Shown in pieces: positions 1-64,000 of a stretch of DNA of 64,000 bases. Under the pieces are notes generated by a model that searched no databases, was not told the origin of the DNA, and worked only from the letters and a program-made list of their open reading frames with translations. Every line of letters begins with the position of its first letter. Position 1 is the first letter of the stretch. The translations under genes were made by a program, and so were the position numbers. The stretch spans positions 34,069 through 98,068 of the forward strand of contig JAUXVI010000025.1 in NCBI GenBank assembly GCA_030680575.1. Direction: 5' to 3'. Origin of the DNA: Hylemonella sp. (GTDB lineage Bacteria; Pseudomonadota; Gammaproteobacteria; Burkholderiales; Burkholderiaceae_C).

Positions 1-2
1 AC

Positions 3-662
3 CTGATCTTGCGCGCCGCACGTGCGCTGCAAACGACCAGCGGCACGGCGTTGGGAGCCCACATCGGCGTGGAGAAACGCCTGCCGGCCCAGGCCGGCAT
101 GGGCGGCGGCTCGTCCGATGCGGCCTCCACCCTGCTGGCTCTCAACCAGCTGTGGCAACTGAATTTCAGCCTGCAGCAGCTCGCCGCCATTGGCCTGACG
201 CTGGGCGCCGATGTGCCCTTTTTCCTGTATGGCCGCCATGCCTGGGTCGAAGGCATCGGTGAACAGATCACGCCGCTGGACGTGCCGCGCGGCCAGGTGC
301 TGGTGGTCAAACCAGACGCCGGACTTGAAACAGGTGCAATTTTTTCCGATCCAACCTTGAAGCGCGACAGTATTGCTGCTACAATCTCAGGCTTTGCTGC
401 AGACCCGTACAGCTTCGGCCACAACGACTTGCAGCCTGTTGCCCAGAAACTTTGCCCTGGCGTGACCCAAGCCCTCGATTGGCTGGCCACGCTCGGATTG
501 CAGGGTCGGATGACAGGTTCAGGAAGCGCCGTTTTTGCATGGGCTCCGCCCTCTTTGCGTGTTCCGAAGGCGCCGGACGCGATGGAGGTCAGGTTATGCA
601 GCAACCTGGATGCTCATCCTCTTGCGGGTTGGGCGACCAGCGATAAAGTTGTCGGTCGATAG
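3..662 (+). CDS. ispE: 4-diphosphocytidyl-2-C-methyl-D-erythritol kinase, 3' part
   Basis: This is the C-terminal three quarters of IspE, the GHMP-family kinase that phosphorylates CDP-methylerythritol in the MEP isoprenoid pathway in the cytosol. The reading frame is open from the first bases of the window, so the listed TTG start of the ORF track is an artefact and the real start lies upstream. The glycine/serine-rich GHMP ATP-binding motif (AGMGGGSSDAAS) and the C-terminal GSGSAVFA motif are both present. It ends 23 bases before a tRNA-Gln gene and is followed by prs, a common ispE-tRNA-prs order in betaproteobacteria. Confidence 0.95.
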   Translation: MILRAARALQTTSGTALGAHIGVEKRLPAQAGMGGGSSDAASTLLALNQLWQLNFSLQQLAAIGLTLGADVPFFLYGRHAWVEGIGEQITPLDVPRGQVLVVKPDAGLETGAIFSDPTLKRDSIAATISGFAADPYSFGHNDLQPVAQKLCPGVTQALDWLATLGLQGRMTGSGSAVFAWAPPSLRVPKAPDAMEVRLCSNLDAHPLAGWATSDKVVGR

Positions 663-685
663 CTGTTTCAGCTGTCAACCCGTGT

Positions 686-762
686 AGGGGAGTCGCCAAG
701 TTGGTTAAGGCACTGGATTTTGATTCCAGCATGCAAAGGTTCGAATCCTTTCTCCCCTGCCA
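686..762 (+). tRNA. tRNA-Gln, anticodon TTG
   Basis: The stretch folds as a complete cloverleaf. The 7-bp acceptor stem is AGGGGAG/CTCCCCT and the anticodon stem CTGGA/TCCAG encloses the loop TTTTGAT, giving anticodon TTG. The T arm is AAAGG/CCTTT with TTCGAAT in the loop, followed by discriminator G and an encoded CCA. It lies between ispE and prs. The ORFs drawn across it on both strands are shadows. Confidence 0.97.
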
Positions 763-797
763 AATTTTTCTGGGTATTAATCGCTGGGACGTCGTTC

Positions 798-1775
798 ATG
801 CAGGTCGCTCCTTCCCCTGATTTCATGCTTTTCACCGGCAATGCCAATCCTGGTCTGGCCGCTGACATTGCCAAGTACCTCGGCATTTCGCTGGGGGCTG
901 CCACCGTGGGCCGTTTCTCTGACGGCGAAGTCACGGTCGAGCTCAACCAGAACGTGCGTGCCCGCGACGTCTTCGTGATCCAGTCGACCTGCGCGCCGAC
1001 CAACGACACGCTGATGGAGCTGCTGATCATGGTCGATGCGCTCAAGCGTGCCTCGGCCGAGCGCATCAGCGCCGTCATCCCGTATTTCGGCTATGCGCGC
1101 CAGGACCGCCGTCCGCGCTCCACCCGCGTGCCGATCACGGCCAAGGTGGTGGCCAACATGCTGCAAGCCGTGGGCGTGGCCCGCGTGCTGACCATGGACC
1201 TGCATGCCGACCAGATCCAGGGCTTCTTCGACATCCCGGTCGACAACATCTACGCTTCGCCAGTGCTGCTGAGCGACCTGCGCCAGAAGAAGTACGAAGA
1301 CCTGATCGTGGTCTCGCCCGACGTCGGCGGTGTGGTGCGCGCACGCGCGCTGGCCAAGCAGCTCGGCTGCGACCTGGCCATCATCGACAAGCGCCGCCCG
1401 AAGGCCAACGTGAGCGAAGTGATGCACGTCATCGGCGAGATCGAAGGCCGCAACTGCGTGATCATGGATGACATGATCGACACCGCCGGCACGCTGGTCA
1501 AAGCCGCCGAAGTGCTGAAGGAGCGTGGCGCCAAGAAGGTCTACGCGTACTGCACGCACCCGATCTTCTCCGGCCCGGCCATCGAGCGCATCGCCAAGGG
1601 CTCGGCCCTGGACGAAGTCGTGGTGACCAACACCATCCCGCTGAGCCCGGCTGCTGCCGGCTGCACGAAGATTCGTCAGCTCAGCGTGGCACCGCTGATC
1701 GCGGAAACGATCCACCGCATCGCCAAGGGCGAGTCGGTCATGAGTTTGTTCTCGGAACAGGAAGACCTTTTCTGA
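798..1775 (+). CDS. prs: Ribose-phosphate pyrophosphokinase (PRPP synthetase)
   Basis: This 325-residue enzyme transfers pyrophosphate from ATP to ribose 5-phosphate to make PRPP for purine, pyrimidine, histidine and tryptophan synthesis. I chose the ATG at 798 because the product then begins [18 protein letters not shown], the usual family start; the ORF-track start lies inside the tRNA. The YARQDRR ATP-binding stretch (about residue 105), the [13 protein letters not shown] segment and the PRPP-binding loop [13 protein letters not shown] (about residue 230) are intact. Length matches the family. Confidence 0.97.
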
Positions 1776-1872
1776 TCCAGACAAAAAGTGGACCTGCACA
1801 CCTCTGAGTCGTGCCGGGTCCTTGTTAAACCGGAGTCACACTGGTCGCGGTGGACTCCTTATGGAGTGAACT

Positions 1873-2517
1873 ATGAAATTCGTCGCTTTTGAGCGCGCCA
1901 AGCAGGGCACGGGTGCGAGCCGCCGTCTCCGCAACTCGGGTCGTACGCCCGCCATCGTCTACGGTGGCACCGGTGAGCCGCTTATGGTTGAACTCGACCA
2001 CAACGCACTGTGGCACGCCCTGAAAAAAGAAGCCTTCCACTCGTCCATCCTCGACATGGAACTGAATGGCAAGGAAAGCAAGGTTCTGCTGCGCAACGTG
2101 CAGATGCACCCGTTCAAGCAACTCGTGCTGCACATCGACTTTCAGCGCGTGGACGCCAACACCAAGCTGCACATGAAGGTGCCGTTCCACTACACCGGTG
2201 AAGAGAACTCGCCGGCCGTCAAGCTGGACCTGTGCCTGGTCAACCACGTCATCACCGAACTCGAAGTGTCCTGCCTGCCGGCCGACCTGCCCGAGTTCAT
2301 CAGCGTGGACCTGAGCGGCCTGAAGAAGGGCGAGTCCCTGCACCTGGCCGACATCACCCTGCCCAAGGGCGTGACCGCTGTCAGCCACGGCAAGGGCAAG
2401 AGCAACCCGGTCCTGGTGTCGGTGGCATCCCCGGCCGAAGAAGCTGAAGCTGCTCCGGCTGCCGCTGCTGAAGCCGCTCCGGCTGCTGAAAAGGCTGCTC
2501 CGGCCAAGAAGAAATAA
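1873..2517 (+). CDS. rplY: 50S ribosomal protein L25 / general stress protein Ctc
   Basis: This 214-residue protein is the long CTC-type L25, which binds 5S rRNA in the large ribosomal subunit. The N-terminal L25 domain ([21 protein letters not shown]) is followed by the TL5-like beta domain. The tail after about residue 190 is low-complexity Ala/Pro/Glu ending in lysines (AAPAKKK), typical of the betaproteobacterial form. A GGAG ribosome-binding site precedes the ATG. It sits between prs and pth, the usual context, and is followed by a strong intrinsic terminator. Confidence 0.96.
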
Positions 2518-2542
2518 GTCCAGGCCCCGCTGCCTGAACTGC

Positions 2543-2572
2543 AACGGCCCACTTCGGTGGGCCGTTTCTTTT
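2543..2572 (+). terminator. Intrinsic terminator after rplY
   Basis: A perfect 10-bp stem AACGGCCCAC/GTGGGCCGTT closes on a TTCG tetraloop and runs into TCTTTT. It lies 25 bases after the rplY stop and before pth, so it should end the prs-rplY transcript. Confidence 0.9.
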
Positions 2573-2613
2573 GGTAACTCAGGCACCCGGGTCGATGCAT
2601 TGATAATCCGCGC

Positions 2614-3249
2614 ATGATCAAACTGTTTGTCGGCCTGGGCAATCCGGGCCCTGAATACGAAGGCACCCGACACAACGCCGGCTTCTGGTGGATCGACGCC
2701 GTGGCGCGCGAACTCAAGGCCAACCTGACGATGGACAAGAGCTACCACGGCCTGGTGGCGCGCACCTCGGTCAAGGGCCAGACCGTCTGGCTGCTGGAGC
2801 CGCAGACCTTCATGAACCTGTCGGGCAAATCGGTGGCGGCGCTGGCGCGCTTCTTCAAGATCCAGCCGAACGAAATCCTGGTGGCGCACGACGAACTCGA
2901 CATCGTGCCCGGCCAGGTCAAGCTCAAGCTCGGCGGCAGCCATGCCGGCCACAACGGCCTGCGCGACATTCATGGCCAGCTCGGTACCGACGACTACTGG
3001 CGCCTGCGCATCGGCGTCGGCCACCCGGGCGTGAAATCCGAAGTGGTCAGCTGGGTGCTGAAGAAACCCTCGCCCGAGCACCGCACCGCGATCGAAGACT
3101 GCATCGCCCGCTCGCTCAAGGCGCTGCCCGATCTGCTGGCCGGCGACATGGAAAAAGCCACCATGCAGATCCACACCAGCAAGCCACCGCGGCCGAAACC
3201 GCCGCGGCCCGCCCCCACGCCAGCCCCAGCCGAAGGAGACAGCGCATGA
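2614..3249 (+). CDS. pth: Peptidyl-tRNA hydrolase
   Basis: This 211-residue cytosolic enzyme releases tRNA from prematurely dropped peptidyl-tRNA. The family signature [18 protein letters not shown] contains the catalytic histidine near residue 22. The second signature with the conserved Asp ([15 protein letters not shown]), followed by [13 protein letters not shown], is present. The last 20 residues are a Pro/Lys/Ala-rich extension ([15 protein letters not shown]) beyond the usual 190-200 residue core. Its stop overlaps the ATG of the next gene (ATGA), so the two are translationally coupled. Confidence 0.96.
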
Positions 3250-3653
3250 TCCACGCACGTTCGTTTGCTATATTTTTTATAGCTACAGGCGCAGTATTCA
3301 CAAGCGCACAGGCCCAAAACATCTACCGCTGCGGCGACAGCTACAGCCAGTCGCCCTGCCCCGGCGGTGTGGCCATCGATGCCGGCGACAGCCGCACAAA
3401 AGGCCAGAAAGCACAAGCCGACGCTGCCACGCAGCGCGACCGGCAGACTGCCAATACCCTGGAAAAAGAACGGCTGAAGCAGGAAGCGGCGGCCAGCCCC
3501 GGCACGCCAAAGGCCGATGCGGCCAAGGCATCAACAGCCGCAACCACGCCCCACCCGAGCCGCAAGAAGAAACACAAGGAGCCCGCCTACTTCACGGCCA
3601 AGACAGCCGCCGACAAGAAGGCGGAAAAGAAGAAAAGCGCCGCTGCGCCTTAA
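3246..3653 (+). CDS. DUF4124-type secreted protein, repeat-derived signal peptide
   Basis: This 135-residue protein starts at the ATG overlapping the pth stop; the longer ORF in the track is an out-of-frame extension through pth. A signal peptide (about residues 1-21, [17 protein letters not shown]) precedes a DUF4124-like segment with a paired-cysteine pattern ([16 protein letters not shown]). A charged, lysine/alanine-rich tail ending [12 protein letters not shown] follows. The function of DUF4124 proteins is unknown; export to the periplasm is inferred. The signal-peptide codons coincide with a copy of a dispersed repeat seen four more times in the window. Confidence 0.8.
3263..3314 (+). 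repeat. Dispersed repeat copy inside a signal peptide
   Basis: TTTGCTATATTTTTTATAGC, then GCGCACAGGCCCAAAAC. It supplies codons 7-24 of the DUF4124 protein, reading [10 protein letters not shown] in the same frame as the copies at 37507 and 45066. Confidence 0.7.
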
Positions 3654-3952
3654 CCCGCCGACTTGCTGGCAGCGGTCGCCTTGGCTGCCGCCTGCGCCTG
3701 TTGCGCTTCGGCCTGCAGCCGGCGGAATTTCTGCATCAGGGTCTCGCGGTCTTCCACGAACTGGGGGTTGACCGGAATGCAGGCCACCGGGCAGACCTGC
3801 ACACACTGCGGCTCATCGAAATGGCCGACGCATTCAGTGCAGCGATTCGGATCGATCTCGTAGATTTCCTTGCCGAGGTAGATCGCCTCGTTCGGGCACT
3901 CGGGCTCGCAGACATCGCAGTTGATGCACTCGTCGGTGATCATCAGCGCCAT
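3650..3952 (-). CDS. YfhL-type 2[4Fe-4S] ferredoxin
   Basis: This is a 100-residue electron carrier. Two cysteine clusters are visible: CINCDVCEPECP near the N terminus, and CTECVGHFDEPQCVQVCPVACIP, whose insertion between the cysteines is typical of the YfhL/Allochromatium-type ferredoxins. The last 30 residues are Ala/Gln-rich and probably disordered. It converges on the DUF4124 gene with a 4-base overlap of the 3' ends. The redox partner cannot be told from the context. Confidence 0.9.
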   Translation of the reverse strand: MALMITDECINCDVCEPECPNEAIYLGKEIYEIDPNRCTECVGHFDEPQCVQVCPVACIPVNPQFVEDRETLMQKFRRLQAEAQQAQAAAKATAASKSAG

Positions 3953-4030
3953 AGGACCCCCGCCGTCTGGCCGTCAGGAATTTGCACTCGGATTCGCATG
4001 ACCCCAATTATCGGGGTTGCGGCCAAGACC

Positions 4031-4726
4031 CTACTGCGAGTCGGCCAGATCCGTGGCCGGCCGGGGCTGTGCCAGCTTGGTCTGGTCATAGACCGGCTGG
4101 GGCGGCAGGTCGGTCAGGTGCGCGGTGTCGGCCCAGTGGACGATCTCGATCGCGTCACCCTGCAAGCGCACGCGGTTGAGGCCGGCATTCGGAATCTCGC
4201 TCTGGCGCGGACCGGACAGCGACAGGCCGAGCGCGGTGCGGTAGACCATGTCGAGCACGCCGCCGTGCGTCACCACCACCAGGGTCTGCTGCGGATGGCG
4301 GCGCCCCAATGCCCGCAGGGCTGCGATGACGCGCGCATGGAACTGGCGCGTGCTCTCACCGCCCTCGAAGGCGTAGTCTTCCTCGAAACGGATCCACTGC
4401 GTCCAGGCTGCGGCGTGCTGCGCCTTGATGTCGGCCACGCGCAGGCCTTCGGCCAGACCGAAGTGCTGCTCGCGCAAGCCAGCATCCAGTTCGGGCGCCA
4501 AGGGCAGCGGCTGCAGGCGCTGCGCACCCACCGGCTCAGCCGTCTGGCGCGCACGCAGCAGGTCGCTGCTGACCAGATGCTGCACCTCCTCGGTCGCCAG
4601 CCGCGCGGCCAGGCGCTGCGCCTGCGTGTGGCCGATGGCATTGAGCGGCACATCCAGCTGCCCCTGGAAACGCAGTTCGCGGTTCCAGTCGGTCTCGCCG
4701 TGGCGAATGAGGATGAGTTCGGTCAT
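4031..4726 (-). CDS. Histidine phosphatase family protein
   Basis: This 231-residue protein of the phosphoglycerate mutase/acid phosphatase superfamily has the RHG catalytic motif at the N terminus (LILIRHGETDWNRE) and the second catalytic histidine in VVTHGGVLDMVYR near residue 155. The substrate is not evident; GpmB-, CobC- and SixA-like activities share these motifs, and no cobalamin genes are nearby. Its ATG overlaps the stop of the upstream P-type ATPase by 4 bases, so the two are probably co-transcribed. Confidence 0.88.
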   Translation of the reverse strand: MTELILIRHGETDWNRELRFQGQLDVPLNAIGHTQAQRLAARLATEEVQHLVSSDLLRARQTAEPVGAQRLQPLPLAPELDAGLREQHFGLAEGLRVADIKAQHAAAWTQWIRFEEDYAFEGGESTRQFHARVIAALRALGRRHPQQTLVVVTHGGVLDMVYRTALGLSLSGPRQSEIPNAGLNRVRLQGDAIEIVHWADTAHLTDLPPQPVYDQTKLAQPRPATDLADSQ

Positions 4727-7407
4727 GTGCTCATTATGTGGCGACGCCGCAGCAGTTTTTCAAGCTCCACCGCCAGCAGCACCAGCGCAGCGGCACCCAA
4801 GCACAGGCCCAGCTCCAGCGCGCTCAGCGGCTCGGTGCGGAAGATCGGGTTGAGCGCCGGTACATACAACGTGGCCAGCTGCAGCGCCAACGTCAGCAGC
4901 ACGGCCCCCAGCAGCGCCAGGTTGGAACGCAGGCCGAGCGTGAGGAGCGAGTCGCGTTCGGAGCGGATCGCCAGCACATGCGCCATTTGCGCCAGCGTGA
5001 GGGTGGTGAACACCATGCTCGGGCCATGCGGGTTGCCCTGGGCCAGGGCCCAGGCCTGCAGCCCCAGGCACAGCCCGGCCATCAAGAGGCCAACCCACAG
5101 CACGTGCTGCCACAGGCCATGGGCAAACAGGCTTTCCTGCGGCGGGCGCGGCGGGCGCTGCATGATGCCGCGCTCGGCCGGCTCGCGCGCCAGCGCCAGG
5201 CCCGGCAGGCCGTCGGTCACCAGGTTGATCCACAGGATGTGGATCGGCAGCAGCGCAATCGGCAGCCCCAGCAACGGCGCCAGGAAGATGACCCAGATCT
5301 CGCCCGAGTTGCCCGTCAGCGCATAGCGCACGAACTTGCGGATGTTGTCGTAGATGCGCCGTCCCTCGCGCACCGCGCGCACGATGGTGGCGAAGTTGTC
5401 GTCCAGCAGCACCAGGCTGGCCGCCTCGCGCGCCACGTCGGTGCCGCCGCGCCCCATGGCCACACCGATGTCGGCGCGCTTGAGCGCCGGTGCGTCGTTG
5501 ACGCCGTCGCCCGTCATGGCGACAAACTCGCCGTGCGCCTGCAGCGCCTCAACGATGCGAATCTTCTGCGCCGGGTCCACGCGCGCGTACACGCGCACGC
5601 TAGCCACGCGCTCGTGCAGCAGCGGCTCGCTCATGGTGGCGAGCTCGGCCCCAGTCAGCACCTCGACGTCATGGCCGTCGTGCACGATGCCCAGCCGGCG
5701 CGCAATCGCCAGCGCGGTGGCCGGGTGGTCACCGGTGATCATCACCGGCGTGATGCCGGCCGACAGGCAGTCGCGCACCGCTGCCTGTGCCTGCGGCCGC
5801 GGCGGATCGATCATGGCCACCAGGCCGATCAAGCTCAGGCCCTGCTCGACCGCTGCCAGTTCGCCGTCCTCGGGCAGCACGTCCAGTTCGCGTCGCGCCA
5901 GCGCCAGCACCCGCAGGCCCTGCGCGGCCAGCGCCATGGCCTGATCCAGCACCACCTGCTGCAACAAGGGCACCACGCCATCGGCCCGCCACTGCAGCGT
6001 GCACAAGGGCAGCACCGACTCCGGCGCCCCTTTGATATAGGCCACCAGGGCGCCCTGCGCGCTGCGGTGTACCGTGCTCATGCGCTTGCGCTCGGAATCA
6101 AACGGCAGTTCCTGCACCCGCGGCCACGTCTGCTCCAGTTCGGCCTTGTCCAGCCCGCCCTCCAGCGCAGTCTGCGCCAGCGCGGTTTCGGTCGGGTCGC
6201 CATGCCAAGCGTTGCCGCGGCCGTGGTGGGCATCGTTGCACAGCGCCGCCGCACGCAGGATTTCCGCCATCGCCGGGTCATGCGGCTGCCCGACATGCCA
6301 GACCCGGCCTTCCATCCACAGCTGCTCCACATGCATGCGGTTTTGCGTCAGGGTGCCGGTCTTGTCGGAACAGATGAAGGTCACCGAGCCCAGCGTCTCG
6401 ACCGAAGGCAAGCGACGAATGAGCGCGTTCTGCCGTGCCATACGCCGCGCACCCAATGCCAGCAGCACCGTCACCACCGCCGGCAAGGCCTCGGGAATGG
6501 CCGCCACCGCCAGGCTGACCGCGGTCAGCATCATGAGCACCGGGTCTTCGCCCCGCAACACGCCCACCACAAAGATCACCGCACAGATGCCCAGCACCGC
6601 CAGCGCCAGCCGGCGGCCGAAGTCGGCCAGGCGCCGCTGCAGCGGGGTCATGCGCTCGCCATCAGCTGCGTTGCCAGCCTCACCCGCCCCGCCCGTGCTG
6701 CGCCCCGTCTGCAACAAGGTGGCCACCTGCCCCAGTTCGGTCGCCATGCCAGTGGCCACCACCAGGCCACGCCCACGCCCGTGGGTGGCGGTGGTGCCCT
6801 TGAAGGCCATGTTGAGACGGTCGCCCAGCACGTGGTGCGTGCCCTGCAGCCGCGCCGTGTGTTTTTCCACCGTGACGGACTCGCCGGTCAGCGCCGATTC
6901 ATCGACCTTGAGCTGGGCGATGTCGAGCAGGCGCAGATCGGCCGGCACCTGGTTGCCAGCCTCCAGCAGCACGATGTCGCCCGGCACCAGTTCGCTGGCG
7001 GCCACCACCTGCACCTGGCCGCCGCGCAGCACCGTGGCCTGCATGGCCGCGAGCTGGCGCAAGGCCGCCATGGCGCGGTCGGCACGCCAGGCCTGCACGA
7101 AGCCGATCACCGCATTGAGCAGCACGATGACCAGAATGGCCAGCGTGTCGATCCAGTCGCCAAGGAAGCCGGAAATCAAGGCCGCGGCCACCAGCACCAG
7201 GATCATGAAGTCGCGGAACTGGTCAGCGAGCAAGGCCAGCGGCCCGCGCGTCTTCGACTGCGCCAGCACATTGGGGCCGTGGTCGGCGCGGCGCCGGCCG
7301 GCCTCGGCCTCGTGCAGGCCATGCGCCGGGTCCACGCCATGTTCGCGCACCAGGTCATGCGCGTCGCGCAAATGCCAGTCGCGGCGCGGAGACGGGCGAT
7401 CCGCCAA
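4723..7407 (-). CDS. P-type cation-transporting ATPase (class II, Ca2+/Mn2+-like)
   Basis: This 894-residue inner-membrane pump has an N-terminal cation-ATPase domain, the actuator motif LTGESVTVEK, and a PEALPAVVTVLLALGARRMA helix resembling the PEGL(A) ion-binding helix of Ca2+ ATPases. The phosphorylated Asp is D348 in CSDKTGTLTQN, the hinge is GDGVNDAPALK, and the C-terminal membrane domain is complete. The class II (PMR1/PMA-like) layout suggests Ca2+, Mn2+ or a monovalent cation; specificity is not resolved. A universal stress protein gene lies 2 bases upstream in the same direction. Confidence 0.9.
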   Translation of the reverse strand: MADRPSPRRDWHLRDAHDLVREHGVDPAHGLHEAEAGRRRADHGPNVLAQSKTRGPLALLADQFRDFMILVLVAAALISGFLGDWIDTLAILVIVLLNAVIGFVQAWRADRAMAALRQLAAMQATVLRGGQVQVVAASELVPGDIVLLEAGNQVPADLRLLDIAQLKVDESALTGESVTVEKHTARLQGTHHVLGDRLNMAFKGTTATHGRGRGLVVATGMATELGQVATLLQTGRSTGGAGEAGNAADGERMTPLQRRLADFGRRLALAVLGICAVIFVVGVLRGEDPVLMMLTAVSLAVAAIPEALPAVVTVLLALGARRMARQNALIRRLPSVETLGSVTFICSDKTGTLTQNRMHVEQLWMEGRVWHVGQPHDPAMAEILRAAALCNDAHHGRGNAWHGDPTETALAQTALEGGLDKAELEQTWPRVQELPFDSERKRMSTVHRSAQGALVAYIKGAPESVLPLCTLQWRADGVVPLLQQVVLDQAMALAAQGLRVLALARRELDVLPEDGELAAVEQGLSLIGLVAMIDPPRPQAQAAVRDCLSAGITPVMITGDHPATALAIARRLGIVHDGHDVEVLTGAELATMSEPLLHERVASVRVYARVDPAQKIRIVEALQAHGEFVAMTGDGVNDAPALKRADIGVAMGRGGTDVAREAASLVLLDDNFATIVRAVREGRRIYDNIRKFVRYALTGNSGEIWVIFLAPLLGLPIALLPIHILWINLVTDGLPGLALAREPAERGIMQRPPRPPQESLFAHGLWQHVLWVGLLMAGLCLGLQAWALAQGNPHGPSMVFTTLTLAQMAHVLAIRSERDSLLTLGLRSNLALLGAVLLTLALQLATLYVPALNPIFRTEPLSALELGLCLGAAALVLLAVELEKLLRRRHIMST

Positions 7408-7409
7408 AC

Positions 7410-7847
7410 TCAGTCCTCCTGCGGCAGCTTGACGATCATCACCGGCACACCGGCCGCATGCAGCAGCTCGTGCGACACCGAGCCCAGCAGCGCACTGCGC
7501 AGCGTGCCCTGGCCGCGCGCACCCATCACCACCAGATCGCAGCCGTAGTTTTCCAGAATGTCGACCAGCGTATGCGCCGGGTCGCCCTTGGCCACTTCGC
7601 GTTCATAGGTGATGCCGGCCTGCTGCAGCAGCGCTTCGGCCTGCATCATCGCGTGCACGCCGGCTTCGGCGCTGATGCGGTCCAGCACCTCGGCGTCGTG
7701 CGCCACCAGCATTTCGTAGAGCGAGGCCGGCTCCTGCACATTGGCCAACACCACACTGGCACGCAAGCCTTCGCGGGCCAACTGCACAACGCGGCGCACC
7801 GCCTCCAACGAAATATCAGAACCATCCACAGGCAACAGAATCTTCAT
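7410..7847 (-). CDS. Universal stress protein (UspA family)
   Basis: This 145-residue cytosolic protein has the UspA fold start MKILLPVDGSDISLEAVRR. The C-terminal ATP-binding signature reads GARGQGTLRSALLGSVSHELL and fits G-x2-G-x9-G(S/T). It overlaps the upstream gene by 4 bases and abuts the P-type ATPase gene, forming a 3- to 4-gene operon. USP plus cation ATPase pairing suggests a role in ion or energy stress, by inference only. Confidence 0.9.
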   Translation of the reverse strand: MKILLPVDGSDISLEAVRRVVQLAREGLRASVVLANVQEPASLYEMLVAHDAEVLDRISAEAGVHAMMQAEALLQQAGITYEREVAKGDPAHTLVDILENYGCDLVVMGARGQGTLRSALLGSVSHELLHAAGVPVMIVKLPQED

Positions 7848-8434
7848 GGTGTTTTCTCCTCCATAGCACGACGAAACTCTTCAAGCCGAGCCGGGTAGTC
7901 CGCGGCATCGCCATATTCCAGAAACCGAGCGTAGCGCTCATGGGTACCGAGGATCTTGCGCGCATGCTTGATCGGGCAGAAGTACTGCTCGGTGCGCGCC
8001 ACGATCTCGGTGACATAGGCCATCAGTCCGTTGGCATAAGCGCAATAGGCGCACTGGAAGCGCTCGATGACATTCAGATAACCCAGATACTGCCGGTCGA
8101 AGACGAAGTAATCGGCGCGCCGCACCTTGGTCACGCGGTAGATCGGGAAGCAGGTGGCCTGGTAGAAGCTCACGCACAGGTCGAGCATGAGCAGCGGCAC
8201 GATCATGGCGTAGATGATCGGCAAGGTGAGCAGGTTCAACGGCCGGATCGTCAGCAGCCAATGGAAGAACCCGGTTTTCAATTGCCGGTGCGCCTGCTTC
8301 ACCGACTGCTCGAACTCGACACGCTTGCCCCTGATCGTGAAGGTCACGCGCTGCTCCTGTTCATGCAGCGCGGTGCGCAGGTCGCCCTCCAGCGCGGAGA
8401 TCTGACCGAGCAAGTCTCGGATGCGTTCGTTCAT
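7844..8434 (-). CDS. Conserved hypothetical membrane-associated protein
   Basis: I do not recognise a named family for this 196-residue protein. The N-terminal third is charged and probably coiled coil (LLGQISALEGDLRTALHEQE). A hydrophobic segment around residues 70-95 (LLTLPIIYAMIVPLLMLDLCVSFYQ) could be one or two membrane passes. The C-terminal half has Cys pairs (QCAYCAYANG; EQYFCPIKHARK) that could bind metal or haem. It is first in the operon with the USP, ATPase and phosphatase genes, whose reading frames overlap or abut. Confidence 0.7.
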   Translation of the reverse strand: MNERIRDLLGQISALEGDLRTALHEQEQRVTFTIRGKRVEFEQSVKQAHRQLKTGFFHWLLTIRPLNLLTLPIIYAMIVPLLMLDLCVSFYQATCFPIYRVTKVRRADYFVFDRQYLGYLNVIERFQCAYCAYANGLMAYVTEIVARTEQYFCPIKHARKILGTHERYARFLEYGDAADYPARLEEFRRAMEEKTP

Positions 8435-8509
8435 GTCACTCCCATGCCGATCTACCGGCAGCCAAGCTGTTGTGACGCGGCAAGTCCGGCTGGGGCGGAC
8501 CTGCGGCGC

Positions 8510-9010
8510 TTATTCGCGGCCCAGGCTGCGAACTTTTTCGTGCAGACGCTGCGCCACCAACGGGTCGACGAACTTGTCGACCTCACCGCCGAGCGTCGCG
8601 ATCTCGCGCACAAAGGTGCTGGAGATGAACTGGTACTTGTCGCTCGGCGTCAGGAACACTGTCTCCACCTCCGGCATCAGGCTGCGGTTCATGCCGGCGA
8701 GCTGGAATTCGTAGTCGAAGTCGGTCACAGCGCGCAGGCCGCGGATCATGGCTTTGGCGCCACGCGCCACGACAAAGTCGCGCATCAGGCCGGAGAAACT
8801 CTCCACCGAGACCTGCGGATAGGGCTTGGCCAGCTCACGCACCATGTCCATGCGCTCCTGCAGCGTGAACAGCGTCTTCTTGTGGTGGCCAGCCGCCACC
8901 ACCACGATGATCTGGTCGAACAGTTGCGTGGCCCGGCGCACCACATCGATGTGGCCGAGGGTCATGGGATCGAAAGTGCCGGGATAAACGGCAATCACAT
9001 TGCGGGACAT
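8510..9010 (-). CDS. coaD: Phosphopantetheine adenylyltransferase
   Basis: This 166-residue enzyme makes dephospho-CoA from 4'-phosphopantetheine and ATP, the penultimate step of CoA synthesis. I chose the ATG at 9010 (MSRNVIAVYPGTFDPMTLGH) because it gives the family length; the longer ORF runs antisense through ureD. The nucleotidyltransferase T/HxGH motif (TLGH) and the ISSTFVRE motif near residue 127 are intact. Confidence 0.96.
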   Translation of the reverse strand: MSRNVIAVYPGTFDPMTLGHIDVVRRATQLFDQIIVVVAAGHHKKTLFTLQERMDMVRELAKPYPQVSVESFSGLMRDFVVARGAKAMIRGLRAVTDFDYEFQLAGMNRSLMPEVETVFLTPSDKYQFISSTFVREIATLGGEVDKFVDPLVAQRLHEKVRSLGRE

Positions 9011-9130
9011 GGCGGGCTTCTCCTGCGATGCATTATGCAGTGCGAATATAACTGGGCGTGTTGTCGGCCAGCCTTCACGCCAGGGCATGGAACTTGCTGG
9101 CTGGATGACCGCACCCAATAGACTCACCCC

Positions 9131-9961
9131 ATGACCTGGCACGCCACCCTTGACCTGCGCTACACACGGCAGAACCAACGCACCGTTGCGCATCACCACC
9201 ACGAAGGGCCTTTGCGCGTGCTGCAAAGCCTGTACCCGGAAGGCGACGCGGTCTGCCACAACGTGCTGGTGCACCCGCCGGGTGGCCTGGTGGGCGGCGA
9301 CACGCTGACGATCAAGATCGAGGTGCAGCCGGAGGCACATGGCCTCGTCACCACACCGGGTGCCACCCGCTTCTACAAATCGGCCACCGAACCCGCCGTG
9401 CAAAGCGTGCACGCCCAGCTGGACCCCGGCGCGCGGCTGGAGTGGCTGCCGCTGGAAGCGCTGGCCTACAACCAGTGCCGCGCCGAGAACAAGGCCGTGT
9501 TCGAACTCGCGCCCGGCGCCGAACTGATGGGCTGGGACATCACCGCGCTGGGCCTGCCGGAAGCCGGGTTGCCGTTCGTCGAAGGCACGTTTGCGCAACA
9601 CATTGAGGTGCCCGGCGTCTGGCGCGAACAGGGCCGGATTGACGCCACCGACCTGCGGCTGCTGGACGGCCCGCTCGGCCTGGCCGGCCAGCGCTGCATG
9701 GCCACGCTGTTTTTCGTCGCCGGGTCCCCGATTGAACGCACGCGGCGTGAGCAGGCGCTGGAGGTGGTGCGCGCTGTGCTCGAGGGCCACGCGTTACATG
9801 CCACCGCCGGCGCTACCAGCCCGCACCCCCAGGTGCTGGTGCTGCGCGTGCTGGCACCGCTGGTGGAGCCAGCGCTGGAGCTGCTCAAGCAGGCGCGGGC
9901 TGAATGGCGAAGGGCGTTGTGGGAGATGGCGGCGGTGCCGCCGCGGGTGTGGGCGACCTAA
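9131..9961 (+). CDS. ureD: Urease accessory protein UreD, separated from the urease operon
   Basis: This 276-residue urease accessory protein acts with UreF and UreG as the scaffold that delivers nickel to apo-urease. It matches UreD in length and in the N-terminal pattern (HHHHEGPLRVLQSLYPEG ... HPPGGLVGGDTL). It is divergent from coaD and has no other urease gene adjacent; ureA starts 27 kb downstream on the same strand. The sequence shows no internal lesion, so the gene should be functional. Confidence 0.93.
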   Translation: MTWHATLDLRYTRQNQRTVAHHHHEGPLRVLQSLYPEGDAVCHNVLVHPPGGLVGGDTLTIKIEVQPEAHGLVTTPGATRFYKSATEPAVQSVHAQLDPGARLEWLPLEALAYNQCRAENKAVFELAPGAELMGWDITALGLPEAGLPFVEGTFAQHIEVPGVWREQGRIDATDLRLLDGPLGLAGQRCMATLFFVAGSPIERTRREQALEVVRAVLEGHALHATAGATSPHPQVLVLRVLAPLVEPALELLKQARAEWRRALWEMAAVPPRVWAT

Positions 9962-10149
9962 GGCAAGGCTGTACGAATCACATCATTAAAACGACCCTAC
10001 GGCTGAGGACGATCAGAAGCACCCGTGCAAACACGGTGTCGCTAAGCGGGTATAAGACTGTGTGCAGTCGAAGAACTTTGGGCTATGGATTTACTTACGC
10101 GTCTGCCTGTCAATTCTGAAAATACCAACTTGTTCGATATGGATGCGCT
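9962..10149. other. Intergenic stretch after ureD
   Basis: About 190 bases of visibly lower GC than the flanks. I see no convincing gene, RNA or terminator. The composition change begins right after the ureD stop and continues through the next small gene, consistent with an inserted or decaying segment. Confidence 0.4.
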
Positions 10150-10386
10150 ATGAGTAAACAGACATTCGATGTCATCTGTATCGTCGTGCTGATCCTTGCG
10201 TCTTATCCATTAGTCAGCTTTGGACGCGAAGATCAGTGGTTTGGATCTGCCTGGCTGTGGTACGCCGTATACCTATTTTTTGCAAAGTTGGCGCATTTGC
10301 TGGTCTATCGACCGCTTGCTAAAAATTTTTTTCCTGAGCCTTTGGAAAAAGACGAGACCACTAAGGAAAATCTGGACAAGTCGTGA
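10150..10386 (+). CDS. Small hypothetical membrane protein
   Basis: This 78-residue product has two likely membrane segments (about residues 7-24, FDVICIVVLILASYPLVSF, and 32-52, SAWLWYAVYLFFAKLAHLLVY) and a charged tail. I recognise no family. No strong ribosome-binding site precedes the ATG. Base composition is AT-richer than the neighbours, which suggests horizontal origin. It could also be a chance ORF, but the coherent two-helix pattern argues for a real gene. Confidence 0.5.
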   Translation: MSKQTFDVICIVVLILASYPLVSFGREDQWFGSAWLWYAVYLFFAKLAHLLVYRPLAKNFFPEPLEKDETTKENLDKS

Positions 10387-10488
10387 ATTGTTGACTCGTT
10401 CCGGCATTGGCGGATATCTCTGAGACTCACACGTTGAGCGTCTGCTTTCTCAGCCCGCGACGTACCAATATGGGTCGCTTGCAGCCCC

Positions 10489-10606
10489 TCACGTCGTCAG
10501 CGGCTTGCAACGACTGGCCTGCGCAGGTTCACACTCTCCGGTGCAAACCGCTTTGGCATAACGGTCCAGCGCCGCGCCGTAGCGGTCTAGCACGGCATCG
10601 CCGTCA
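10489..10606 (-). pseudogene. 3' remnant of a Cys-rich LDRYG-repeat protein gene
   Basis: The last 38 codons of the ORF ending here read DGDAVLDRYGAALDRYAKAV and continue to a C terminus SRCKPLTT. This is nearly the same as the C-terminal part of the intact gene at 13771-14133, which has GDAVLDRYGAAV, LDRYSQAVCTGG and SRCKPLTK. Upstream of 10606 the similarity stops and the frame runs antisense through the nrsF-like gene. No start or signal peptide is present, so this is a truncated paralogue. Confidence 0.75.
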
Positions 10607-10627
10607 ACCCTTGCCCATGCTTGCGTA

Positions 10628-11269
10628 CTACCAGCGCAACACCCGTGGCCCCAGCAGCGCGCCGGCCAGCGTCGGCATGGCGATGCCCAGCACGTACCAG
10701 ATACCGATGAAAGGCACGGCCGACTCCGGGCAGTGCAGCGCATAAACCAGCGCACTCAGCGCCCCGGCCAACAGACCGGCGCCGGCGCCGGCCAGCGTCA
10801 GACGAGTTGGGGCCAGCCCCTTCATGGTCCAGAGCGTCGCCGCCAACAGCGGCAGCGAGATCAGCGCGATGTTGAAAGGACAGGTCTTCCAGGTCGTCCC
10901 GAGAATGAGGTCGGCGCGTTGCGCCGGCTCCGCCTCGAGCAGCACTGCGGCAGCAGCCAGCCACAACAGCAGCACCGGCGCGGCCAATGCCATCCAGATA
11001 CCGGCCAGCCGCATACCAGGTCGGCCCAGCCGTTCGGTTGCGACGAAACCGGCCAGTGCAAGACTGCCCGCAAAGGCCAGCTTCATCCAGAACAGCCATC
11101 CCGTCATGGCCTGCGCCAAGTCATGGCGAATGCCAAACATGACGACCATCACCAAGGCTGCGGCCGGCACACTCCAGCCCAGGGCCACGGCAAAGCGCCG
11201 GCCCACCGCATTCACGGGCACCGGTTCGGCACCGGCCGCCAGCAGCGAAACAAGTTCATCGGTCTTCAT
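10628..11269 (-). CDS. NrsF-type (DUF1109) membrane anti-sigma factor
   Basis: This 213-residue protein has about six hydrophobic segments starting after residue 25, the pattern of DUF1109/NrsF proteins. In Caulobacter and related bacteria these hold the ECF sigma factor SigF at the membrane until oxidative or metal stress. Two cysteines are visible in membrane-proximal loops (TWKTCPFN near residue 130, ALHCPES near residue 178), the feature expected for NrsF-type sensing. Its start overlaps the 3' end of the sigma gene by 4 bases. Confidence 0.85.
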
Positions 11270-11841
11270 GCAATTCCCCTGATTTTGGCCGCCAGCGCCT
11301 TCAGGCCCCGGTGCACGCCGATCTTGATGGCTGACTCTGACATGCCCGTGAGCTGCGCCGCCTCCACCACCGACAGGCCCTCCAGCTTGACGTGCACGAT
11401 GGGCAGACGCTGCCGCTCGGGCAGACCGGCCAGCAGCTTGTTCAGATCCTTCCGTGCCTCGTCTGCCTCGGTGTCGGAAACGGCAAAGAGTTCGTGCTCG
11501 TCGTCCAGTGGATCGGTCAGAGCCTCGCGCGACATGCGGGCCCGCAACAGATCGACCAGCTTGTAGCGCGCGATCGCATGCACCCAGGCGGTCAGGGGCA
11601 AGTCGAGGCGGTAGGTGTGTCGCTGGTTGTGCACGGCGAGCAATGTTTCCTGCACGAGGTCCTCCACTTCATCGGGTCGCTGAAAAAGCCGCTTTCTGAA
11701 ATAAGCCCGCAAATGCGCGCTCAGCGCTTTCAGGAAGCGGTGGTAGGCGGCGGCATCACCGCTCAGCCCCTGCACCAGCAACTCGCGCAACTGGTTTTCG
11801 CTGGTCGCGAGCCGAACATCTCTTTCTTCTATTCGTTCCAT
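11266..11841 (-). CDS. ECF RNA polymerase sigma factor (SigF-like)
   Basis: This protein of up to 191 residues has the sigma-70 region 2 ([21 protein letters not shown]) and region 4 ([24 protein letters not shown]) of ECF sigma factors paired with NrsF. The ATG at 11841 is the ORF start, but a perfect GTAACC-N16-CGAA motif covers it, with the CGAA inside codons 2-4. The transcript may therefore begin downstream and translation may use TTG at 11790. The core sigma regions survive that shorter start. Confidence 0.88.
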
Positions 11842-11857
11842 AGCGGCTTCAGGTTAC
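11832..11857 (-). promoter_or_regulatory. SigF-type promoter motif over the sigma gene start
   Basis: On the minus strand GTAACC is followed after exactly 16 bases by CGAA. This is the same motif as the one upstream of the divergent operon and, from memory, matches the SigF consensus reported for Caulobacter. It suggests autoregulation of the sigma/anti-sigma operon. Confidence 0.65.
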
Positions 11858-11899
11858 AGCGTGCCGAAAAAAATATTTCGCCGAATCGTGTTGAGAACT

Positions 11900-11925
11900 G
11901 TAACCCGCGACCAAGTTCCGCCGAA
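11900..11925 (+). promoter_or_regulatory. SigF-type promoter for the cytochrome b / oxidoreductase operon
   Basis: GTAACC, 16 bases, then CGAA on the plus strand, 55 bases before the chosen ATG at 11981. The exact repeat of motif and spacing in the two divergent directions makes chance unlikely. It would place the cytochrome b and molybdopterin oxidoreductase genes under the adjacent ECF sigma factor. Confidence 0.7.
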
Positions 11926-11980
11926 CTACCCCTCAAGCAGCGGCGTCTCGTCCGCCTGGCAATCAATGGAGTCTCTCTTG

Positions 11981-12577
11981 ATGCGTTCACACACAGCGGT
12001 CGTTCACCCCGGTTGGTTGCGCGCCGCGCACTGGCTCAATGCCCTGGCGGTGGTGGTTCTCATGATGAGCGGCTGGCGAATCTACAACGCCACGGCCTTC
12101 CTCGGCTTTGCGTTTCCCAAGGACATCACCCTGGGCGGCTGGCTGGGCGGGGCACTTCAGTGGCACTTTGCCGCCATGTGGCTGCTGGCGGGCAATGGGC
12201 TGTTGTACCTGGGCTTCAATCTGGCCACCGGGCGCCTGTGGCAGAGGTTCTTTCCCTTGTCCCCGCGCGCCTTGCTGGCCGATTTTCTGGCGGCACTCAA
12301 GGGAAAGCTGGCCCATGCCGACCCACAGCATTACAACGCGGTGCAACGGCTCGCTTATCTGTTCGTGATGTTTGACAGCGTCCTGCTGGTGCTGTCCGGC
12401 CTGGTGCTCTGGAAATCCGTGCAGTTCCCGCTGCTGCGCGAACTGATGGCCGGTTATGAAGGCGCCCGTCGGGTCCACTTCTTCGCCATGGCGGCACTGG
12501 CCGCGTTCGTGGCCGTTCATCTGGCAATGGTGGCGCTGGTGCCGCGCACGCTGATCCACATGCTCCGCGGTCGCTAA
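11981..12577 (+). CDS. Cytochrome b/b6 domain membrane protein
   Basis: This 198-residue cytochrome b561-like protein has four hydrophobic segments, with histidines at HPGWLRAAHWLNALAV, LQWHFAAMWLL, RVHFFAMAAL and AVHLAMVAL as candidate haem ligands. I chose ATG 11981 because GGAG lies 9 bases before it; ATG 11966 in the same frame is possible. It is followed 11 bases later by a molybdopterin oxidoreductase, giving an MsrPQ-like pairing in which this subunit would pass quinol electrons to the periplasmic enzyme. Confidence 0.85.
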   Translation: MRSHTAVVHPGWLRAAHWLNALAVVVLMMSGWRIYNATAFLGFAFPKDITLGGWLGGALQWHFAAMWLLAGNGLLYLGFNLATGRLWQRFFPLSPRALLADFLAALKGKLAHADPQHYNAVQRLAYLFVMFDSVLLVLSGLVLWKSVQFPLLRELMAGYEGARRVHFFAMAALAAFVAVHLAMVALVPRTLIHMLRGR

Positions 12578-12588
12578 GGAGGCACGCC

Positions 12589-13374
12589 ATGACCACCCAA
12601 CCCACACCCACCACGTCCGCCTGGCGCATCGACGGCGATGCCGTCCTGAAGGAAGCCGTGCAACGCATCGGTCCGACCGCGCGACGCGATTTCCTGCGCC
12701 GCTCGCTCACGCTGGGCGGCCTGGCCATGCTCAGTGGTTGTTCGCTGGTCGATGAAACCAGCGTTGAAACGGCACTGAGCAGGATCTCGCGACTGAACGA
12801 CGATGTGCAGGGCTGGCTGTTTGATCCCAACCGGCTGGCACCGACCTACCCCGAGTCGATGATCACGCGCCCGTTTCCCTTCAACGCCTATTACGGCGAA
12901 GACGAGGTCCGGGCCGTCGAGGAAAGCGGCTACCGCCTTGAAGTGACGGGCCTGGTCGCCGACAAGCGCAAGTGGACGCTCGCCGAACTGCGTGCCATGC
13001 CGCAGACCGACCAGGTCACCCGCCACATTTGCGTGGAAGGCTGGAGCGCCATCGGCAAGTGGGGCGGCGTGTCATTTGGCAGCTTTCTGCGCCAGGTGGG
13101 CGCCGACCTCAGCGCCAAGTACGTGGGCTTCAAATGTGCCGACGACTATTTCACCAGAATCGACATGCCCACGGCACTGCATCCGCAAACCGTGCTGGCG
13201 CTGACCTACGACGGCCAGCCCTTGCCGCCCAAGTACGGCTTCCCCATGAAATTGCGCATGCCCACAAAGCTGGGCTACAAAAATCCAAAACACATTCAGG
13301 CGATTTTCGTCACGAATACCTACCCCGGGGGCTACTGGGAAGACCAGGGGTACAACTGGTTCGGAGGCAGCTGA
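12589..13374 (+). CDS. Molybdopterin-dependent oxidoreductase (sulfite oxidase / MsrP-like)
   Basis: This 261-residue protein has the sulfite-oxidase-type molybdopterin fold. The Moco-coordinating cysteine is probably C148 in RHICVEGWSAIGKW. The N-terminal region has a twin-arginine-like stretch (ARRDFLRRSLTLGG) followed by LSGCS, which suggests Tat export and possibly a lipoprotein. It is co-transcribed with the cytochrome b gene and probably controlled by the neighbouring SigF-like factor. The substrate is unknown; repair of oxidised periplasmic proteins is one possibility. Confidence 0.87.
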   Translation: MTTQPTPTTSAWRIDGDAVLKEAVQRIGPTARRDFLRRSLTLGGLAMLSGCSLVDETSVETALSRISRLNDDVQGWLFDPNRLAPTYPESMITRPFPFNAYYGEDEVRAVEESGYRLEVTGLVADKRKWTLAELRAMPQTDQVTRHICVEGWSAIGKWGGVSFGSFLRQVGADLSAKYVGFKCADDYFTRIDMPTALHPQTVLALTYDGQPLPPKYGFPMKLRMPTKLGYKNPKHIQAIFVTNTYPGGYWEDQGYNWFGGS

Positions 13375-13444
13375 GCATGACAACTCAGACGCCCTGAAAA
13401 ATCGGCACTAACGCCATCTCATCATCACTTCAATGGAGTTCATC

Positions 13445-13696
13445 ATGAAAACGATCACCTCGACCCTTTTGGCCGTCACCCTGCTGCTGGCCGGCAGCGG
13501 CACCTTTGCGCAAGACGCGATGAAGAAGGACAGCATGGCCAAGGACGCCATGACAAAAGACACCATGGCCAAGGACGCGATGGGCAAGGACAACATGAAA
13601 AAAGACGCCATGACCAAGGACAGCATGGCGAAAGACACCATGAAAAAGGACACCATGGCCAAGGACGCCATGGGCAAGGATGCTATGAAGAAATAA
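13445..13696 (+). CDS. Pentapeptide MXKDX repeat protein
   Basis: This 83-residue secreted protein has a signal peptide ending about residue 22 (LLLAGSGTFAQ), followed by about twelve tandem pentapeptides of the form (A/S/T/N)M(K/A/T/G)KD to the C terminus. It matches the MXKDX repeat family, whose function is unknown. The ATG at 13445 is preferred because GGAG lies 6 bases upstream; ATG 13433 is the alternative. It sits beside the SigF-controlled redox genes but carries no copy of their promoter motif. Confidence 0.88.
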   Translation: MKTITSTLLAVTLLLAGSGTFAQDAMKKDSMAKDAMTKDTMAKDAMGKDNMKKDAMTKDSMAKDTMKKDTMAKDAMGKDAMKK

Positions 13697-13770
13697 GCGT
13701 GTCAGGCAGGGGGCCGGAGCAAGCCGTTCTTCAAACGGCGAACGCCCCACCACCCCTTGCCCCGCCTGGC

Positions 13771-14133
13771 CTACTTGGTGAGCGGCTTGCAGCGGCTGGC
13801 CTGTGCGAGTTCGCACCCCCCGGTGCAGACGGCTTGGGAATAACGGTCGAGCGCCGCGCTACCACGGGGCTCGGTTGAGCACATCACCGTGCCATCGCGC
13901 TCCATCACGCAACGCCCGACGCCGCACACCGCTGCGCCGTAACGGTCCAGCACGGCATCGCCGCCGCTGCCGGAACAATGGGGGTCGCCATAGCGGTCGT
14001 TGACGCAGCGGCTTTCGGCTGGCGCGCACAGCGTTTCGCCATAGCGGGTGGTGATGCAGCGGGCCTCGGCCGCCAGTGGCAGGCCCAGCCCCAGGAGCAG
14101 CAGCGAAAGCACATAAGACAGCGGGTAGTTCAT
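13771..14133 (-). CDS. Secreted Cys-rich protein with RYG repeats
   Basis: This 120-residue protein starts at ATG 14133, preceded by AAGGAGT; the track start is 11 codons too early. A signal peptide (about residues 1-23) is followed by about eight cysteines and recurring R/DRYG units (TTRYGETLC, NDRYGDPHC, LDRYGAAVC, MERDGTVMC, LDRYSQAVC). The repeats suggest a small disulphide-bonded periplasmic or outer-surface protein. I recognise no function. A truncated paralogue of its 3' end lies at 10489-10606. Confidence 0.7.
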   Translation of the reverse strand: MNYPLSYVLSLLLLGLGLPLAAEARCITTRYGETLCAPAESRCVNDRYGDPHCSGSGGDAVLDRYGAAVCGVGRCVMERDGTVMCSTEPRGSAALDRYSQAVCTGGCELAQASRCKPLTK

Positions 14134-14177
14134 CGTTGACTCCTTGATCGGGCCAGCAGTTGGCAATTTGGCAGCAG

Positions 14178-14240
14178 GTTATTGCTACAAATTTTATAGC
14201 TTGTCGCGCAGATGAATCAAGGTCTGGAGGCCAAAAACAC
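14178..14240 (+). repeat. Dispersed repeat, intergenic copy
   Basis: ATTGCTACAAATTTTATAGC and, further on, GGAGGCCAAAAACACC match the two ends of a repeat family present five times in the window (see 3263, 19731, 37507, 45066). This is the only copy that does not overlap the start of a coding sequence. Confidence 0.7.
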
Positions 14241-14248
14241 CATGAACT

Positions 14249-14743
14249 TCACTCGGCCGCTTGCTTCAGGCCTTCGATGTCCAGCTTCTTCATCTGCAGC
14301 AAGGCCTGCATGACACGACGCGTTTTCGCCGGGTCCGGGTGCTGCATCAGCGCCAGCAACACTGTGGGAACCACCTGCCACGACAGGCCGTAGCGGTCTT
14401 TCAGCCAGCCGCACTGCTGCGCGCGCTCGTCGCCGCCAGCGCCTAGTTTGTCCCAGTAGTAGTCCACATCGGCTTGATCGACACAATGGATTTGCAGCGA
14501 GACCGCCTCGTTGAACTGGAACTGCGGGCCGCCGTTCAAGGCCACAAAGGGCTGGCCGTCGAGTTCGAAGCCCACCGTCATTACCGAGCCGGCCGGCTTG
14601 CCGTGGATTTCCTGCCCGGCATCGGGGAAACGGCTCACGCTGGTGATGCGTGAGTTGGGAAAGATGCCGGTGTAAAACGCGGCGACTTCTTCGGCCTGGT
14701 GGTCGAACCACAGGCAGGGGGTGATCTTGAGCGGGTTCAGCAT
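14249..14743 (-). CDS. VOC family protein (PhnB/3-demethylubiquinone-like)
   Basis: This 164-residue protein begins at ATG 14743 with AAGGAGC upstream; the track start is nine codons longer. The sequence (PCLWFDHQAEEVAAFYTGIFPNS ... VGFELDGQPFVALNGGPQF) is that of the PhnB-like vicinal oxygen chelate family, which includes dioxygenase- and isomerase-like enzymes of uncertain substrate. It is the last gene of the ECF42-type cluster, 54 bases after the sigma gene. Confidence 0.85.
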   Translation of the reverse strand: MLNPLKITPCLWFDHQAEEVAAFYTGIFPNSRITSVSRFPDAGQEIHGKPAGSVMTVGFELDGQPFVALNGGPQFQFNEAVSLQIHCVDQADVDYYWDKLGAGGDERAQQCGWLKDRYGLSWQVVPTVLLALMQHPDPAKTRRVMQALLQMKKLDIEGLKQAAE

Positions 14744-14797
14744 GACAGTGCTCCTTCGGGATGAAGACAAATGACGCTGCAGGCGCTCTGCAGACGC

Positions 14798-16090
14798 TTA
14801 GGCCCCGGGCTCACCTAGGGTCTGCGCCCGTGCCAGCAGCAGCTCGCGCTCGCGCAGGTTGTGCGTGAGCGTGGCGGCGTGTGCGAACTCGGCACGCGCC
14901 TCTGCCAGCCGGCCCAGCTTGGCCAGCAGGTCGCCGCGCACGCTGGGCAGCCACTGGTAGTTTTGCAGGGCGCGGTCTTCGCGCAGCGCGTCGATGAGGG
15001 CCAGGCCGGCTGCCGGCCCGTAGGCCATGGCCACGGCCACAGCGCGGTTGAGTTCCACCACCGGCGACGGCGTGGTCTGCGCCAGCGCCTCGTAGAGCGA
15101 GGCAATGCGCACCCAGTCGGTGTCGGCGGCCTGCACGGCGCGCGCATGGCAGGCGGCAATGGCGCCTTGCAGCGCATAGGCTCCGAGCGGCTGGCCTTGT
15201 TCTGCACACAAGGCCTCGGCCCGCGCCAGCGCCGCCAGCCCGCGGCGGATGAGCAGGTGGTCCCAGCGCGTGCGGTCTTGTGCCAGCAGCAGCACGGGGC
15301 GGCCGCTGGCGTCGGTGCGGGCGGCAGTGCGCGAAGCCTGCAGCTCCATCAACGCCAGCAGGCCGTGCACCTCGGGTTCTTCCGCGGCCAGTTCGGTCAG
15401 CATGCGGCCCAGGCGCAAGGCTTCGTCCACCAGGGCGGGGCGCATCCAGTCCTCCCCGGCCGTGGCCGTGTAGCCTTCGTTGAAGACCAGGTACACCACC
15501 TCCAGCACCGAGGCCAACCGTTCACCCAGCACGGCACCGCGCGGCAGCTCGAAAGGCACACGCGCTTCGCGCAGGGTGCGCTTGGCGCGCACGATGCGTT
15601 GCGCCAGCGTGGGCTCCGTCACCAGGAAGGCGCGTGCAATCTCGTGCGTGCTCAGGCCCGCCAGCAGCTTGAGCGTGAGCGCGGCCCGCATCTCGGTGCT
15701 GAGCACCGGGTGGCAGGCGGTGAAGATCAGGCGCAGCAGGTCGTCACCAATTTCGTCGGCGCGCACGGCGTCGAGCGCGTCCACGAAGTCGGGCGCCACC
15801 AGCGCCTGCTGCGCCTCCAAGTCATGGCCGATCTGCTCGAACTTGCTGCTCTGCACCTTGTCACGGCGCAAGCGGTCGAGCGCACGGTTCTTGGCGGTGG
15901 CCATGAGCCAGGCACCAGGGTTGTCGGGCACGCCCTTGGTAGGCCAATGCTCCAGCGCCGCCACCAGAGCGTCCTGCGCCACCTCCTCGGCTTGGCCGAT
16001 GTCGCGCAGCAGGCGCGCCACGGCCGCCACGATGCGCGCGGACTCGATGCGCCAGACGGCGGCAATGGCCTGGTGGGTGGCGGAATGCAT
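14798..16090 (-). CDS. ECF42-type RNA polymerase sigma factor with C-terminal TPR-like domain
   Basis: This 430-residue protein has an N-terminal sigma-70 region 2 and 4 (QAEEVAQDALVAALEHWP ... LLAGLSTHEIARAFLVTEPT) followed by a long alpha-helical C-terminal domain (DUF6596/TPR-like). The long domain is the hallmark of ECF42 factors. The family is known to be encoded beside YciI/DGPF proteins, exactly as here, and lacks a classical anti-sigma factor. The C-terminal domain is thought to modulate activity. The gene sits among VOC, SRPBCC and two YciI genes on the same strand. Confidence 0.9.
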   Translation of the reverse strand: MHSATHQAIAAVWRIESARIVAAVARLLRDIGQAEEVAQDALVAALEHWPTKGVPDNPGAWLMATAKNRALDRLRRDKVQSSKFEQIGHDLEAQQALVAPDFVDALDAVRADEIGDDLLRLIFTACHPVLSTEMRAALTLKLLAGLSTHEIARAFLVTEPTLAQRIVRAKRTLREARVPFELPRGAVLGERLASVLEVVYLVFNEGYTATAGEDWMRPALVDEALRLGRMLTELAAEEPEVHGLLALMELQASRTAARTDASGRPVLLLAQDRTRWDHLLIRRGLAALARAEALCAEQGQPLGAYALQGAIAACHARAVQAADTDWVRIASLYEALAQTTPSPVVELNRAVAVAMAYGPAAGLALIDALREDRALQNYQWLPSVRGDLLAKLGRLAEARAEFAHAATLTHNLRERELLLARAQTLGEPGA

Positions 16091-16105
16091 CAGGCGGTCG
16101 GGCGC

Positions 16106-16525
16106 TCAGGCTTGTGCCGGTGTGGCCGGGCAGGCGGCCATGTCCATGTAGGCCAGCTCCCAGATGTGGCCGTCCAGGTCTTCGAAGCCGTGCTGGTACA
16201 TGAAACCATGGTCTTGCGAGGCGCGCGGCACCGTGCCACCGGCCGCACGGGCCTTGGCCACCTGCTGGTCGACCTCGGCGCGGCTGGCGCACGACAGGCA
16301 GATCAGCACCTCGGTGGTCTTGCGCGCGTCGGCCAGGGGTTTGCTGGTGAAGGTCTGACAAAAGGGTTCGGTCAGCAGCATGACGTAGATGTCGTCGCTG
16401 ATCACCATGCAGGCACCCTGCTCGTTGCTGAACTGCGGGTTGAAGCTGTAACCCAGGGCGCCAAAGAAGGCTTTGGAACGCTCCAGGTCGCGCACGGGCA
16501 GGTTGACGTAGATTTGCTGATTCAT
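16106..16525 (-). CDS. VOC family protein (glyoxalase/bleomycin-resistance-like)
   Basis: This 139-residue protein has the beta-alpha-beta-beta-beta pattern of the VOC fold (IYVNLPVRDLERSKAFFGAL ... DLDGHIWELAYMDM). The terminal DGHIWEL segment carries the usual metal-ligand Glu. Genes of this type are regular members of ECF42 clusters. The substrate is unknown. It precedes the sigma gene with a 15-base gap. Confidence 0.87.
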   Translation of the reverse strand: MNQQIYVNLPVRDLERSKAFFGALGYSFNPQFSNEQGACMVISDDIYVMLLTEPFCQTFTSKPLADARKTTEVLICLSCASRAEVDQQVAKARAAGGTVPRASQDHGFMYQHGFEDLDGHIWELAYMDMAACPATPAQA

Positions 16526-16558
16526 GGAAATCTCCTTGCGGTTGCAATCAGGGTTGGC

Positions 16559-17086
16559 TCAGGTTTTCTCGGCGCGGGCCTTGAGGCTCGCCAGGCCGGC
16601 TTCGAAGTCGCGGCCAATCATGGTGTCCATGTTGATAAAGACGCCCATCAGCTTGGCCACAAAGGGGCAGGCGCCCTGCATGGCCCAGGTGACTTCGGTG
16701 GTGTCGCCGCGCGGCACCAGAGTGAAGTCAATGGTGTTGCTGGCCTGCATGGGGGCGCGCATGTCGAGTTGCATCGTCACCTGGGCGGGGGTGCTGGCGG
16801 TGATCTCCAGGCTGCCTTCGCCCACCTCCTTGTTGCCCTTGAACTCGTAGCGCGCCCCCGGGCCCGCGGCCGGGCCGCGGTAGCTGCCCTGCATGGCCGG
16901 GTCTTTCTTGTCGTAGGGGTTCCAGGTGTTGAACTGGCGCAGTTCGTTGATGAGCGCGTGGATCTTGTCCGGCGGCGCCTGGATGACGATGCTGCGCTGC
17001 AGGCTGAAGCGGTCGGGCCGCGTGGCGGCAAACAGCAACAGGCCGGCCAGGGCCAGCACGGCGATGATCAGGATGCTTTTGACCAT
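16559..17086 (-). CDS. SRPBCC family protein with N-terminal membrane anchor
   Basis: This 175-residue protein has a hydrophobic N-terminal helix (residues 3-22, SILIIAVLALAGLLLFAATR) followed by a START/polyketide-cyclase-like SRPBCC domain that binds hydrophobic ligands (RSIVIQAPPDKIHALINELRQ is the typical opening). The domain is probably held at the outer face of the inner membrane. It lies between the YciI and VOC genes of the ECF42 cluster. Confidence 0.85.
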   Translation of the reverse strand: MVKSILIIAVLALAGLLLFAATRPDRFSLQRSIVIQAPPDKIHALINELRQFNTWNPYDKKDPAMQGSYRGPAAGPGARYEFKGNKEVGEGSLEITASTPAQVTMQLDMRAPMQASNTIDFTLVPRGDTTEVTWAMQGACPFVAKLMGVFINMDTMIGRDFEAGLASLKARAEKT

Positions 17087-17098
17087 GGTGCGGCTCCT

Positions 17099-17482
17099 TC
17101 ACTGGCCGACGCCGGCGAAGTCTTCCTCTTCGTACAGGCGGCGCACCTCGATCTCGGCCGCCATGCCCTCGCCCACCGGGTTGGGGAAACGGCGTGTCCA
17201 CGCCAGCGCCTCGTCGCGCGAGCGCACCTGGATCAGGGTGTAGCCGGCGATCAGTTCCTTGCTCTCGGTGAAGGGACCATCAATGACCTGGCGTGCCTTG
17301 CCGTCGTAGCGGATGCGCCAGCCTTGCGAGCTGGGCTGGAGGCCCGATGCGTCGAGCAGCACGCCGGCGCGGGCGAGCTCTTCGTGGAAGGTGCCCATCG
17401 CGGCCATGAGTTCGGGCATATGGGGTGGAAAAATGCCGGCCTCGGTATCCGGCGTGGCGTTGACGATGATCATGTATCGCAT
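17099..17482 (-). CDS. YciI/DGPF-domain protein
   Basis: This 127-residue protein of the DGPF/YCII family contains IDGPFTESKELIAGYTLIQV, the family signature. These small proteins are the most consistent partners of ECF42 sigma factors; the biochemical role is unknown. It is first in a tight run of same-strand genes and is preceded by a candidate ECF42 promoter. Confidence 0.9.
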   Translation of the reverse strand: MRYMIIVNATPDTEAGIFPPHMPELMAAMGTFHEELARAGVLLDASGLQPSSQGWRIRYDGKARQVIDGPFTESKELIAGYTLIQVRSRDEALAWTRRFPNPVGEGMAAEIEVRRLYEEEDFAGVGQ

Positions 17483-17532
17483 ATCAGAACTCCTTCATGG
17501 GGTTGGTCAGCCAAACTCTGGCTTGCATTCCC

Positions 17533-17562
17533 ACGACGAACGAAGCGGTACGAAATCGACCG
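17533..17562 (-). promoter_or_regulatory. Candidate ECF42-type promoter
   Basis: The minus strand reads CGGTCGATTTCGTACCGC, then TTCGTTCGTCG. A GTCGA-like -35 box followed by a CGTC-like -10 box resembles the pattern I recall for ECF42 targets. It lies about 50 bases before the YciI gene at 17482. Spacing and consensus were not verified. Confidence 0.35.
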
Positions 17563-17602
17563 TCTTTTGTCTAGGTAAAAACCCTAGATCGGCCGGCAGA
17601 CC

Positions 17603-17962
17603 TCACGCGTCTTCGTAGCACGGCCCGACGCTGCGCACTTCCACGGTGCACCACTCGGCCGCCGGACATTGCTGGGCAATGGCCACGGCCTCGGCCCGGG
17701 TCGGGCAGTCGACCAGAAAGAAGCCGCCCACCATTTCCTTGGCTTCGGCGAAGGGGCCGTCGAGCACCTGGGCCTGCCCGCCGCGCACCTGCACACGCAC
17801 GGCGTTGGCCTGCGAGCCGAGCGACTCGACCGCCAGCAACTGGCCGCGCGCTTGCAACTCCTCGGCAAAACGCTGCATGCGCGCGTACACCTCACGGCCT
17901 TCGGCCTCAGTGCGCGTACGCCGCTGGCCGGGCGGCTCCATCATCAGCAGCATGTAGGGCAT
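17603..17962 (-). CDS. YciI/DGPF-domain protein
   Basis: This second DGPF protein of the cluster has 119 residues. The motif LDGPFAEAKEMVGGFFLVDC is clear. It is only distantly similar to its neighbour at 17099-17482, so the two are not a recent duplication. It starts at the ATG of MPYMLLMMEPPG and is separated from the next gene by 120 bases that include the candidate ECF42 promoter, so it may have its own promoter. Confidence 0.88.
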   Translation of the reverse strand: MPYMLLMMEPPGQRRTRTEAEGREVYARMQRFAEELQARGQLLAVESLGSQANAVRVQVRGGQAQVLDGPFAEAKEMVGGFFLVDCPTRAEAVAIAQQCPAAEWCTVEVRSVGPCYEDA

Positions 17963-18020
17963 GGAAACTCCTGGGTTGGCGGGCGGACCCGGCCAGGTTG
18001 ATTTTTAGGCCGCAAGCATA

Positions 18021-18692
18021 TCAATGCGTGCGCTGCCCCTGGCGCGGCCGGGCGGGCGGCGCCGTGCCGCTGGCCACATACAGCGTGCCCATGAGCACCG
18101 ACTCCAGCTCCAGCGCCGCGCCCTGATCGAGCAGGGGCTGCCAGGGTGCGGCCAAGCGGTCGAAATTGGTGATGGACTGCGCAGCGAACATACCTACCAA
18201 GGCATTCCACGGCGCCAGCCAGGGCGCCGTCCACTTCAGGCCGGTGGCGGCGATGCGCGCACCGGGCTTGAGGTGGCGCAGCACATGCGTCACCGCCTGC
18301 GGGCTTTGCAGAATGTCGTGCACGAGGTGGAAGAAGGCGGCGTCAGCGGCATCTGGCAAGGGCGCGTCTTCCACTGCGGCACAGATGAGCTCCACATTGG
18401 TCCAGCCCGCCTGGCTGACGCGGCTGCGTGCCAGTGCAATCATCTCGGGGCATTGGTCCACGGCGATGATACGGCCTTGCGCACCGACGGCCTGGCGCAG
18501 CAGTTGCAAGCTCATGCCGGTGCCGCAGCCGAGGTCGAGCACGCACTGGCCGGGCAACAGTTGCAGCCGCTCGACCGCATGGCGGCGGATAAATTCGTAG
18601 GGGGCGAGTTGCAGGTCGTAGGACAAGGCGCGCCAGCGGTACATGGCCCGCGAGGCGTCGTGGCCGGCCGAGTGAGCTGAGTCGTCACGCAT
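18021..18692 (-). CDS. Class I SAM-dependent methyltransferase
   Basis: This 223-residue protein has SAM-binding motif I (VLDLGCGTGMSLQLL, about residue 52) and a conserved acidic residue in IIAVDQCPEM. The ATG at 18692 is chosen; the longer ORF runs antisense through the patatin gene. The methyl acceptor is unknown, and the general layout resembles UbiE/type 11 methyltransferases. It follows the frameshifted patatin gene on the same strand, with a gap of 26 bases. Confidence 0.83.
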   Translation of the reverse strand: MRDDSAHSAGHDASRAMYRWRALSYDLQLAPYEFIRRHAVERLQLLPGQCVLDLGCGTGMSLQLLRQAVGAQGRIIAVDQCPEMIALARSRVSQAGWTNVELICAAVEDAPLPDAADAAFFHLVHDILQSPQAVTHVLRHLKPGARIAATGLKWTAPWLAPWNALVGMFAAQSITNFDRLAAPWQPLLDQGAALELESVLMGTLYVASGTAPPARPRQGQRTH

Positions 18693-18718
18693 GGGCTCCT
18701 CCCAGAGCTTGGTGGCGC

Positions 18719-19743
18719 CTAGCCGAACAACTGTTTTACATCGATGCTTGAGCGACGCCCGAGGGCATGGTACTCCTTTGCCAGCCACGCGTCTGCACAG
18801 GTGCGCCCCTGTTCCTGCAGCTGCTCGAAGAACGGGCCGTGTGCCAGCAGTTTGGTGTCGGTGCGCAGCAGGGTGTCGAGCTGGCTGGCGTCGATCATGT
18901 GAAAGCGCAGTTCCTGCAGGCGGCGCTCCAGCCGGCCCTTGGGGCGCAAGGCCGAGCCGGAGAACTCGGCCGCGTGCGCGAACATGCGCATCTCGCGCAT
19001 GAAGTTGGCGCTGAAGGCCAGCTCGACGATGCGCGCCTCGATCTCTTCCACGGTGTGCGGTATGCCTTCGCGCTTGAGCGGATTCAGCAGCACCAGCAGA
19101 ATGTCGCGCGCCTGGCATTCGTAGGCCAGCGGGAACACGGCCGGGTTGGCGCTGTAGCCGCCGTCCCAGTAGCCCTCGCCGTCGATCTCCACCGTGCGAT
19201 GGATCTTGGGCAGGCAGGCGGAGGCCAGCAGCACATCCACGGTCAGTTCGTGCGCGCGAAACAAGCGCAGCTTGCCGGTGCTCACCTGCGTGGTGCCGAT
19301 GAAAAGCTTGAACGGGCAGCGCGTGCGCAGCTGCTCGAAGTCGATCTGGCGGTTGAGCAGATCACGCAAGGGGTTGAGGTCGAAAGGGTTCAGCTGCGAG
19401 GGCGAGAAGTAACCGGCCCAGCTGGCCAGCAGCCGGCTGGCCGGCTGGCCGGCGCCATGGTGATCACGTCGCCCTTGCGGCGCGTCAGCAGGCCCCAGGG
19501 CATCTGGCGGCCCAGTTCGTTCCAGAAATCCGCCAGCGCCTGGCGCGCACCCTCGCGCCCACCCTTGAGCCAGCCGTCGGCCAGCACCACCGCGTTCATG
19601 GCACCGGCGCTGCTGCCGCTGATGCCTTCGAACTGCACACGCGGATCTTTCAACAGCGCATCGAGCACACCCCAGGTGAAGGCGCCATGCGCGCCACCGC
19701 CTTGCAGCGCCAGGTTGATCGGCCCTGGTTTGCTATCAAACAT
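18719..19743 (-). pseudogene. Patatin-like phospholipase, frameshifted
   Basis: Two ORFs in different frames together make one patatin-like hydrolase. The 5' part (from ATG 19743) has the oxyanion motif GGGAHGAFTWG and the nucleophile elbow GISGSSAGA. The 3' part (to 18719) has the catalytic Asp motif DGGYSANP. The frame changes near 19430-19455, in a run of GCCGGCCA/CCGGCTGG repeats where slippage is easy: frame one reads ITMAPASRPAGCW to a stop, frame two resumes at SWAGYFSPSQLNPFDLNPL. Either the gene is inactive or the sequence has an indel error. The start codon lies in a dispersed repeat. Confidence 0.8.
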
Positions 19744-19795
19744 ATAGCTACTCCCGCTTGTTTCATAAGGGCTAGAGGCCAAAAATACTTATAAC
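19731..19795 (+). repeat. Dispersed repeat at the patatin gene start
   Basis: GCTATCAAACATATAGCTAC, then AAGGGCTAGAGGCCAAAAAT: a nearly full-length copy of the family-typical repeat. The gene on the opposite strand uses an ATG inside it (codons for MFDSK come from the repeat). Confidence 0.75.
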
Positions 19796-19833
19796 AGAGC
19801 CGGATGACGCCGCCAAGACCCGGGCGTGCGGGT

Positions 19834-20745
19834 TCAGCCCTCCTGCAGCAGGCTGCTGGCAATCGCCGCCGCCGCCGTGCGTGTCTCGACGCCGAGCTTT
19901 TCGAAGATGTGTTCCAGGTGCTTGTTCACTGTGCGCGGGCTCATGCCCAGGATGTCGGCAATGTCGCGGTTGGTCTTGCCCTTGGCCAGCCAGGACAGCA
20001 CCTCTGTCTCGCGCGGCGTGAGGGCCGCACCACTCAGACGCTTGTGCGCGGCGTCCACCGCCGGGCCGGTCTGGCGCAGCAGGATCATGGTCTCGCCCGG
20101 GCCGGTCTGCCCCAGGTACTGGGCTTGCAGCTGGCTGCCATCGGGCAGCGCGGTCAGCGTCTCGCCCTGTGTGACGGCAGCCTGCAGCCAGTGCTTCAGC
20201 GGGGCCGCGTCGTCTTGCGGCCCGAGCGCTTCTTCCAGCCAGCGCATGGCCTGCGGCGAGCGCCAGGCGATGCGGCCTTGCGAGTCAAGCAGCACCACGC
20301 CCAGGCCGGCCACGTCCACCGCCTCGCGCGCCAGCCGGCTGACATGTGCATTGCGCAGATGGGTGGCCAGGCGCGCCAGCACTTCGGGAATCTTCAGCGG
20401 CTTGACCACGTAGTCCACACCGCCGCTAGCAAAGCCTTCGACGATCTGCTCGGTCTCGGTCAGGCCGGTCATGAAGATCACCGGCACGTGGGACCAGGAG
20501 GGCTCGGCCTTGAGGCGGCGGCACAGAGCAAAACCGTTCTCGCCCGGCATGATGGCGTCGAGCAGCACGGCGTCGGGCACCGCCATCTCGAAGCGCTCCA
20601 GTGCCTCGATGGCGTCACGCGCCACCAGCACGGTGTAGCCCTCGATGGCCAGCGCATCACACAGCATGCGCAGGGTGTCGGGCGCGTCGTCCACCACCAG
20701 CACCACGCTGGAGACGGCCGGCGGCATCACGGATTCAGCTTTCAT
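19834..20745 (-). CDS. LuxR/FixJ-type response regulator
   Basis: This 303-residue protein has an N-terminal receiver domain (VVLVVDDAPDT; phospho-acceptor Asp in DAVLLDAIMPGENG, about residue 62; Lys in VVKPL). A middle PAS-like segment (GLGVVLLDSQGRIAWRSPQAM) is followed by a C-terminal LuxR-type HTH (LTPRETEVLSWLAKGKTNRD). The start overlaps the end of the permease-kinase gene by 11 bases, so the two are translationally coupled cognate partners. It probably regulates the divergent urt operon; that is inference from position. Confidence 0.92.
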   Translation of the reverse strand: MKAESVMPPAVSSVVLVVDDAPDTLRMLCDALAIEGYTVLVARDAIEALERFEMAVPDAVLLDAIMPGENGFALCRRLKAEPSWSHVPVIFMTGLTETEQIVEGFASGGVDYVVKPLKIPEVLARLATHLRNAHVSRLAREAVDVAGLGVVLLDSQGRIAWRSPQAMRWLEEALGPQDDAAPLKHWLQAAVTQGETLTALPDGSQLQAQYLGQTGPGETMILLRQTGPAVDAAHKRLSGAALTPRETEVLSWLAKGKTNRDIADILGMSPRTVNKHLEHIFEKLGVETRTAAAAIASSLLQEG

Positions 20746-23700
20746 CTTCGGTTTCTTTCAGGCGTTCGATCAGGGCAGAGAAGTCAAAGCGGTCCACATG
20801 CACCACCAGGCTTTGCAGCACGTCGGCAATCGCCGGCTCCTGCTCGGCGCTGCTGCGCAGCAGACTGCGCAGACCGCTGGCGTTGCCCATGCGCGCCAGG
20901 CCGATCAGGCTGTGGCGCAGCTCATCCGGCAGCGGCAACTTGCTGGCCAGCTCGCGTTCCGCCGGCGCTGCCTCCGGGCTGGGCAGCAGGTTGCTCTCGT
21001 GCACCCATTCCAGCTGCAGCACACGCGCCAGCAGGTCCAGCAGCTCGGACTCGATCACCGGCTTGCTCACAAAACCCTGGCAGCCGACGGCTTCCAGCAG
21101 TTCGGGCCGGTTCTCGAACGGGTCGGCCGAGACGAAAACGATCGGCAACTCGGGCCCGACGTTGCTGCGAATCAGTTGCGCGGTCTGCCAGCCGTTGAGG
21201 TCGTCCATGTTGATGTCGAGCAGCACCGCATCGGGCTTGTGCTGCTGCAGAATTTCCAGGCATTCGCGGCCGCTGGCCGCCTCGCGCATGATGAAACCCA
21301 ACGGCACCAGCAGGCTGGCCAGCAATTGGCGTTGGATCGGCTGGTCGTCCACCACCAGCAGGGTGCGCCGCGGCGCCAGGTAACCGACGATGGGGCGCAG
21401 GTGGCGCACCAGCTGTGCGGCCGGCGGTTCGATCTCGCGCAGGTAAAGCCGCACGGTGAAGGTGCTGCCCTGCTTGACCTCGCTGCGCAGCGTGAGTTCG
21501 CCGCCCATGAGTTCGGTCAGCAGGTGGGTGATGGTCAGGCCCAGGCCGGTGCCCGACTCGCTGGCACGCCGCCCGGCGCTGCCGCGCTCGAACGGCATAA
21601 AGATGCGTTCCTGGTCTTGCGGCGCAATGCCGATGCCGCTGTCTTCCACCTCGAAGCGCACCACGTCGTGCCGGCAATCGACGCGAAAGACGATGCCGCC
21701 GGCATCGGTGAAGCGCACCGCATTGGCCAGCAGGTTGATGAGGATCTGCCGCAGCCGCTTGGCGTCGGCCTGCACCCAGGCGGGCACGCGCCCTTGCGTC
21801 TCCAGCCGGAAGGACAGACCCTTGCCTTCGGCCTGTGGCTTCACCATGCGCGCCAGCTCCGACAGGAATTCGGCAAACGGCAGCGGCGCCATGTCCAGCC
21901 GCAGGCGGCCGGCCTCGATGCGCGCCAGGTCCAGCAGGCCGTCGATCAGCGCGTGCATGTGCTGACCGCTTTGCTGGATGGTGGTGACCGCTTCGCGCAA
22001 GCCGCCCTTCAACTCGGCGTTGCGCAGCAGGATCTGCGCATACCCCAGGATGCTGTTGAGCGGCGTGCGCAGCTCATGCGTCATGCCGGCCACATAACGC
22101 GTCTTGGCCTGGCTGGCGGCCTCGGCCACTTCCTTGGCGCTTTGCAGTGCCTCGTCGGTGCGCTGGTGGGCGTCGATTTCCTTTTGCAGCAGCTGGGTCT
22201 GGCGTTCCGATTCATCGTGCGCCATGCGCCGGCTCTCGTTGGCCAACACGATCCACCAGGCCCACACCGCCGCCAACACCGCCAGCAGCGAAAAGACCTT
22301 GATGAACGGCATGCGCAGGGCCCCCACCGGCGCCTGCAGGCTTTCCTGCATGTAGACGACGCCCAGCACAAACGCCAGCACCGCGCACAGCGAGAGGAAA
22401 ACCGTGAAGTACTGGCCGACGCGAAAGTTGAAGCGGTTGTTCAGGCTCGCCGGCAGGATGGCAGCCATGGCCTGGCGCACTTGGTCGGCGACCCGCGAAT
22501 GGGTCTTGCAGCGGTCGTGGCAGCGCGATTCGAGCGAACAGCAGAGCGAGCAGATCGGCGCGCCATAGGCCGGGCAACTGGCCATGTCGGTGCTCTCGAA
22601 CTGGTTTTCGCACACCGAGCAGCGCACCACCTCGCCCGGGGCCCAGGGCGAAGCGTCCTTGCGTGCCAGGTAGTAGCGGCCGCCCGTGGCCCAGGCGATC
22701 AGCGGTGCGGCGACCAGGGCCGTGCCCAGCGCAATGAAGGGCGAGAAGGCGGCCGCGTATTCGCCCAGCAGCCCGGCATGGGCGGTGACGGACAACAGCA
22801 CCGCCAGCCCCATGGCGCCCAGGCCGACGGGGTTGATGTCGTACAGGTAAGCGCGGCGGAACTCCACGTGTTTGGGGCTCAGGCCCAAGGGCTTGTTGAT
22901 GACCAGGTCCGCCACCAGCGCACCGACCCAGGCAATCGCCACGTTGCTGTACAAGCCCAATACCTTCTCCAGCGCACCGAAGACACCCAGCGTCATCAGC
23001 AGCATGGCGATGATGACGTTGAACACCAGCCACACCACGCGCCCCGGGTGGCTGCGCGTGAGCCGCGCAAAGAAGTTGGACCAGGCCAGCGAGCCGGCGT
23101 AGGCGTTGGTGACGTTGATCTTGACCTGCGAGATCACCACAAACAGCACGGTGAGCACCGTTGCCACAGTGGCGTCGCCGAGCGAACGCATGTAGCCGAC
23201 CAGGTACATCTGCGTGGGTTCTGCCGCCTGCGCTGGTGCCGCGCCGTACTGCAGCGCCACAAAGGCCAGAAAGGCACCGCCCAGCATCTTGAGCATGCCC
23301 AGCACGATCCAGCCCGGCCCGGCCGCCAGCACACCGCCCCACCAGCGCCAGCGGTTGGCGGCGGTGCGCTCGGGCATGAAACGCAGGTAGTCGACCTGCT
23401 CGCCGATCTGCAGCACCAGCGAGAACGCCACCGCGGCGGCGGCGCCGAACATCAGCGGCTCGAAGCCGTTGCTGCCCGAGGTCAGGCCCGACAGGCCGGT
23501 GAATTCGCGGTACAGCTCGGGCTGCGCCACAGCAAACCAGACAAAGGGCCAGAACAGCAGCACGGCCCACAGCGGCTGGGTCCAGGTCTGCAGGCGCGAG
23601 ATGAAGGTGATGCCGTACAGCACCAGCGGAATGATGATCAGCGACGACAGCACATAACACCACACCAGCGGCCAGTCGAACGCCAGCTGCAGCGCCAGCG

Positions 23701-24115
23701 CCATGATGGCCGCCTCCAGCGCAAAGAAGATGAAGGTGAACGAGGCATAGACCAGTGAGGTGACGGTGGAGCCCAGGTAGCCAAAGCCGGCACCGCGGGT
23801 GAGCAGGTCCATGTCCAGCCCGTAACGCGCCGCGTAGATGGCGATCGGCAAGCCGGTGAGGAAGGTAATGAGCCCCATCACCAGGATGGCCCACAACGCA
23901 TTGCTGAAACCGTAATTGAGCGCGATGGCGCCGCCGATGGCCTCCAGCGCCAGGAACGACATGCCGCCAAACGCGGTGTTGGCAACCCGGAACTCGCTCC
24001 ATTTGCGTGCACTGTGCGGCGTGTAGCGCAGCGCGTAGTCCTCCAGGGTTTCGTTGGCCACCCAGGAGTTGTAGTCGCGCCGGATGCGAAAGATGCGTTG
24101 GGGTGCGTTTTTCAT
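20735..24115 (-). CDS. NCS1-permease / hybrid sensor histidine kinase fusion
   Basis: This 1126-residue protein starts at ATG 24115 (MKNAPQRIFRIRRDYNSW). Residues about 15-480 are a complete NCS1/CodB-like cytosine-purine permease with about 12 hydrophobic segments. Residues 499-536 hold eight cysteines (C499, 502, 514, 522, 525, 526, 532, 536), a likely zinc or Fe-S site. Two more membrane segments (about 570-590, 606-625) and a coiled coil lead to HisKA (H680 in GMTHELRTPLNS), HATPase (SGTGLGLTI) and a receiver (D967 in AVLLDINM). An 80-residue helical tail follows. It is divergent from urtA, so it may sense or import a nitrogen compound. Confidence 0.93.
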   Translation of the reverse strand: MKNAPQRIFRIRRDYNSWVANETLEDYALRYTPHSARKWSEFRVANTAFGGMSFLALEAIGGAIALNYGFSNALWAILVMGLITFLTGLPIAIYAARYGLDMDLLTRGAGFGYLGSTVTSLVYASFTFIFFALEAAIMALALQLAFDWPLVWCYVLSSLIIIPLVLYGITFISRLQTWTQPLWAVLLFWPFVWFAVAQPELYREFTGLSGLTSGSNGFEPLMFGAAAAVAFSLVLQIGEQVDYLRFMPERTAANRWRWWGGVLAAGPGWIVLGMLKMLGGAFLAFVALQYGAAPAQAAEPTQMYLVGYMRSLGDATVATVLTVLFVVISQVKINVTNAYAGSLAWSNFFARLTRSHPGRVVWLVFNVIIAMLLMTLGVFGALEKVLGLYSNVAIAWVGALVADLVINKPLGLSPKHVEFRRAYLYDINPVGLGAMGLAVLLSVTAHAGLLGEYAAAFSPFIALGTALVAAPLIAWATGGRYYLARKDASPWAPGEVVRCSVCENQFESTDMASCPAYGAPICSLCCSLESRCHDRCKTHSRVADQVRQAMAAILPASLNNRFNFRVGQYFTVFLSLCAVLAFVLGVVYMQESLQAPVGALRMPFIKVFSLLAVLAAVWAWWIVLANESRRMAHDESERQTQLLQKEIDAHQRTDEALQSAKEVAEAASQAKTRYVAGMTHELRTPLNSILGYAQILLRNAELKGGLREAVTTIQQSGQHMHALIDGLLDLARIEAGRLRLDMAPLPFAEFLSELARMVKPQAEGKGLSFRLETQGRVPAWVQADAKRLRQILINLLANAVRFTDAGGIVFRVDCRHDVVRFEVEDSGIGIAPQDQERIFMPFERGSAGRRASESGTGLGLTITHLLTELMGGELTLRSEVKQGSTFTVRLYLREIEPPAAQLVRHLRPIVGYLAPRRTLLVVDDQPIQRQLLASLLVPLGFIMREAASGRECLEILQQHKPDAVLLDINMDDLNGWQTAQLIRSNVGPELPIVFVSADPFENRPELLEAVGCQGFVSKPVIESELLDLLARVLQLEWVHESNLLPSPEAAPAERELASKLPLPDELRHSLIGLARMGNASGLRSLLRSSAEQEPAIADVLQSLVVHVDRFDFSALIERLKETEDES

Positions 24116-24317
24116 GCGCGCGGTTTTGGTGCATTGGTGGTCATCCCTGGTGCACATGCAAGAAACGTTCTCACTTGGCTGCGTACCCCTGCGTACGTCG
24201 AATGACGTATGGGCGCATTTGCGGGTTCTCCCTAATCTCAAGGCCGTGGTGACGCCCTGTCGCCCAGCACCTGTTGCAGGTGTTCTTGGTTCCCACCTTT
24301 CATTTCAGGAGTGCTTC
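24116..24317. promoter_or_regulatory. Divergent control region, permease-kinase / urtA
   Basis: Two direct copies of TGGTGCA start at 24127 and 24148, 21 bases (two helical turns) apart. A perfect inverted repeat TACGTC-GAAT-GACGTA lies at 24194-24209, with an extra GCGTAC just upstream. A small hairpin CACCTG-TTG-CAGGTG at 24269 falls in the likely urtA leader. AGGAG lies 6 bases before the urtA ATG. TGGTGCA resembles an NtrC half-site. The inverted repeat is a candidate site for the adjacent LuxR-type regulator. Confidence 0.55.
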
Positions 24318-25592
24318 ATGAAAAAACAGCCCGCCTCGTCCCCCGCCCACCTGGATGCCGATGCGCTTGCGCGTCGCCGCCTGCTGCAAGGCCTGGGCGC
24401 CATGTCCATGGTCGGTCTGCCCGGCATGGCCATGGCCCAGCAGTTCCCCACCGCCAAGGTCAACACGACCAAGCTTGCCGTGACCGACACCGAGGTGGTG
24501 GTGGGCCAGTTGCACTCCTCCTCCGGCACCATGGCCATCTCTGAAACCGGCTCCATCCAGGCCGAGCAGCTGGCCATCGACCAGATCAACGCCATGGGCG
24601 GCATCCTGGGCCGCAAGATCCGCGTCATCAAGGAAGACGGCGCTTCCGACTGGCCGACCTTCGCCGAGAAGTCGAAGAAGCTGCTGGTCAACGACCACGT
24701 GGCCGCCGTGTTCGGCTGCTGGACCAGCGCCTCGCGCAAGGCCGTGTTGCCGATCTTCGAGAAAGAAAACGGCCTGCTCTACTACCCGACCTTCTACGAA
24801 GGCCTGGAGCAGAGCAAGAACGTGATCTACACCGGCCAGGAAGCCACGCAACAGATCATCTACGGCTTGGACTGGGGTTCGAAAGAGAAAAAAGCCAAGA
24901 CCTTCTTCCTGGTCGGCTCCGACTACATCTGGCCGCGCACCTCGATGAAGATCGCACGCAAGCACATCGAGACCGTGGGCAAGCTGGGCAAGGTGGTGGG
25001 CGAAGAGTACTACCCGCTGGGCAACACCAACTTCAACTCGCTGATCAACAAGATCAAGGTCGCCAAGCCGGACTGCATCTTCGCGGCCGTGGTGGGCGGC
25101 TCCAACGTGGCCTTCTACAAGCAGCTCAAGGCGGCCGGCATCACCGGTGACAAGCAGTTCCTGCTGACGCTGTCGGTGACCGAGGACGAGATGACGGGTG
25201 TGGGCGGCGAGAACTTCGCCGGCTTCTACTCCTCCATGAAGTACTTCCAGACCCTGGACAACGACAACAACAAGAAGTTTGTTGCCGCCTTCAAGGCCAA
25301 GTACGGCAAGGACGCCGTGATCGGCGACGTCACGCAAGCCGGTTACCTGGGCCCCTGGCTGTGGAAGGCCGCCGTGGAGAAGGCCGGCAGCTTCGACGTG
25401 GACAAGGTGGTGGCCGCTTCGCCCGGCATCGAGCTCAAGACCGCGCCGGAAGGCTACGTCAAGCTGCACGAGAACCACCACCTGTGGAGCAAGTCGCGCA
25501 TCGCCATCGGCAACAAGGACGCCACCTTCAAGGTGGTGGCCGAGTCGCCCAACCTGATCGAACCCAACCCGTTCCCGAAGGGTTACCAGTAA
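24318..25592 (+). CDS. urtA: Urea ABC transporter substrate-binding protein
   Basis: This 424-residue periplasmic protein binds urea for the UrtABCDE importer. The ATG at 24318 follows AGGAG; the track ORF starts too far upstream. The N terminus has a twin-arginine-type signal (ARRRLLQGLGAMSMVGLPG ... MAQQ), so export is probably by Tat. The body (VGQLHSSSGTMAISETGSIQ; GCWTSASRKAVLPIFE; PTFYEGLEQSKNVIYTGQ) is characteristic of UrtA rather than of branched-chain amino acid binding proteins. It is first gene of the urt operon. Confidence 0.95.
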   Translation: MKKQPASSPAHLDADALARRRLLQGLGAMSMVGLPGMAMAQQFPTAKVNTTKLAVTDTEVVVGQLHSSSGTMAISETGSIQAEQLAIDQINAMGGILGRKIRVIKEDGASDWPTFAEKSKKLLVNDHVAAVFGCWTSASRKAVLPIFEKENGLLYYPTFYEGLEQSKNVIYTGQEATQQIIYGLDWGSKEKKAKTFFLVGSDYIWPRTSMKIARKHIETVGKLGKVVGEEYYPLGNTNFNSLINKIKVAKPDCIFAAVVGGSNVAFYKQLKAAGITGDKQFLLTLSVTEDEMTGVGGENFAGFYSSMKYFQTLDNDNNKKFVAAFKAKYGKDAVIGDVTQAGYLGPWLWKAAVEKAGSFDVDKVVAASPGIELKTAPEGYVKLHENHHLWSKSRIAIGNKDATFKVVAESPNLIEPNPFPKGYQ

Positions 25593-25688
25593 TCAGCTCC
25601 GCTTGAGAGGGAAACAAGGTGGCGGCCGCCTGGCGGTTCGGGGGTCGCCACCCCAGATTGGTACACAGACAGACAGGCAGGTGACGCC

Positions 25689-26603
25689 ATGGAATTTTCG
25701 GAAATCCTCAACATTACCCTGATGCAGGGCTTCGCGGGACTCAGCCTGTTCTCGGTCCTGCTCCTCATGGGCCTGGGCCTGGCCATCATCTTCGGCCAGA
25801 TGGGCGTGATCAACATGGCGCATGGCGAGTTCATGACCATCGGCGCCTACACGGTCTTCATGTTCTCCACGCTGGTGGAGAAATTCGCGCCCGGCTTCAT
25901 GCCCTATTACTTTCCGCTGTCGATCGCGGTGGCATTCGGCCTGGCCTTCGTTGCCGGCTGGCTGGTGGAGTGGGGACTGATCCGCCATCTCTACAAGCGC
26001 CCGCTCGACACACTCTTGGCCACCTGGGGCCTGAGCCTGGGCATTCAGCAGGTGTTTCGCACCGCCATCGGCCCCAAGGAAGTCAGCCCGACATTGCCGG
26101 AGTGGCTGATGGGCTCCTGGGCCCCGCATGAGGGCCTGGACATCCCGATCAACGGCCTGTTCGTGCTCGGCCTGACCGCGCTGGTCACCGGCACCGTGCT
26201 GCTGGCGCTCTACAAAAGCCGCTGGGGCCTGCGGGTGCGCGCCACGGTGAGCAACCGCGTGATGGCCAACGCCATCGGCATCAACACACAAAAGACCGAC
26301 CGCCTGACCTTCGCCATCGGCTGCGGCGTGGCCGGCATCGCCGGTGCGGCCTTCACCACCATCGGCTCCACCGGGCCGACCTCGGGTTCGCTCTACATCG
26401 TGGACGCCTTCCTGGTCGTGACCTTCGGCGGCGCCGCCAGCCTGCTGGGCACGGTGGCCTCGGCCTTCGGCATCGCACAGACGCAGTCGATTGCCGAATT
26501 CTTCATGACCGGCTCCATGGCCAAGGTGCTGACCTTGTCCTTGATCGTGGTGATCCTGATGATCCGCCCGCAAGGCCTGTTCGCCAGCAAGGTGCGCCGC
26601 TGA
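25689..26603 (+). CDS. urtB: Urea ABC transporter permease UrtB
   Basis: This 304-residue LivH-family inner-membrane permease has about eight hydrophobic segments and the opening LMQGFAGLSLFSVLLLMGLGLAIIFG with GVINMAHGEF, the conserved LivH/UrtB motif. With UrtC it forms the channel of the urea importer. It lies 96 bases after urtA and before urtC. Confidence 0.94.
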   Translation: MEFSEILNITLMQGFAGLSLFSVLLLMGLGLAIIFGQMGVINMAHGEFMTIGAYTVFMFSTLVEKFAPGFMPYYFPLSIAVAFGLAFVAGWLVEWGLIRHLYKRPLDTLLATWGLSLGIQQVFRTAIGPKEVSPTLPEWLMGSWAPHEGLDIPINGLFVLGLTALVTGTVLLALYKSRWGLRVRATVSNRVMANAIGINTQKTDRLTFAIGCGVAGIAGAAFTTIGSTGPTSGSLYIVDAFLVVTFGGAASLLGTVASAFGIAQTQSIAEFFMTGSMAKVLTLSLIVVILMIRPQGLFASKVRR

Positions 26604-26631
26604 TCGGCCCGCAACACAACGGAGTAACACC

Positions 26632-27828
26632 ATGAACAACCTCACGACCTGGATCAACAAAAAAGGCCTGGGCAGCGTGGCCCTGCTGGCGGTGCTGCTG
26701 CTGGTGGTTTTCCCGCTCGCCCTCGACATCTTCCGTCTCAACCTGGTGGGCAAGTACCTGACTTACGGCTTCGTCGCTCTCGGGCTGGTGATGGTCTGGG
26801 GCTACGGCGGCATCCTGAGCCTGGGCCAGGGTGTCTTCTTCGGCCTGGGCGGCTACGCCATGGCCATGTTCCTCAAGCTGGAGGCGTCCGATCCCATCAC
26901 CACCAAGATCCAGTCCACCCCCGGCATTCCGGACTTCATGGACTGGAACCAGCTCACCGCCCTGCCGCTGTGGTGGAAGCCGTTCGAGCACCTGCCGTTC
27001 GCGCTGATTGCCGTCATCGCCATCCCCACGCTGCTGGCCTTCATCATCAGCTACGCCATGTTCAAGCGGCGTGTCGGCGGCGTGTACTTCGCCATCATCA
27101 CGCAGGCCGTGGCGCTGATCCTGACGGTGCTGATCATCGGCCAGCAGGGCTACACCGGTGGTGTCAACGGCATGACCGACCTCAAGACCCTGCTGGGCTG
27201 GGACATCCGCACCGACAGCGCCAAGTACATCCTGTACTACCTCTGCAGCGCCGTGCTGCTGGGCAGCGTGCTCCTGTGCCTGTGGATCCAGAAGAGCAAG
27301 CTCGGCACGCTGTTGCTGGCCATGCGCGACAAGGAAGACCGCGTGCGCTTCTCCGGCTACGACGTGGCCAGCTTCAAGGTCTTCGTGTTCTGCCTGGCAG
27401 CCGCACTGTCGGGCATCGGCGGCGCGCTGTTCACGCTGCAAGTGGGCTTCATGTCGCCGTCCTTCGTCGGCATCGTGCCCTCGATCGAGATGGTGATCTA
27501 CGCCGCCGTGGGCGGGCGCATGAGCCTGGTGGGCGCGGTGTACGGCACGCTCCTGGTGAACTTCGGCAAAACCTATTTCTCCGAAAGCTTCCCCGACCTC
27601 TGGCTGTTCCTGATGGCGGCGCTTTTCATCGGCGTGACCATGGCCTTCCCCGACGGACTGGCCGGCGTGTGGAGCCAGAAGGTTGTGCCCTGGTGGAAAC
27701 GCAAGCAGGCCCAGCGCCTGGCCATCCAGCGCGCCGTCAAGGCTGACGCCGCCCTCGACGCCTCGGATGCACCGGCCACAACCGCCAACACCGCCCTGTC
27801 CGGCCATGTGAGCGGACAGGCCGCCTGA
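26632..27828 (+). CDS. urtC: Urea ABC transporter permease UrtC
   Basis: This 398-residue LivM-family permease has the second-half motif GYGGILSLGQGVFFGLGGYAM of LivM/UrtC proteins and the conserved C-terminal part (AVGGRMSLVGAVYGTLLVNF). A hydrophilic Ala-rich tail of about 40 residues follows the last helix. It pairs with UrtB and is 28 bases downstream of it. Confidence 0.94.
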   Translation: MNNLTTWINKKGLGSVALLAVLLLVVFPLALDIFRLNLVGKYLTYGFVALGLVMVWGYGGILSLGQGVFFGLGGYAMAMFLKLEASDPITTKIQSTPGIPDFMDWNQLTALPLWWKPFEHLPFALIAVIAIPTLLAFIISYAMFKRRVGGVYFAIITQAVALILTVLIIGQQGYTGGVNGMTDLKTLLGWDIRTDSAKYILYYLCSAVLLGSVLLCLWIQKSKLGTLLLAMRDKEDRVRFSGYDVASFKVFVFCLAAALSGIGGALFTLQVGFMSPSFVGIVPSIEMVIYAAVGGRMSLVGAVYGTLLVNFGKTYFSESFPDLWLFLMAALFIGVTMAFPDGLAGVWSQKVVPWWKRKQAQRLAIQRAVKADAALDASDAPATTANTALSGHVSGQAA

Positions 27829-27851
27829 ACCGAGTTCACCAGGAGCACACC

Positions 27852-28595
27852 ATGAGCAACACCGACTTCGCCCTGGCCGTGGAAGACCTCACGGTCTCCT
27901 TCGACGGCTTCAAGGCCATCGACACCCTGACGCTGTACATCGACAAGAACGAGCTGCGCGTGATCATCGGCCCCAACGGTGCCGGCAAGACCACCCTGCT
28001 CGACCTGATCTGCGGCAAGACCAAGGCCAGCGCCGGCAGCATCAAGTTCAAGAACGAGGAGCTGACCACGCTGGACGAACACATTCGCGTGCGCCGCGGC
28101 ATCGGCCGCAAGTTCCAGACGCCGTCCATCTACGAGAACCTCTCGGTGTTCCAGAACCGGGAGGTGTCCTACCCGGCCGGCCGCTCGGTGTTCGGCGCCC
28201 TGGCCTTCAAGTGCAGCGACGAGGTCAAGGCCCGGGTGCAGGTGGTGGCCGAGGAAATCGGCTTGGCCGACGCGCTGGACATGGAGGCCGGCCTGCTCTC
28301 GCACGGGCAGAAGCAGTGGCTGGAGATCGGCATGTTGCTGATGCAGGAGCCCGAACTGCTGATGCTGGACGAACCGATTGCCGGCATGAGCGCGCGCGAG
28401 CGTGAACTCACCGCCGACCTGCTCAAGCGCATCTGCAAGAACCGCTCGGTGATCGTGATCGAGCACGACATGGAGTTCGTCAAGCAGATCGCGCACAAGG
28501 TCACCGTCATGCACCAAGGAAAGATCCTGGCCGAAGGCTCGATGGAAGCCGTGCAGGCCGACCCGAAGGTCATCGACGTCTATCTCGGCCACTGA
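27852..28595 (+). CDS. urtD: Urea ABC transporter ATP-binding protein UrtD
   Basis: This 247-residue LivG-type ATPase has Walker A GPNGAGKTTLL (about residue 41), the Q-loop region RKFQTPSIYENLSVFQN, a degenerate signature (SHGQKQWLEIGMLLMQ, in place of LSGGQ as usual for UrtD), and Walker B LLMLDEPIAG. It powers urea uptake with UrtE. The intergenic gaps are short, in line with one operon. Confidence 0.94.
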   Translation: MSNTDFALAVEDLTVSFDGFKAIDTLTLYIDKNELRVIIGPNGAGKTTLLDLICGKTKASAGSIKFKNEELTTLDEHIRVRRGIGRKFQTPSIYENLSVFQNREVSYPAGRSVFGALAFKCSDEVKARVQVVAEEIGLADALDMEAGLLSHGQKQWLEIGMLLMQEPELLMLDEPIAGMSARERELTADLLKRICKNRSVIVIEHDMEFVKQIAHKVTVMHQGKILAEGSMEAVQADPKVIDVYLGH

Positions 28596-28613
28596 AACCA
28601 CAGGAGAAACACC

Positions 28614-29303
28614 ATGCTCAAAGTCAACGACATGTTCGTGGCCTACGGCCAGAGTGAAGCCTTGCACGGCATCTCTTTCGAGGGCCGCACGAACGAAACC
28701 ATCGCCATCATGGGCCGCAACGGCATGGGCAAGACCACGCTGTTCAAGGGCCTGATGGGCGTGCTGCCGCTCAAGTCCGGCCAGATCGAGGTTGCCGGCC
28801 AGGATGTCTCCAAAGACGAAAGCTACCGGCGCGTGGCCAAGGGCATTGCCTATGTGCCGCAGGGCCGCATGATCTTCCCCGCCCTCACGGTGGAGGAGAA
28901 CATCCAGACCGGCCTGGAGAACTCGAAAACCAAGCAGATCCCGGACGAGATCTACGCGCTGTTCCCGGTGCTGTGGGACATGCGCCGGCGCAAGGGCGGC
29001 AACCTGTCGGGCGGGCAGCAGCAACAGCTGGCCATTGCCCGCGCGCTGGTGACCGACCCCAAGGTGCTGCTGCTGGACGAGCCGACCGAAGGCATCCAGC
29101 CCTCGATCATCAAGGACATCGCGAAAGCGCTCAACGAGATCCGCAAGCTGCGCGAGATCACCATCGTCGTCTCCGAGCAGGTGCTGTCGTTCGCCATGGA
29201 CGTGGCCGACCGGCTGTTCGTGATCGAAGGTGGCCGTCTCGTGCATGAAACGCTGCGCGCGCAGACCGATGTCAACCGCATCAAGTCCTACCTCTCGGTC
29301 TGA
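28614..29303 (+). CDS. urtE: Urea ABC transporter ATP-binding protein UrtE
   Basis: This 229-residue LivF-type ATPase has Walker A GRNGMGKTTLFKG, ABC signature NLSGGQQQQLAIARAL and Walker B LLLDEPTEGIQPS. It completes the importer. The next gene, fmdA, follows after 56 bases without a visible terminator, so urea uptake and amide hydrolysis are probably co-transcribed. Confidence 0.95.
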   Translation: MLKVNDMFVAYGQSEALHGISFEGRTNETIAIMGRNGMGKTTLFKGLMGVLPLKSGQIEVAGQDVSKDESYRRVAKGIAYVPQGRMIFPALTVEENIQTGLENSKTKQIPDEIYALFPVLWDMRRRKGGNLSGGQQQQLAIARALVTDPKVLLLDEPTEGIQPSIIKDIAKALNEIRKLREITIVVSEQVLSFAMDVADRLFVIEGGRLVHETLRAQTDVNRIKSYLSV

Positions 29304-29359
29304 CCGCATCCACCGATTCATCCCCCATTTTTTGTCCCTCGCCTTCAAGGAGTCCCACC

Positions 29360-30592
29360 ATGGCTGAAACCCTCATCAAAGTCGATCTCAAACAATCTGC
29401 TTACCAGAACGAGCAGGTTCACAACCGCTGGCACCCGGATGTGCCGATGGCCTGCTGGGTCAAACCGGGTGATGACTTCATCCTGGAGACCTACGACTGG
29501 ACCGGCGGTTTCATCAAGAACAACGACAGCGCCGACGACGTGCGCGACATTGACCTGTCCATCGTCCACTTCCTGTCCGGCCCGGTGGGCGTGCACGGCG
29601 CCGAGCCCGGCGACCTGCTGGTGGTCGATCTGCTGGACATCGGCGCCAAAGACGAGAGCCCCTGGGGCTTCAACGGCTTCTTCAGCAAGAAGAACGGCGG
29701 CGGTTTCCTGACCGACCACTTCCCGCTGGCGCAGAAGTCGATCTGGGACTTCAACGGCATGTTCACCAAGAGCCGCCACGTGCCCGGCGTGGAATACGCC
29801 GGCCTGATCCACCCCGGCCTGATCGGCTGCCTGCCCGACAAGAAGATGCTCGACGCCTGGAATGCGCGCGAGCAGGAGCTGCTGGATACCGACCCGACCC
29901 GTGTGCCCGGCCTGGCCAACCCGCCCTTTGCCGCCACTGCCCACATGGGCAAACTCAGCGGCGAGGCCAAGGCCAAGGCTGCTGCCGAGGGGGCCCGTAC
30001 CGTGCCGCCGCGCGAACACGGCGGCAACTGCGACATCAAGGACCTGTCGCGTGGCTCCAAGGTGTTTTTCCCGGTTTATGTGGATGGCGCCGGTCTGAGT
30101 GTGGGCGACCTTCACTTCAGCCAGGGCGACGGCGAGATCACCTTCTGCGGCGCCATCGAGATGGCCGGCTGGGTGCACATGCGCGTCAACCTGATCAAGG
30201 GCGGCATGGCCAAGTACGGCATCAAGAACCCGGTGTTCAAACCGAGCCCGATGACGCCCAACTACAAGGACTACCTGATCTTTGAAGGCATCTCGGTCGA
30301 CGAGCAAGGCAAGCAGCATTACCTGGACGTCAACGTCGCCTACCGCCAGGCCTGCCTGAACGCCATCGAGTACCTGAAGAAGTTCGGCTACAGCGGCGCC
30401 CAGGCCTATTCCATCCTAGGTACCGCGCCGGTGCAGGGCCACATCAGCGGCGTGGTGGACGTGCCCAACGCCTGTGCCACGCTGTGGCTGCCGACCGAGA
30501 TCTTCGAGTTCGACATCAACCCGACGGCGGCCGGCCCGATCAAGATGCTCGACGGCAGCGTGCAGATGCCGATCTCGCCCGACGTCAAGTAA
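29360..30592 (+). CDS. fmdA: Formamidase (acetamidase/formamidase family)
   Basis: This 410-residue cytosolic enzyme hydrolyses formamide to formate and ammonia. Its sequence from MAETLIKVDLKQSAYQNEQ, through HRWHPD-like VHNRWHPDVPMACW and HFLSGPVGVHGAEPGDLLVV, to the C terminus is that of the FmdA family first described in Methylophilus. It is unrelated to the nitrilase-fold amidase encoded two genes downstream. Its position after urtE matches other nitrogen-scavenging loci that combine amide and urea use. Confidence 0.94.
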   Translation: MAETLIKVDLKQSAYQNEQVHNRWHPDVPMACWVKPGDDFILETYDWTGGFIKNNDSADDVRDIDLSIVHFLSGPVGVHGAEPGDLLVVDLLDIGAKDESPWGFNGFFSKKNGGGFLTDHFPLAQKSIWDFNGMFTKSRHVPGVEYAGLIHPGLIGCLPDKKMLDAWNAREQELLDTDPTRVPGLANPPFAATAHMGKLSGEAKAKAAAEGARTVPPREHGGNCDIKDLSRGSKVFFPVYVDGAGLSVGDLHFSQGDGEITFCGAIEMAGWVHMRVNLIKGGMAKYGIKNPVFKPSPMTPNYKDYLIFEGISVDEQGKQHYLDVNVAYRQACLNAIEYLKKFGYSGAQAYSILGTAPVQGHISGVVDVPNACATLWLPTEIFEFDINPTAAGPIKMLDGSVQMPISPDVK

Positions 30593-30607
30593 GCCGGGAG
30601 CACGCGT

Positions 30608-30958
30608 ATGCCGACCTATGACTATGCGTGCCCAAGCTGCGGAGGGTTTGAATCCCTGCGCAGCCTGGCACAGCGCAACGAACCCTGCAACTGTCCGGAC
30701 TGCGGCACCGTCAGCACCCGCGTGTTCGTGGCCGCGCCGCGGCTGGCCTGCCTGAGCAGCGAGACACGCCACGCCTATGAGACCAACGAGCGCGCTTCCC
30801 ACGCGCCGCGGTCTTCGCGGGATGGGGCGTATGGGCGGCTCAAACACCCCGCCGGTTGTGGCTGTTGCTCAAGCGGCAGCAAGCGTGGGGCCACGGTGAC
30901 CGCACCCAATGGCGCCAAGGCATTTCCATCGAAGCGGCCTTGGATGATCAGTCATTGA
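30608..30958 (+). CDS. fmdB: FmdB family zinc-ribbon protein
   Basis: This 116-residue protein has two CxxC pairs at the N terminus (YACPSCGGFESL and CNCPDCGTVSTRVF), the zinc ribbon of the FmdB/CxxC family. It has been proposed to regulate formamidase expression, but its function is not established. The C-terminal half has a further CGCCSSGS cluster. It follows fmdA by 15 bases, with a GGGAG ribosome-binding site. Confidence 0.9.
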   Translation: MPTYDYACPSCGGFESLRSLAQRNEPCNCPDCGTVSTRVFVAAPRLACLSSETRHAYETNERASHAPRSSRDGAYGRLKHPAGCGCCSSGSKRGATVTAPNGAKAFPSKRPWMISH

Positions 30959-30985
30959 GCTTTGGTTTTCTTTCGAGTGCCTCTC

Positions 30986-31375
30986 GATGAGTACTGTTCT
31001 CTTCCCCCCCTATCCCCCCCGCCCCTTTCCACCCCCGCCGGGGCGGAAAGGGGAGCCCAATTTGATTTCGTCGCGCCGACGAGGCTTCTACAAGGCAGCT
31101 GTTGCGAGCAGCTTTGGTGCGTTGAGATTTCGGGGATACGGTCGTAGTCAATGGCTCGGTTGCTGGCGCGCAGCGGCCAGCCGGGAGCGCACACATCACG
31201 TCGTGCTCTCTACGACCGTTGGCATGAAGTCTAAACACACCAACCACAGTCGCGGCGGTGGCGTCGTAGAAGCCACTCCATCCACCAACCACCAAATCGG
31301 GCTCCCCTTCCCGCCCTGGCGAGGGTGGGAAGGGGCGGGGGGGGATAGGGGGTGGGAGAAGCAGCCTCTCATATC
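30986..31375. repeat. Large imperfect inverted repeat between fmdB and amiE
   Basis: The 456-base gap holds no gene. Its left arm (about 30986-31147) recurs in inverted orientation as the right arm (about 31211-31375). The match includes the pyrimidine tract CTATCCCCCCCGCCCC, the segment GGAAAGGGGAGCCCAATTTG (right arm: GGGAAGGGGAGCCCGATTTG), GGCTTCTAC and ACGGTCGTAG. About 63 bases separate the arms. It could be two inverted copies of an intergenic repeat or one palindromic mobile element. If transcribed it would form a long hairpin between fmdB and amiE. Confidence 0.75.
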
Positions 31376-31415
31376 AACCCAATAAACGAAACACTCACTC
31401 CGAAGGAGAAAAGAA

Positions 31416-32462
31416 ATGATCCACGGCGATATTTCCAGCAGCAACGACACCGTAGGCGTTGCCGTCGTCAACTACAAGATGCCGCGCCTGCACACCAAGG
31501 CCGAAGTGCTGGCCAATGCGCGCAAGATCGCCGACATGGTGGTCGGCATGAAGCAGGGCCTGCCCGGCATGGACTTGGTGATCTTCCCTGAGTACAGCAC
31601 CCACGGCATCATGTACGACGCCAAGGAGATGTACGACACCGCCGCCGCCGTGCCGGGCGAGGAGACCGCCATCTTTGCCGAGGCCTGCCGCAAGGCCAAG
31701 GTGTGGGGCGTGTTCTCGCTCACCGGCGAGCGGCATGAAGAGCACCCGAACAAGGCACCGTACAACACGCTCATCCTGATGAATGACCAGGGCGAGATCG
31801 TGCAGAAGTACCGCAAGATCATGCCTTGGGTGCCGATCGAAGGCTGGTACCCGGGCAACTGCACCTACGTCTCCGACGGCCCCAAAGGCCTGAAAGTCAG
31901 CCTCATCATCTGCGACGACGGCAACTACCCCGAGATCTGGCGCGACTGCGCCATGAAGGGCGCCGAACTCATCGTGCGCTGCCAGGGTTACATGTACCCG
32001 GCCAAGGACCAGCAGGTGCTCATGGCCAAGGCCATGGCCTGGGCCAACAACAGCTACGTGGCCGTGGCCAACGCCGCCGGCTGGGATGGCGTGTACAGCT
32101 ACTTCGGCCACAGCGCGCTCATCGGCTTCGACGGCCGCACCCTGGGCGAATGCGGCGAAGAGGAAATGGGCGTGCAGTACGCAGCGCTGTCCAAGAGCCT
32201 GATCCGCGACTTCCGCAAGAATGGCCAGAGCGAGAACCACCTGTTCAAGCTGCTGCACCGCGGCTACACCGGCAAGATCAACTCCGGCGAAAGCGGGGAC
32301 GACGCCAAGGGCGTGGCCGCCTGCCCCTACGAGTTCTACGGCAAGTGGATCAACGACCCCGAGGGCACGCGCAAACAGGTCGAGTCGTTCACGCGCTCCA
32401 CCGTCGGCACCCCCGAGTGCCCGATCGACGGTATCCCGAACGAGGCGCCCAGCCACCGCTGA
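31416..32462 (+). CDS. amiE: Aliphatic amidase
   Basis: This 348-residue nitrilase-superfamily enzyme hydrolyses short aliphatic amides to acid and ammonia. The catalytic triad falls at the same numbers as in Pseudomonas AmiE: E59 (IFPEYS), K134 (KYRKIMPW) and C166 ([11 protein letters not shown]). The start [20 protein letters not shown] is typical of AmiE; formamidase AmiF is the nearest alternative but is less similar overall. A strong AAGGAG ribosome-binding site follows the large inverted repeat, so amiE may be controlled separately from fmdAB. Confidence 0.93.
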
Positions 32463-32522
32463 GCGGCCGCCGCCGGCCCGGAGCCCGGGCCGGCATGTCC
32501 CTTGTTGTCCCGAGGCTGCGCC

Positions 32523-33347
32523 GTGTCTGCTCCTGCCCCTGTCTCCGATCCGCTCGCGGCCTACCGCATCACCGAAGCGCCTTACTACCGCCCTTGCGGC
32601 AGAGAGGTGGCGCTGTACCAGCACGCCTACGCGCACCGCCTGCCGCTCATCCTCAAGGGGCCGACCGGTTGCGGCAAAACGCGCTTCGTCGAGTACATGG
32701 CCTGGAAGCTCGGCCGCCCGCTGGTGACGCTGGCCTGCAACGAGGACATGACGGCGGCCGACCTCGTGGGCCGCTGGCTGCTCGACGCCGACGGCACGCG
32801 CTGGCACGACGGGCCGCTCACGCTGGCGGCGCGCCATGGCGCGATCTGCTACCTCGACGAGGTGGTGGAGGCGCGTCAGGACACCACGGTGGTCATCCAC
32901 CCGCTGACCGACGCGCGCCGCATGCTGCCGCTGGACCGCAAGGGCGAGCTGGTGCACGCCCACCCGGACTTCCAGCTCGTGGTTTCCTACAACCCGGGCT
33001 ACCAGAGCCGCAGCAAAGACATGAAGCCGTCCACGCGCCAGCGCTTCGCGGCGCTGGAGTTCGACTACCCCGACGCGGCGGTGGAGATCGAGATCGTGGC
33101 GCACGAGGCCGGCATCGACGCCGCCCTGGCCGCGCAACTGGTCGGCGTGGCGCAGGGCTCGCGCGCACTGCGCCAGCAGGGCCTGGACGAAGGCATCTCC
33201 ACCCGCATGCTCATCTATGCCGGCATCCTGATCCGCGACGGCGTAGACCCGCGCGACAGCTGCGAGATGACGCTGACGCGCGCGCTGACCGACGACCCGG
33301 ACCTGCTGGCCGCGCTGCGCCACCTCGTCGATGCCCACTTCCCCTGA
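32523..33347 (+). CDS. MoxR-type AAA ATPase (CbbQ/NirQ/NorQ family)
   Basis: This protein of about 274 residues has Walker A KGPTGCGKTRFVEYMAW, Walker B AICYLDEVVEARQDTT and the sensor-1 stretch LVVSYNPGYQSRSKDMKPSTRQRF typical of CbbQ/NorQ. I prefer GTG 32523 because GAGG lies 7 bases upstream; TTG 32502 is the track start. With its VWA partner, this class remodels or activates metalloenzymes (Rubisco, NO reductase). Here it follows amiE by 60 bases, so an amidase or urease is a plausible client. Confidence 0.88.
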   Translation: MSAPAPVSDPLAAYRITEAPYYRPCGREVALYQHAYAHRLPLILKGPTGCGKTRFVEYMAWKLGRPLVTLACNEDMTAADLVGRWLLDADGTRWHDGPLTLAARHGAICYLDEVVEARQDTTVVIHPLTDARRMLPLDRKGELVHAHPDFQLVVSYNPGYQSRSKDMKPSTRQRFAALEFDYPDAAVEIEIVAHEAGIDAALAAQLVGVAQGSRALRQQGLDEGISTRMLIYAGILIRDGVDPRDSCEMTLTRALTDDPDLLAALRHLVDAHFP

Positions 33348-33353
33348 AGCACG

Positions 33354-35009
33354 ATGGGCCGCGCTGACGCTGACACGCCCACCGTGGTCGCGCTGGGCCT
33401 GCTGCTCGGCGCGCTGAGCCGGCACACACTCACACTGCAAACGCTTGGCGCGGGGGACAGCCCGTCCCCTGCGTCGGCCACGACCCCGCGGGCGGTGCTC
33501 AGCACCACCCACCTGCTGCTGCCGGCGGCGGTGATGCAGCAGGCCACGCTGGCGCGCGCCGCCATCGCCCATGCGGCGGCCCACCTGCTGTATTCACCAC
33601 CGGCCCAGGCCGCGGGCACGCTCAAGCCGCTGGGCCTGGCCGTGGCCTCGGCGATCGAGGATGCGCGCGTCGAAGCGCTGCTGATGCAACGCCTGCCCGG
33701 CGTGCGCCGCTGGTTCCTGCAGGCCCAGCCGGCACACGACCCGCACGGGCTGGACGTGCCCAGCCTGCTCGCCCGCCTGGGCCACGCCCTGCTCAACGGC
33801 CGCTACGCCGACGGCAACCACTGGGTGCACAAGGGGCGCACGCTGTTTGCCGCCACCCGCCATGATCACGGCCTGGAGGACCACGCCGCGTTCCGGCGCC
33901 TGGCCTCCATCCTGGCCAACGATCTGGGCCAGATGCGCGTGCGGCTGGACCCGCAGCAGTGCGTGGTGCCGGCCGCCTACCGCGACGACCACAGCTACCT
34001 CTGGCAACACGGCGCCACGGCCGACCACGCCACCGAGGTGCTGCAAGTGCAGACACCCGTCGCACCGCCCCCGCCCGCCGACGCCTCGCCGGCCGACACA
34101 CCGCCGACTGATGCCGAAGAACGGCCCGACGATGGCATCTGCCACCTGTACCCGGAATGGGACTACCGCCTGCAGCGCGAGCGGGCTGACTGGTGCACCG
34201 TGCGCGAGGCAGTGCCTCCGGCCGCCGCGCCCGGCGGTTTGCAGCCCGCAGCCGAACCCACTGCGCCCTGGCGCAGCCGGCGCCGCCTGAGCCGCAACCA
34301 GCGCCTGCGGCGGCAGTGGGAAGGCGAAGACCTCGACCTCGACGCCGCCATTGATGTGCAGGTGGAGCGGCGCCTGGCGCTGGCGCCCGATGGGCGGCTG
34401 TTCGTGCGCCCGGGCAGCGAGGCGCCGCGCTGCAGCGTGCTGGTGCTGCTCGACCTGTCGGCCTCCACCGGCGACGTGGCCGCCAGCAGCGCGCAGCCCT
34501 TGCTGGCCGTCGAGCAGCAGGCGGCGTTGCTGCTGGCGCGTGCAGCGCAGGCCGGGCAGGACCGCATCGCCATCCACGGCTTTGCCTCCAACACCCGCGC
34601 CGCGGTGCATTACCTGCGGCTGCTGGACTTCGGCACGCCGCTGGATGCGGTACACACGCAGCGCATCCTGAGCACCCGCGCCGCGGGGTCCACGCGCATC
34701 GGCGCTGCGCTGCGCCATGCCACGCGCTGCCTGCTGGCCGAGCCCGCCGGCCCGCGCGCCATCGTGCTGGTGACCGACGGCGCGCCGTCGGACGTGGACG
34801 TGTTCGATGCCCGCTACCTGACCGAAGACGCCCGCGCCGCCGTGCTGGCCGCGCGGCGCCAAGGCGTGCAGTGCCATGGCCTGGTGGTCGATGCCGGCGC
34901 TGACCGTTATGTGCACCGCATCTTCGGCTGGCGCGGCTACCGCGTGGTCGCGCGTGCCGCGCAGTTGCCGCGTGCGTTGCAGGCCATCCATGAACAGCTG
35001 TCCGCCTGA
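33354..35009 (+). CDS. VWA-domain protein (CbbO/NorD-like)
   Basis: This 551-residue protein is the usual partner of CbbQ/NorQ ATPases. The N-terminal two thirds are helical and carry a proline-rich linker near residue 235. The C-terminal von Willebrand A domain has the MIDAS motif DLSASTG (about residue 367) and later TDGAPSD. It starts 6 bases after the ATPase stop, so the two form one complex. Nothing in it identifies the client enzyme. Confidence 0.88.
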   Translation: MGRADADTPTVVALGLLLGALSRHTLTLQTLGAGDSPSPASATTPRAVLSTTHLLLPAAVMQQATLARAAIAHAAAHLLYSPPAQAAGTLKPLGLAVASAIEDARVEALLMQRLPGVRRWFLQAQPAHDPHGLDVPSLLARLGHALLNGRYADGNHWVHKGRTLFAATRHDHGLEDHAAFRRLASILANDLGQMRVRLDPQQCVVPAAYRDDHSYLWQHGATADHATEVLQVQTPVAPPPPADASPADTPPTDAEERPDDGICHLYPEWDYRLQRERADWCTVREAVPPAAAPGGLQPAAEPTAPWRSRRRLSRNQRLRRQWEGEDLDLDAAIDVQVERRLALAPDGRLFVRPGSEAPRCSVLVLLDLSASTGDVAASSAQPLLAVEQQAALLLARAAQAGQDRIAIHGFASNTRAAVHYLRLLDFGTPLDAVHTQRILSTRAAGSTRIGAALRHATRCLLAEPAGPRAIVLVTDGAPSDVDVFDARYLTEDARAAVLAARRQGVQCHGLVVDAGADRYVHRIFGWRGYRVVARAAQLPRALQAIHEQLSA

Positions 35010-35140
35010 TCAAGCTGCTGCACAGCAGGCCTTAAGCTGAAAAAGCAAGGTGTTTCGAGACTGATTCTGGCTTGCCCAGATGCGTCATATGGAGGAAAAT
35101 TTGATAAATACAGAACTCAACTCGCTGCGGGAACTCCCCC

Positions 35141-36856
35141 ATGAAAATTGCCAACAAGATACGCATCGCGGTGATCGCCGTCATCACGGTGCAATTGCTC
35201 AACTCGGTCATCCTGTCGGTGCGTTCCGGCGGCGTGCAGAAGGCCACCGACGAAATCTGGGCGCCGCTGAACACCCGGTCACGCCAGGCCAGTGAATGGC
35301 TGGGTCTGGCCCAGGCCAATGCGGCACGCGCCACGGCCGTGGCCTTGTCGAGCGACGCCAATGTGCAAAGCGCCCTGAAGAACGACATCGCCACCGCCGA
35401 GTCGCGGGTGGCGGAACTCGAAGGTCTGGTCAAGTCCGGCGCGCGGCCCGGGCCGGAAAGCGCCCAGTTCGAGAAGGTGGCCGCCGCCCGCCAGGCAATG
35501 GCCGCCGCCCAGACCAAGGTGCTGCAGTCGCAAGGGCCGGAGACGGCCCAACTGGTCACGCAGACCCTGGCCCCGGCCGTCAACACCTACGTGGGCCACC
35601 TCAAGGAACTGGTGAAGCTGCAGGAAGCCGAGATCGTGCACCTGCAGGCCGAATACGCCGGCATCCGCAACACCAACGTGGTGTTTGGCGTTTCCCTGAT
35701 CCTGGTCCTGCTCAGCTGCATCGTGATCGGCGCCGTGTGGCTGGTGCGAGCCATCCGCGTGCCGCTGGCCGACGCCAACCGCCTGGCAGCGGGCATTGCC
35801 CAAGGCGACTTGAGTCAGACCATCGAAACGTCGCGCCAGGATGAATTCGGCGAGCTCATGCAATCGCTCGCCACCATGAACGCTTCCCTGGCCACCATGG
35901 TGGCACAGGTGCGCGCCAGCACCGACAACATTGCCCTGGCCAGTGCCGAGATCGCCACCGGCAACAACGATCTGTCGCAGCGCACCGAAAGCACCTCCAG
36001 CGATCTGCAGGCCACGGCGTCGTCCATGGACAAGCTGACCCACACCGTCCAGCTCAGTGCCGACAACGCCCGCCAGGCCAGCCAGTTGGCCGGCAATGCG
36101 TCGGCCGTGGCAGAGCGTGGTGGCGAGGTGGTCAGCCAGGTGGTGAGCACGATGGAAGACATCAACGCCAGCAGCCGCAAGATCAACGACATCATCAGCG
36201 TCATCGACGGCATCGCCTTCCAGACCAACATCCTGGCGCTGAATGCCGCGGTGGAAGCCGCGCGGGCTGGCGAGCAGGGGCGCGGTTTTGCCGTGGTGGC
36301 CAGCGAAGTGCGTAGCCTGGCCGGCCGCAGCGCCGAAGCCGCCAAGGAAATCAAGAGCCTGATCGGCACCTCGGTGGACAAGGTGGAAGCCGGCATGAAC
36401 CTGGTCGCCAGTGCCGGCACCACGATGAACGACATCGTCCAGTCCGTGCGCCGCGTGACCGACGTGGTGGGCGAAATCACGGCGGCGGCCACCGAGCAGA
36501 GCGCGGGCATTGCCCAGGTCAATCAGGCCATCGGCAATCTGGACCAGATGACCCAGCAGAACGCCGCCCTGGTGGAGCAAAGCGCTGCCGCTGCACAAAG
36601 CATGCGGGAACAGGCCGATCAGCTGGCCCAAGCCGTGTCGGTCTTCAACATCCAGGGCTCGGGCGCCAAGGCAGCTCCCGCCCCCGCCGCCCCGCGGCCC
36701 CCACGCCCGACCAGCCTGCCGGCGCAAAGCCGTGCCACACCGGCACCGGCCGTGAACACGCCGGCGGCAAAACCCGCTCTGTCGGTCCCGGCGGCCGCGA
36801 CCAAGCCGGCACCGGCCAGCGTGCGCGCCTCCGACGACGACTGGGAAACCTTCTAA
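35141..36856 (+). CDS. Methyl-accepting chemotaxis protein
   Basis: This 571-residue chemoreceptor has an N-terminal membrane helix (about residues 8-25), a periplasmic helical domain, a second helix (about 184-206, [20 protein letters not shown]), HAMP, and the signalling domain with the hairpin tip [28 protein letters not shown] Pro/Ala-rich linker ends in DDDWETF, which matches the WETF-type tether for CheR/CheB. Its place between amide and urease genes suggests a nitrogen-compound chemoreceptor, by inference. Confidence 0.92.
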
Positions 36857-37166
36857 GCGTCACACCCTTCCGGCAGCCGCGGCACAGACGTGCACGCGGC
36901 GGACAGCGCGTAGCGGCCAGCCTTGCACCAGCCGCGCTCCATGGTGGTGCACGGCACCCCGCCGCGTGCACCACCATCTTGCATTCCACCGCCTCCCGGC
37001 GGTGGCGCGCCACCCCCCGCCCCGTATGGGCCCATGGCAAACACCTCGCGCAGCGGCACGGCTATTGCATAGCCTGCTTCAGACTCGAACTGCCACGCCA
37101 TGGAACTGACTCCCCGTGTTCGGCCGGCCTTGGCGGCCGCGCGGTCTGACTTGGAAGCGAAGCGAT
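36857..37166. other. Gap before ureA with strong palindromes and a duplicated gene start
   Basis: No convincing gene. A perfect 12-bp inverted repeat TGGTGGTGCACG/CGTGCACCACCA lies at 36942-36976, with a further TTGCACCA half-site just upstream at 36924. The 14-bp palindrome GGTGGCGCGCCACC is near 37002. The 17 bases ATGGAACTGACTCCCCG occur at 37100 and again at the true ureA start 37167, out of frame with each other. The minus-strand ORF across 36853-37101 is Gly/Pro-rich and unsupported. Confidence 0.6.
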
Positions 37167-37469
37167 ATGGAACTGACTCCCCGCGAAAAAGACAAGCTGC
37201 TGATCTTCACCGCTGCGCTGCTGGCCGAGCGGCGCCGCGCCCGCGGCCTCAAGCTCAACTACCCGGAAGCGGTGGCCTACATCAGCGCCGCCGTGATGGA
37301 GGGCGCACGCGACGGCAAGACCGTGGCCCAGCTCATGAGCGAAGGGCGCACCCTGCTCACGCGCAACGACGTGATGGACGGCATTGCCGAGATGATTCCT
37401 GACATCCAGGTCGAAGCCACCTTCCCCGACGGCACCAAGCTCGTCACCGTGCACCAGCCCATTGTTTGA
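37167..37469 (+). CDS. ureA: Urease subunit gamma
   Basis: This 100-residue small structural subunit of urease reads [23 protein letters not shown], with the conserved [21 protein letters not shown]. The ATG at 37167 is set by homology length. An identical 17-base copy of the gene start 67 bases upstream is out of frame and stays out of frame, so it cannot give UreA. The gene opens the ureA-orf-ureB-ureC-ureE-ureF-ureG run. Confidence 0.96.
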
Positions 37470-37494
37470 ACACCACCCCAGACAGGAGAACCCC

Positions 37495-37680
37495 ATGCCA
37501 CGCGCCCTTCACATTGCTACAAAATCAATAGCTATCAGCGCTTTAATGACGGGCGCAAATGCCGTTTTTGCCCATGAGGGCCACGGCCTGCACGGCAGCC
37601 ACTGGCATGCCACCGACCTCTGGGGTTATGTTGCTGTTGGCGTCCTGATCGCCGCCATCATCTGGCAAGCCCGCAAGTGA
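37495..37680 (+). CDS. Small His-rich membrane protein in the urease operon
   Basis: This 61-residue protein has an N-terminal hydrophobic segment (a signal peptide or first helix, residues 7-24), the histidine-rich loop [15 protein letters not shown], and a C-terminal helix ([15 protein letters not shown]). The ATG at 37495 has AGGAG 6 bases upstream. Its position between ureA and ureB and the periplasmic His cluster suggest nickel binding or uptake, by inference only. Its first codons overlap a dispersed repeat copy. Confidence 0.75.
37507..37560 (+). repeat. Dispersed repeat copy inside the small urease-operon protein
   Basis: ATTGCTACAAAATCAATAGC, then TATCAGCGCTTTAATGACGG. It encodes [10 protein letters not shown], the hydrophobic N-terminal segment of the His-rich protein, in the same frame as the other translated copies. 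Confidence 0.7.
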
Positions 37681-37699
37681 TGCTCCCCAGGAGGCCCGC

Positions 37700-38005
37700 A
37701 TGATTCCCGGTGAACTGCTGATCGACGACGGCGCGCACCAGCTCAACCCCGGGCGCCACACCCTGACCCTGGTGGTGAAAAACACCGGCGATCGGCCGAT
37801 CCAGGTCGGCTCGCACTACCACTTTGCCGAAACCAATGCTGCACTCGGCTTCGACCGCGACGCGGCACGCGGCATGCGGCTCAACATTGCCTCCGGCACC
37901 GCGGTGCGCTTCGAGCCCGGCCAGCAGCGCACGGTGGAGCTGGTGGACTACGCCGGCGAGCGCAGGGTGTACGGCTTTCGTGGCCTTGTTCAAGGAAAAG
38001 TATGA
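37700..38005 (+). CDS. ureB: Urease subunit beta
   Basis: This 101-residue structural subunit reads [19 protein letters not shown], then [21 protein letters not shown], and ends [11 protein letters not shown], the standard UreB pattern and length. It is followed by an 89-base gap containing a palindromic intergenic repeat before ureC. Confidence 0.96.
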
Positions 38006-38036
38006 ACTGCCCCCACGCTCATCACTTTGTGTATTC

Positions 38037-38092
38037 ACTGCCCCCCGAGGGGGCCACAGCCTCCCTTGGGGCGGCCCGGCGGGAGTCCTGAG
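38037..38092. repeat. GC-rich palindromic intergenic repeat between ureB and ureC
   Basis: CTGCCCCCCGAGGGGGCCAC, then CCTTGGGGCGGCCCGGCGGG, fills the gap. CCCCCGAGGGGG is a perfect palindrome, and the whole motif is one I recall as common between genes in Burkholderiales. It could form an RNA hairpin that tunes expression within the operon. Confidence 0.6.
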
Positions 38093-38094
38093 CC

Positions 38095-39813
38095 ATGGCA
38101 ACCATTGGACGACAAGCCTATGCCGAGATGTTCGGCCCCACCGTGGGCGACCGCGTGCGCCTGGCCGACACTGAGTTGATCGTCGAGGTTGAGCAGGACT
38201 ACACACTGCGCGCTGGTGGTTATGGGGAGGAAGTGAAGTTCGGCGGCGGCAAGACCATCCGCGACGGCATGGCGCAGAGCCAGCGAGCCCGCCATGAAGG
38301 CGCCATGGACACGGTACTGACCAACGCCCTCATCCTCGACCACTGGGGCATCGTCAAGGCCGACATCGGTTTGAAAGGCGGGCGCATCGCCGCCATCGGC
38401 AAGGCCGGCAACCCCGACACGCAACCCGGCGTGGACATGGTCATCGGCCCGGGCACCGAGATCATCAGCTGCGAAGGCAACATCGTCACCGCCGGCGGCA
38501 TCGACAGCCACATCCACTTCATCGCGCCACAGCAGATCGAAGAAGCGCTGTGCAGCGGCGTCACCACCATGCTGGGCGGCGGCACCGGGCCGGCCACTGG
38601 CACCTTTGCCACCACCTGCACCCCGGGGCCGTGGAACCTGGAGCGCATGCTGCAGGCGGCCGACGCCTTTCCCATGAACCTGGGTTTTCTCGGCAAGGGC
38701 AATGCCGCGCTGCCAGGCGCGCTGCATGAGCAGATCAACGCCGGTGCGATTGGCCTGAAGCTGCACGAGGACTGGGGCACCACGCCGGCCGCCATCGACA
38801 ACTGCCTGAACGTGGCGGAAGAAACCGACACGCAGGTGGCGATCCACACCGACACGCTCAACGAGAGCGGCTTCGTGGAAGACACGGTGGCCGCCTTCAA
38901 GGGCCGCACCATCCACACCTTCCACACCGAAGGTGCCGGCGGCGGCCACGCGCCCGATATTTTGAAAGTGGTGGGCGAAGCCAACGTGCTGCCCTCCTCC
39001 ACCAACCCGACGCGGCCCTACACCGTCAACACGTTGGACGAGCACGTGGACATGCTGATGGTGTGCCACCACCTCGACCCGGCGATTGCCGAGGACCTGG
39101 CTTTTGCCGAAAGCCGCATCCGCAAGGAAACCATTGCGGCCGAAGATATCCTGCACGACCTGGGCGCCATCAGCATGTTCAGCTCCGACTCGCAGGCCAT
39201 GGGCCGCGTGGGCGAAGTGATCATCCGCACCTGGCAAACCGCGCACAAGATGAAGCAACAGCGCGGCAAGCTGCCGGGTGACTCAGACCGCCACGACAAC
39301 TTCCGCGTCAAACGCTACCTGGCCAAATACACCATCAACCCGGCCATCACCCACGGCATCAGCCACGAGGTGGGCAGCATCGAGATCGGCAAGTGGGCCG
39401 ACCTGGTGGTGTTCAAGCCGGCCTTCTTCGGCATCAAGCCTGCCCTCATCCTCAAGGGCGGTTTCATCGCCATGGCGGCCATGGGCGACCCGAATGCCAG
39501 CATCCCGACGCCGCAGCCGGTGCACTACCGGCCGATGTTCGGTGCCTTTGGCGGCGCCATTGCGCAGACCTCGCTCACCTTCGTCTCGCAAGCCGGCATC
39601 GCCGCCGACATCGGCTCGCGCTTCGGCCTGTCCAAACGGCTGGCGGCGGTGAAGGGCATCCGCGGCATCGGCAAGCGGCACATGATCCACAACGACTACG
39701 CGCCACGCATGGAGGTGGATGCACAAACCTATGTGGTGCGGGCCGACGGCCATCTACTCACGTGCGAGCCGGCAGTGAGCCTGCCCATGACACAACGCTA
39801 CTTCCTGTTCTGA
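38095..39813 (+). CDS. ureC: Urease subunit alpha
   Basis: This 572-residue catalytic subunit carries the nickel ligands: the SHIHF pair (about residues 139 and 141), the carbamylated lysine in GLKLHEDWG, the histidines in [12 protein letters not shown] and [16 protein letters not shown], and the Asp in [14 protein letters not shown]. The flap histidine in MVCHHLDP is present. Nothing suggests loss of activity. Its stop overlaps the ureE start by one base. Confidence 0.97.
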
Positions 39814-40364
39814 TGCTGCAAATTTCCAAACTCCTCCCGCGCGGCCAGGGCCTGGCCGCGCCCTTGATCCGCCGCGCTGCCACAGTGGAACTCGACTGGG
39901 ACGTGCGCCAGAAAAGCCGTTTTGCCGCCACCGACTCGTTGGGGCGCGAACTCGGCATCTTCCTGCCGCGCGGCAGCGTGGTGCGCGGCGGCGACGTGCT
40001 GGTGGCCGAAGACGGCTCGCTCATCCAAGTGATCGCTGCGCCGCAGGCGGTGCTGCGCATCACCGCCTGTGCCGAACACGGCACACCGTTCGACCTGACG
40101 CGCGCTGCCTACCACTTGGGCAACCGGCACGTGCCGATCGAGTTGCAACCCGACCACCTGAAGATCGAGCCCGACCACGTGCTGGCCGACATGCTGCGTG
40201 CCATGCACCTGACGGTGGTGGAACAACAGGCCGCCTTCGAACCCGAGGGCGGCGCTTATGCACAAGGCGGCCACAGCCATGGGCATGGCCACGCGCACGG
40301 CCATGCAGAGGCGCATGCACACCCGCATGAACACCATGGCCACGATCATGGACATGCACACTGA
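39813..40364 (+). CDS. ureE: Urease accessory protein UreE, His-rich tail
   Basis: This 183-residue nickel metallochaperone has an N-terminal UreE domain ([21 protein letters not shown]) and a central metal-binding domain ([23 protein letters not shown]). The last 30 residues hold about 14 histidines ([20 protein letters not shown]). The long His tail implies storage of several nickel ions. The coding sequence for this tail overlaps the start of ureF in another frame. Confidence 0.95.
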
Positions 40365-41049
40365 CACACCGCTGCCCGCCGCCAGCCTGCTGCAACTGAT
40401 CTGGCTCGCCTCGCCGGCATTGCCAGTGGGCGGTTTTTCCTACTCAGAAGGGCTGGAAGCCGCCGTGGATACAGCACGGGTTGCGACAGAAAAAGAAGCA
40501 GCCGACTGGCTGACCGACCAGCTGCACCTGACGCTGGCGCGCGCCGACCTGCCCGTGCTGGCACGCGCCATCGCCGCTTGGCGTGCCGACGACCACACGG
40601 CCCTGCAGACCCTCAACAGCTGGCTGCTGCAGACGCGTGAAACCAGCGAGTTGCGGGCGCAGACGGTGCAGATGGGCCGCTCGCTGCTGGAGTGGCTGCG
40701 CAACCACGACGGCATGGCGCCGGCGCAGCTGCAGGCCTGTGCCGCATTGGAGCCGAGTTACCCCATTGCCTTTGCGCTGGCCGCCGCCAGCACCCAAGCC
40801 CCGGTGCGCGACTGCCTGCTGGCCTACGCCTTCGGCTGGGCCGAGAACATGATGCAGGCCGCCATCAAATCAGTGCCGCTGGGGCAAAGCGCCGGCCAGC
40901 GCATCCTGGCCCGGCTGGCGGCCGACATTCCGGCCGCGGTAGATGCCGCCGGCCAGTTGCCCGAAGCCGACTGGCAAGCCTTCAGCCCGATGCTGGCCAT
41001 TCTTTCCAGCCAGCACGAAACCCAATATTCACGCCTGTTCCGCTCCTGA
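40348..41049 (+). CDS. ureF: Urease accessory protein UreF
   Basis: This protein of about 233 residues is the UreF GTPase-activating and scaffold partner of UreD and UreG. The signature [21 protein letters not shown] is clear. ATG 40348 or ATG 40354 are the likely starts; both lie inside the 3' end of ureE. The track start at 40258 would only add residues encoded antiphase to the UreE His tail. No strong ribosome-binding site is seen, so translation is probably coupled to ureE. Confidence 0.93.
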
Positions 41050-41053
41050 CACC

Positions 41054-41707
41054 ATGACCCTGCACCACATCCCGAATCGCACCAAGACCCTGCCGCCGCT
41101 GCGCGTGGGCATCGGCGGCCCGGTCGGCTCCGGCAAGACCACGCTGCTGGAAATGCTGTGCAAGGCCATGCGCGAGCAGTACGACCTGGTGGCCATCACC
41201 AACGACATCTACACCAAGGAAGACCAGCGTCTGTTGACGGTCAGCGGCGCGCTGCCGGCCGAGCGCATCATGGGCGTGGAGACCGGCGGCTGCCCGCACA
41301 CCGCCATCCGCGAAGACGCCTCCATCAACCTGGAAGCCATCGACCGCATGCTGGCCGACTTCCCTGATGCCGACATCGTGTTCATCGAATCCGGCGGCGA
41401 CAACCTGGCTGCCACCTTCAGCCCCGAGCTGAGCGACCTGACGATCTACGTGATTGATGTGGCCGCCGGCGAAAAGATCCCGCGCAAGGGCGGCCCCGGC
41501 ATCACCAAGAGCGACCTCTTCGTCATCAACAAGACCGACCTCGCGCCTTATGTGGGCGCGAACCTGGATGTGATGAAGGCGGACACCGAGCGCATGCGCA
41601 CCAACGCGCAAGGGCTGAAACCGTTCGTGATGACCAACCTCAAGACACTCGCCGGCGTGGACGAGGTGGTGAAGTTCATCGAGACTCGAGGACTGTTGCA
41701 GGGTTGA
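41054..41707 (+). CDS. ureG: Urease accessory GTPase UreG
   Basis: This 217-residue GTPase drives nickel insertion. It has the P-loop [17 protein letters not shown], the metal-binding Cys-Pro-His motif in [15 protein letters not shown], the switch region and the NKTD guanine-specificity motif ([12 protein letters not shown]). It starts 4 bases after ureF and ends the operon. The integron-type cassette begins 80 bases downstream. Confidence 0.97.
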
Positions 41708-41789
41708 GGCCGGGCTACGGGTCTGCACATTGGGTTTCGACGGTCCGCGATAGACCCGATGCGGACAGTCGCTGGCGGTGAAAACGGGC

Positions 41790-41918
41790 GCTCAACGTTC
41801 GAGTTAACCCGCCAGCGGAGGCATGGCGCCTTGGCCCGGTTGGCGAAAATGTACCGCGTACCGCCGACCGGACCAAGGTGCCCTGCCGAAGCAGGTCCGG
41901 TTGAACGAGGGGTTAGGC
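41790..41918 (-). repeat. attC-like integron recombination site (129 bp)
   Basis: Read on the minus strand, GCCTAAC (RYYYAAC) at 41918 overlaps the stop codon of the DUF2971 gene, and GTTGAGC (GTTRRRY) closes the site at 41790. Between them are paired L-type segments (CTCGTTCAACC and GGTTAACTCGAACG) and a long imperfect stem (GGCGCCTTGGCCCGGTTGGCG against CGCCGACCGGACCAAGGTGC). Consensus ends, symmetry and length all fit attC sites. Confidence 0.85.
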
Positions 41919-42813
41919 ATCGGCCGACGGCGCGGGTCCAACGCCAATCTTGCCCCTGCTGAAATGCGCGTACTTGATCGCAACTGCCGGGTTGTACGTT
42001 CTGACCTGTTCTTCGACGGCGAGCCTGTCAGCGAGCTTCATGTTCCAACCAAGGACCAAGCTTGCAACGCAGTTCTTCGGTACTTGCCAAGTAAACAGCT
42101 GCCTTCCAGGCACCGCGTGTGCTTGGCAATCCGACAAAGGGAGCACTACTCGTACTTCCTGCTCGTAGCTCCAATCTTGGAACTTGGTAAAGAAGAGCGA
42201 TCTATGAGACTGCGGATCGAAGGTGACGCCTGACGTCTCGCGTTGATACGTGACTGGCGTCAGCTGGCGAAGAACGCCAGTTTGGTCCCCCAAGAAGACT
42301 TGATCCAAGTTCCTGAACTCGACGGCCAAGCCGCTGGCGTTGGCTGCATAGTGAGCCCACATTGGGAGGGAGTCGAATCGCCGTGACAGACAGAAAAGAC
42401 CAACCTTCGACGACATCTCGTGGGCAGTGTCGGCAAGTAACTGTTCAAGTGTCGATATTGAGTCGTAGAAGGAAGAGTGAATCAGGCGCGAGGCCTCTGC
42501 CTTAGTTGCCGGTACGCGAACTACCTGATACTTTGGGGCAAGAGTCTGCAGTAGATTGCCCTGCTGGCGCAGATGCGACATGTCCTCATCTGAGTAGCCA
42601 GCCGACCGTAGGCGTGCCAAAGAATCGCGCACCGCTTCCGCATCCATGGCGGGAACCAGTTCAGACGGGTCATTCAGTTCCGAGATCGGCGTGAACTTCA
42701 CCACACCGTTCAGGATGAATCGCAGGGCGTCTGGGCTGGCGATGAATTTGTATAGCGCGGTCATTGGCGGGCCTTCCGCTCAAGTTGCTGCGGGGCGGGC
42801 TTCCGATACCTAA
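41796..42813 (-). mobile_element. Lone integron-type gene cassette
   Basis: The cassette runs on the minus strand from the crossover point in G/TTAGGT (42814-42808) through one ORF to the crossover point in G/TTGAGC (41796-41790). It contains one gene and one attC and no promoter that I can see. No intI-like integrase gene is present anywhere in the window. It therefore looks like a single cassette inserted at a secondary site downstream of ureG. Its GC content is lower than that of the flanks. Confidence 0.78.
41913..42764 (-). CDS. DUF2971 domain protein (integron cassette gene)
   Basis: This 283-residue protein begins MTALYKFIASPDALRFILNG, with the family pattern FTPISELNDPSE and later CLSRRFDSLPMWAHYAANASGLAVEF, which identify DUF2971. 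The biochemical role of the family is not established; such genes are often found in accessory and defence-rich regions. The stop codon TAA lies inside the attC-like core site, as usual for cassette genes. Codon use is less GC-biased than in the flanking genes. Confidence 0.82.
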   Translation of the reverse strand: MTALYKFIASPDALRFILNGVVKFTPISELNDPSELVPAMDAEAVRDSLARLRSAGYSDEDMSHLRQQGNLLQTLAPKYQVVRVPATKAEASRLIHSSFYDSISTLEQLLADTAHEMSSKVGLFCLSRRFDSLPMWAHYAANASGLAVEFRNLDQVFLGDQTGVLRQLTPVTYQRETSGVTFDPQSHRSLFFTKFQDWSYEQEVRVVLPLSDCQAHAVPGRQLFTWQVPKNCVASLVLGWNMKLADRLAVEEQVRTYNPAVAIKYAHFSRGKIGVGPAPSADA

Positions 42814-42936
42814 CGTGATTTAGACCGCAAAAGTGCGGAATAACATGACCGGATGTTCATCTTGACGCCTTCCTTGCTGCAAGCTAGGTGCTTGTTTTGT
42901 TCGAAGATTTCACGCCAATATAGCGCAGGCACCGCG

Positions 42937-43128
42937 CTAGCCCCCGGCCAGGTTCTTGAACAAGTAGCGGGCCAGCGCACCCCAGAAGTCTGCGCCGCTG
43001 TGCTCTTGCGCCAGCCGGCTGACATCCACATAGCCCTTGTGCAAGATGACCGCGAAGATCAGCACCAGCCCCAGGATCGCGACGATCTGCAGCGCCGTCT
43101 TGAACAGCGCCTCGCCACGTGCGCTCAC
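42937..43128 (-). CDS. Small membrane protein downstream of rsmD
   Basis: This 63-residue product has one hydrophobic helix (residues 11-28, ALQIVAILGLVLIFAVIL) and a charged C-terminal half. Its start overlaps the rsmD stop as ATGA, so it is the last gene of a coupled run: M16 peptidase, M16 peptidase, rsmD, this gene. I recognise no family. Confidence 0.65.
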   Translation of the reverse strand: MSARGEALFKTALQIVAILGLVLIFAVILHKGYVDVSRLAQEHSGADFWGALARYLFKNLAGG

Positions 43129-43772
43129 GGCGCTACCTGCACACCGCGTTGCAGCAGATGTGCATGCACCGCGCCCGCCTTGAGGTGGCGATACAGCGCC
43201 AGCCGCAGCGGGATGAGTTGCTCTTCCCCCCAGACACTCGGCGCTTCCAGGTAGATGTAGCCACCGGGCGCCACGGCACGCGCAGCGGCCTGCAGGGCGG
43301 CGTCGAACAATGCCGCATCGAACGGTGGATCGAGAAAAATCAGATCGGCACTGGCCGGCGGCAATTGCTTGAGCGCGGCAATGCCATCACCGCGCTGCAC
43401 CTGAACCGCCTCGGCTTTCAGTTGCTCCTTGATCTTCTTCAGCTGGGCAATGAGCGTCGTGTCCTGCTCCACCAGTTGCACCTGCAACGCGCCGCGCGAG
43501 GCGGCCTCGAAGCCAAGCGCGCCGGTGCCGGCAAAGGCGTCCACGCAACGCCAGCCGGTGAGGTCTTGCCCGAGCCAGTTGAACAGCGTCTCACGCACGC
43601 GGTCGGGCGTGGGGCGCAGGCCGGGCTTGTCGGCCACCGGCAGCTTGCTGCGTTTCCACTGGCCGCCGATGATGCGCACCTCGCCTGCGGCTGCGCGTGC
43701 AGCACGCGCCGGCGCAGCGCCGGGTTTCTTGGCGGCGGGCTTGTTGGGCTTGTGTTGGGTTGATGGTTTCAT
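43125..43772 (-). CDS. rsmD: 16S rRNA (guanine(966)-N(2))-methyltransferase RsmD
   Basis: This 215-residue enzyme methylates G966 of 16S rRNA. Motif I (VDAFAGTGALGFEAASRGA) and the catalytic DPPF motif (LIFLDPPFDAALF) are present. The N-terminal 25 residues are a Lys/Ala-rich extension (NKPAAKKPGAAPARAARA) before the usual VRIIGGQWKRSKL start. It overlaps the upstream peptidase gene by 4 bases. Confidence 0.94.
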   Translation of the reverse strand: MKPSTQHKPNKPAAKKPGAAPARAARAAAGEVRIIGGQWKRSKLPVADKPGLRPTPDRVRETLFNWLGQDLTGWRCVDAFAGTGALGFEAASRGALQVQLVEQDTTLIAQLKKIKEQLKAEAVQVQRGDGIAALKQLPPASADLIFLDPPFDAALFDAALQAAARAVAPGGYIYLEAPSVWGEEQLIPLRLALYRHLKAGAVHAHLLQRGVQVAP

Positions 43773-45118
43773 GGTTTGCCTCCCACCACCACTGTCACCA
43801 TGTGCTCGGGTTGCAGCTTGCGCGCAAAGGCGGCTTTGATGTCAGCCACCGTCACGCTTGCCACCTGCTGCGTCCAGGTGTCGAGGTAGTTCAGCGGCAA
43901 GTTGTTCCAGGCGATGTTGGCCACGTTGTCGAGCAGCTTGCGGTTGCTGTCGATGCGCAGCGCGAAGCCGCCGATCAGGTTACCCTTGGCCGCCTTCAGC
44001 TCAACCTCGGTCGGCCCCCCGGCCACGAACTTGCGCACCACCTCGCGCGCCACCTGCACCGCCTGCGCCGCCTGGTCGGGCCGGGTTTGCAGGCCCACGG
44101 TGTAGGCACCGGCGTGCAGACCTGGCGCGAAGTAGCTGTAGACGCTGTAGCTCAAGCCGCGCTTCTCGCGCACCTCGGTGGTCAGGCGTGAGACGAAACC
44201 GCCGCCGCCCAGGATGTAGTTGCCCACGGTAAGGGCAAAGAAGTCGGGGTCGTCGCGTTTGTAGCCGGGCTGGCCGATCAGCACATGGGCCTGCGCCGAG
44301 TCGAACGGGATGTTCCGCTCCGCGGCAGCGGCCAGTGGCGCCACCTCGCCCACAGCCGGCTGCGCCTCGCAGGCGGTCATCGGCAGCCGTGCAAACAACT
44401 GCTGCACCAGGGCATCGGCCTGCGCACGCGTGACGGCGCCAACGATGCTGACCTTGGCACGGCAGGGCTGCAGCGCGCGCGCATGCAGCGCCTGCATGTC
44501 GGCCACGCTGATGCGAGCCAGCGTTTCCTCGGTCATCTCGTAGCCATAGGGATGCGCACCATAAACCGCTTGCGCAAAGGCCCGCGCGGCCGCCGTGCCA
44601 GGCCGGGTGTTGGCCTCGCGAATCGCAGCGGCCAGGCGTTCACGTTCGCGCAGCCAGACGTCTTGCGGGAAGGTGGGTTCGGCCAGCTGGCGTGCCGCCA
44701 GTGCGACGGCACGGGCCAGCAGATCGGGGTAGGTGAGCGAGCGCAGCGAGAAGCTCATGCGGTCGCTGCTGGCGTTGGCCGCGAAGGCGGCGCCCAGGTC
44801 GGCCCAGGCCTCGCCCAGGGCATTCTCGTCCAGCGCCGAGGCACCCTCGATCGCTCGCACGCCCTTGGTCGTCATGCCGGCGGTCACACTGGCCAGGCCG
44901 GCTTTCTCCGCCGGGTCGCGCCGGCCACCGGCGTCGAAGTCAACCTGCACATCCACCATCGGCACGGCCGGGCTTTCCACCAAGTAGACCGCCACGCCGG
45001 AGGGTTGCACCCAGTGCTGAATGGGCAGCGCCGCCTGCGCGGATTGAAAACCAAACAGGGCTCCAGCGCAAATCAACAAAGCGCCTCTAGCTACATTTTT
45101 AATAGCAAACATGAACAT
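43769..45118 (-). CDS. M16 family peptidase-like protein, non-catalytic subunit
   Basis: This 449-residue exported protein has the M16 fold (VDVQVDFDAGGRRDPAEKAGLASVTAGMTTKG) but lacks the HxxEH zinc motif at the expected place. It keeps the C-terminal YxxRxxxGLxYxVY-like stretch (TEVREKRGLSYSVYSYF). It therefore looks like the inactive partner of the catalytic M16 protein encoded 3 bases upstream. The signal peptide (FAIKNVARGALLICAGALFG) is encoded by a dispersed repeat copy. Confidence 0.9.
   Translation of the reverse strand: MFMFAIKNVARGALLICAGALFGFQSAQAALPIQHWVQPSGVAVYLVESPAVPMVDVQVDFDAGGRRDPAEKAGLASVTAGMTTKGVRAIEGASALDENALGEAWADLGAAFAANASSDRMSFSLRSLTYPDLLARAVALAARQLAEPTFPQDVWLRERERLAAAIREANTRPGTAAARAFAQAVYGAHPYGYEMTEETLARISVADMQALHARALQPCRAKVSIVGAVTRAQADALVQQLFARLPMTACEAQPAVGEVAPLAAAAERNIPFDSAQAHVLIGQPGYKRDDPDFFALTVGNYILGGGGFVSRLTTEVREKRGLSYSVYSYFAPGLHAGAYTVGLQTRPDQAAQAVQVAREVVRKFVAGGPTEVELKAAKGNLIGGFALRIDSNRKLLDNVANIAWNNLPLNYLDTWTQQVASVTVADIKAAFARKLQPEHMVTVVVGGKP
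45066..45115 (-). repeat. Dispersed repeat copy inside the M16 signal peptide
   Basis: On the minus strand TTTGCTATTAAAAATGTAGC, then TAGAGGCGCTTTGTTGATTT and GCGCTGGAGCC. It encodes A-I-K-N-V-A-R-G-A-L, the signal peptide core of the non-catalytic M16 protein. Confidence 0.72.
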
Positions 45119-45121
45119 TCC

Positions 45122-46507
45122 TCAGTGGCGACTGCCGGCCGGTGCCTGGCGCCGTGGGCGATTGGGGTCGAGCGGCTGCGGCAACAGCTGCCCCACCGTG
45201 AGCTGATCGTCGCCAAAGTAACGTGCCGCCACCGCCTGCACCTGCTCGGCCGTGATGGCGCGCAGACGGGCCAGCAGGCGTTCGTTGGTATCGAGCGGCA
45301 AACCCTGCACCCAGTGGCTGCCGAGTTCCTGCGCCTGGTACATCAGCGAGTCGCGCTTGTAAACCTCGCTGGCCACCCATTGGGTCTTGACGCGTTCCAG
45401 TTCGGCGGCCGAAATGCCTTCGCGTGCCACGCGCGCCACCTGTTCGCGCAAGGCGGTCTCCACCTGCGCCGACGTCTTGCCCTTGATGGGCACGCCGTCC
45501 AGCACAAACAGCTGCGGCCCGCGGCCCGTCAGGCCATTGGAGGCGCCGGCACCGTCGGCCACGCGATCCGGCCCCTGGGTGAGCGCCCGCTCCAGGCGGG
45601 CGCCGCTGTAGCCGTCGAGCACGGCGGCCAGCACCGTCAGCGCCAGGGCGTCGTCGTCCTGGGCGGTCGGCTGGTCGAGCGACTGCAGGCCCGGCACCTT
45701 GAAGGCCAGCGCCACATAGGCCTGCTCGGCCGCTGCCTTGACTTCGATGCGGCGCAGCCCCGTCTGTTGCGGTTCGCTGCGCGGCTTGCGCGCCGGCACG
45801 GCGCGCGCCGGAATGCGGCCGTAAGTCAACTCGGCCAGGCGCTTGACCTGCTGCACATCCACATCGCCCGCCACCACCACGGCCGCATTGGCCGGCGTGT
45901 ACCAGCGGCGGTAGAAGGCGCGCGCATCGTCGGGGGTCATGGCGTCCAGGTCGCTCATCCAGCCCACGATGGGGCGGCGGTAGGGCGCCGCCTGGAAGGT
46001 GGCGGCGTTGAGCGACTCGGACAGCATGGCGCGCGGGTTGTCCTCGGTGCGCATGCGGCGCTCTTCCTTCACCACCTCCAGCTCCTTGCGGAACTCGTCG
46101 TCGGACCAGTGGTTGTTGGCAAAACGGTCGGCCTCCAGCTGCATCACGTCACGCAACCGGGTGGCCGGGATCTGCTGGTAGTAGCCGGTGTAGTCCTGGC
46201 TGGTGAACGCGTTCTCGCGGCCGCCCAGGGCGGCCACGCGGCGCGAGAACTCGCCCGGCTTGAGTTTGCGTGTGCCCTTGAACATCATGTGTTCCAGCAC
46301 GTGGGCCACACCGGTGGTGCCGTCCACTTCGTCCATGGCGCCCACGCGCACCCACAGCATGTGCACGGCGGTGGGGGCACGCCGGTCGGGCGCGACGATG
46401 AGCGTCATGCCGTTGGCGAGGGTGAATTGCGCGGCTTGGGCCGGCGCCTGCGCGGCGGCCGGAAAGCCCAGAAAAGCGCAGAAAACAAGGGAAAGGATGC
46501 GTTTCAT
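45122..46507 (-). CDS. M16 family zinc metallopeptidase, catalytic subunit
   Basis: This 461-residue protein starts at ATG 46507. A signal peptide (about residues 1-26) is followed by the inverted zinc motif H69-VL-E72-H73 in GVAHVLEHMMFKGT and the distal glutamate region ELEVVKEERRMRTEDNP. It is probably a periplasmic pitrilysin-like peptidase that works as a heterodimer with the non-catalytic protein downstream. Its start codon touches the MITE-like element that separates it from ftsY. Confidence 0.92.
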   Translation of the reverse strand: MKRILSLVFCAFLGFPAAAQAPAQAAQFTLANGMTLIVAPDRRAPTAVHMLWVRVGAMDEVDGTTGVAHVLEHMMFKGTRKLKPGEFSRRVAALGGRENAFTSQDYTGYYQQIPATRLRDVMQLEADRFANNHWSDDEFRKELEVVKEERRMRTEDNPRAMLSESLNAATFQAAPYRRPIVGWMSDLDAMTPDDARAFYRRWYTPANAAVVVAGDVDVQQVKRLAELTYGRIPARAVPARKPRSEPQQTGLRRIEVKAAAEQAYVALAFKVPGLQSLDQPTAQDDDALALTVLAAVLDGYSGARLERALTQGPDRVADGAGASNGLTGRGPQLFVLDGVPIKGKTSAQVETALREQVARVAREGISAAELERVKTQWVASEVYKRDSLMYQAQELGSHWVQGLPLDTNERLLARLRAITAEQVQAVAARYFGDDQLTVGQLLPQPLDPNRPRRQAPAGSRH

Positions 46508-46795
46508 AGAATTAGGGATGCTCTGTCCAATTCGCACCGCGTGCGGCGCGTTTTTGCGGGATGAACCGCAAGGCGCAAAACCCAAGGCAAGCCTGGACGG
46601 CTTGCCTGGTTTTGCAACGAAGCGGATCGCCCGCAAAAACGCGCCCCGAAGGGTTCGGCCCAAAACGGGCCCTTTGTCCACCAAACCCCTTGCGTGTGCC
46701 ACCGGCACACGCTGCGCGGTGTTGGCGGCCAAATCATCCCGTTTTGGTTCTCGAACGCACATGGTGCGAATTGGACAGAACATCCCACGATTCTA
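46507..46795. mobile_element. MITE-like palindromic element between M16 peptidase and ftsY
   Basis: Terminal inverted repeats of about 31 bases (GGGATGCTCTGTCCAATTCG at the left; the right end carries CGAATTGGACAGAACATCCC) enclose about 225 bases. Inside, GGCGCGTTTTTGCGGG (46545) pairs perfectly with CCCGCAAAAACGCGCC (46630), and within that GCAAAACCCAAGGCAAGCC pairs with GGCTTGCCTGGTTTTGC, making one hairpin of about 100 nt. No ORF is present. It fills the divergent promoter region, so it must contain or replace the promoters of both genes. Confidence 0.72.
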
Positions 46796-46807
46796 AGAAC
46801 GCCCCAC

Positions 46808-47830
46808 ATGTTCAGTTTTTTCAAGAAGAAATCCCCTGCACCGGCCCCTGCCGATGCTGTCGCCCCCAGTGTGACAGCTTCGGCCACGCCTGCCGCTGCC
46901 CCGCCCGCAACCCCCGTTGCGGCCCCGGCACCGCGTCAGTCCTGGCTTGACAAGCTCAAGTCGGGCCTACGCAAGACCGGCTCCAGCATCACCACGGTGT
47001 TCACCGGCACGCAGATCGACGATGCGCTGTACGAGGAGCTGGAAGCCGCGCTGCTGATGGCCGATACCGGTGTCAAGGCTACCGAGCAGTTGCTGGAAGA
47101 CCTGAAGCGTCGCGTCAAGGAAAGCAAGACCACCGAGCCGGCCGCCGTGAAGGGCCTGCTGGCCGATGCCCTGGCCGAACTGTTGGCACCGCTGGAAAAG
47201 CCGCTGCTGATCGGCGAGCACCAGCCCACCGTCATCATGGTGGCCGGCGTCAACGGCGCCGGCAAGACCACCTCCATCGGCAAGCTCACGCACCACCTCT
47301 CCAACGAGGGGGCCACCGTGCTGCTGGCCGCGGCCGACACTTTCCGCGCTGCCGCGCGCGAGCAGCTCGAGATCTGGGCCGACCGTAACCGGGTGGAGAT
47401 CATCAGCCAGGAAGGCGCCGACCCGGCCGCGGTATGTTTCGATGCAGTGAGCGCCGGCCGCGCACGCGGCAAGGATGTGGTGCTGGTCGACACCGCCGGC
47501 CGCCTGCCGACGCAGCTGCACCTGATGGAAGAACTGAAGAAGATCAAACGCGTGGTGCAGAAGGCGGATGAAACCGCGCCGCACGAGGTGCTGCTGGTGA
47601 TCGACGGCAACACCGGCCAGAACGCGCTGGCCCAGGTGCGCGCCTTCGACGACGCGCTGGGCCTCACCGGCCTGATCGTCACCAAGCTGGACGGCACGGC
47701 CAAGGGCGGCGTGCTGGCGGCGATTGCGCGCGAGCGGCCGGTGCCGGTGTATTTCATCGGCGTGGGCGAAAAGCTCGACGAGCTGGAAACCTTCAGTGCG
47801 CGCGAGTTTGCGCAAGCCCTGCTGTCCTGA
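46808..47830 (+). CDS. ftsY: Signal recognition particle receptor FtsY
   Basis: This 340-residue membrane-associated GTPase docks SRP-ribosome complexes at the translocon. ATG 46808 (MFSFFKKKSP) is chosen. An Ala/Pro-rich A domain of about 45 residues, shorter than in E. coli, precedes the N domain. The G domain has GVNGAGKTTSIGKL, DTFRAAAREQL, DTAGRLPTQ and TKLDGTAKGG. Complete. Confidence 0.96.
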   Translation: MFSFFKKKSPAPAPADAVAPSVTASATPAAAPPATPVAAPAPRQSWLDKLKSGLRKTGSSITTVFTGTQIDDALYEELEAALLMADTGVKATEQLLEDLKRRVKESKTTEPAAVKGLLADALAELLAPLEKPLLIGEHQPTVIMVAGVNGAGKTTSIGKLTHHLSNEGATVLLAAADTFRAAAREQLEIWADRNRVEIISQEGADPAAVCFDAVSAGRARGKDVVLVDTAGRLPTQLHLMEELKKIKRVVQKADETAPHEVLLVIDGNTGQNALAQVRAFDDALGLTGLIVTKLDGTAKGGVLAAIARERPVPVYFIGVGEKLDELETFSAREFAQALLS

Positions 47831-47845
47831 CCCCCTGCACACACC

Positions 47846-48274
47846 ATGCCGTCAATCTGGAAAAAACCCGTTTCGCTCGAGATCCTGAACGGGCTCATGC
47901 ACCGCACGGCCGGTGAACACCTCGGCCTGGAGTTCCTGGAAGTCGGCGACGACTACCTCGTCGCCCGCGTGCCGGTGGACGAGCGCACGTGCCAGCCTTA
48001 CGGCCTGCTGCACGGCGGCGTGAGCGTGGTGCTGGCCGAAACGCTGGGCTCCTGTGGCGCCGTGTTCGCCAGTCCCGAAGGCCATCAGGCCGTGGGGCTG
48101 GACATCAATGCCAACCACCTGCGCGGCGTCAAGAGCGGCTGGGTCACCGGCACCGCCCGGCCGGTGCACATCGGGCGCACCACCCAGGTCTGGCAGATCG
48201 ATCTGCGCAATGAAGCCGGCGACATGACCTGCGTCTCGCGCATCACCATGGCCATGCTGCTGCCCAGGAACTGA
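47846..48274 (+). CDS. Hotdog-fold thioesterase (PaaI/YdiI-like)
   Basis: This 142-residue protein has the hotdog thioesterase pattern LLHGGVSVVLAETLGSCGAV, with the catalytic Glu in the AETLGS helix, followed by VGLDINANHLRGVKSGWVTG. It probably hydrolyses an aromatic or acyl-CoA (EntH/MenI-like); the substrate is not determined by the context. It lies 15 bases downstream of ftsY. Confidence 0.9.
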   Translation: MPSIWKKPVSLEILNGLMHRTAGEHLGLEFLEVGDDYLVARVPVDERTCQPYGLLHGGVSVVLAETLGSCGAVFASPEGHQAVGLDINANHLRGVKSGWVTGTARPVHIGRTTQVWQIDLRNEAGDMTCVSRITMAMLLPRN

Positions 48275-48346
48275 GCCGGCGGCTTGCGCACGCCCCGCCG
48301 GCCAGCCGGGCGCCGGACCCTCCAGAATGGGCCTGATTTGCAGAAC

Positions 48347-48372
48347 TGGAACTTTTGCGCAACTTGTTCGTT
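48347..48372 (+). promoter_or_regulatory. ECF-type promoter P1 upstream of the sigma operon
   Basis: TGGAAC, 16 bases, CGTT, directly before an AAAGGAGG ribosome-binding site. The same sequence with 16-base spacing occurs at 49927 (P2), and the spacer begins with nearly the same TTTTGCGC/ATTTGCGC. This supports an autoregulated ECF promoter. Confidence 0.72.
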
Positions 48373-48387
48373 AAAGGAGGATGCCCC

Positions 48388-48411
48388 ATGCTCTGGAACG
48401 ATCCTGAATGA
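48388..48411 (+). CDS. Possible 7-residue leader peptide coupled to the sigma gene
   Basis: The best ribosome-binding site in the region, AAAGGAGG at 48373-48380, lies 7 bases before an ATG that encodes MLWNDPE and stops at TGA overlapping the sigma start (ATGA). The sigma ATG at 48408 has no good site of its own. Sigma translation may therefore depend on this mini-ORF. A second ATG at 48381 directly abuts the site and is less likely. Confidence 0.45.
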   Translation: MLWNDPE

Positions 48412-48980
48412 CGGATGACGCCCAAGCCGGTCTTGTTGCCCGCGCCCAGGCCGGTGACACGCGCGCGTTTGCGGCACTGGTGCGCCAGCACCAGGACCGG
48501 GTGTTCCGTTTCATTCTGCGCCTGAGCGGCAGGCGCGAGGATGCCATGGACCTGACCCAGGAGACCTTCATGAAAGCCTATCAGGCCCTGCCTGCCTGGC
48601 AACCGCATGCGCAATTCCGCACCTGGCTGCTGCGCATTGCCCACAACACCACGCTCGATCTGTTGCGCCGCCAGCAGCGCGTTACCTTCGTGCCTTACGC
48701 CGAACTCGGCGCCGACGAACAAGATCCCGCCCTGCCCGACCCGGCGCCGCAGCCCGACGCGTTGCTGGCCGGTCGGCAGCGCATCGAATTGCTGGAGCGC
48801 GCCCTGAACGAACTCCCCATCGAACACCGGGAGATCCTGCTGCTGCGCGAACTCGAAGACCTGTCGTACGCAGAGATTGCAAGCACCCTGGACATCGCCG
48901 AGGGCACCGTCAAGTCACGCCTGGCCCGCGCCCGCAGCGCCGTGCTGGCCAGCTACCAACGCCACGCAGGAGAAACGTGA
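48408..48980 (+). CDS. RpoE-like ECF sigma factor
   Basis: This 190-residue ECF sigma factor has region 2 (REDAMDLTQETFMKAYQAL; FRTWLLRIAHNTTLDLLRRQ) and region 4 (PIEHREILLLRELEDLSYAE ... IAEGTVKSRLARARS). Its gene overlaps the anti-sigma gene by 4 bases. The two copies of the GGAAC-N16-CGTT motif before this operon and before the gene at 50028 are its likely targets. Confidence 0.93.
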   Translation: MTDDAQAGLVARAQAGDTRAFAALVRQHQDRVFRFILRLSGRREDAMDLTQETFMKAYQALPAWQPHAQFRTWLLRIAHNTTLDLLRRQQRVTFVPYAELGADEQDPALPDPAPQPDALLAGRQRIELLERALNELPIEHREILLLRELEDLSYAEIASTLDIAEGTVKSRLARARSAVLASYQRHAGET

Positions 48981-49444
48981 TGACTGCACACTCAACACCA
49001 GGGCACACGCCCGACCTGCCGCAGCTGTCGGCTTATCTGGACGGCGAACTCGAAACCCGTGCGCAGCAGCGTGTTGCGGCCCACCTCGCCACCTGCCCGG
49101 TCTGCGCCGCCCGGTTCGCGCAACTGCAAGCGCTCTCGGCCAGCTTCCAGACCCTGCCGGAAGAGTCCCTGGGCTTCGATCTGGCCGGCGTGATCGAAGG
49201 CCGCCTGGCGAGCACGCCGCGCCGGCCCGCCCCACCGCACCGCGCCGGCCCGCTCGGCTGGTGGCCGGTCGCCGTGGGGGCGGCGCTGTCGATCACCGTT
49301 GGCCTGTTCATGGGCTCGGCGCTGGTGACGGCCAGCGCAGTTGCGACCCCGCGCATGACGGCGATGCGCGTCTTTGACCCGATGCCGCCGGGCAGCCTGT
49401 GCATCGGTTTTGAAGCCTGTTACGTGAAGGGAATCACCCCATGA
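48977..49444 (+). CDS. Zinc-finger anti-sigma factor
   Basis: This 155-residue protein has the ZAS/zf-HC2 motif near the N terminus (LSAYLDGELETRAQQRVAAH followed by CPVC), which binds and holds ECF sigma factors. A membrane helix (about residues 95-118, WWPVAVGAALSITVGLFMGSAL) is followed by a periplasmic tail with two cysteines (SLCIGFEACYVKG). It overlaps sigma upstream and the sensor-like gene downstream by 4 bases each. Confidence 0.88.
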   Translation: MMTAHSTPGHTPDLPQLSAYLDGELETRAQQRVAAHLATCPVCAARFAQLQALSASFQTLPEESLGFDLAGVIEGRLASTPRRPAPPHRAGPLGWWPVAVGAALSITVGLFMGSALVTASAVATPRMTAMRVFDPMPPGSLCIGFEACYVKGITP

Positions 49445-49896
49445 AACCGACCTCTCTGCGCATCGCGCTCCTGCTCTCCCTCTTCATCAACGTGGGGGTG
49501 CTCGGCGCCGTCGCCTACCGCGCGCTGGTGCCGGCCAGCACCCCGGCTGCGGGCCTGAACCTGCCGCGCCACCTGCAGCTCAGCGCAGAGCAGCTGCAAC
49601 ACTGGCACGCGTCGGAGACCGCGTTTCTCGGCCAGCTGGAAGCCACCGCGACGGACATCCGCCAGCACCGTGACCGCCTGGTCCGCGCCATCTTCGCCGA
49701 GAACACCGACCCGACCCTGATCGAGGCCGAGCGCACAGCCATTGCGCGGCTGCAGGACGAACAGCAGAAACTGGTGATCCGGCAGCTGCTGGCCGAACGC
49801 GCCTTGCTGAACCCGGCGCAACGTGAACAGCTGGCACGCCTGCTGCTGGCGCAACCGGTCGGACCGTCCACCATCGAGCAGCTGCACCGGGAATAG
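49441..49896 (+). CDS. CnrX/CpxP-like periplasmic metal-sensor protein
   Basis: This 151-residue protein has an N-terminal membrane anchor (residues 6-27) and an all-helical periplasmic part with HWHASE near residue 57 and IRQHRDRLVRAIF near residue 80. The layout resembles the heavy-metal sensor CnrX, in which His/Glu residues bind Ni or Co and release the anti-sigma factor. Position directly after sigma and anti-sigma supports the role; the metal is not known. Spy/CpxP is the alternative family. Confidence 0.72.
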   Translation: MKPTSLRIALLLSLFINVGVLGAVAYRALVPASTPAAGLNLPRHLQLSAEQLQHWHASETAFLGQLEATATDIRQHRDRLVRAIFAENTDPTLIEAERTAIARLQDEQQKLVIRQLLAERALLNPAQREQLARLLLAQPVGPSTIEQLHRE

Positions 49897-49926
49897 CCCC
49901 GCCGCGCGATGGTGCAGGCCGGGCGA

Positions 49927-49952
49927 TGGAACATTTGCGCCGCCCGTTCGTT
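49927..49952 (+). promoter_or_regulatory. ECF-type promoter P2
   Basis: TGGAAC, 16 bases, CGTT: the second copy of the motif at 48347, placed 75 bases before the His-rich periplasmic protein gene. Base-by-base similarity extends through TTTGCGC and GTTCGTT. Confidence 0.7.
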
Positions 49953-50027
49953 CAAGCAGGTGATGGCCGGACTTCGACGCATCCGGCGCGCAGCCCGGCC
50001 ATCACCCACCTGAACGGAGATGAAAAA

Positions 50028-50522
50028 ATGACACGCAAATCCACACGCGCCCTGGGAAGCCTTCTTCTGCTTGCCGGGCTGTCTCTTGCCGGCGGCAGTT
50101 ACGCGGCCGGCCCACACGAGCACGAAGCCCATCCGGCCCATGGCGCGGTCAGGCTGCAGCTCAATGCCGGCAAGAAATGGGAGACCGATGCCGCCTTGCG
50201 CCAGTCGATGGCGCAGATCCGCCAGGCCGTCGACGCATCGCGACACGACATCCATGCCAACAAACTGGGCACAGAGGGCTACAACGCACTGGCGCACAAG
50301 GTGGAAGGTGAAGTCGGCAACATCGTGAGCAACTGCAAGCTGGAGCCGAAAGCCGACGCGCAACTGCACCTGATCGTCGCCGACCTGCTTGCCGGGGCCG
50401 AGCAGATGGCCGGCAAGGCCAAGAAGGCCAAGCGCCGGGACGGCGCGGTGAAGGTGATCCACGCGCTGGACAACTACGCCAAGTATTTTGACGACGCCCA
50501 GTTCAAGCCAGTCGTGCACTGA
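50028..50522 (+). CDS. His-rich periplasmic helical protein, probable ECF target
   Basis: This 164-residue protein has a signal peptide (about residues 1-26, LGSLLLLAGLSLAGGSYAA), a short His motif just after the cleavage site (HEHEAHPAHG), and a long helical domain (LRQSMAQIRQAVDASRHDIH). I recognise no firmly named family. The neighbouring CnrX-like sensor and shared promoter motif suggest binding of a periplasmic metal. The track start is too early; ATG 50028 is preceded by GGAGATG. Confidence 0.75.
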   Translation: MTRKSTRALGSLLLLAGLSLAGGSYAAGPHEHEAHPAHGAVRLQLNAGKKWETDAALRQSMAQIRQAVDASRHDIHANKLGTEGYNALAHKVEGEVGNIVSNCKLEPKADAQLHLIVADLLAGAEQMAGKAKKAKRRDGAVKVIHALDNYAKYFDDAQFKPVVH

Positions 50523-50709
50523 AGCCACGGCGCGCCTCGGGCGCCGACCGTGCCGGCCCGCCCCCGCTCCCGCCTGGAGAGGGCGGGCGGGCATACCTGT
50601 CCGCGCAAGGCCTGCGGCGGTCATTGACCGTTTCGGCAGCTTCGCTATCATGCCCTGAAGGGATCAACCATGGTGCGATGCGCCTTGCAGGCAGGACAGG
50701 AGTTCGAAA
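50523..50709. other. Intergenic stretch before the GGDEF/EAL gene
   Basis: A strong GC hairpin CCCGCCC...GGGCGGG lies at about 50556-50590, without a T-tract, and could be a Rho-independent-like or structural end of the ECF operon. AGGAG is at 50698-50702. No other gene is seen. Confidence 0.4.
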
Positions 50710-53385
50710 ATTTCCAATCCGAAGCAGTCGAATCATCGCGCCGGCGAGGATGTCTACCACCCGATCACCTGGGCGCCCTCACGGGATTTTCTCAAGTACG
50801 CCATCTGGACGGATCTGATCGGGTCGCTCCTCTTCAGTCTGGCCATCGTCGTCTATTACCCGGACGAGATGAAACGCATCATCGGCGCCGTGCCGATCGC
50901 ACTGGTCGCGCTGGTCGTGTGGTACCAGCTGCGACGCGGCAGCACGCAAACGGCCTTCAACATCCTGGCACTCGGGGCGTGGACGACCGTCACGACCATG
51001 GTGTCCTTCAATGGCGGCATCCGGGCGCCCATCCACTACACGTATCCCCTGTTCATCCTGATGATCGGCTGGATGGTCAGCGCACGGGCCACCGTCATTG
51101 CCACCCTCCTGACCTCGGCCATCACGGTGGGCTTCATCGTTGCCGAATACCGCGGCTGGTTGCCCATGGCGAGGCCGGCGCCCCCTTTGCTCCATGGCAT
51201 CGTCCAGATCGGCGTCTACATTCTTTCGGCCCTGCTGATCATTTCCCTGATACGGGCTTACAAGCATCGCCTGCTGGAATTGAACACCATCAACGACGAC
51301 CTGACCCGGCACACGCACGATCTGGAACGCGTCAGGACGGAGCTGTACCAGGCGCAGGCCGTCGCCAAGGTCGGCAGCTGGGTCTATGACCTTGCCTCCG
51401 ACACCATGCGGCTGTCGGATGAAACCTGCCGGATTTTCGGCCTGCCCAATGGAACCACCGGCAGCTACCAGGCCTATCTGGCGCGCACCCACCCGGATGA
51501 CCAGGAACCCCTGTTAGTAGCCTGGCGCAAGGCCCTGCAGGGCCAGGCCGACTTCGACTTCGAACACCGCATCCTGCGAGGCAAGAGCATCGTGTGGGTC
51601 CGCCAGAAGGCAGAAATGGAGCCGGCTGCCGACGGCACGATGGTGCGCGCCGTCGGCATCACCCAGGACATCACCGATCGCAAACTGGCCGAGATGAGCC
51701 TGCGCTTTTCAGAAAAGAAATTTTCGATTGCCTTCAGCTCCTGTCCGATTGCCGCGTCCATCGCCACGGTGGACGACGGCCGCATCATGGAAGCCAACGA
51801 GAACTACGAACGCGACTTTGGCTGGACCCGCGCCGACCTGATTGGCCGGAGTTCCATCGAAATCGGCCTCTGGCCGAATCCCCTGCTGCGCCGGCAATGG
51901 ATGGAGGCCGTCAAGGTGACCGGCCGCCTGGTCGACTACGAGACCCTCTGGATGCACAAGAACGGGGAGCAGCGCAACGTCAGCCTGTCCGGCGAGATCG
52001 TCGAGATCGATGGCGTGGCCTGCATCCTGGCCTATATCACGGACATCACGGCCCGCAAGGCTGCCGAGGAACAGATCCAGAGCCTGGCGTTCTTTGACCC
52101 CCTGACCCGCCTGCCCAACCGGCGGCTGCTCATGAACCGGCTGGAACTGGCCCTGGCCGCGGCCTTCCGTCATCAACGCCGGGGCGCGCTGCTCTTCATC
52201 GACCTCGATCATTTCAAGGTCCTCAACGACGTCCACGGTCATGACAAGGGCGACCTCCTGCTGCAGCAGGTTGCCCGGCGCCTGACCAGTTGCCTGGCCG
52301 AGGACAACACAGTGGCCCGTCTCGGGGGCGATGAGTTTGTGGTCATGCTGGAAGGTCTGAGCGAGAACTCGCCCGACGCGGCAACACAGGCCGAGGTCGT
52401 GGCTGAAAAGATTCTGGCCACCCTGAACCAGAACTACCTGCTCGCCGGCCAGACCTATCGCAGCACCCCCAGCATTGGTGTGACCCTGTTTGGTGAGCAG
52501 CAGGAGAATCTCGACGAACCCCTGCGGCGGGCGGATCTGGCCATGTACCAGGCCAAGGCCGCGGGTCGCAACACGATCCGCTTCTTCGACCCGCAGATGC
52601 AGGCGGTGGTCACCGCCCGCGTCACGCTGGAGCTGGAGCTGCGCGAAGCCCTTGAGCACGACCAGTTTCTGGTGCATTACCAGCCCCAGGTCAACAGCCA
52701 TGGACAGGTCACCGGGGCTGAAGCCCTGGTGCTTTGGGATCATCCGCAACGCGGGCTGGTATCACCCGACCGCTTCATCCCGCTGGCGGAAGAAACCGGC
52801 CTGATCCTGCCGCTGGGCAAACGGATTCTGGGCAAGGCCTGCGCCCAGCTGGCCCATTGGGCCCGGCAGCCCGCGCTGGCGCACCTGAGCGTGGCGGTCA
52901 ACGTCAGCGCCCACCAGTTCCAGCAGGCCGGTTTCGTCCAGCAAGTGCTGGACACGCTGGCGCAGTCAGGCGTCGACCCGCGGCGCCTCAAGCTGGAACT
53001 CACCGAAAGCGTGCTGCTCTACGACTTCGAGGATGTCATCACCAAGATGAGTGCGCTCAAGGCCCGGGGCGTCGGTTTCTCGCTGGACGACTTTGGCACC
53101 GGCTACTCCTCGCTGTCCTATCTCAAACGGCGGCCGCTGGATCAACTCAAGATCGACCAGGCCTTTGTCCGGGACATTCTGATCGACCCCAACGATGCGG
53201 CCATCGCCAGGATGGTGATCGTGCTGGCCGAGAACCTGGGGCTTGAGGTGATTGCCGAAGGCGTGGAAACACTGGCGCAGAAAGACGCCTTGTTCAGCCA
53301 GGGCTGCCTCAACTACCAGGGTTATCTCTTCAGCCGTCCGCTGCCGGTTGACGCGTTCGAAGCGTTCATCCAGCAGTCCCGCTGA
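50710..53385 (+). CDS. PAS-GGDEF-EAL membrane protein (c-di-GMP turnover), probable ATT start
   Basis: The product has about 891 residues. A membrane N-terminal domain of about six helices is followed by two PAS domains, GGDEF (residues 539-543, LGGDEFVVML) and EAL (E671 in AEALVLWDHP; later DDFGTGYSSL). Both motifs are intact, so cyclase and phosphodiesterase activity are possible. The track starts at ATG 50869, cutting off a coherent segment (HPITWAPSRDFLKYAIWTDL and a first helix). No ATG, GTG or TTG precedes it in frame after the stop at 50656; ATT 50710 has AGGAG 7 bases upstream. Confidence 0.88.
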   Translation: MSNPKQSNHRAGEDVYHPITWAPSRDFLKYAIWTDLIGSLLFSLAIVVYYPDEMKRIIGAVPIALVALVVWYQLRRGSTQTAFNILALGAWTTVTTMVSFNGGIRAPIHYTYPLFILMIGWMVSARATVIATLLTSAITVGFIVAEYRGWLPMARPAPPLLHGIVQIGVYILSALLIISLIRAYKHRLLELNTINDDLTRHTHDLERVRTELYQAQAVAKVGSWVYDLASDTMRLSDETCRIFGLPNGTTGSYQAYLARTHPDDQEPLLVAWRKALQGQADFDFEHRILRGKSIVWVRQKAEMEPAADGTMVRAVGITQDITDRKLAEMSLRFSEKKFSIAFSSCPIAASIATVDDGRIMEANENYERDFGWTRADLIGRSSIEIGLWPNPLLRRQWMEAVKVTGRLVDYETLWMHKNGEQRNVSLSGEIVEIDGVACILAYITDITARKAAEEQIQSLAFFDPLTRLPNRRLLMNRLELALAAAFRHQRRGALLFIDLDHFKVLNDVHGHDKGDLLLQQVARRLTSCLAEDNTVARLGGDEFVVMLEGLSENSPDAATQAEVVAEKILATLNQNYLLAGQTYRSTPSIGVTLFGEQQENLDEPLRRADLAMYQAKAAGRNTIRFFDPQMQAVVTARVTLELELREALEHDQFLVHYQPQVNSHGQVTGAEALVLWDHPQRGLVSPDRFIPLAEETGLILPLGKRILGKACAQLAHWARQPALAHLSVAVNVSAHQFQQAGFVQQVLDTLAQSGVDPRRLKLELTESVLLYDFEDVITKMSALKARGVGFSLDDFGTGYSSLSYLKRRPLDQLKIDQAFVRDILIDPNDAAIARMVIVLAENLGLEVIAEGVETLAQKDALFSQGCLNYQGYLFSRPLPVDAFEAFIQQSR

Positions 53386-53415
53386 GCCACGCCTGCCGCA
53401 TGGCAGGCGGTGACT

Positions 53416-54480
53416 TCATTGCACCTGCAGAAAAGCGCCCTCTTGCGGCAGCACCGCACCGATCTCGGCCGCCGCCGCAAAACCATGGCGGCGGAAGATG
53501 CCCAGCACCTCGTCCACCGCATCCGGCGCACACGACACCAGCAGGCCGCCGCTGGTCTGCGGATCACTCAGCAGCGCCTGATCCACCGCGGCAAAACCGG
53601 ACGACAACGCAATGTCCTTGCCATAGCCGGCCCAGTTGCGGCCGGAAGCGCCGGTCACCATGCCCTGTGCAGCCAGCTCACGCACACCTGCCAGCAAAGG
53701 CACGCGTGCCCAGTCGATCTGCACGGTGCATTGGGCACCGCGCGCCAGTTCCAGCGCATGGCCGGCGAGGCCAAAACCGGTGACATCGGTCAAGGCATGC
53801 ACGCCATCGAGCGCAGCGAGTTCCGGACCGGGCGTGTTGAGCTGGGTCGTGGTGGCAATCATCTGCGCGTAGCCGGCAGCGTCGAGCTGCTCTTTTTTCA
53901 GCGCAGCCGACAGCACGCCCACGCCCAGCGGCTTGCCCAGGATCAGACGGTCGCCGGCACGTGCGTCGGCGTTGCGCTTGACACGCTTGGGATGCACCAG
54001 ACCCATGGCCACCAGGCCATAGATCGGCTCCACCGAGTCGATGGTGTGGCCACCGGCAATCGGGATGCCGGCTTCGCGGCACACCGCCTGGCCGCCGGCC
54101 AATATCTTGCCGATGGTGTCAGTCGACAGCACGTTGATCGGCATGCCGACCAGGGCCAGCGCCATGATGGGCTTGCCGCCCATGGCGTACACATCGGAAA
54201 TCGCGTTGGTGGCGGCAATGCGGCCGAAGTCGAACGGATCGTCGACGATCGGCATGAAGAAGTCGGTGGTGGCGATCAGCGCCTGTTCGTCGTTGAGCTG
54301 GTAGACGGCGGCATCATCGGCGGTCTCGATGCCCACCAGCAACTCCGGCGGCACCGGCATGCCGGCGCCACTCTTGAGGATGTCCGACAGCACGCCGGGG
54401 GCGATCTTGCAGCCGCAGCCGCCGCCATGCGAGAGCGAAGTCAGACGAGGTTCGGGCTTGGAGGAGGTGTTGGCAGTCAT
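53416..54480 (-). CDS. selD: Selenide, water dikinase (SelD/SenC)
   Basis: This 354-residue enzyme makes selenophosphate from selenide and ATP. The catalytic residues are C22 and K25 in GGGCGCKIAP (a Cys rather than a Sec form). The core motifs NAISDVYAMGGKPIMAL and AGGHTIDS are intact. Its ATG overlaps the stop of the senB-like gene by 4 bases. In selenoneine clusters the SelD homologue is named SenC and feeds SenB. Whether it also serves selenouridine synthesis cannot be told. Confidence 0.93.
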   Translation of the reverse strand: MTANTSSKPEPRLTSLSHGGGCGCKIAPGVLSDILKSGAGMPVPPELLVGIETADDAAVYQLNDEQALIATTDFFMPIVDDPFDFGRIAATNAISDVYAMGGKPIMALALVGMPINVLSTDTIGKILAGGQAVCREAGIPIAGGHTIDSVEPIYGLVAMGLVHPKRVKRNADARAGDRLILGKPLGVGVLSAALKKEQLDAAGYAQMIATTTQLNTPGPELAALDGVHALTDVTGFGLAGHALELARGAQCTVQIDWARVPLLAGVRELAAQGMVTGASGRNWAGYGKDIALSSGFAAVDQALLSDPQTSGGLLVSCAPDAVDEVLGIFRRHGFAAAAEIGAVLPQEGAFLQVQ

Positions 54481-55469
54481 GGTGTGTGAATCAATTCGGT
54501 GAGCAGCGCCAGCAGGGCGGCACGCTCGGCCGCCGGCTCGAAGAGCGGCGCATGCAGACTGCATTGTGCCTGCAAGGCCGCCATCATGCTGGCGCCCGAT
54601 TCCTGGCCCTCGCGGCAGCGCTGCAGCAGGTCAGCCAGTGCAGCCGCATCGCCACAGGGGAAGTAGCCGGCGTAGTCGTCACCCAGCATGCCGACATTGC
54701 CATCGATGCGCGAAGCCAGCACCGGCGTGCCACTGCACACCGCCTCCAGAATGGCATGGGCCCCGCCTTCCATACGGCTGGTGTGCACCAGCACGTGGGC
54801 GCGCTGGATACGCCGCCGCGTCGTCTCGTGGTCGAGACCGCCGAGCCAGCGGTAATGCGGACAGTCGGCGGCCGTCTGCCGCGCCAGCTCACCCAGGGTC
54901 GGGTCCAGTGCAGCGCCAATGTGATCGATGTGAATGTCCGTGCGGTGCTTGAGCAGACGCGCGACCTTGAACAGGGTCTCGGGGGATTTTTCTTCGCGCA
55001 GGTGCCCCACCATGACGGCACGCAGATGACGATCACTCTTGACCAGCGTTCGCCGCGCTGAGGTGGACTGGAAGATGACGCGGGTCTTGTCACGGTACTC
55101 AGGTGGCAAAGCCTGTGGCCCCTGCGCCTGAAGCACCACCAGCTGCTGCGCCAGGGCCAGAGAGCGCTGCGCGGACGCATCGGTCTGGATATCGCGGTAC
55201 AGGTCGGTGCCGGTGAGCACGACTGCCAGGCCGTGGCCCGGATACGCCTGCGCCCACGCCTGGATCGAGCCGGCCGAACGACGCGCATGCAAGGCCAGCA
55301 GGGCGACCGCCTCTTCGCTCTGACCGCCCTGGCCGGCATGCCAGTCCTTGACGATGCGGGTGCGGTAGTGGCCCGCCAGCAAGTGTGACCAGCGCCAAGC
55401 CGTCTGCCAGTTGCCGTTGTTGGCATCTGCCAGCGCCGGGCTGACGATGAGGACCAGGGGCTTTGTCAT
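54477..55469 (-). CDS. senB: Selenosugar synthase SenB (glycosyltransferase-like)
   Basis: This 330-residue GT4-like protein reads LIVSPALADANNGNWQTAWR, then VVLTGTDLYRDI, MVGHLREEKSPET and HTSRMEGGAHAILEA. The opening is the signature of the TIGR04348/SenB family, which joins selenophosphate to UDP-N-acetylhexosamine to give a selenosugar in selenoneine biosynthesis. It sits directly between selD and egtD, as expected. ATG 55469 is chosen; the track ORF is longer and antisense to egtD. Confidence 0.88.
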   Translation of the reverse strand: MTKPLVLIVSPALADANNGNWQTAWRWSHLLAGHYRTRIVKDWHAGQGGQSEEAVALLALHARRSAGSIQAWAQAYPGHGLAVVLTGTDLYRDIQTDASAQRSLALAQQLVVLQAQGPQALPPEYRDKTRVIFQSTSARRTLVKSDRHLRAVMVGHLREEKSPETLFKVARLLKHRTDIHIDHIGAALDPTLGELARQTAADCPHYRWLGGLDHETTRRRIQRAHVLVHTSRMEGGAHAILEAVCSGTPVLASRIDGNVGMLGDDYAGYFPCGDAAALADLLQRCREGQESGASMMAALQAQCSLHAPLFEPAAERAALLALLTELIHTP

Positions 55470-55473
55470 GCCC

Positions 55474-56448
55474 TCAGCCTTGCGCCCAGAACACCGCAAA
55501 CCAGCCGCGGGCGTCGGTCCAGACCCGGGTCTGGCTGAAGCCGGCTTCCCGCAGCAAGGTCTCGAAGTTCGCCGCCTGGTATTTGTAGGAGCTCTCGGTG
55601 TGAATGCGCTCGCCCGCTTCGAAACGCCGCTCTGCCCCGGGCCAGCGCACCACAAGATCGCGCACCGCCTGCAGATGCATCTCGATGCGCGACTGCTCGG
55701 TGTTGAAGAAGGCCAGGTGTTGCCAGTCCTGCACGCGGAAGTCGCTGTCGAGCAGGCGATTGACGTGCAGCAGCAGGTTCTTGTTGAAAGCCGCTGTGAC
55801 ACCCAGCGCATCGTCGTAGGCCGGCTCCAGAATGTCCAGGGGTTTCACCAGATCGACGCCGATCAGCAAACCACCGCCCTGGGCTGCCGCACGCACCTGG
55901 CGCAGGAAGGCCAGCGCCTGCTGCGGCGTGAAGTTGCCGATGCTGGAGCCCGGGTAGAACAGCAGGCGCGGCCCAGCCCCGACCTCGGGCGGCAGGTCCA
56001 GCGCCGCGGAGAAATCGAGCCCCACGCCCAGCATGTCGAGCGTCGGAAACTGTCGCTGCAGACATTGCAGCGCCGTGCGCAGGAAATCCACCGAGATATC
56101 GACCGCCACATAACGCGCCGGGTTCAGCAGATCAAACAGGCGCGCCGCCTTCTCGCAGTTGCCGGCCCCCAGGTCGACCAGCGTCGCGCCCTGTGGCAAC
56201 TGAGCCGCGATGGCGCCGCCGTGCTCGGCCAGCAGGGCGGCTTCGGTGCGTGTCGGGTAGTACTCGGGCAACTCGGTAATGGCGTCGAACAGGCGCGAGC
56301 CCAGCGGGTCGTACAGGTACTTGGGCGCCAGGCAGGCCTGCGGCGCCAGCAGACCGGCCGCCAGCTCGGCAAACACGGCCGCACGGTCTTCCCGGTACAA
56401 CTGGACGAACTGGGGCTGGCGCAGGAGTGGCAGGTTCATCCGCGGCAC
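55474..56448 (-). CDS. egtD: L-histidine N-alpha-methyltransferase EgtD
   Basis: This 324-residue SAM-dependent enzyme trimethylates histidine to hercynine, the precursor of ergothioneine and selenoneine. Motif I (LVDLGAGNCEKAARLF), the substrate region YLYDPLGSRLFDAITELPEYYPTRTE and LLFYPGSSIGNF are typical. The 4-base gap to senB shows they are co-transcribed. No EgtB- or SenA-type enzyme, needed for the next step, lies in the cluster or elsewhere in the window. Confidence 0.93.
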   Translation of the reverse strand: MPRMNLPLLRQPQFVQLYREDRAAVFAELAAGLLAPQACLAPKYLYDPLGSRLFDAITELPEYYPTRTEAALLAEHGGAIAAQLPQGATLVDLGAGNCEKAARLFDLLNPARYVAVDISVDFLRTALQCLQRQFPTLDMLGVGLDFSAALDLPPEVGAGPRLLFYPGSSIGNFTPQQALAFLRQVRAAAQGGGLLIGVDLVKPLDILEPAYDDALGVTAAFNKNLLLHVNRLLDSDFRVQDWQHLAFFNTEQSRIEMHLQAVRDLVVRWPGAERRFEAGERIHTESSYKYQAANFETLLREAGFSQTRVWTDARGWFAVFWAQG

Positions 56449-56573
56449 TATAGCCGAGCCACCCCGCTACCCCGGACCGTATGGCATTGCGCTCTGTGCG
56501 ACAGCCCCGCTGGCGCAAGCACGGCACCGGTGCGAGAATCGCTGCACAACAACATCATCATGAGGAGACCGTC

Positions 56574-57026
56574 ATGAACACCGCTGTCCAGGAAACCGCC
56601 GGGCGCCGCGTTGACCAACTGCTGGCCCATTACAGCGAAAGCCACCGCCACCCGACCAACGAGCTGATCCATTTCATCGCCATCCCGCTGATCATGCTCA
56701 GCCTGGTCGGCCTGATCTATGAAGCGCATCCGCTGGCCGCTTACGCCTTCATCGGCGCCAGCATGGTCTATTACGTACGGCTGTCGCTGGTGTTCTTCAT
56801 CACCATGCTGGCCGGCTCGGCCCTGGTGCTGGCGCTGGTACATGCCATGGGGGCACAGCGCCTGACGCTGTGCGTGGGCATCTTCGTCGTGGCCTGGATC
56901 TTCCAGTTCATCGGCCACAAGCTCGAAGGCAAGAAGCCGTCTTTTTTCGAGGACATCCAGTACCTCTGGGTCGGGCCGCTGTTCGTGCTGAGCAAGCTGT
57001 TCGAAAAGGTCGGCATCCGCTGGTAA
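56574..57026 (+). CDS. Mpo1-like (DUF962) membrane protein
   Basis: This 150-residue protein has the family opening RVDQLLAHYSESHRHPTNELIHFIAIPLIM and four hydrophobic segments, then FIGHKLEGKKPSFFEDIQYL. Family members include yeast Mpo1, an iron-dependent dioxygenase of 2-hydroxy fatty acids; the bacterial substrate is unknown. The conserved histidines (HRHP, HF, HK) are present. ATG 56574 follows GAGGAG. Divergent from egtD. Confidence 0.88.
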   Translation: MNTAVQETAGRRVDQLLAHYSESHRHPTNELIHFIAIPLIMLSLVGLIYEAHPLAAYAFIGASMVYYVRLSLVFFITMLAGSALVLALVHAMGAQRLTLCVGIFVVAWIFQFIGHKLEGKKPSFFEDIQYLWVGPLFVLSKLFEKVGIRW

Positions 57027-57113
57027 GCCGCTCGGCCTGCGTTCTAAGCACACCACGCCGGACGCGGTGCAGGCCGCAAACGCCGGCCCATCTGCCCGCC
57101 TGCCCGACCGTGA

Positions 57114-57896
57114 TCAGGATTGAATGGGCGCAGCAGCGGTGGCGTGGACGCGGTCGCGCCAGACAGCCACTGCCAGCCATGCCAGTGGCATCAGCACCAG
57201 GGCATAAGACAACCAGGCACCGTACTGACCTTCGGGGCCGTAGGGCTCGGTTGCGATGTGCCAATAGGCGTTGTCCAATGGCAGCACGCCGGCTTCGGTG
57301 AACTCATGGAAGGCGTAGAGCACCAGCTGGACGGTGAAGAGACCGAGAAAGATGGCCGTCACCTGGAAGAAGCGGCCGAGATTGATGCGATGGCCGTAGC
57401 GCGACCAGCCCCAGGCCAGCATCGCCGCCAGCAGCACACCGATCAAGGCACCGACCGTCATGGCGGAGGTATCGGCTTGTCCCATGAGCGAGGTGATCAT
57501 GAAAACCGTTTCCATTCCTTCGCGCGTGATCATCAGCGTGGTGAAGCCGGCAATGGCAAGAAACGAGGCAGCCCCGGTCTGATGTGCTGTGGCGGCCTCG
57601 ATCTTGTGGCCAATGTCGCGGCTCAGGTGCCGGGCGGCACGGGTCATGTAGACCATCATGGTGATGACCAGCACGGCTGCCACCAGCGCGAGCATCCCTT
57701 CATATAAAGGCGTGACCACCATCTCGCGCAACAGCACCGCGGCGGCAACGCTCAGGACCAGCGCCAGACCGGTGCCAACGTAGACGGCAGGCGCCAGCGC
57801 CGTGCGCCCCGTCTTGCGCAAATAAGCCAGGGTGATGGCGACGATGAGAAAGGCTTCAATGCCTTCACGCAAGGCGATGACCAGTGTTTCCAACAT
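57114..57896 (-). CDS. FTR1 family iron permease
   Basis: This 260-residue inner-membrane protein has about seven helices and the two REGxE iron-binding motifs (REGIEAFLIVAI near residue 10 and TREGMETVFMI near residue 125). It should import ferric or ferrous iron. The usual partners EfeO and EfeB are not adjacent. A perfect Fur-type palindrome lies just upstream, so expression should be iron-repressed. Confidence 0.92.
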   Translation of the reverse strand: MLETLVIALREGIEAFLIVAITLAYLRKTGRTALAPAVYVGTGLALVLSVAAAVLLREMVVTPLYEGMLALVAAVLVITMMVYMTRAARHLSRDIGHKIEAATAHQTGAASFLAIAGFTTLMITREGMETVFMITSLMGQADTSAMTVGALIGVLLAAMLAWGWSRYGHRINLGRFFQVTAIFLGLFTVQLVLYAFHEFTEAGVLPLDNAYWHIATEPYGPEGQYGAWLSYALVLMPLAWLAVAVWRDRVHATAAAPIQS

Positions 57897-57915
57897 AGCT
57901 GTCCAAACGATTTCA

Positions 57916-57934
57916 AATAAGAATGATTCTTATT
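57916..57934. promoter_or_regulatory. Fur box before the FTR1 permease
   Basis: AATAAGAATGATTCTTATT is a perfect 9-1-9 palindrome, the classical Fur-box architecture, starting 20 bases before the permease ATG. It supports iron-responsive repression by Fur. Confidence 0.88.
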
Positions 57935-57989
57935 AAATTACCATTGGCTATGGATGTCAAGCACCACCCGTATCCCATTGCGCCAGATC

Positions 57990-58022
57990 AAAAAAAAGCC
58001 GGCCTGTTGCCAGACCGGCTTC
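57990..58022 (-). terminator. Intrinsic terminator after the YceI operon
   Basis: On the minus strand AAGCCGG and CCGGCTT form a stem followed by a run of eight or more T. It lies 22 bases after the stop of the YceI gene at 58044. Confidence 0.88.
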
Positions 58023-58043
58023 GGGGATACAGCAGGCAGTGAC

Positions 58044-58625
58044 TTACTGCTTGACGGCTTCCACCTGCACCACGATGCGCACGTTCTTGGGGAAGCCCCA
58101 GTCCACGCCGTAGTTCATGCCGTAGGCCGTACGGTCGATGACGGTTTCGAAGTCACCACCGCACACCTCACGCTTGAGCATGGGGTTCTGGTAGCAGGTG
58201 AACTGGTTGGCCTTCAGGGCCACGGGGTTGGTCTTGCCCAGCAGCGTCAGGGTGCCGGCCACTTCGCTGACCTTGTCACCGTTGAAGCTGAACTTGTCGG
58301 CCACGAACTTGGCGGTCGGGTGCTTGGCGGTGTCGAACAGGTCGGCGCTCTGCAGGTGCTTGTCGAAAGCGGCGGTGCCGGTGTTGATGGAGGTGACGTC
58401 AATCGTCAGTTCCACCTTGCCGCTCTTGCCTGTTTTATCGAACTGCACGGAGCCTTCTTTCTTGTCGAAGCGGCCGCGGTTGACCGAGGCACCGAAGTGG
58501 CTGATCTCGAAGGTCGCGAAGGTGTGGGTCGGATCGATGGCGTAGGAAGCGGTCTGGGCTTGGGCGGCGCCAGCCAGCAGGGTGGCAGCAGCAACAACAG
58601 CAAAAGCGAACTTGGATTTGCGCAT
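58044..58625 (-). CDS. YceI family periplasmic protein
   Basis: This 193-residue protein has a signal peptide (about residues 1-23) and a YceI-type lipocalin-like barrel (SYAIDPTHTFATFEISHFGASVNRGRF). YceI proteins bind isoprenoid quinone-like lipids; the role is not settled. It follows a second, only moderately similar YceI gene by 37 bases, and a cytochrome b561 gene lies upstream, a common grouping. Confidence 0.92.
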   Translation of the reverse strand: MRKSKFAFAVVAAATLLAGAAQAQTASYAIDPTHTFATFEISHFGASVNRGRFDKKEGSVQFDKTGKSGKVELTIDVTSINTGTAAFDKHLQSADLFDTAKHPTAKFVADKFSFNGDKVSEVAGTLTLLGKTNPVALKANQFTCYQNPMLKREVCGGDFETVIDRTAYGMNYGVDWGFPKNVRIVVQVEAVKQ

Positions 58626-58662
58626 GAGAAAGACTCCTCGTATGAAGGGTTGAAGAAAATGA

Positions 58663-59238
58663 TTACAGCTTGCCCACGCCGGTGAGCGCGAGCTTGAATT
58701 TGACCTGCACGTCGTCGGCCACCATGGAGGTGTCGGACCACTCGTTCTCGCCGATCTTGAACGCCAGGCGCTTGAGCGAGAAGGTGCCCGTGGCGGTGGT
58801 GGCTGCGCCGTTTTGCGTCAGCGTCACCGGCACCACCACGTCGCGGCTGAAGCCCTTGATGCTGAGCTTGCCCGCCACTTCGAACTTGCCGGCCCCCTGC
58901 CCCTTGACGCTACTGGACTGGAAGGTGGCCTGCGGGAACTTGGGCACGTTGAACCAGGTGGGCTTGGGCAGTTCGGCATCGGTCTCGGGCACACCCAGCG
59001 TGGCGCTGCCGGTATCCACCGTGAAAGCGATCTTGCTGGTGTCAGGCTTGGCGGGGTTGAAGCTGATCTGCGCATCAAATTTCTTGAAGCGACCTTCGAC
59101 CGGCACACCCATCTGCTTGCTGACGAACACGATCTCGCTTTGCGCCGGCACCAGTTTCTGCTGGGCCAACACGGCATTGGCGCCGCCGAGTGCAGCCAGC
59201 ACCAGCAACAGACGGGAAGCGGATTGAATGAGGTGCAT
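58663..59238 (-). CDS. YceI family periplasmic protein
   Basis: This 191-residue protein has a signal peptide (about residues 1-25, LLLVLAALGGANAVLAQQ) and a YceI domain (VPAQSEIVFVSKQMGVPVEG). It lies between cytochrome b561 and the other YceI gene with short gaps, so the three form one operon. A lipid-soluble electron or quinone carrier role with the cytochrome is inferred. Confidence 0.92.
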   Translation of the reverse strand: MHLIQSASRLLLVLAALGGANAVLAQQKLVPAQSEIVFVSKQMGVPVEGRFKKFDAQISFNPAKPDTSKIAFTVDTGSATLGVPETDAELPKPTWFNVPKFPQATFQSSSVKGQGAGKFEVAGKLSIKGFSRDVVVPVTLTQNGAATTATGTFSLKRLAFKIGENEWSDTSMVADDVQVKFKLALTGVGKL

Positions 59239-59256
59239 GAAAACTCCTTGAAAAAT

Positions 59257-59820
59257 TCAACGACGGCCTGGCAACATGCGCAGGAGCAGGCCATCGCGGT
59301 CGATCAACTGGTGCTTGAGCGCAGCCGCCACGTGCAGCAGCACCAGCGCGGCCATGGCATAGGCACTGAACTTGTGCCAGGGCTTGATCAGTTCGGCCAG
59401 CGCCTTGTCGGCCGACACGAAGTCGGGCAAGGGCAGCACGCCGAACAGCACGACGGGAAAACCGGCCGCCGAGCTGTAGGCCCAGCCCAGCAACGGCACG
59501 GCGAAAAACAGCGCATACAACGCATGGTGTGTGCCGTGGTGGGCCCAGTGCTGCCAGCGCGGCATGGCGGCGGCCATTGCGTCGGGCAGCGCCGGCGGAC
59601 GGTGCGTCAGGCGCCACAGCAGGCGCAGTAGCGACAGCGTGAGGATCGTGACGCCAGCCCACTTGTGCCAGTTGTAGAGCTTGAGGCGCTGCGGCGAAAA
59701 CGGCAGGTCGGTCATGTACAGACCAACAATGAAGAGACCGATCAGGGCGAAGCCGAGCAGCCAGTGCAGCACGATGGCTGGACCGCTGTAGCGCTTTGGG
59801 GAAGTGTTGCTGGATGGCAT
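59257..59820 (-). CDS. Cytochrome b561
   Basis: This 187-residue inner-membrane dihaem protein has four helices, with haem-ligand histidines in IVLHWLLGFALIG, NWHKWAGVTI, HHALYALFF and LLHVAAALKHQ. It probably exchanges electrons with quinones or, as in related SodM/SOO systems, with superoxide. First gene of the operon with two YceI genes. Confidence 0.9.
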   Translation of the reverse strand: MPSSNTSPKRYSGPAIVLHWLLGFALIGLFIVGLYMTDLPFSPQRLKLYNWHKWAGVTILTLSLLRLLWRLTHRPPALPDAMAAAMPRWQHWAHHGTHHALYALFFAVPLLGWAYSSAAGFPVVLFGVLPLPDFVSADKALAELIKPWHKFSAYAMAALVLLHVAAALKHQLIDRDGLLLRMLPGRR

Positions 59821-59872
59821 GCGTTGAGTCTAGGCCGCGAGCGATTCCCCGTTTTTGAATAGTGTTGTTGAC

Positions 59873-59895
59873 TGAGTTCAAAAAAATTGAACTCA
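59873..59895. promoter_or_regulatory. Perfect inverted repeat upstream of cytochrome b561
   Basis: TGAGTTCAA and TTGAACTCA are separated by five A. A 23-base operator-like palindrome sits 53 bases before the cytochrome b561 ATG and just after the umuC stop. No T-tract follows on either strand, so an operator is more likely than a terminator. Confidence 0.5.
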
Positions 59896-59906
59896 TGAAG
59901 CCGGAT

Positions 59907-60914
59907 TCAAGCCCGTGCAACGGGCAATTCCTCCCAGCACGTCGTATAGCGCGGGGAGCGGTGTTCCTGCTTCATTGACCACACACGCTGTAAGCCCCCC
60001 AGCCCGGCGCTGGCCACAAAAACCGTGTCCTGGCCGTAGCGCTGGTTCAGGCGATCGAGCACGTCGCTCAAGCGCGCGCCATGCGGATTCGGCAGTTCAC
60101 GGTCATCGAACCCGAGTTCGCCCTGCTGCACCGCGCCGGTCTGCAGGTCCAACAGGAACACCCCGGCCTTGGCATAACTGAACCCCGGCCGGTAGGCCGT
60201 ACGCAAGCCCGCGAGCGCGGCACGCACGATGGCCCCCGTCTCGCTGCTCGGCCGTTGCAGCGGCATCATGCTGGCGCGCGAATACTGCGGCGTCTGCCGA
60301 AACGGACTGGTGCGAATGTAGGTCATCACCTGCGCAGCCGCACCGTGCTGGCGGCGCAGCTTCTCGGCGGCACGGCTGGCGAAGACAGTGACCGCTTCTT
60401 CCAGGTCTGGCAGCGCCGTCACCGGCTGGCCAAAGGAACGGGTCACGGCAATCTGCTGTTTGCCGCTGCCGCCCCCCTCCAGGGCGATGCAGGGAACGCC
60501 CTGCAGTTCTCGCACCGTCCGTTCCAGCACCACCGACCAGCGGCGACGGACCGTGGTGGGGTCGAGTTGCGCCAGGTCGAGCGCATTGTGAATACCGCAG
60601 GTCTCAAGCTGAGCCCCCAGCCGCCGGCCGACACCCCAGATCTCGCTCACCCGGGTCGCGGCCAGAACCGCCTGTAACGCCGCAGGTGACAGGGCACTCA
60701 GATTGCAGACCTGCGCCAGTTGCGCCGGATAACGCCCCGGCTGATGCGCGGTGGTCTTGGCAATGTGATTGGCCAGCTTGGCCAGTGTCTTGGTCGGCCC
60801 GATGCCGACGCCACTGGGAATGCCGACCCATTGCAGCAGTTGCTCGCGCATGCGGTGGCCGCGCTGTGTCAGGTCGCCGCCCACGCCCGCCAGGTCAACA
60901 AAGCACTCGTCAAT
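59907..60914 (-). pseudogene. umuC: DNA polymerase V subunit UmuC, 5' part lost to element insertion
   Basis: The remaining 336 codons run from the catalytic motif IDECFVDLAG through the fingers and little-finger region to a complete DUF4113-like C terminus (GLQRVWSMKQEHRSPRYTTCWEE). The first roughly 90 residues, with the N-terminal catalytic Asp and steric gate, are missing. Coding similarity stops at about 60914, where the Tn554-like element begins. The ATG at 60941 is supplied by the element and would give an inactive product. Confidence 0.88.
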
Positions 60915-60994
60915 TAAGAGGTACCATGGCCAGTGTTGCATTTCAATTAGAGGGAAAGCTCTGTACGTAGAGGTATCCCCAACCGTTATCTCCA

Positions 60995-62173
60995 GTGCTC
61001 GTCCGTACTCAAGCAGTTCCTGAACATGTCATCGTTGACCCCGTGAGACACATGCCAAGACTATGGTCCACGGCGTGGTCCCTAGGCCTCACGAGTAGTT
61101 CTCAGGCGACCAGCACGCGAAAGCTGTACCTCCAGCATCTGGACAGCTTTTATCGGTACTGTGACGAACGCTTCGGTGCCGACGCCTTCGACGAGGGTAT
61201 GAGCACTCGGGACGCTGAGGGCGTGATGCTCATGGTGGAGTCGTTCTATCTAACGACAACCTCAGACCCGGCCTACAACACGACTGATGTTCAGCGGTGG
61301 GGCGTAGTCAGAGCATTCGTGCAATCGCTGGCCAAACGCTTAGCGCCTAGTAACCCAGAGTGGGCCGCAGCTGCTTCTATGCTGGCAGCCATGGGCAGGA
61401 TGCGCGCCCCCCGTCTCGGTGGCTTCCGCTTCATTCGTGCGCTGCCGAAAACAACGCTGCTGGACCTCCTTGAGGTAGCGCATCCCAGCTCGCCTCGAAA
61501 TCCTTTCAAGGGGTATCAAACGCGCGTGCGGAACTGGCTCATCGTCAACCTAATGCTGCTGGCTGGGCTCCGTCGTGGCGAAGCACTGCTGTTGGCCTGT
61601 GACTCCTTGAAGGAAGACGTGGACCCGGAGTCAGGAGAGGTGGTTCGTTGGCTTGACATCACCACGGTGTTCGAGAACGATCCGAGGTCGACCACGCCAC
61701 GCATCAAAACTCTGGAATCCCACAGGCAAATTCCGGTGTCAGAGGACTTAGCTCTGCTCTACCAGCACTTCGCCGCCGAGCATCGACCTACCGATGCCGG
61801 ACATGGTTTCCTACTGACCACCAAGGCGGGGGCCCCGCTCTCTGCCGAGGCACTAAGTAAGGTCTTCAGGAAACTGACGGATGCCCTGGCACCCGAGGCA
61901 ATCCAAAGCCTCTTCGATAGATCTGGCGGCAAGACGAACATTTCGCCTCACGACCTGCGACACACCTGCGCCACGGCCAGATACACGATGTTTATGGAGC
62001 TGAACCCCGACCGCGAGTTGGCAATCCAACGGATGCGGGCGTTCTTCGGATGGTCAGCGAGGTCAGCCATGCCTGAGCACTACGCACGTGCGGCGATTCA
62101 GGACGACTTGATGCAAGCATGGAACACACTGTTTGCTGAAAAGACTAGTCTTATGCGGGGGATTTCTGCGTGA
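60995..62173 (+). CDS. Tyrosine recombinase, TnpA-like
   Basis: This integrase of up to 392 residues has the catalytic Arg in LMLLAGLRRGEALLL (about residue 201), the HxxR box in SPHDLRHTCATARY (about residue 325) and the Tyr in MPEHYARAAIQDDL (about residue 367). The track start is GTG 60995; ATG 61052 is an alternative. It overlaps the next gene as GTGA. All catalytic residues look intact. Confidence 0.88.
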   Translation: MLVRTQAVPEHVIVDPVRHMPRLWSTAWSLGLTSSSQATSTRKLYLQHLDSFYRYCDERFGADAFDEGMSTRDAEGVMLMVESFYLTTTSDPAYNTTDVQRWGVVRAFVQSLAKRLAPSNPEWAAAASMLAAMGRMRAPRLGGFRFIRALPKTTLLDLLEVAHPSSPRNPFKGYQTRVRNWLIVNLMLLAGLRRGEALLLACDSLKEDVDPESGEVVRWLDITTVFENDPRSTTPRIKTLESHRQIPVSEDLALLYQHFAAEHRPTDAGHGFLLTTKAGAPLSAEALSKVFRKLTDALAPEAIQSLFDRSGGKTNISPHDLRHTCATARYTMFMELNPDRELAIQRMRAFFGWSARSAMPEHYARAAIQDDLMQAWNTLFAEKTSLMRGISA

Positions 62174-63155
62174 ACCACGCCATTGAAATCGCCCTCCCGC
62201 AACCTCAGTCCGAGCATGGTGGGAAATCTCCCTTGGACTGGAAGTGGCCCGCTGCCCCCGCGTTGATGACCCTTTTCGACAAGTATTCCGGACGGGAGTC
62301 GGTGGTGAGGTTGGCGGACCGTCACTGGGAGGTCTTTGCAGCTGGCAGCACGGTACGGCTGGAGTTCGCCGAGGGTCAAGTTGGCGAATTACAGCGAGCG
62401 CTTGTTCTGCTGACACGACGGGCGTCCTAGGACGTCATGCAGGCCGGTCGATGTTCAGTGTGTACGGACGGTCGCCTGAGTCGAAGTTGATGTCAATCAA
62501 GCCGCACAGTCTTCGGCATCTCATGAACACAGAGATGTTCCGTAAGAATGTGCCTGACACCATCATTACGCACCAGTTCGGTCGACGGACCGTCGCTCAG
62601 AGCTACGAGTATGACCATCGCAACCTCGCAGAGAAGTTGAGCTTCGTCAAACTGCCGCCTGCAGCGTCCAAGGTCCTTCCCGCAGGAAGCGCCAAGGAAT
62701 TGGTGGGCAAGATGGTCGTCAGTGGTATGGCGCTGCAAAGCCATTTGGGGCAATCGTTTAAGCGCATCCAGCACGAGAGCGGTGATGAAGCAGCCTTCAT
62801 CTACTTGGCGGCCAACGCAGATGGCTTCCACGTCACGCCGTACGGTTTCTGCACCAACAGCTTCTCTGTCAATCCCTGCACTCGACACCTCAAGTGCTTC
62901 GACCAGTGCAAGCACTTTACGGCCAGCGGGGTCGCTGAGCACCGGGTGACTCTTGAAGACCTTCGCTCGAAGCTCGTGGCGATGCGGGACGCGGCTCGTT
63001 GCAAGCCGGCCACCACCGTGGGGCGCAAGAACCAGATTGCCCATGCCGAGCGGCTGATTGCTGGTGTGTCGGCTGCGCTTCACGCCCAACCGAACCAATC
63101 CGTCTTCGCAGACGGCATCGACCATTCCACCCTGAAAGAGGACATCTTCAAATGA
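62170..63155 (+). pseudogene. Second tyrosine recombinase (TnpB-like), internally deleted
   Basis: The N-terminal 86 codons (GTG 62170, NHAIEIALPQPQSEHGGKSP) run to a stop at 62430. The C-terminal part resumes in another frame near 62451 with the HxxR region IKPHSLRHLMNTEMFRKNVP, HQFGRRTVAQSYEYDH, and a Cys/His zinc-binding segment (CTRHLKCFDQCKHF). TnpB of Tn554 has about 630 residues, so roughly 300 residues including the first catalytic Arg are missing. The protein cannot be a working recombinase. Confidence 0.82.
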
Positions 63156-63634
63156 GGCTGCTCTTAGACCCCAAGAACGAGGAGCTGGCCGACATCCTCA
63201 ACACGCTACTCACCGACAACATCGACATCACGGCGCGGGAGGTGGCACGGCGCCACAGCACGTTGAAGAACCCTTCAGCGTTCACGCGCAATGAGGCTAG
63301 AAGCGCGCTCATCGCTGCGGCCCAGGCACAGCAGCAAGGAGTACGCAAAATCGTCGCAGGAGGTGGGGGCGCCGGCAGTCTGCAAGACCAGGCCGCAGGC
63401 TACCGGCAGGACATCAAGCGGCTGGAAGCCCAGCTCACGCATATGGTGGCAGCCCACGCCGGCCTCATCCGCGCGGTTCAAATGGCCGGAGGCGGGCCTG
63501 CACTTGAGCGGTTCTGGCGAGACTACAAGGCGGTGGGCGACGCGGTACACAGCCTTTCAGCAGCCAACGCCGAGCGTCCAGTAACGCATCTGCCCTTGCG
63601 CGTCGTCAAGATGTCAGACGGAACGGCAGATTGA
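63152..63634 (+). CDS. TnpC-like transposition accessory protein
   Basis: This 160-residue protein has the position, size and layout of Tn554 TnpC: an N-terminal part (DPKNEELADILNTLLTDNID ... TLKNPSAFTRNEARSALI) and a C-terminal coiled coil (QDQAAGYRQDIKRLEAQL). TnpC affects efficiency and orientation of Tn554 transposition. The ATG overlaps the tnpB remnant stop (ATGA). Confidence 0.78.
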   Translation: MRLLLDPKNEELADILNTLLTDNIDITAREVARRHSTLKNPSAFTRNEARSALIAAAQAQQQGVRKIVAGGGGAGSLQDQAAGYRQDIKRLEAQLTHMVAAHAGLIRAVQMAGGGPALERFWRDYKAVGDAVHSLSAANAERPVTHLPLRVVKMSDGTAD

Positions 63635-63667
63635 CAGGTCGGAGCCGACCTGCCTGGGTTGAGTTTT
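63635..63667 (+). terminator. Terminator-like hairpin after tnpC
   Basis: CAGGTCGG-AG-CCGACCTG is a perfect 8-bp stem immediately after the stop codon, followed within 11 bases by GAGTTTTTG. It probably ends the tnpABC transcript. Confidence 0.6.
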
Positions 63668-64000
63668 TGCAGCAAATCCACAATGCGTTCGCACAACAAA
63701 ACCTCCACTGATTCGCGTCGCCAATCCACCACCTAATCGCGCAGTGGCAACAGCAATGAGCGCTGATGTAGCCGAAGAAAGCTAGCGCCAGCGCAACTGT
63801 GTTGGTGTTCCTATCGGCCAAGTGCAGTCCTTGACCTATTTTTCCCCAAGAAGTGCATCAGGCTGATCTCCGACACTCGAACCTAACGCCTGAAAGTTCG
63901 CGTGTTGCGCAACTGGTCATTGGCCGAGCAGGGTCTCAAGCGACCGCTTTGTTGCTCAGACCGGTCACTCTATTGATGCGAGCCGGGCAAGGTAGCAGGA
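63668..64000. other. Non-coding element sequence to the window end
   Basis: About 330 bases of moderate GC with no convincing gene. The two minus-strand ORFs here (63523-63732 and 63606-63821) are Cys/Trp-rich without family pattern or ribosome-binding site. I see nothing further that I can support. Confidence 0.4.

Follow-up and report, generated by a model that had tools for sequence, protein, structure and literature searches.

How does a single integron-type gene cassette come to lie between two core genes, rsmD and ureG, in a stretch of DNA that carries no integrase gene? The stretch (the window) comprises 64 kb of a Hylemonella genome, and its minus strand presents, in this order, rsmD, a small ORF of 63 amino acids, a leader, a cassette with a DUF2971 gene, an attC site and a short conserved tail, after which ureG follows in the opposite orientation (Table 1). 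A sequence-only reading had recognised the cassette, the core urease and rsmD neighbours and the missing intI, and had proposed an insertion at a secondary G/TT site of the chromosome. This arrangement raises two questions. First, are the boundaries of the cassette and its attC genuine? Second, what is the sequence into which the cassette was inserted, and where would the integrase have come from?

Table 1. Features of the cassette locus and its flanks, in coordinates of the window
Feature	Position	Strand	Remarks
ureG	41054..41707	+	flanking core gene
3' flank	41712..41795	-	conserved with the congener G025 from the crossover to ureG; a similar motif follows other array ends
attC	41790..41918	-	R'' 41912-41918, L'' 41899-41906, L' 41803-41809, R' 41790-41796
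gene cassette	41796..42813	-	from TTAGGT to the G of R'; placed by the attI/attC crossover rules and the breakpoints relative to G025
DUF2971 / PADLOC PDC-S31-like gene	41913..42764	-	283 aa; Pfam and PADLOC matches
leader mini-ORF MNIRSCYSALLRSKSR plus stop	42810..42860	-	stop TAG supplied by the inserted cassette (G/TTAG)
attI-like leader	42814..42926	-	present in many copies across the genus; ends on the G of the G/TT crossover
hairpin CCGCACTTTTGCGG	42825..42838	-	just 5' of the crossover; kept with other arm sequences in diverged copies
-10-like hexamer TATATT	42918..42923	-	from comparison of leader copies
63-aa small ORF	42937..43128	-	between rsmD and the leader; stop abuts the leader; homologues in congeners
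rsmD	43125..43772	-	flanking core gene in the orientation of the cassette; orthologues in 25 of 26 congeners

The cassette is 1018 bp long, holds a single gene and ends in an attC of 129 nt. Its 5' end, G/TTAGGT (42808-42814; the slash marks the crossover), is complementary at six of seven positions to the R'' box of its own attC, GCCTAAC, within which lies the stop codon TAA of the DUF2971 gene. The arms L'' (GTT[C]AACC) and L' (GGTTAAC) pair over 7 bp with one extrahelical C, and R' is GTTGAGC, in which everything after the first G comes from the target. When both strands of the 64 kb are scanned strictly, with exact R boxes and arms of at least 7 bp with one extrahelical base required, this site is the sole candidate, and 30 Markov-shuffled windows yield no candidate that passes the scan together with an energy threshold. 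The minus-strand fold of the site, proposed as a check in the sequence-only reading, gives a z of -3.3. A small, home-made attC covariance model (R2) recovers many attC sites of the genus and misses this one, scoring it at about 10 bits and on a part only, presumably owing to the long inner loop. The gene ending inside an RYYYAAC site, the paired arms with a GTTRRRY end and the start at GTTAGGT, all of which had been read from the letters, are therefore borne out. So is the absence of intI from the window, and no IntI above the TIGR02249 cut-off is found in the whole genome, a draft that is 93% complete and in which no complete integron, with intI beside attI, is seen. In form, the locus belongs with the CALINs, or single attC sites lacking an integrase, and it has one attC only.

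The protein encoded by the cassette is a divergent member of the DUF2971 family (PF11185, 26.2 bits against a gathering cut-off of 22). The earlier suggestion that it is possibly defence-related is weakly backed by a match to the PADLOC candidate family PDC-S31 (2.9e-26), and we regard a defence role, pointed to by this candidate-family profile, as a lead; a search of the protein against NCBIfam gave nothing. Its homologues are all distant: identity reaches about 28% at best across 300 genomes of the order and 31-35% in two viral contigs, and further distant relatives occur on plasmids. They thus do not reveal where the cassette came from. An AlphaFold2 model based on an alignment of three sequences is poor (pLDDT 39.8). 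Elsewhere in the window, positions 38256-38545 match the Rfam family 5_ureB_sRNA (RF02514, 105.5 bits), antisense to a urease gene.

The answer to the second question begins with the DNA immediately upstream of the cassette. When the same genome is searched, the 126 bases preceding the insertion point turn up a second time, and there too a GTTAG start comes immediately after them. The leader of the window contains a ribosome-binding site (RBS), a mini-ORF of 16 codons and a small hairpin, ends in ATCACG/TT, and scores 106.6 bits over 42808-42895 with a profile (R3) of such leaders. This profile has 89 matches in 19 of the 26 genomes of the genus, at 1-13 copies per genome, among which the weakest (33-45 bits) may include chance ones; 13 copies are counted in G015, nine in the single-contig genome G018 and seven in the genome of the window. 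The genus is taken here as the Hylemonella/Curvibacter group of the Comamonadaceae, a group of freshwater bacteria represented, by contig names, by Hylemonella and several Curvibacter records. A first small sample of relatives gave leader copies in many genomes of the genus and none in other genera, and among 251 genomes of the family, only five genomes outside the genus, from four genera, have a match. The leader was not found in plasmids or phages, and its exact pattern is absent from viral contigs.

Common to the copies are the hexamer TATATT, an RBS, a short MNIRPCYSALLRSISR-type ORF with its stop, a hairpin CCGCA-cttt-TGCGG and the end ATCACG/TT, and in most of them the stop of the mini-ORF comes from the TTAG with which the inserted cassette begins. 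A -35-like TTGTTA, present in other copies, is absent from the leader of the window, in which no consensus promoter is called. The hairpins fold better than shuffled sequences (z < -1) in 55 of 61 leaders, and pairing is kept where the arms differ (CCGCA/TGCGG, GACAG/CTGTC; L190-L204, diverged leaders).

Cassettes follow these leaders in a regular manner. Among the listed attC-model matches at the fetched leader loci, 51 of 51 lie downstream and on the strand of the leader, a pattern that is partly by design, since the 14 seeds of the R2 model were drawn from such loci. Independent of this seeding is a comparison, at 31 loci, of each cassette start with the R'' box of its first attC: the true pairings give a match of 183 and shuffled pairings 144.8 ± 4.6 (0 of 10000). 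The model recognises an attC at 31 of the 61 leader loci, and some leaders are degenerate, with non-GTT junctions or broken mini-ORFs; part of the set may therefore be relics.

The identity of the leader is indicated by G015, which is, with G023, one of the two congeners of 26 that possess an intact IntI. In G015, the intact intI (456 bits), at which a LexA-type box was read by eye, is followed by a leader homologue and then by an array whose first three attC sites are recognised, and the leader of the window is homologous to this intI-proximal attI (60.6 bits). The same genome thus has one intact IntI and 13 leader copies. It could be argued that the leader is an unrelated repeat of the MITE or REP type that merely happens to precede these genes, as it is multicopy and contains a small palindrome. 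Such a repeat, however, would not be expected to show a G/TTRRRY cassette start at the same base, matching the attC, at many loci, nor homology to an attI adjacent to intI, nor positions common to several species, and we judge this explanation very improbable. Two further observations concern the distribution of cassettes and integrases. One cassette gene, 82% identical between the two places, occupies the first position behind a leader without intI in the genome of the window (L189, +1..+589) and is cassette 3 in the intI-bearing array of G015 (L082). G265, from a different genus, has an intact IntI at a distance of about 2 Mb from a leader match (L227), and the attI beside this IntI is not recognised by the leader profile.

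Is the insertion then an off-target event? Clustering by upstream DNA gives 14 groups of leader positions shared between species, the largest with eight loci, and these include sites after psd and after rsmD; some links are weak and based on short stretches, notably those of L076, L185 and L187. At shared positions the flanks are mostly 80-95% identical on one or both sides, and the 700 bases that follow the leader usually show no relationship. Averaged over 62 pairs from the same position, identity is 80% in the final 40 bases of the leader and 27%, the level of chance, in the 60 bases past the crossover. The interval between rsmD and ureG is itself such a position: where a clean empty site had been expected in a relative, G025 carries three other cassettes, together with a leader of this family. 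Similarity between the window and G025 ends at ATCACG and resumes at ACG/TTGAGC, which fixes both ends of the insertion at base resolution, and no truly empty site was seen. Judged by these comparisons, the leader positions are old and the cassettes are changing, and the crossover breakpoints lend indirect support to the leader as a candidate attI recombination site.

Insertion at attG sites, reportedly described by Loot et al. in 2024, likewise places cassettes away from the integron platform, and with no intI nearby this described process might be invoked for a single cassette at a chance chromosomal G/TT. The target in the window, however, is not a degenerate genomic site; it is a conserved attI homologue, present in seven copies in this genome and repeated through the genus, and in G025 the orthologous site is likewise occupied by a leader of this family, combined with other cassettes. 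The secondary site of the sequence-only reading is accordingly replaced by the crossover of an attI-like leader, and an attG event is extremely improbable here.

The ends of the arrays have features of their own. A motif GTTGAGxGxCCGCTTTC...GACxGTCCGCxxxGGGTCG is shared by the array ends of L070, L089, L099 and the window (41712-41795); it could represent a terminal cassette that has decayed, or else a 3' boundary that the copies of the element have in common. A repeated element, of which about 110-1490 bp are shared at 74-95% identity, lies near array ends in several species, at sites that are not orthologous: it follows the arrays at L191, L193, L197, L097, L101, L068, L090 and L091 and occurs in L082 at about 12900-13080; it is perhaps an insertion element or an intron.

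A more serious alternative is that each site is the relic of a complete integron, in which intI, attI and cassettes were duplicated together, intI was later deleted, and cassettes changed only as long as a local intI was present. One leader in G009 adjoins an intI remnant with an internal deletion and one in G272 an intI fragment; at the position of the G015 intI, G017 keeps the leader and cassettes without the integrase gene; and several leaders start in sequence that resembles the 5' end of intI. Nevertheless, among about 60 leaders very few show an intI remnant upstream. Moreover, at one site G009 and G018 share a near-identical cassette block, with about six differences over the 1474 bases that follow the crossover, compared with about 6.5% divergence before it, and neither assembly has an intact IntI. 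Near identity within diverged flanks suggests acquisition, and hence insertion without a local integrase, although the attC at the right end of the block is eroded, so that homologous exchange is also possible. On this balance we think it rather unlikely, though far from negligible, that the sites are such relics.

As far as sequence comparison reaches, the cassette, the attI homology, the many copies at shared positions and the replacement of cassettes at fixed sites are established. We consider it probable that attI × attC recombination placed the DUF2971 cassette in a copy of the genus's own attI that lacks an integrase. In this mechanism, an attI copy, one of the seven in the genome, would have become fixed between rsmD and ureG before the split from a congener; the circular cassette would fold the bottom strand of its attC, and IntI would join it to the resident copy at G/TT. 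The integrase presumably worked in trans, unless the lineage has lost it since. As the TTAG of the cassette closes the mini-ORF, ribosomes on the leader could pass on to the cassette gene by translational coupling, and the DUF2971 gene is probably transcribed by read-through from rsmD, given that the leader of the window has lost its -35 element. Whether the genus as a whole has a distributed integron, in which a single integrase, either a resident of some lineages or a visitor, serves many fixed attI sites, is a proposal for which we find belief and doubt evenly balanced.

How does this arrangement compare with known systems? Integrons typically have one attI, located beside intI (PMC9024848). 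Like the sedentary chromosomal integrons of Vibrio and Xanthomonas, the present loci have an attI homologue, a G/TT crossover, attC cassettes mostly of unknown function and, in G015, a LexA-type box at intI; unlike them, they comprise many attI copies dispersed along the chromosome, with arrays that are short and no intI close by. According to published work, CALINs arise through off-target insertion, through loss of intI or through rearrangement (PMC8618304), and the locus resembles a CALIN in its attC-bearing cassette without a nearby integrase, whereas its cassette sits in an identifiable attI copy. ORF-11 of attI1 in class 1 integrons is a short ORF with its own RBS that spans the crossover and takes its stop TAG from the core site of the cassette (PMC8876359). 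The leader mini-ORF is built in the same way, with an RBS, a crossover within it and a stop TAG given by the cassette; it differs in its sequence type and in its presence in most copies of a dispersed set, and coupling through it may be envisaged.

Partial attI copies outside the platform are also known from delta-attI-type cassettes, which occur in arrays of mobile integrons and are functional in assays (PMC12901181). The leaders resemble them as attI-like copies outside the platform and differ from them in holding fixed chromosomal positions common to different species. Cassettes of this type might, by analogy, have served as a dispersal route for the leaders: attI copies might have spread when whole integrons were duplicated and later lost their intI, or through capture by attI-ended cassettes. 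In the open-licence literature, no description of several or orphan attI sites, or of integrons in Hylemonella or Curvibacter, was found.

A genus whose genomes have as many as 13 attI copies at conserved positions, of which nearly all lack a local integrase and hold changing cassettes, departs from the scheme of one attI and one integrase. Dispersed copies would be one more origin of orphan cassettes (CALINs), overlooked by current software; IntegronFinder 2.0 does not detect attI outside class 1 and by default requires at least two attC sites (PMC9024848). They would also suggest another escape from the bottleneck of first-position expression. If the distributed integron proves true, a genome of this genus would hold many first-position, expressed slots in parallel, as against one long and mostly silent array.
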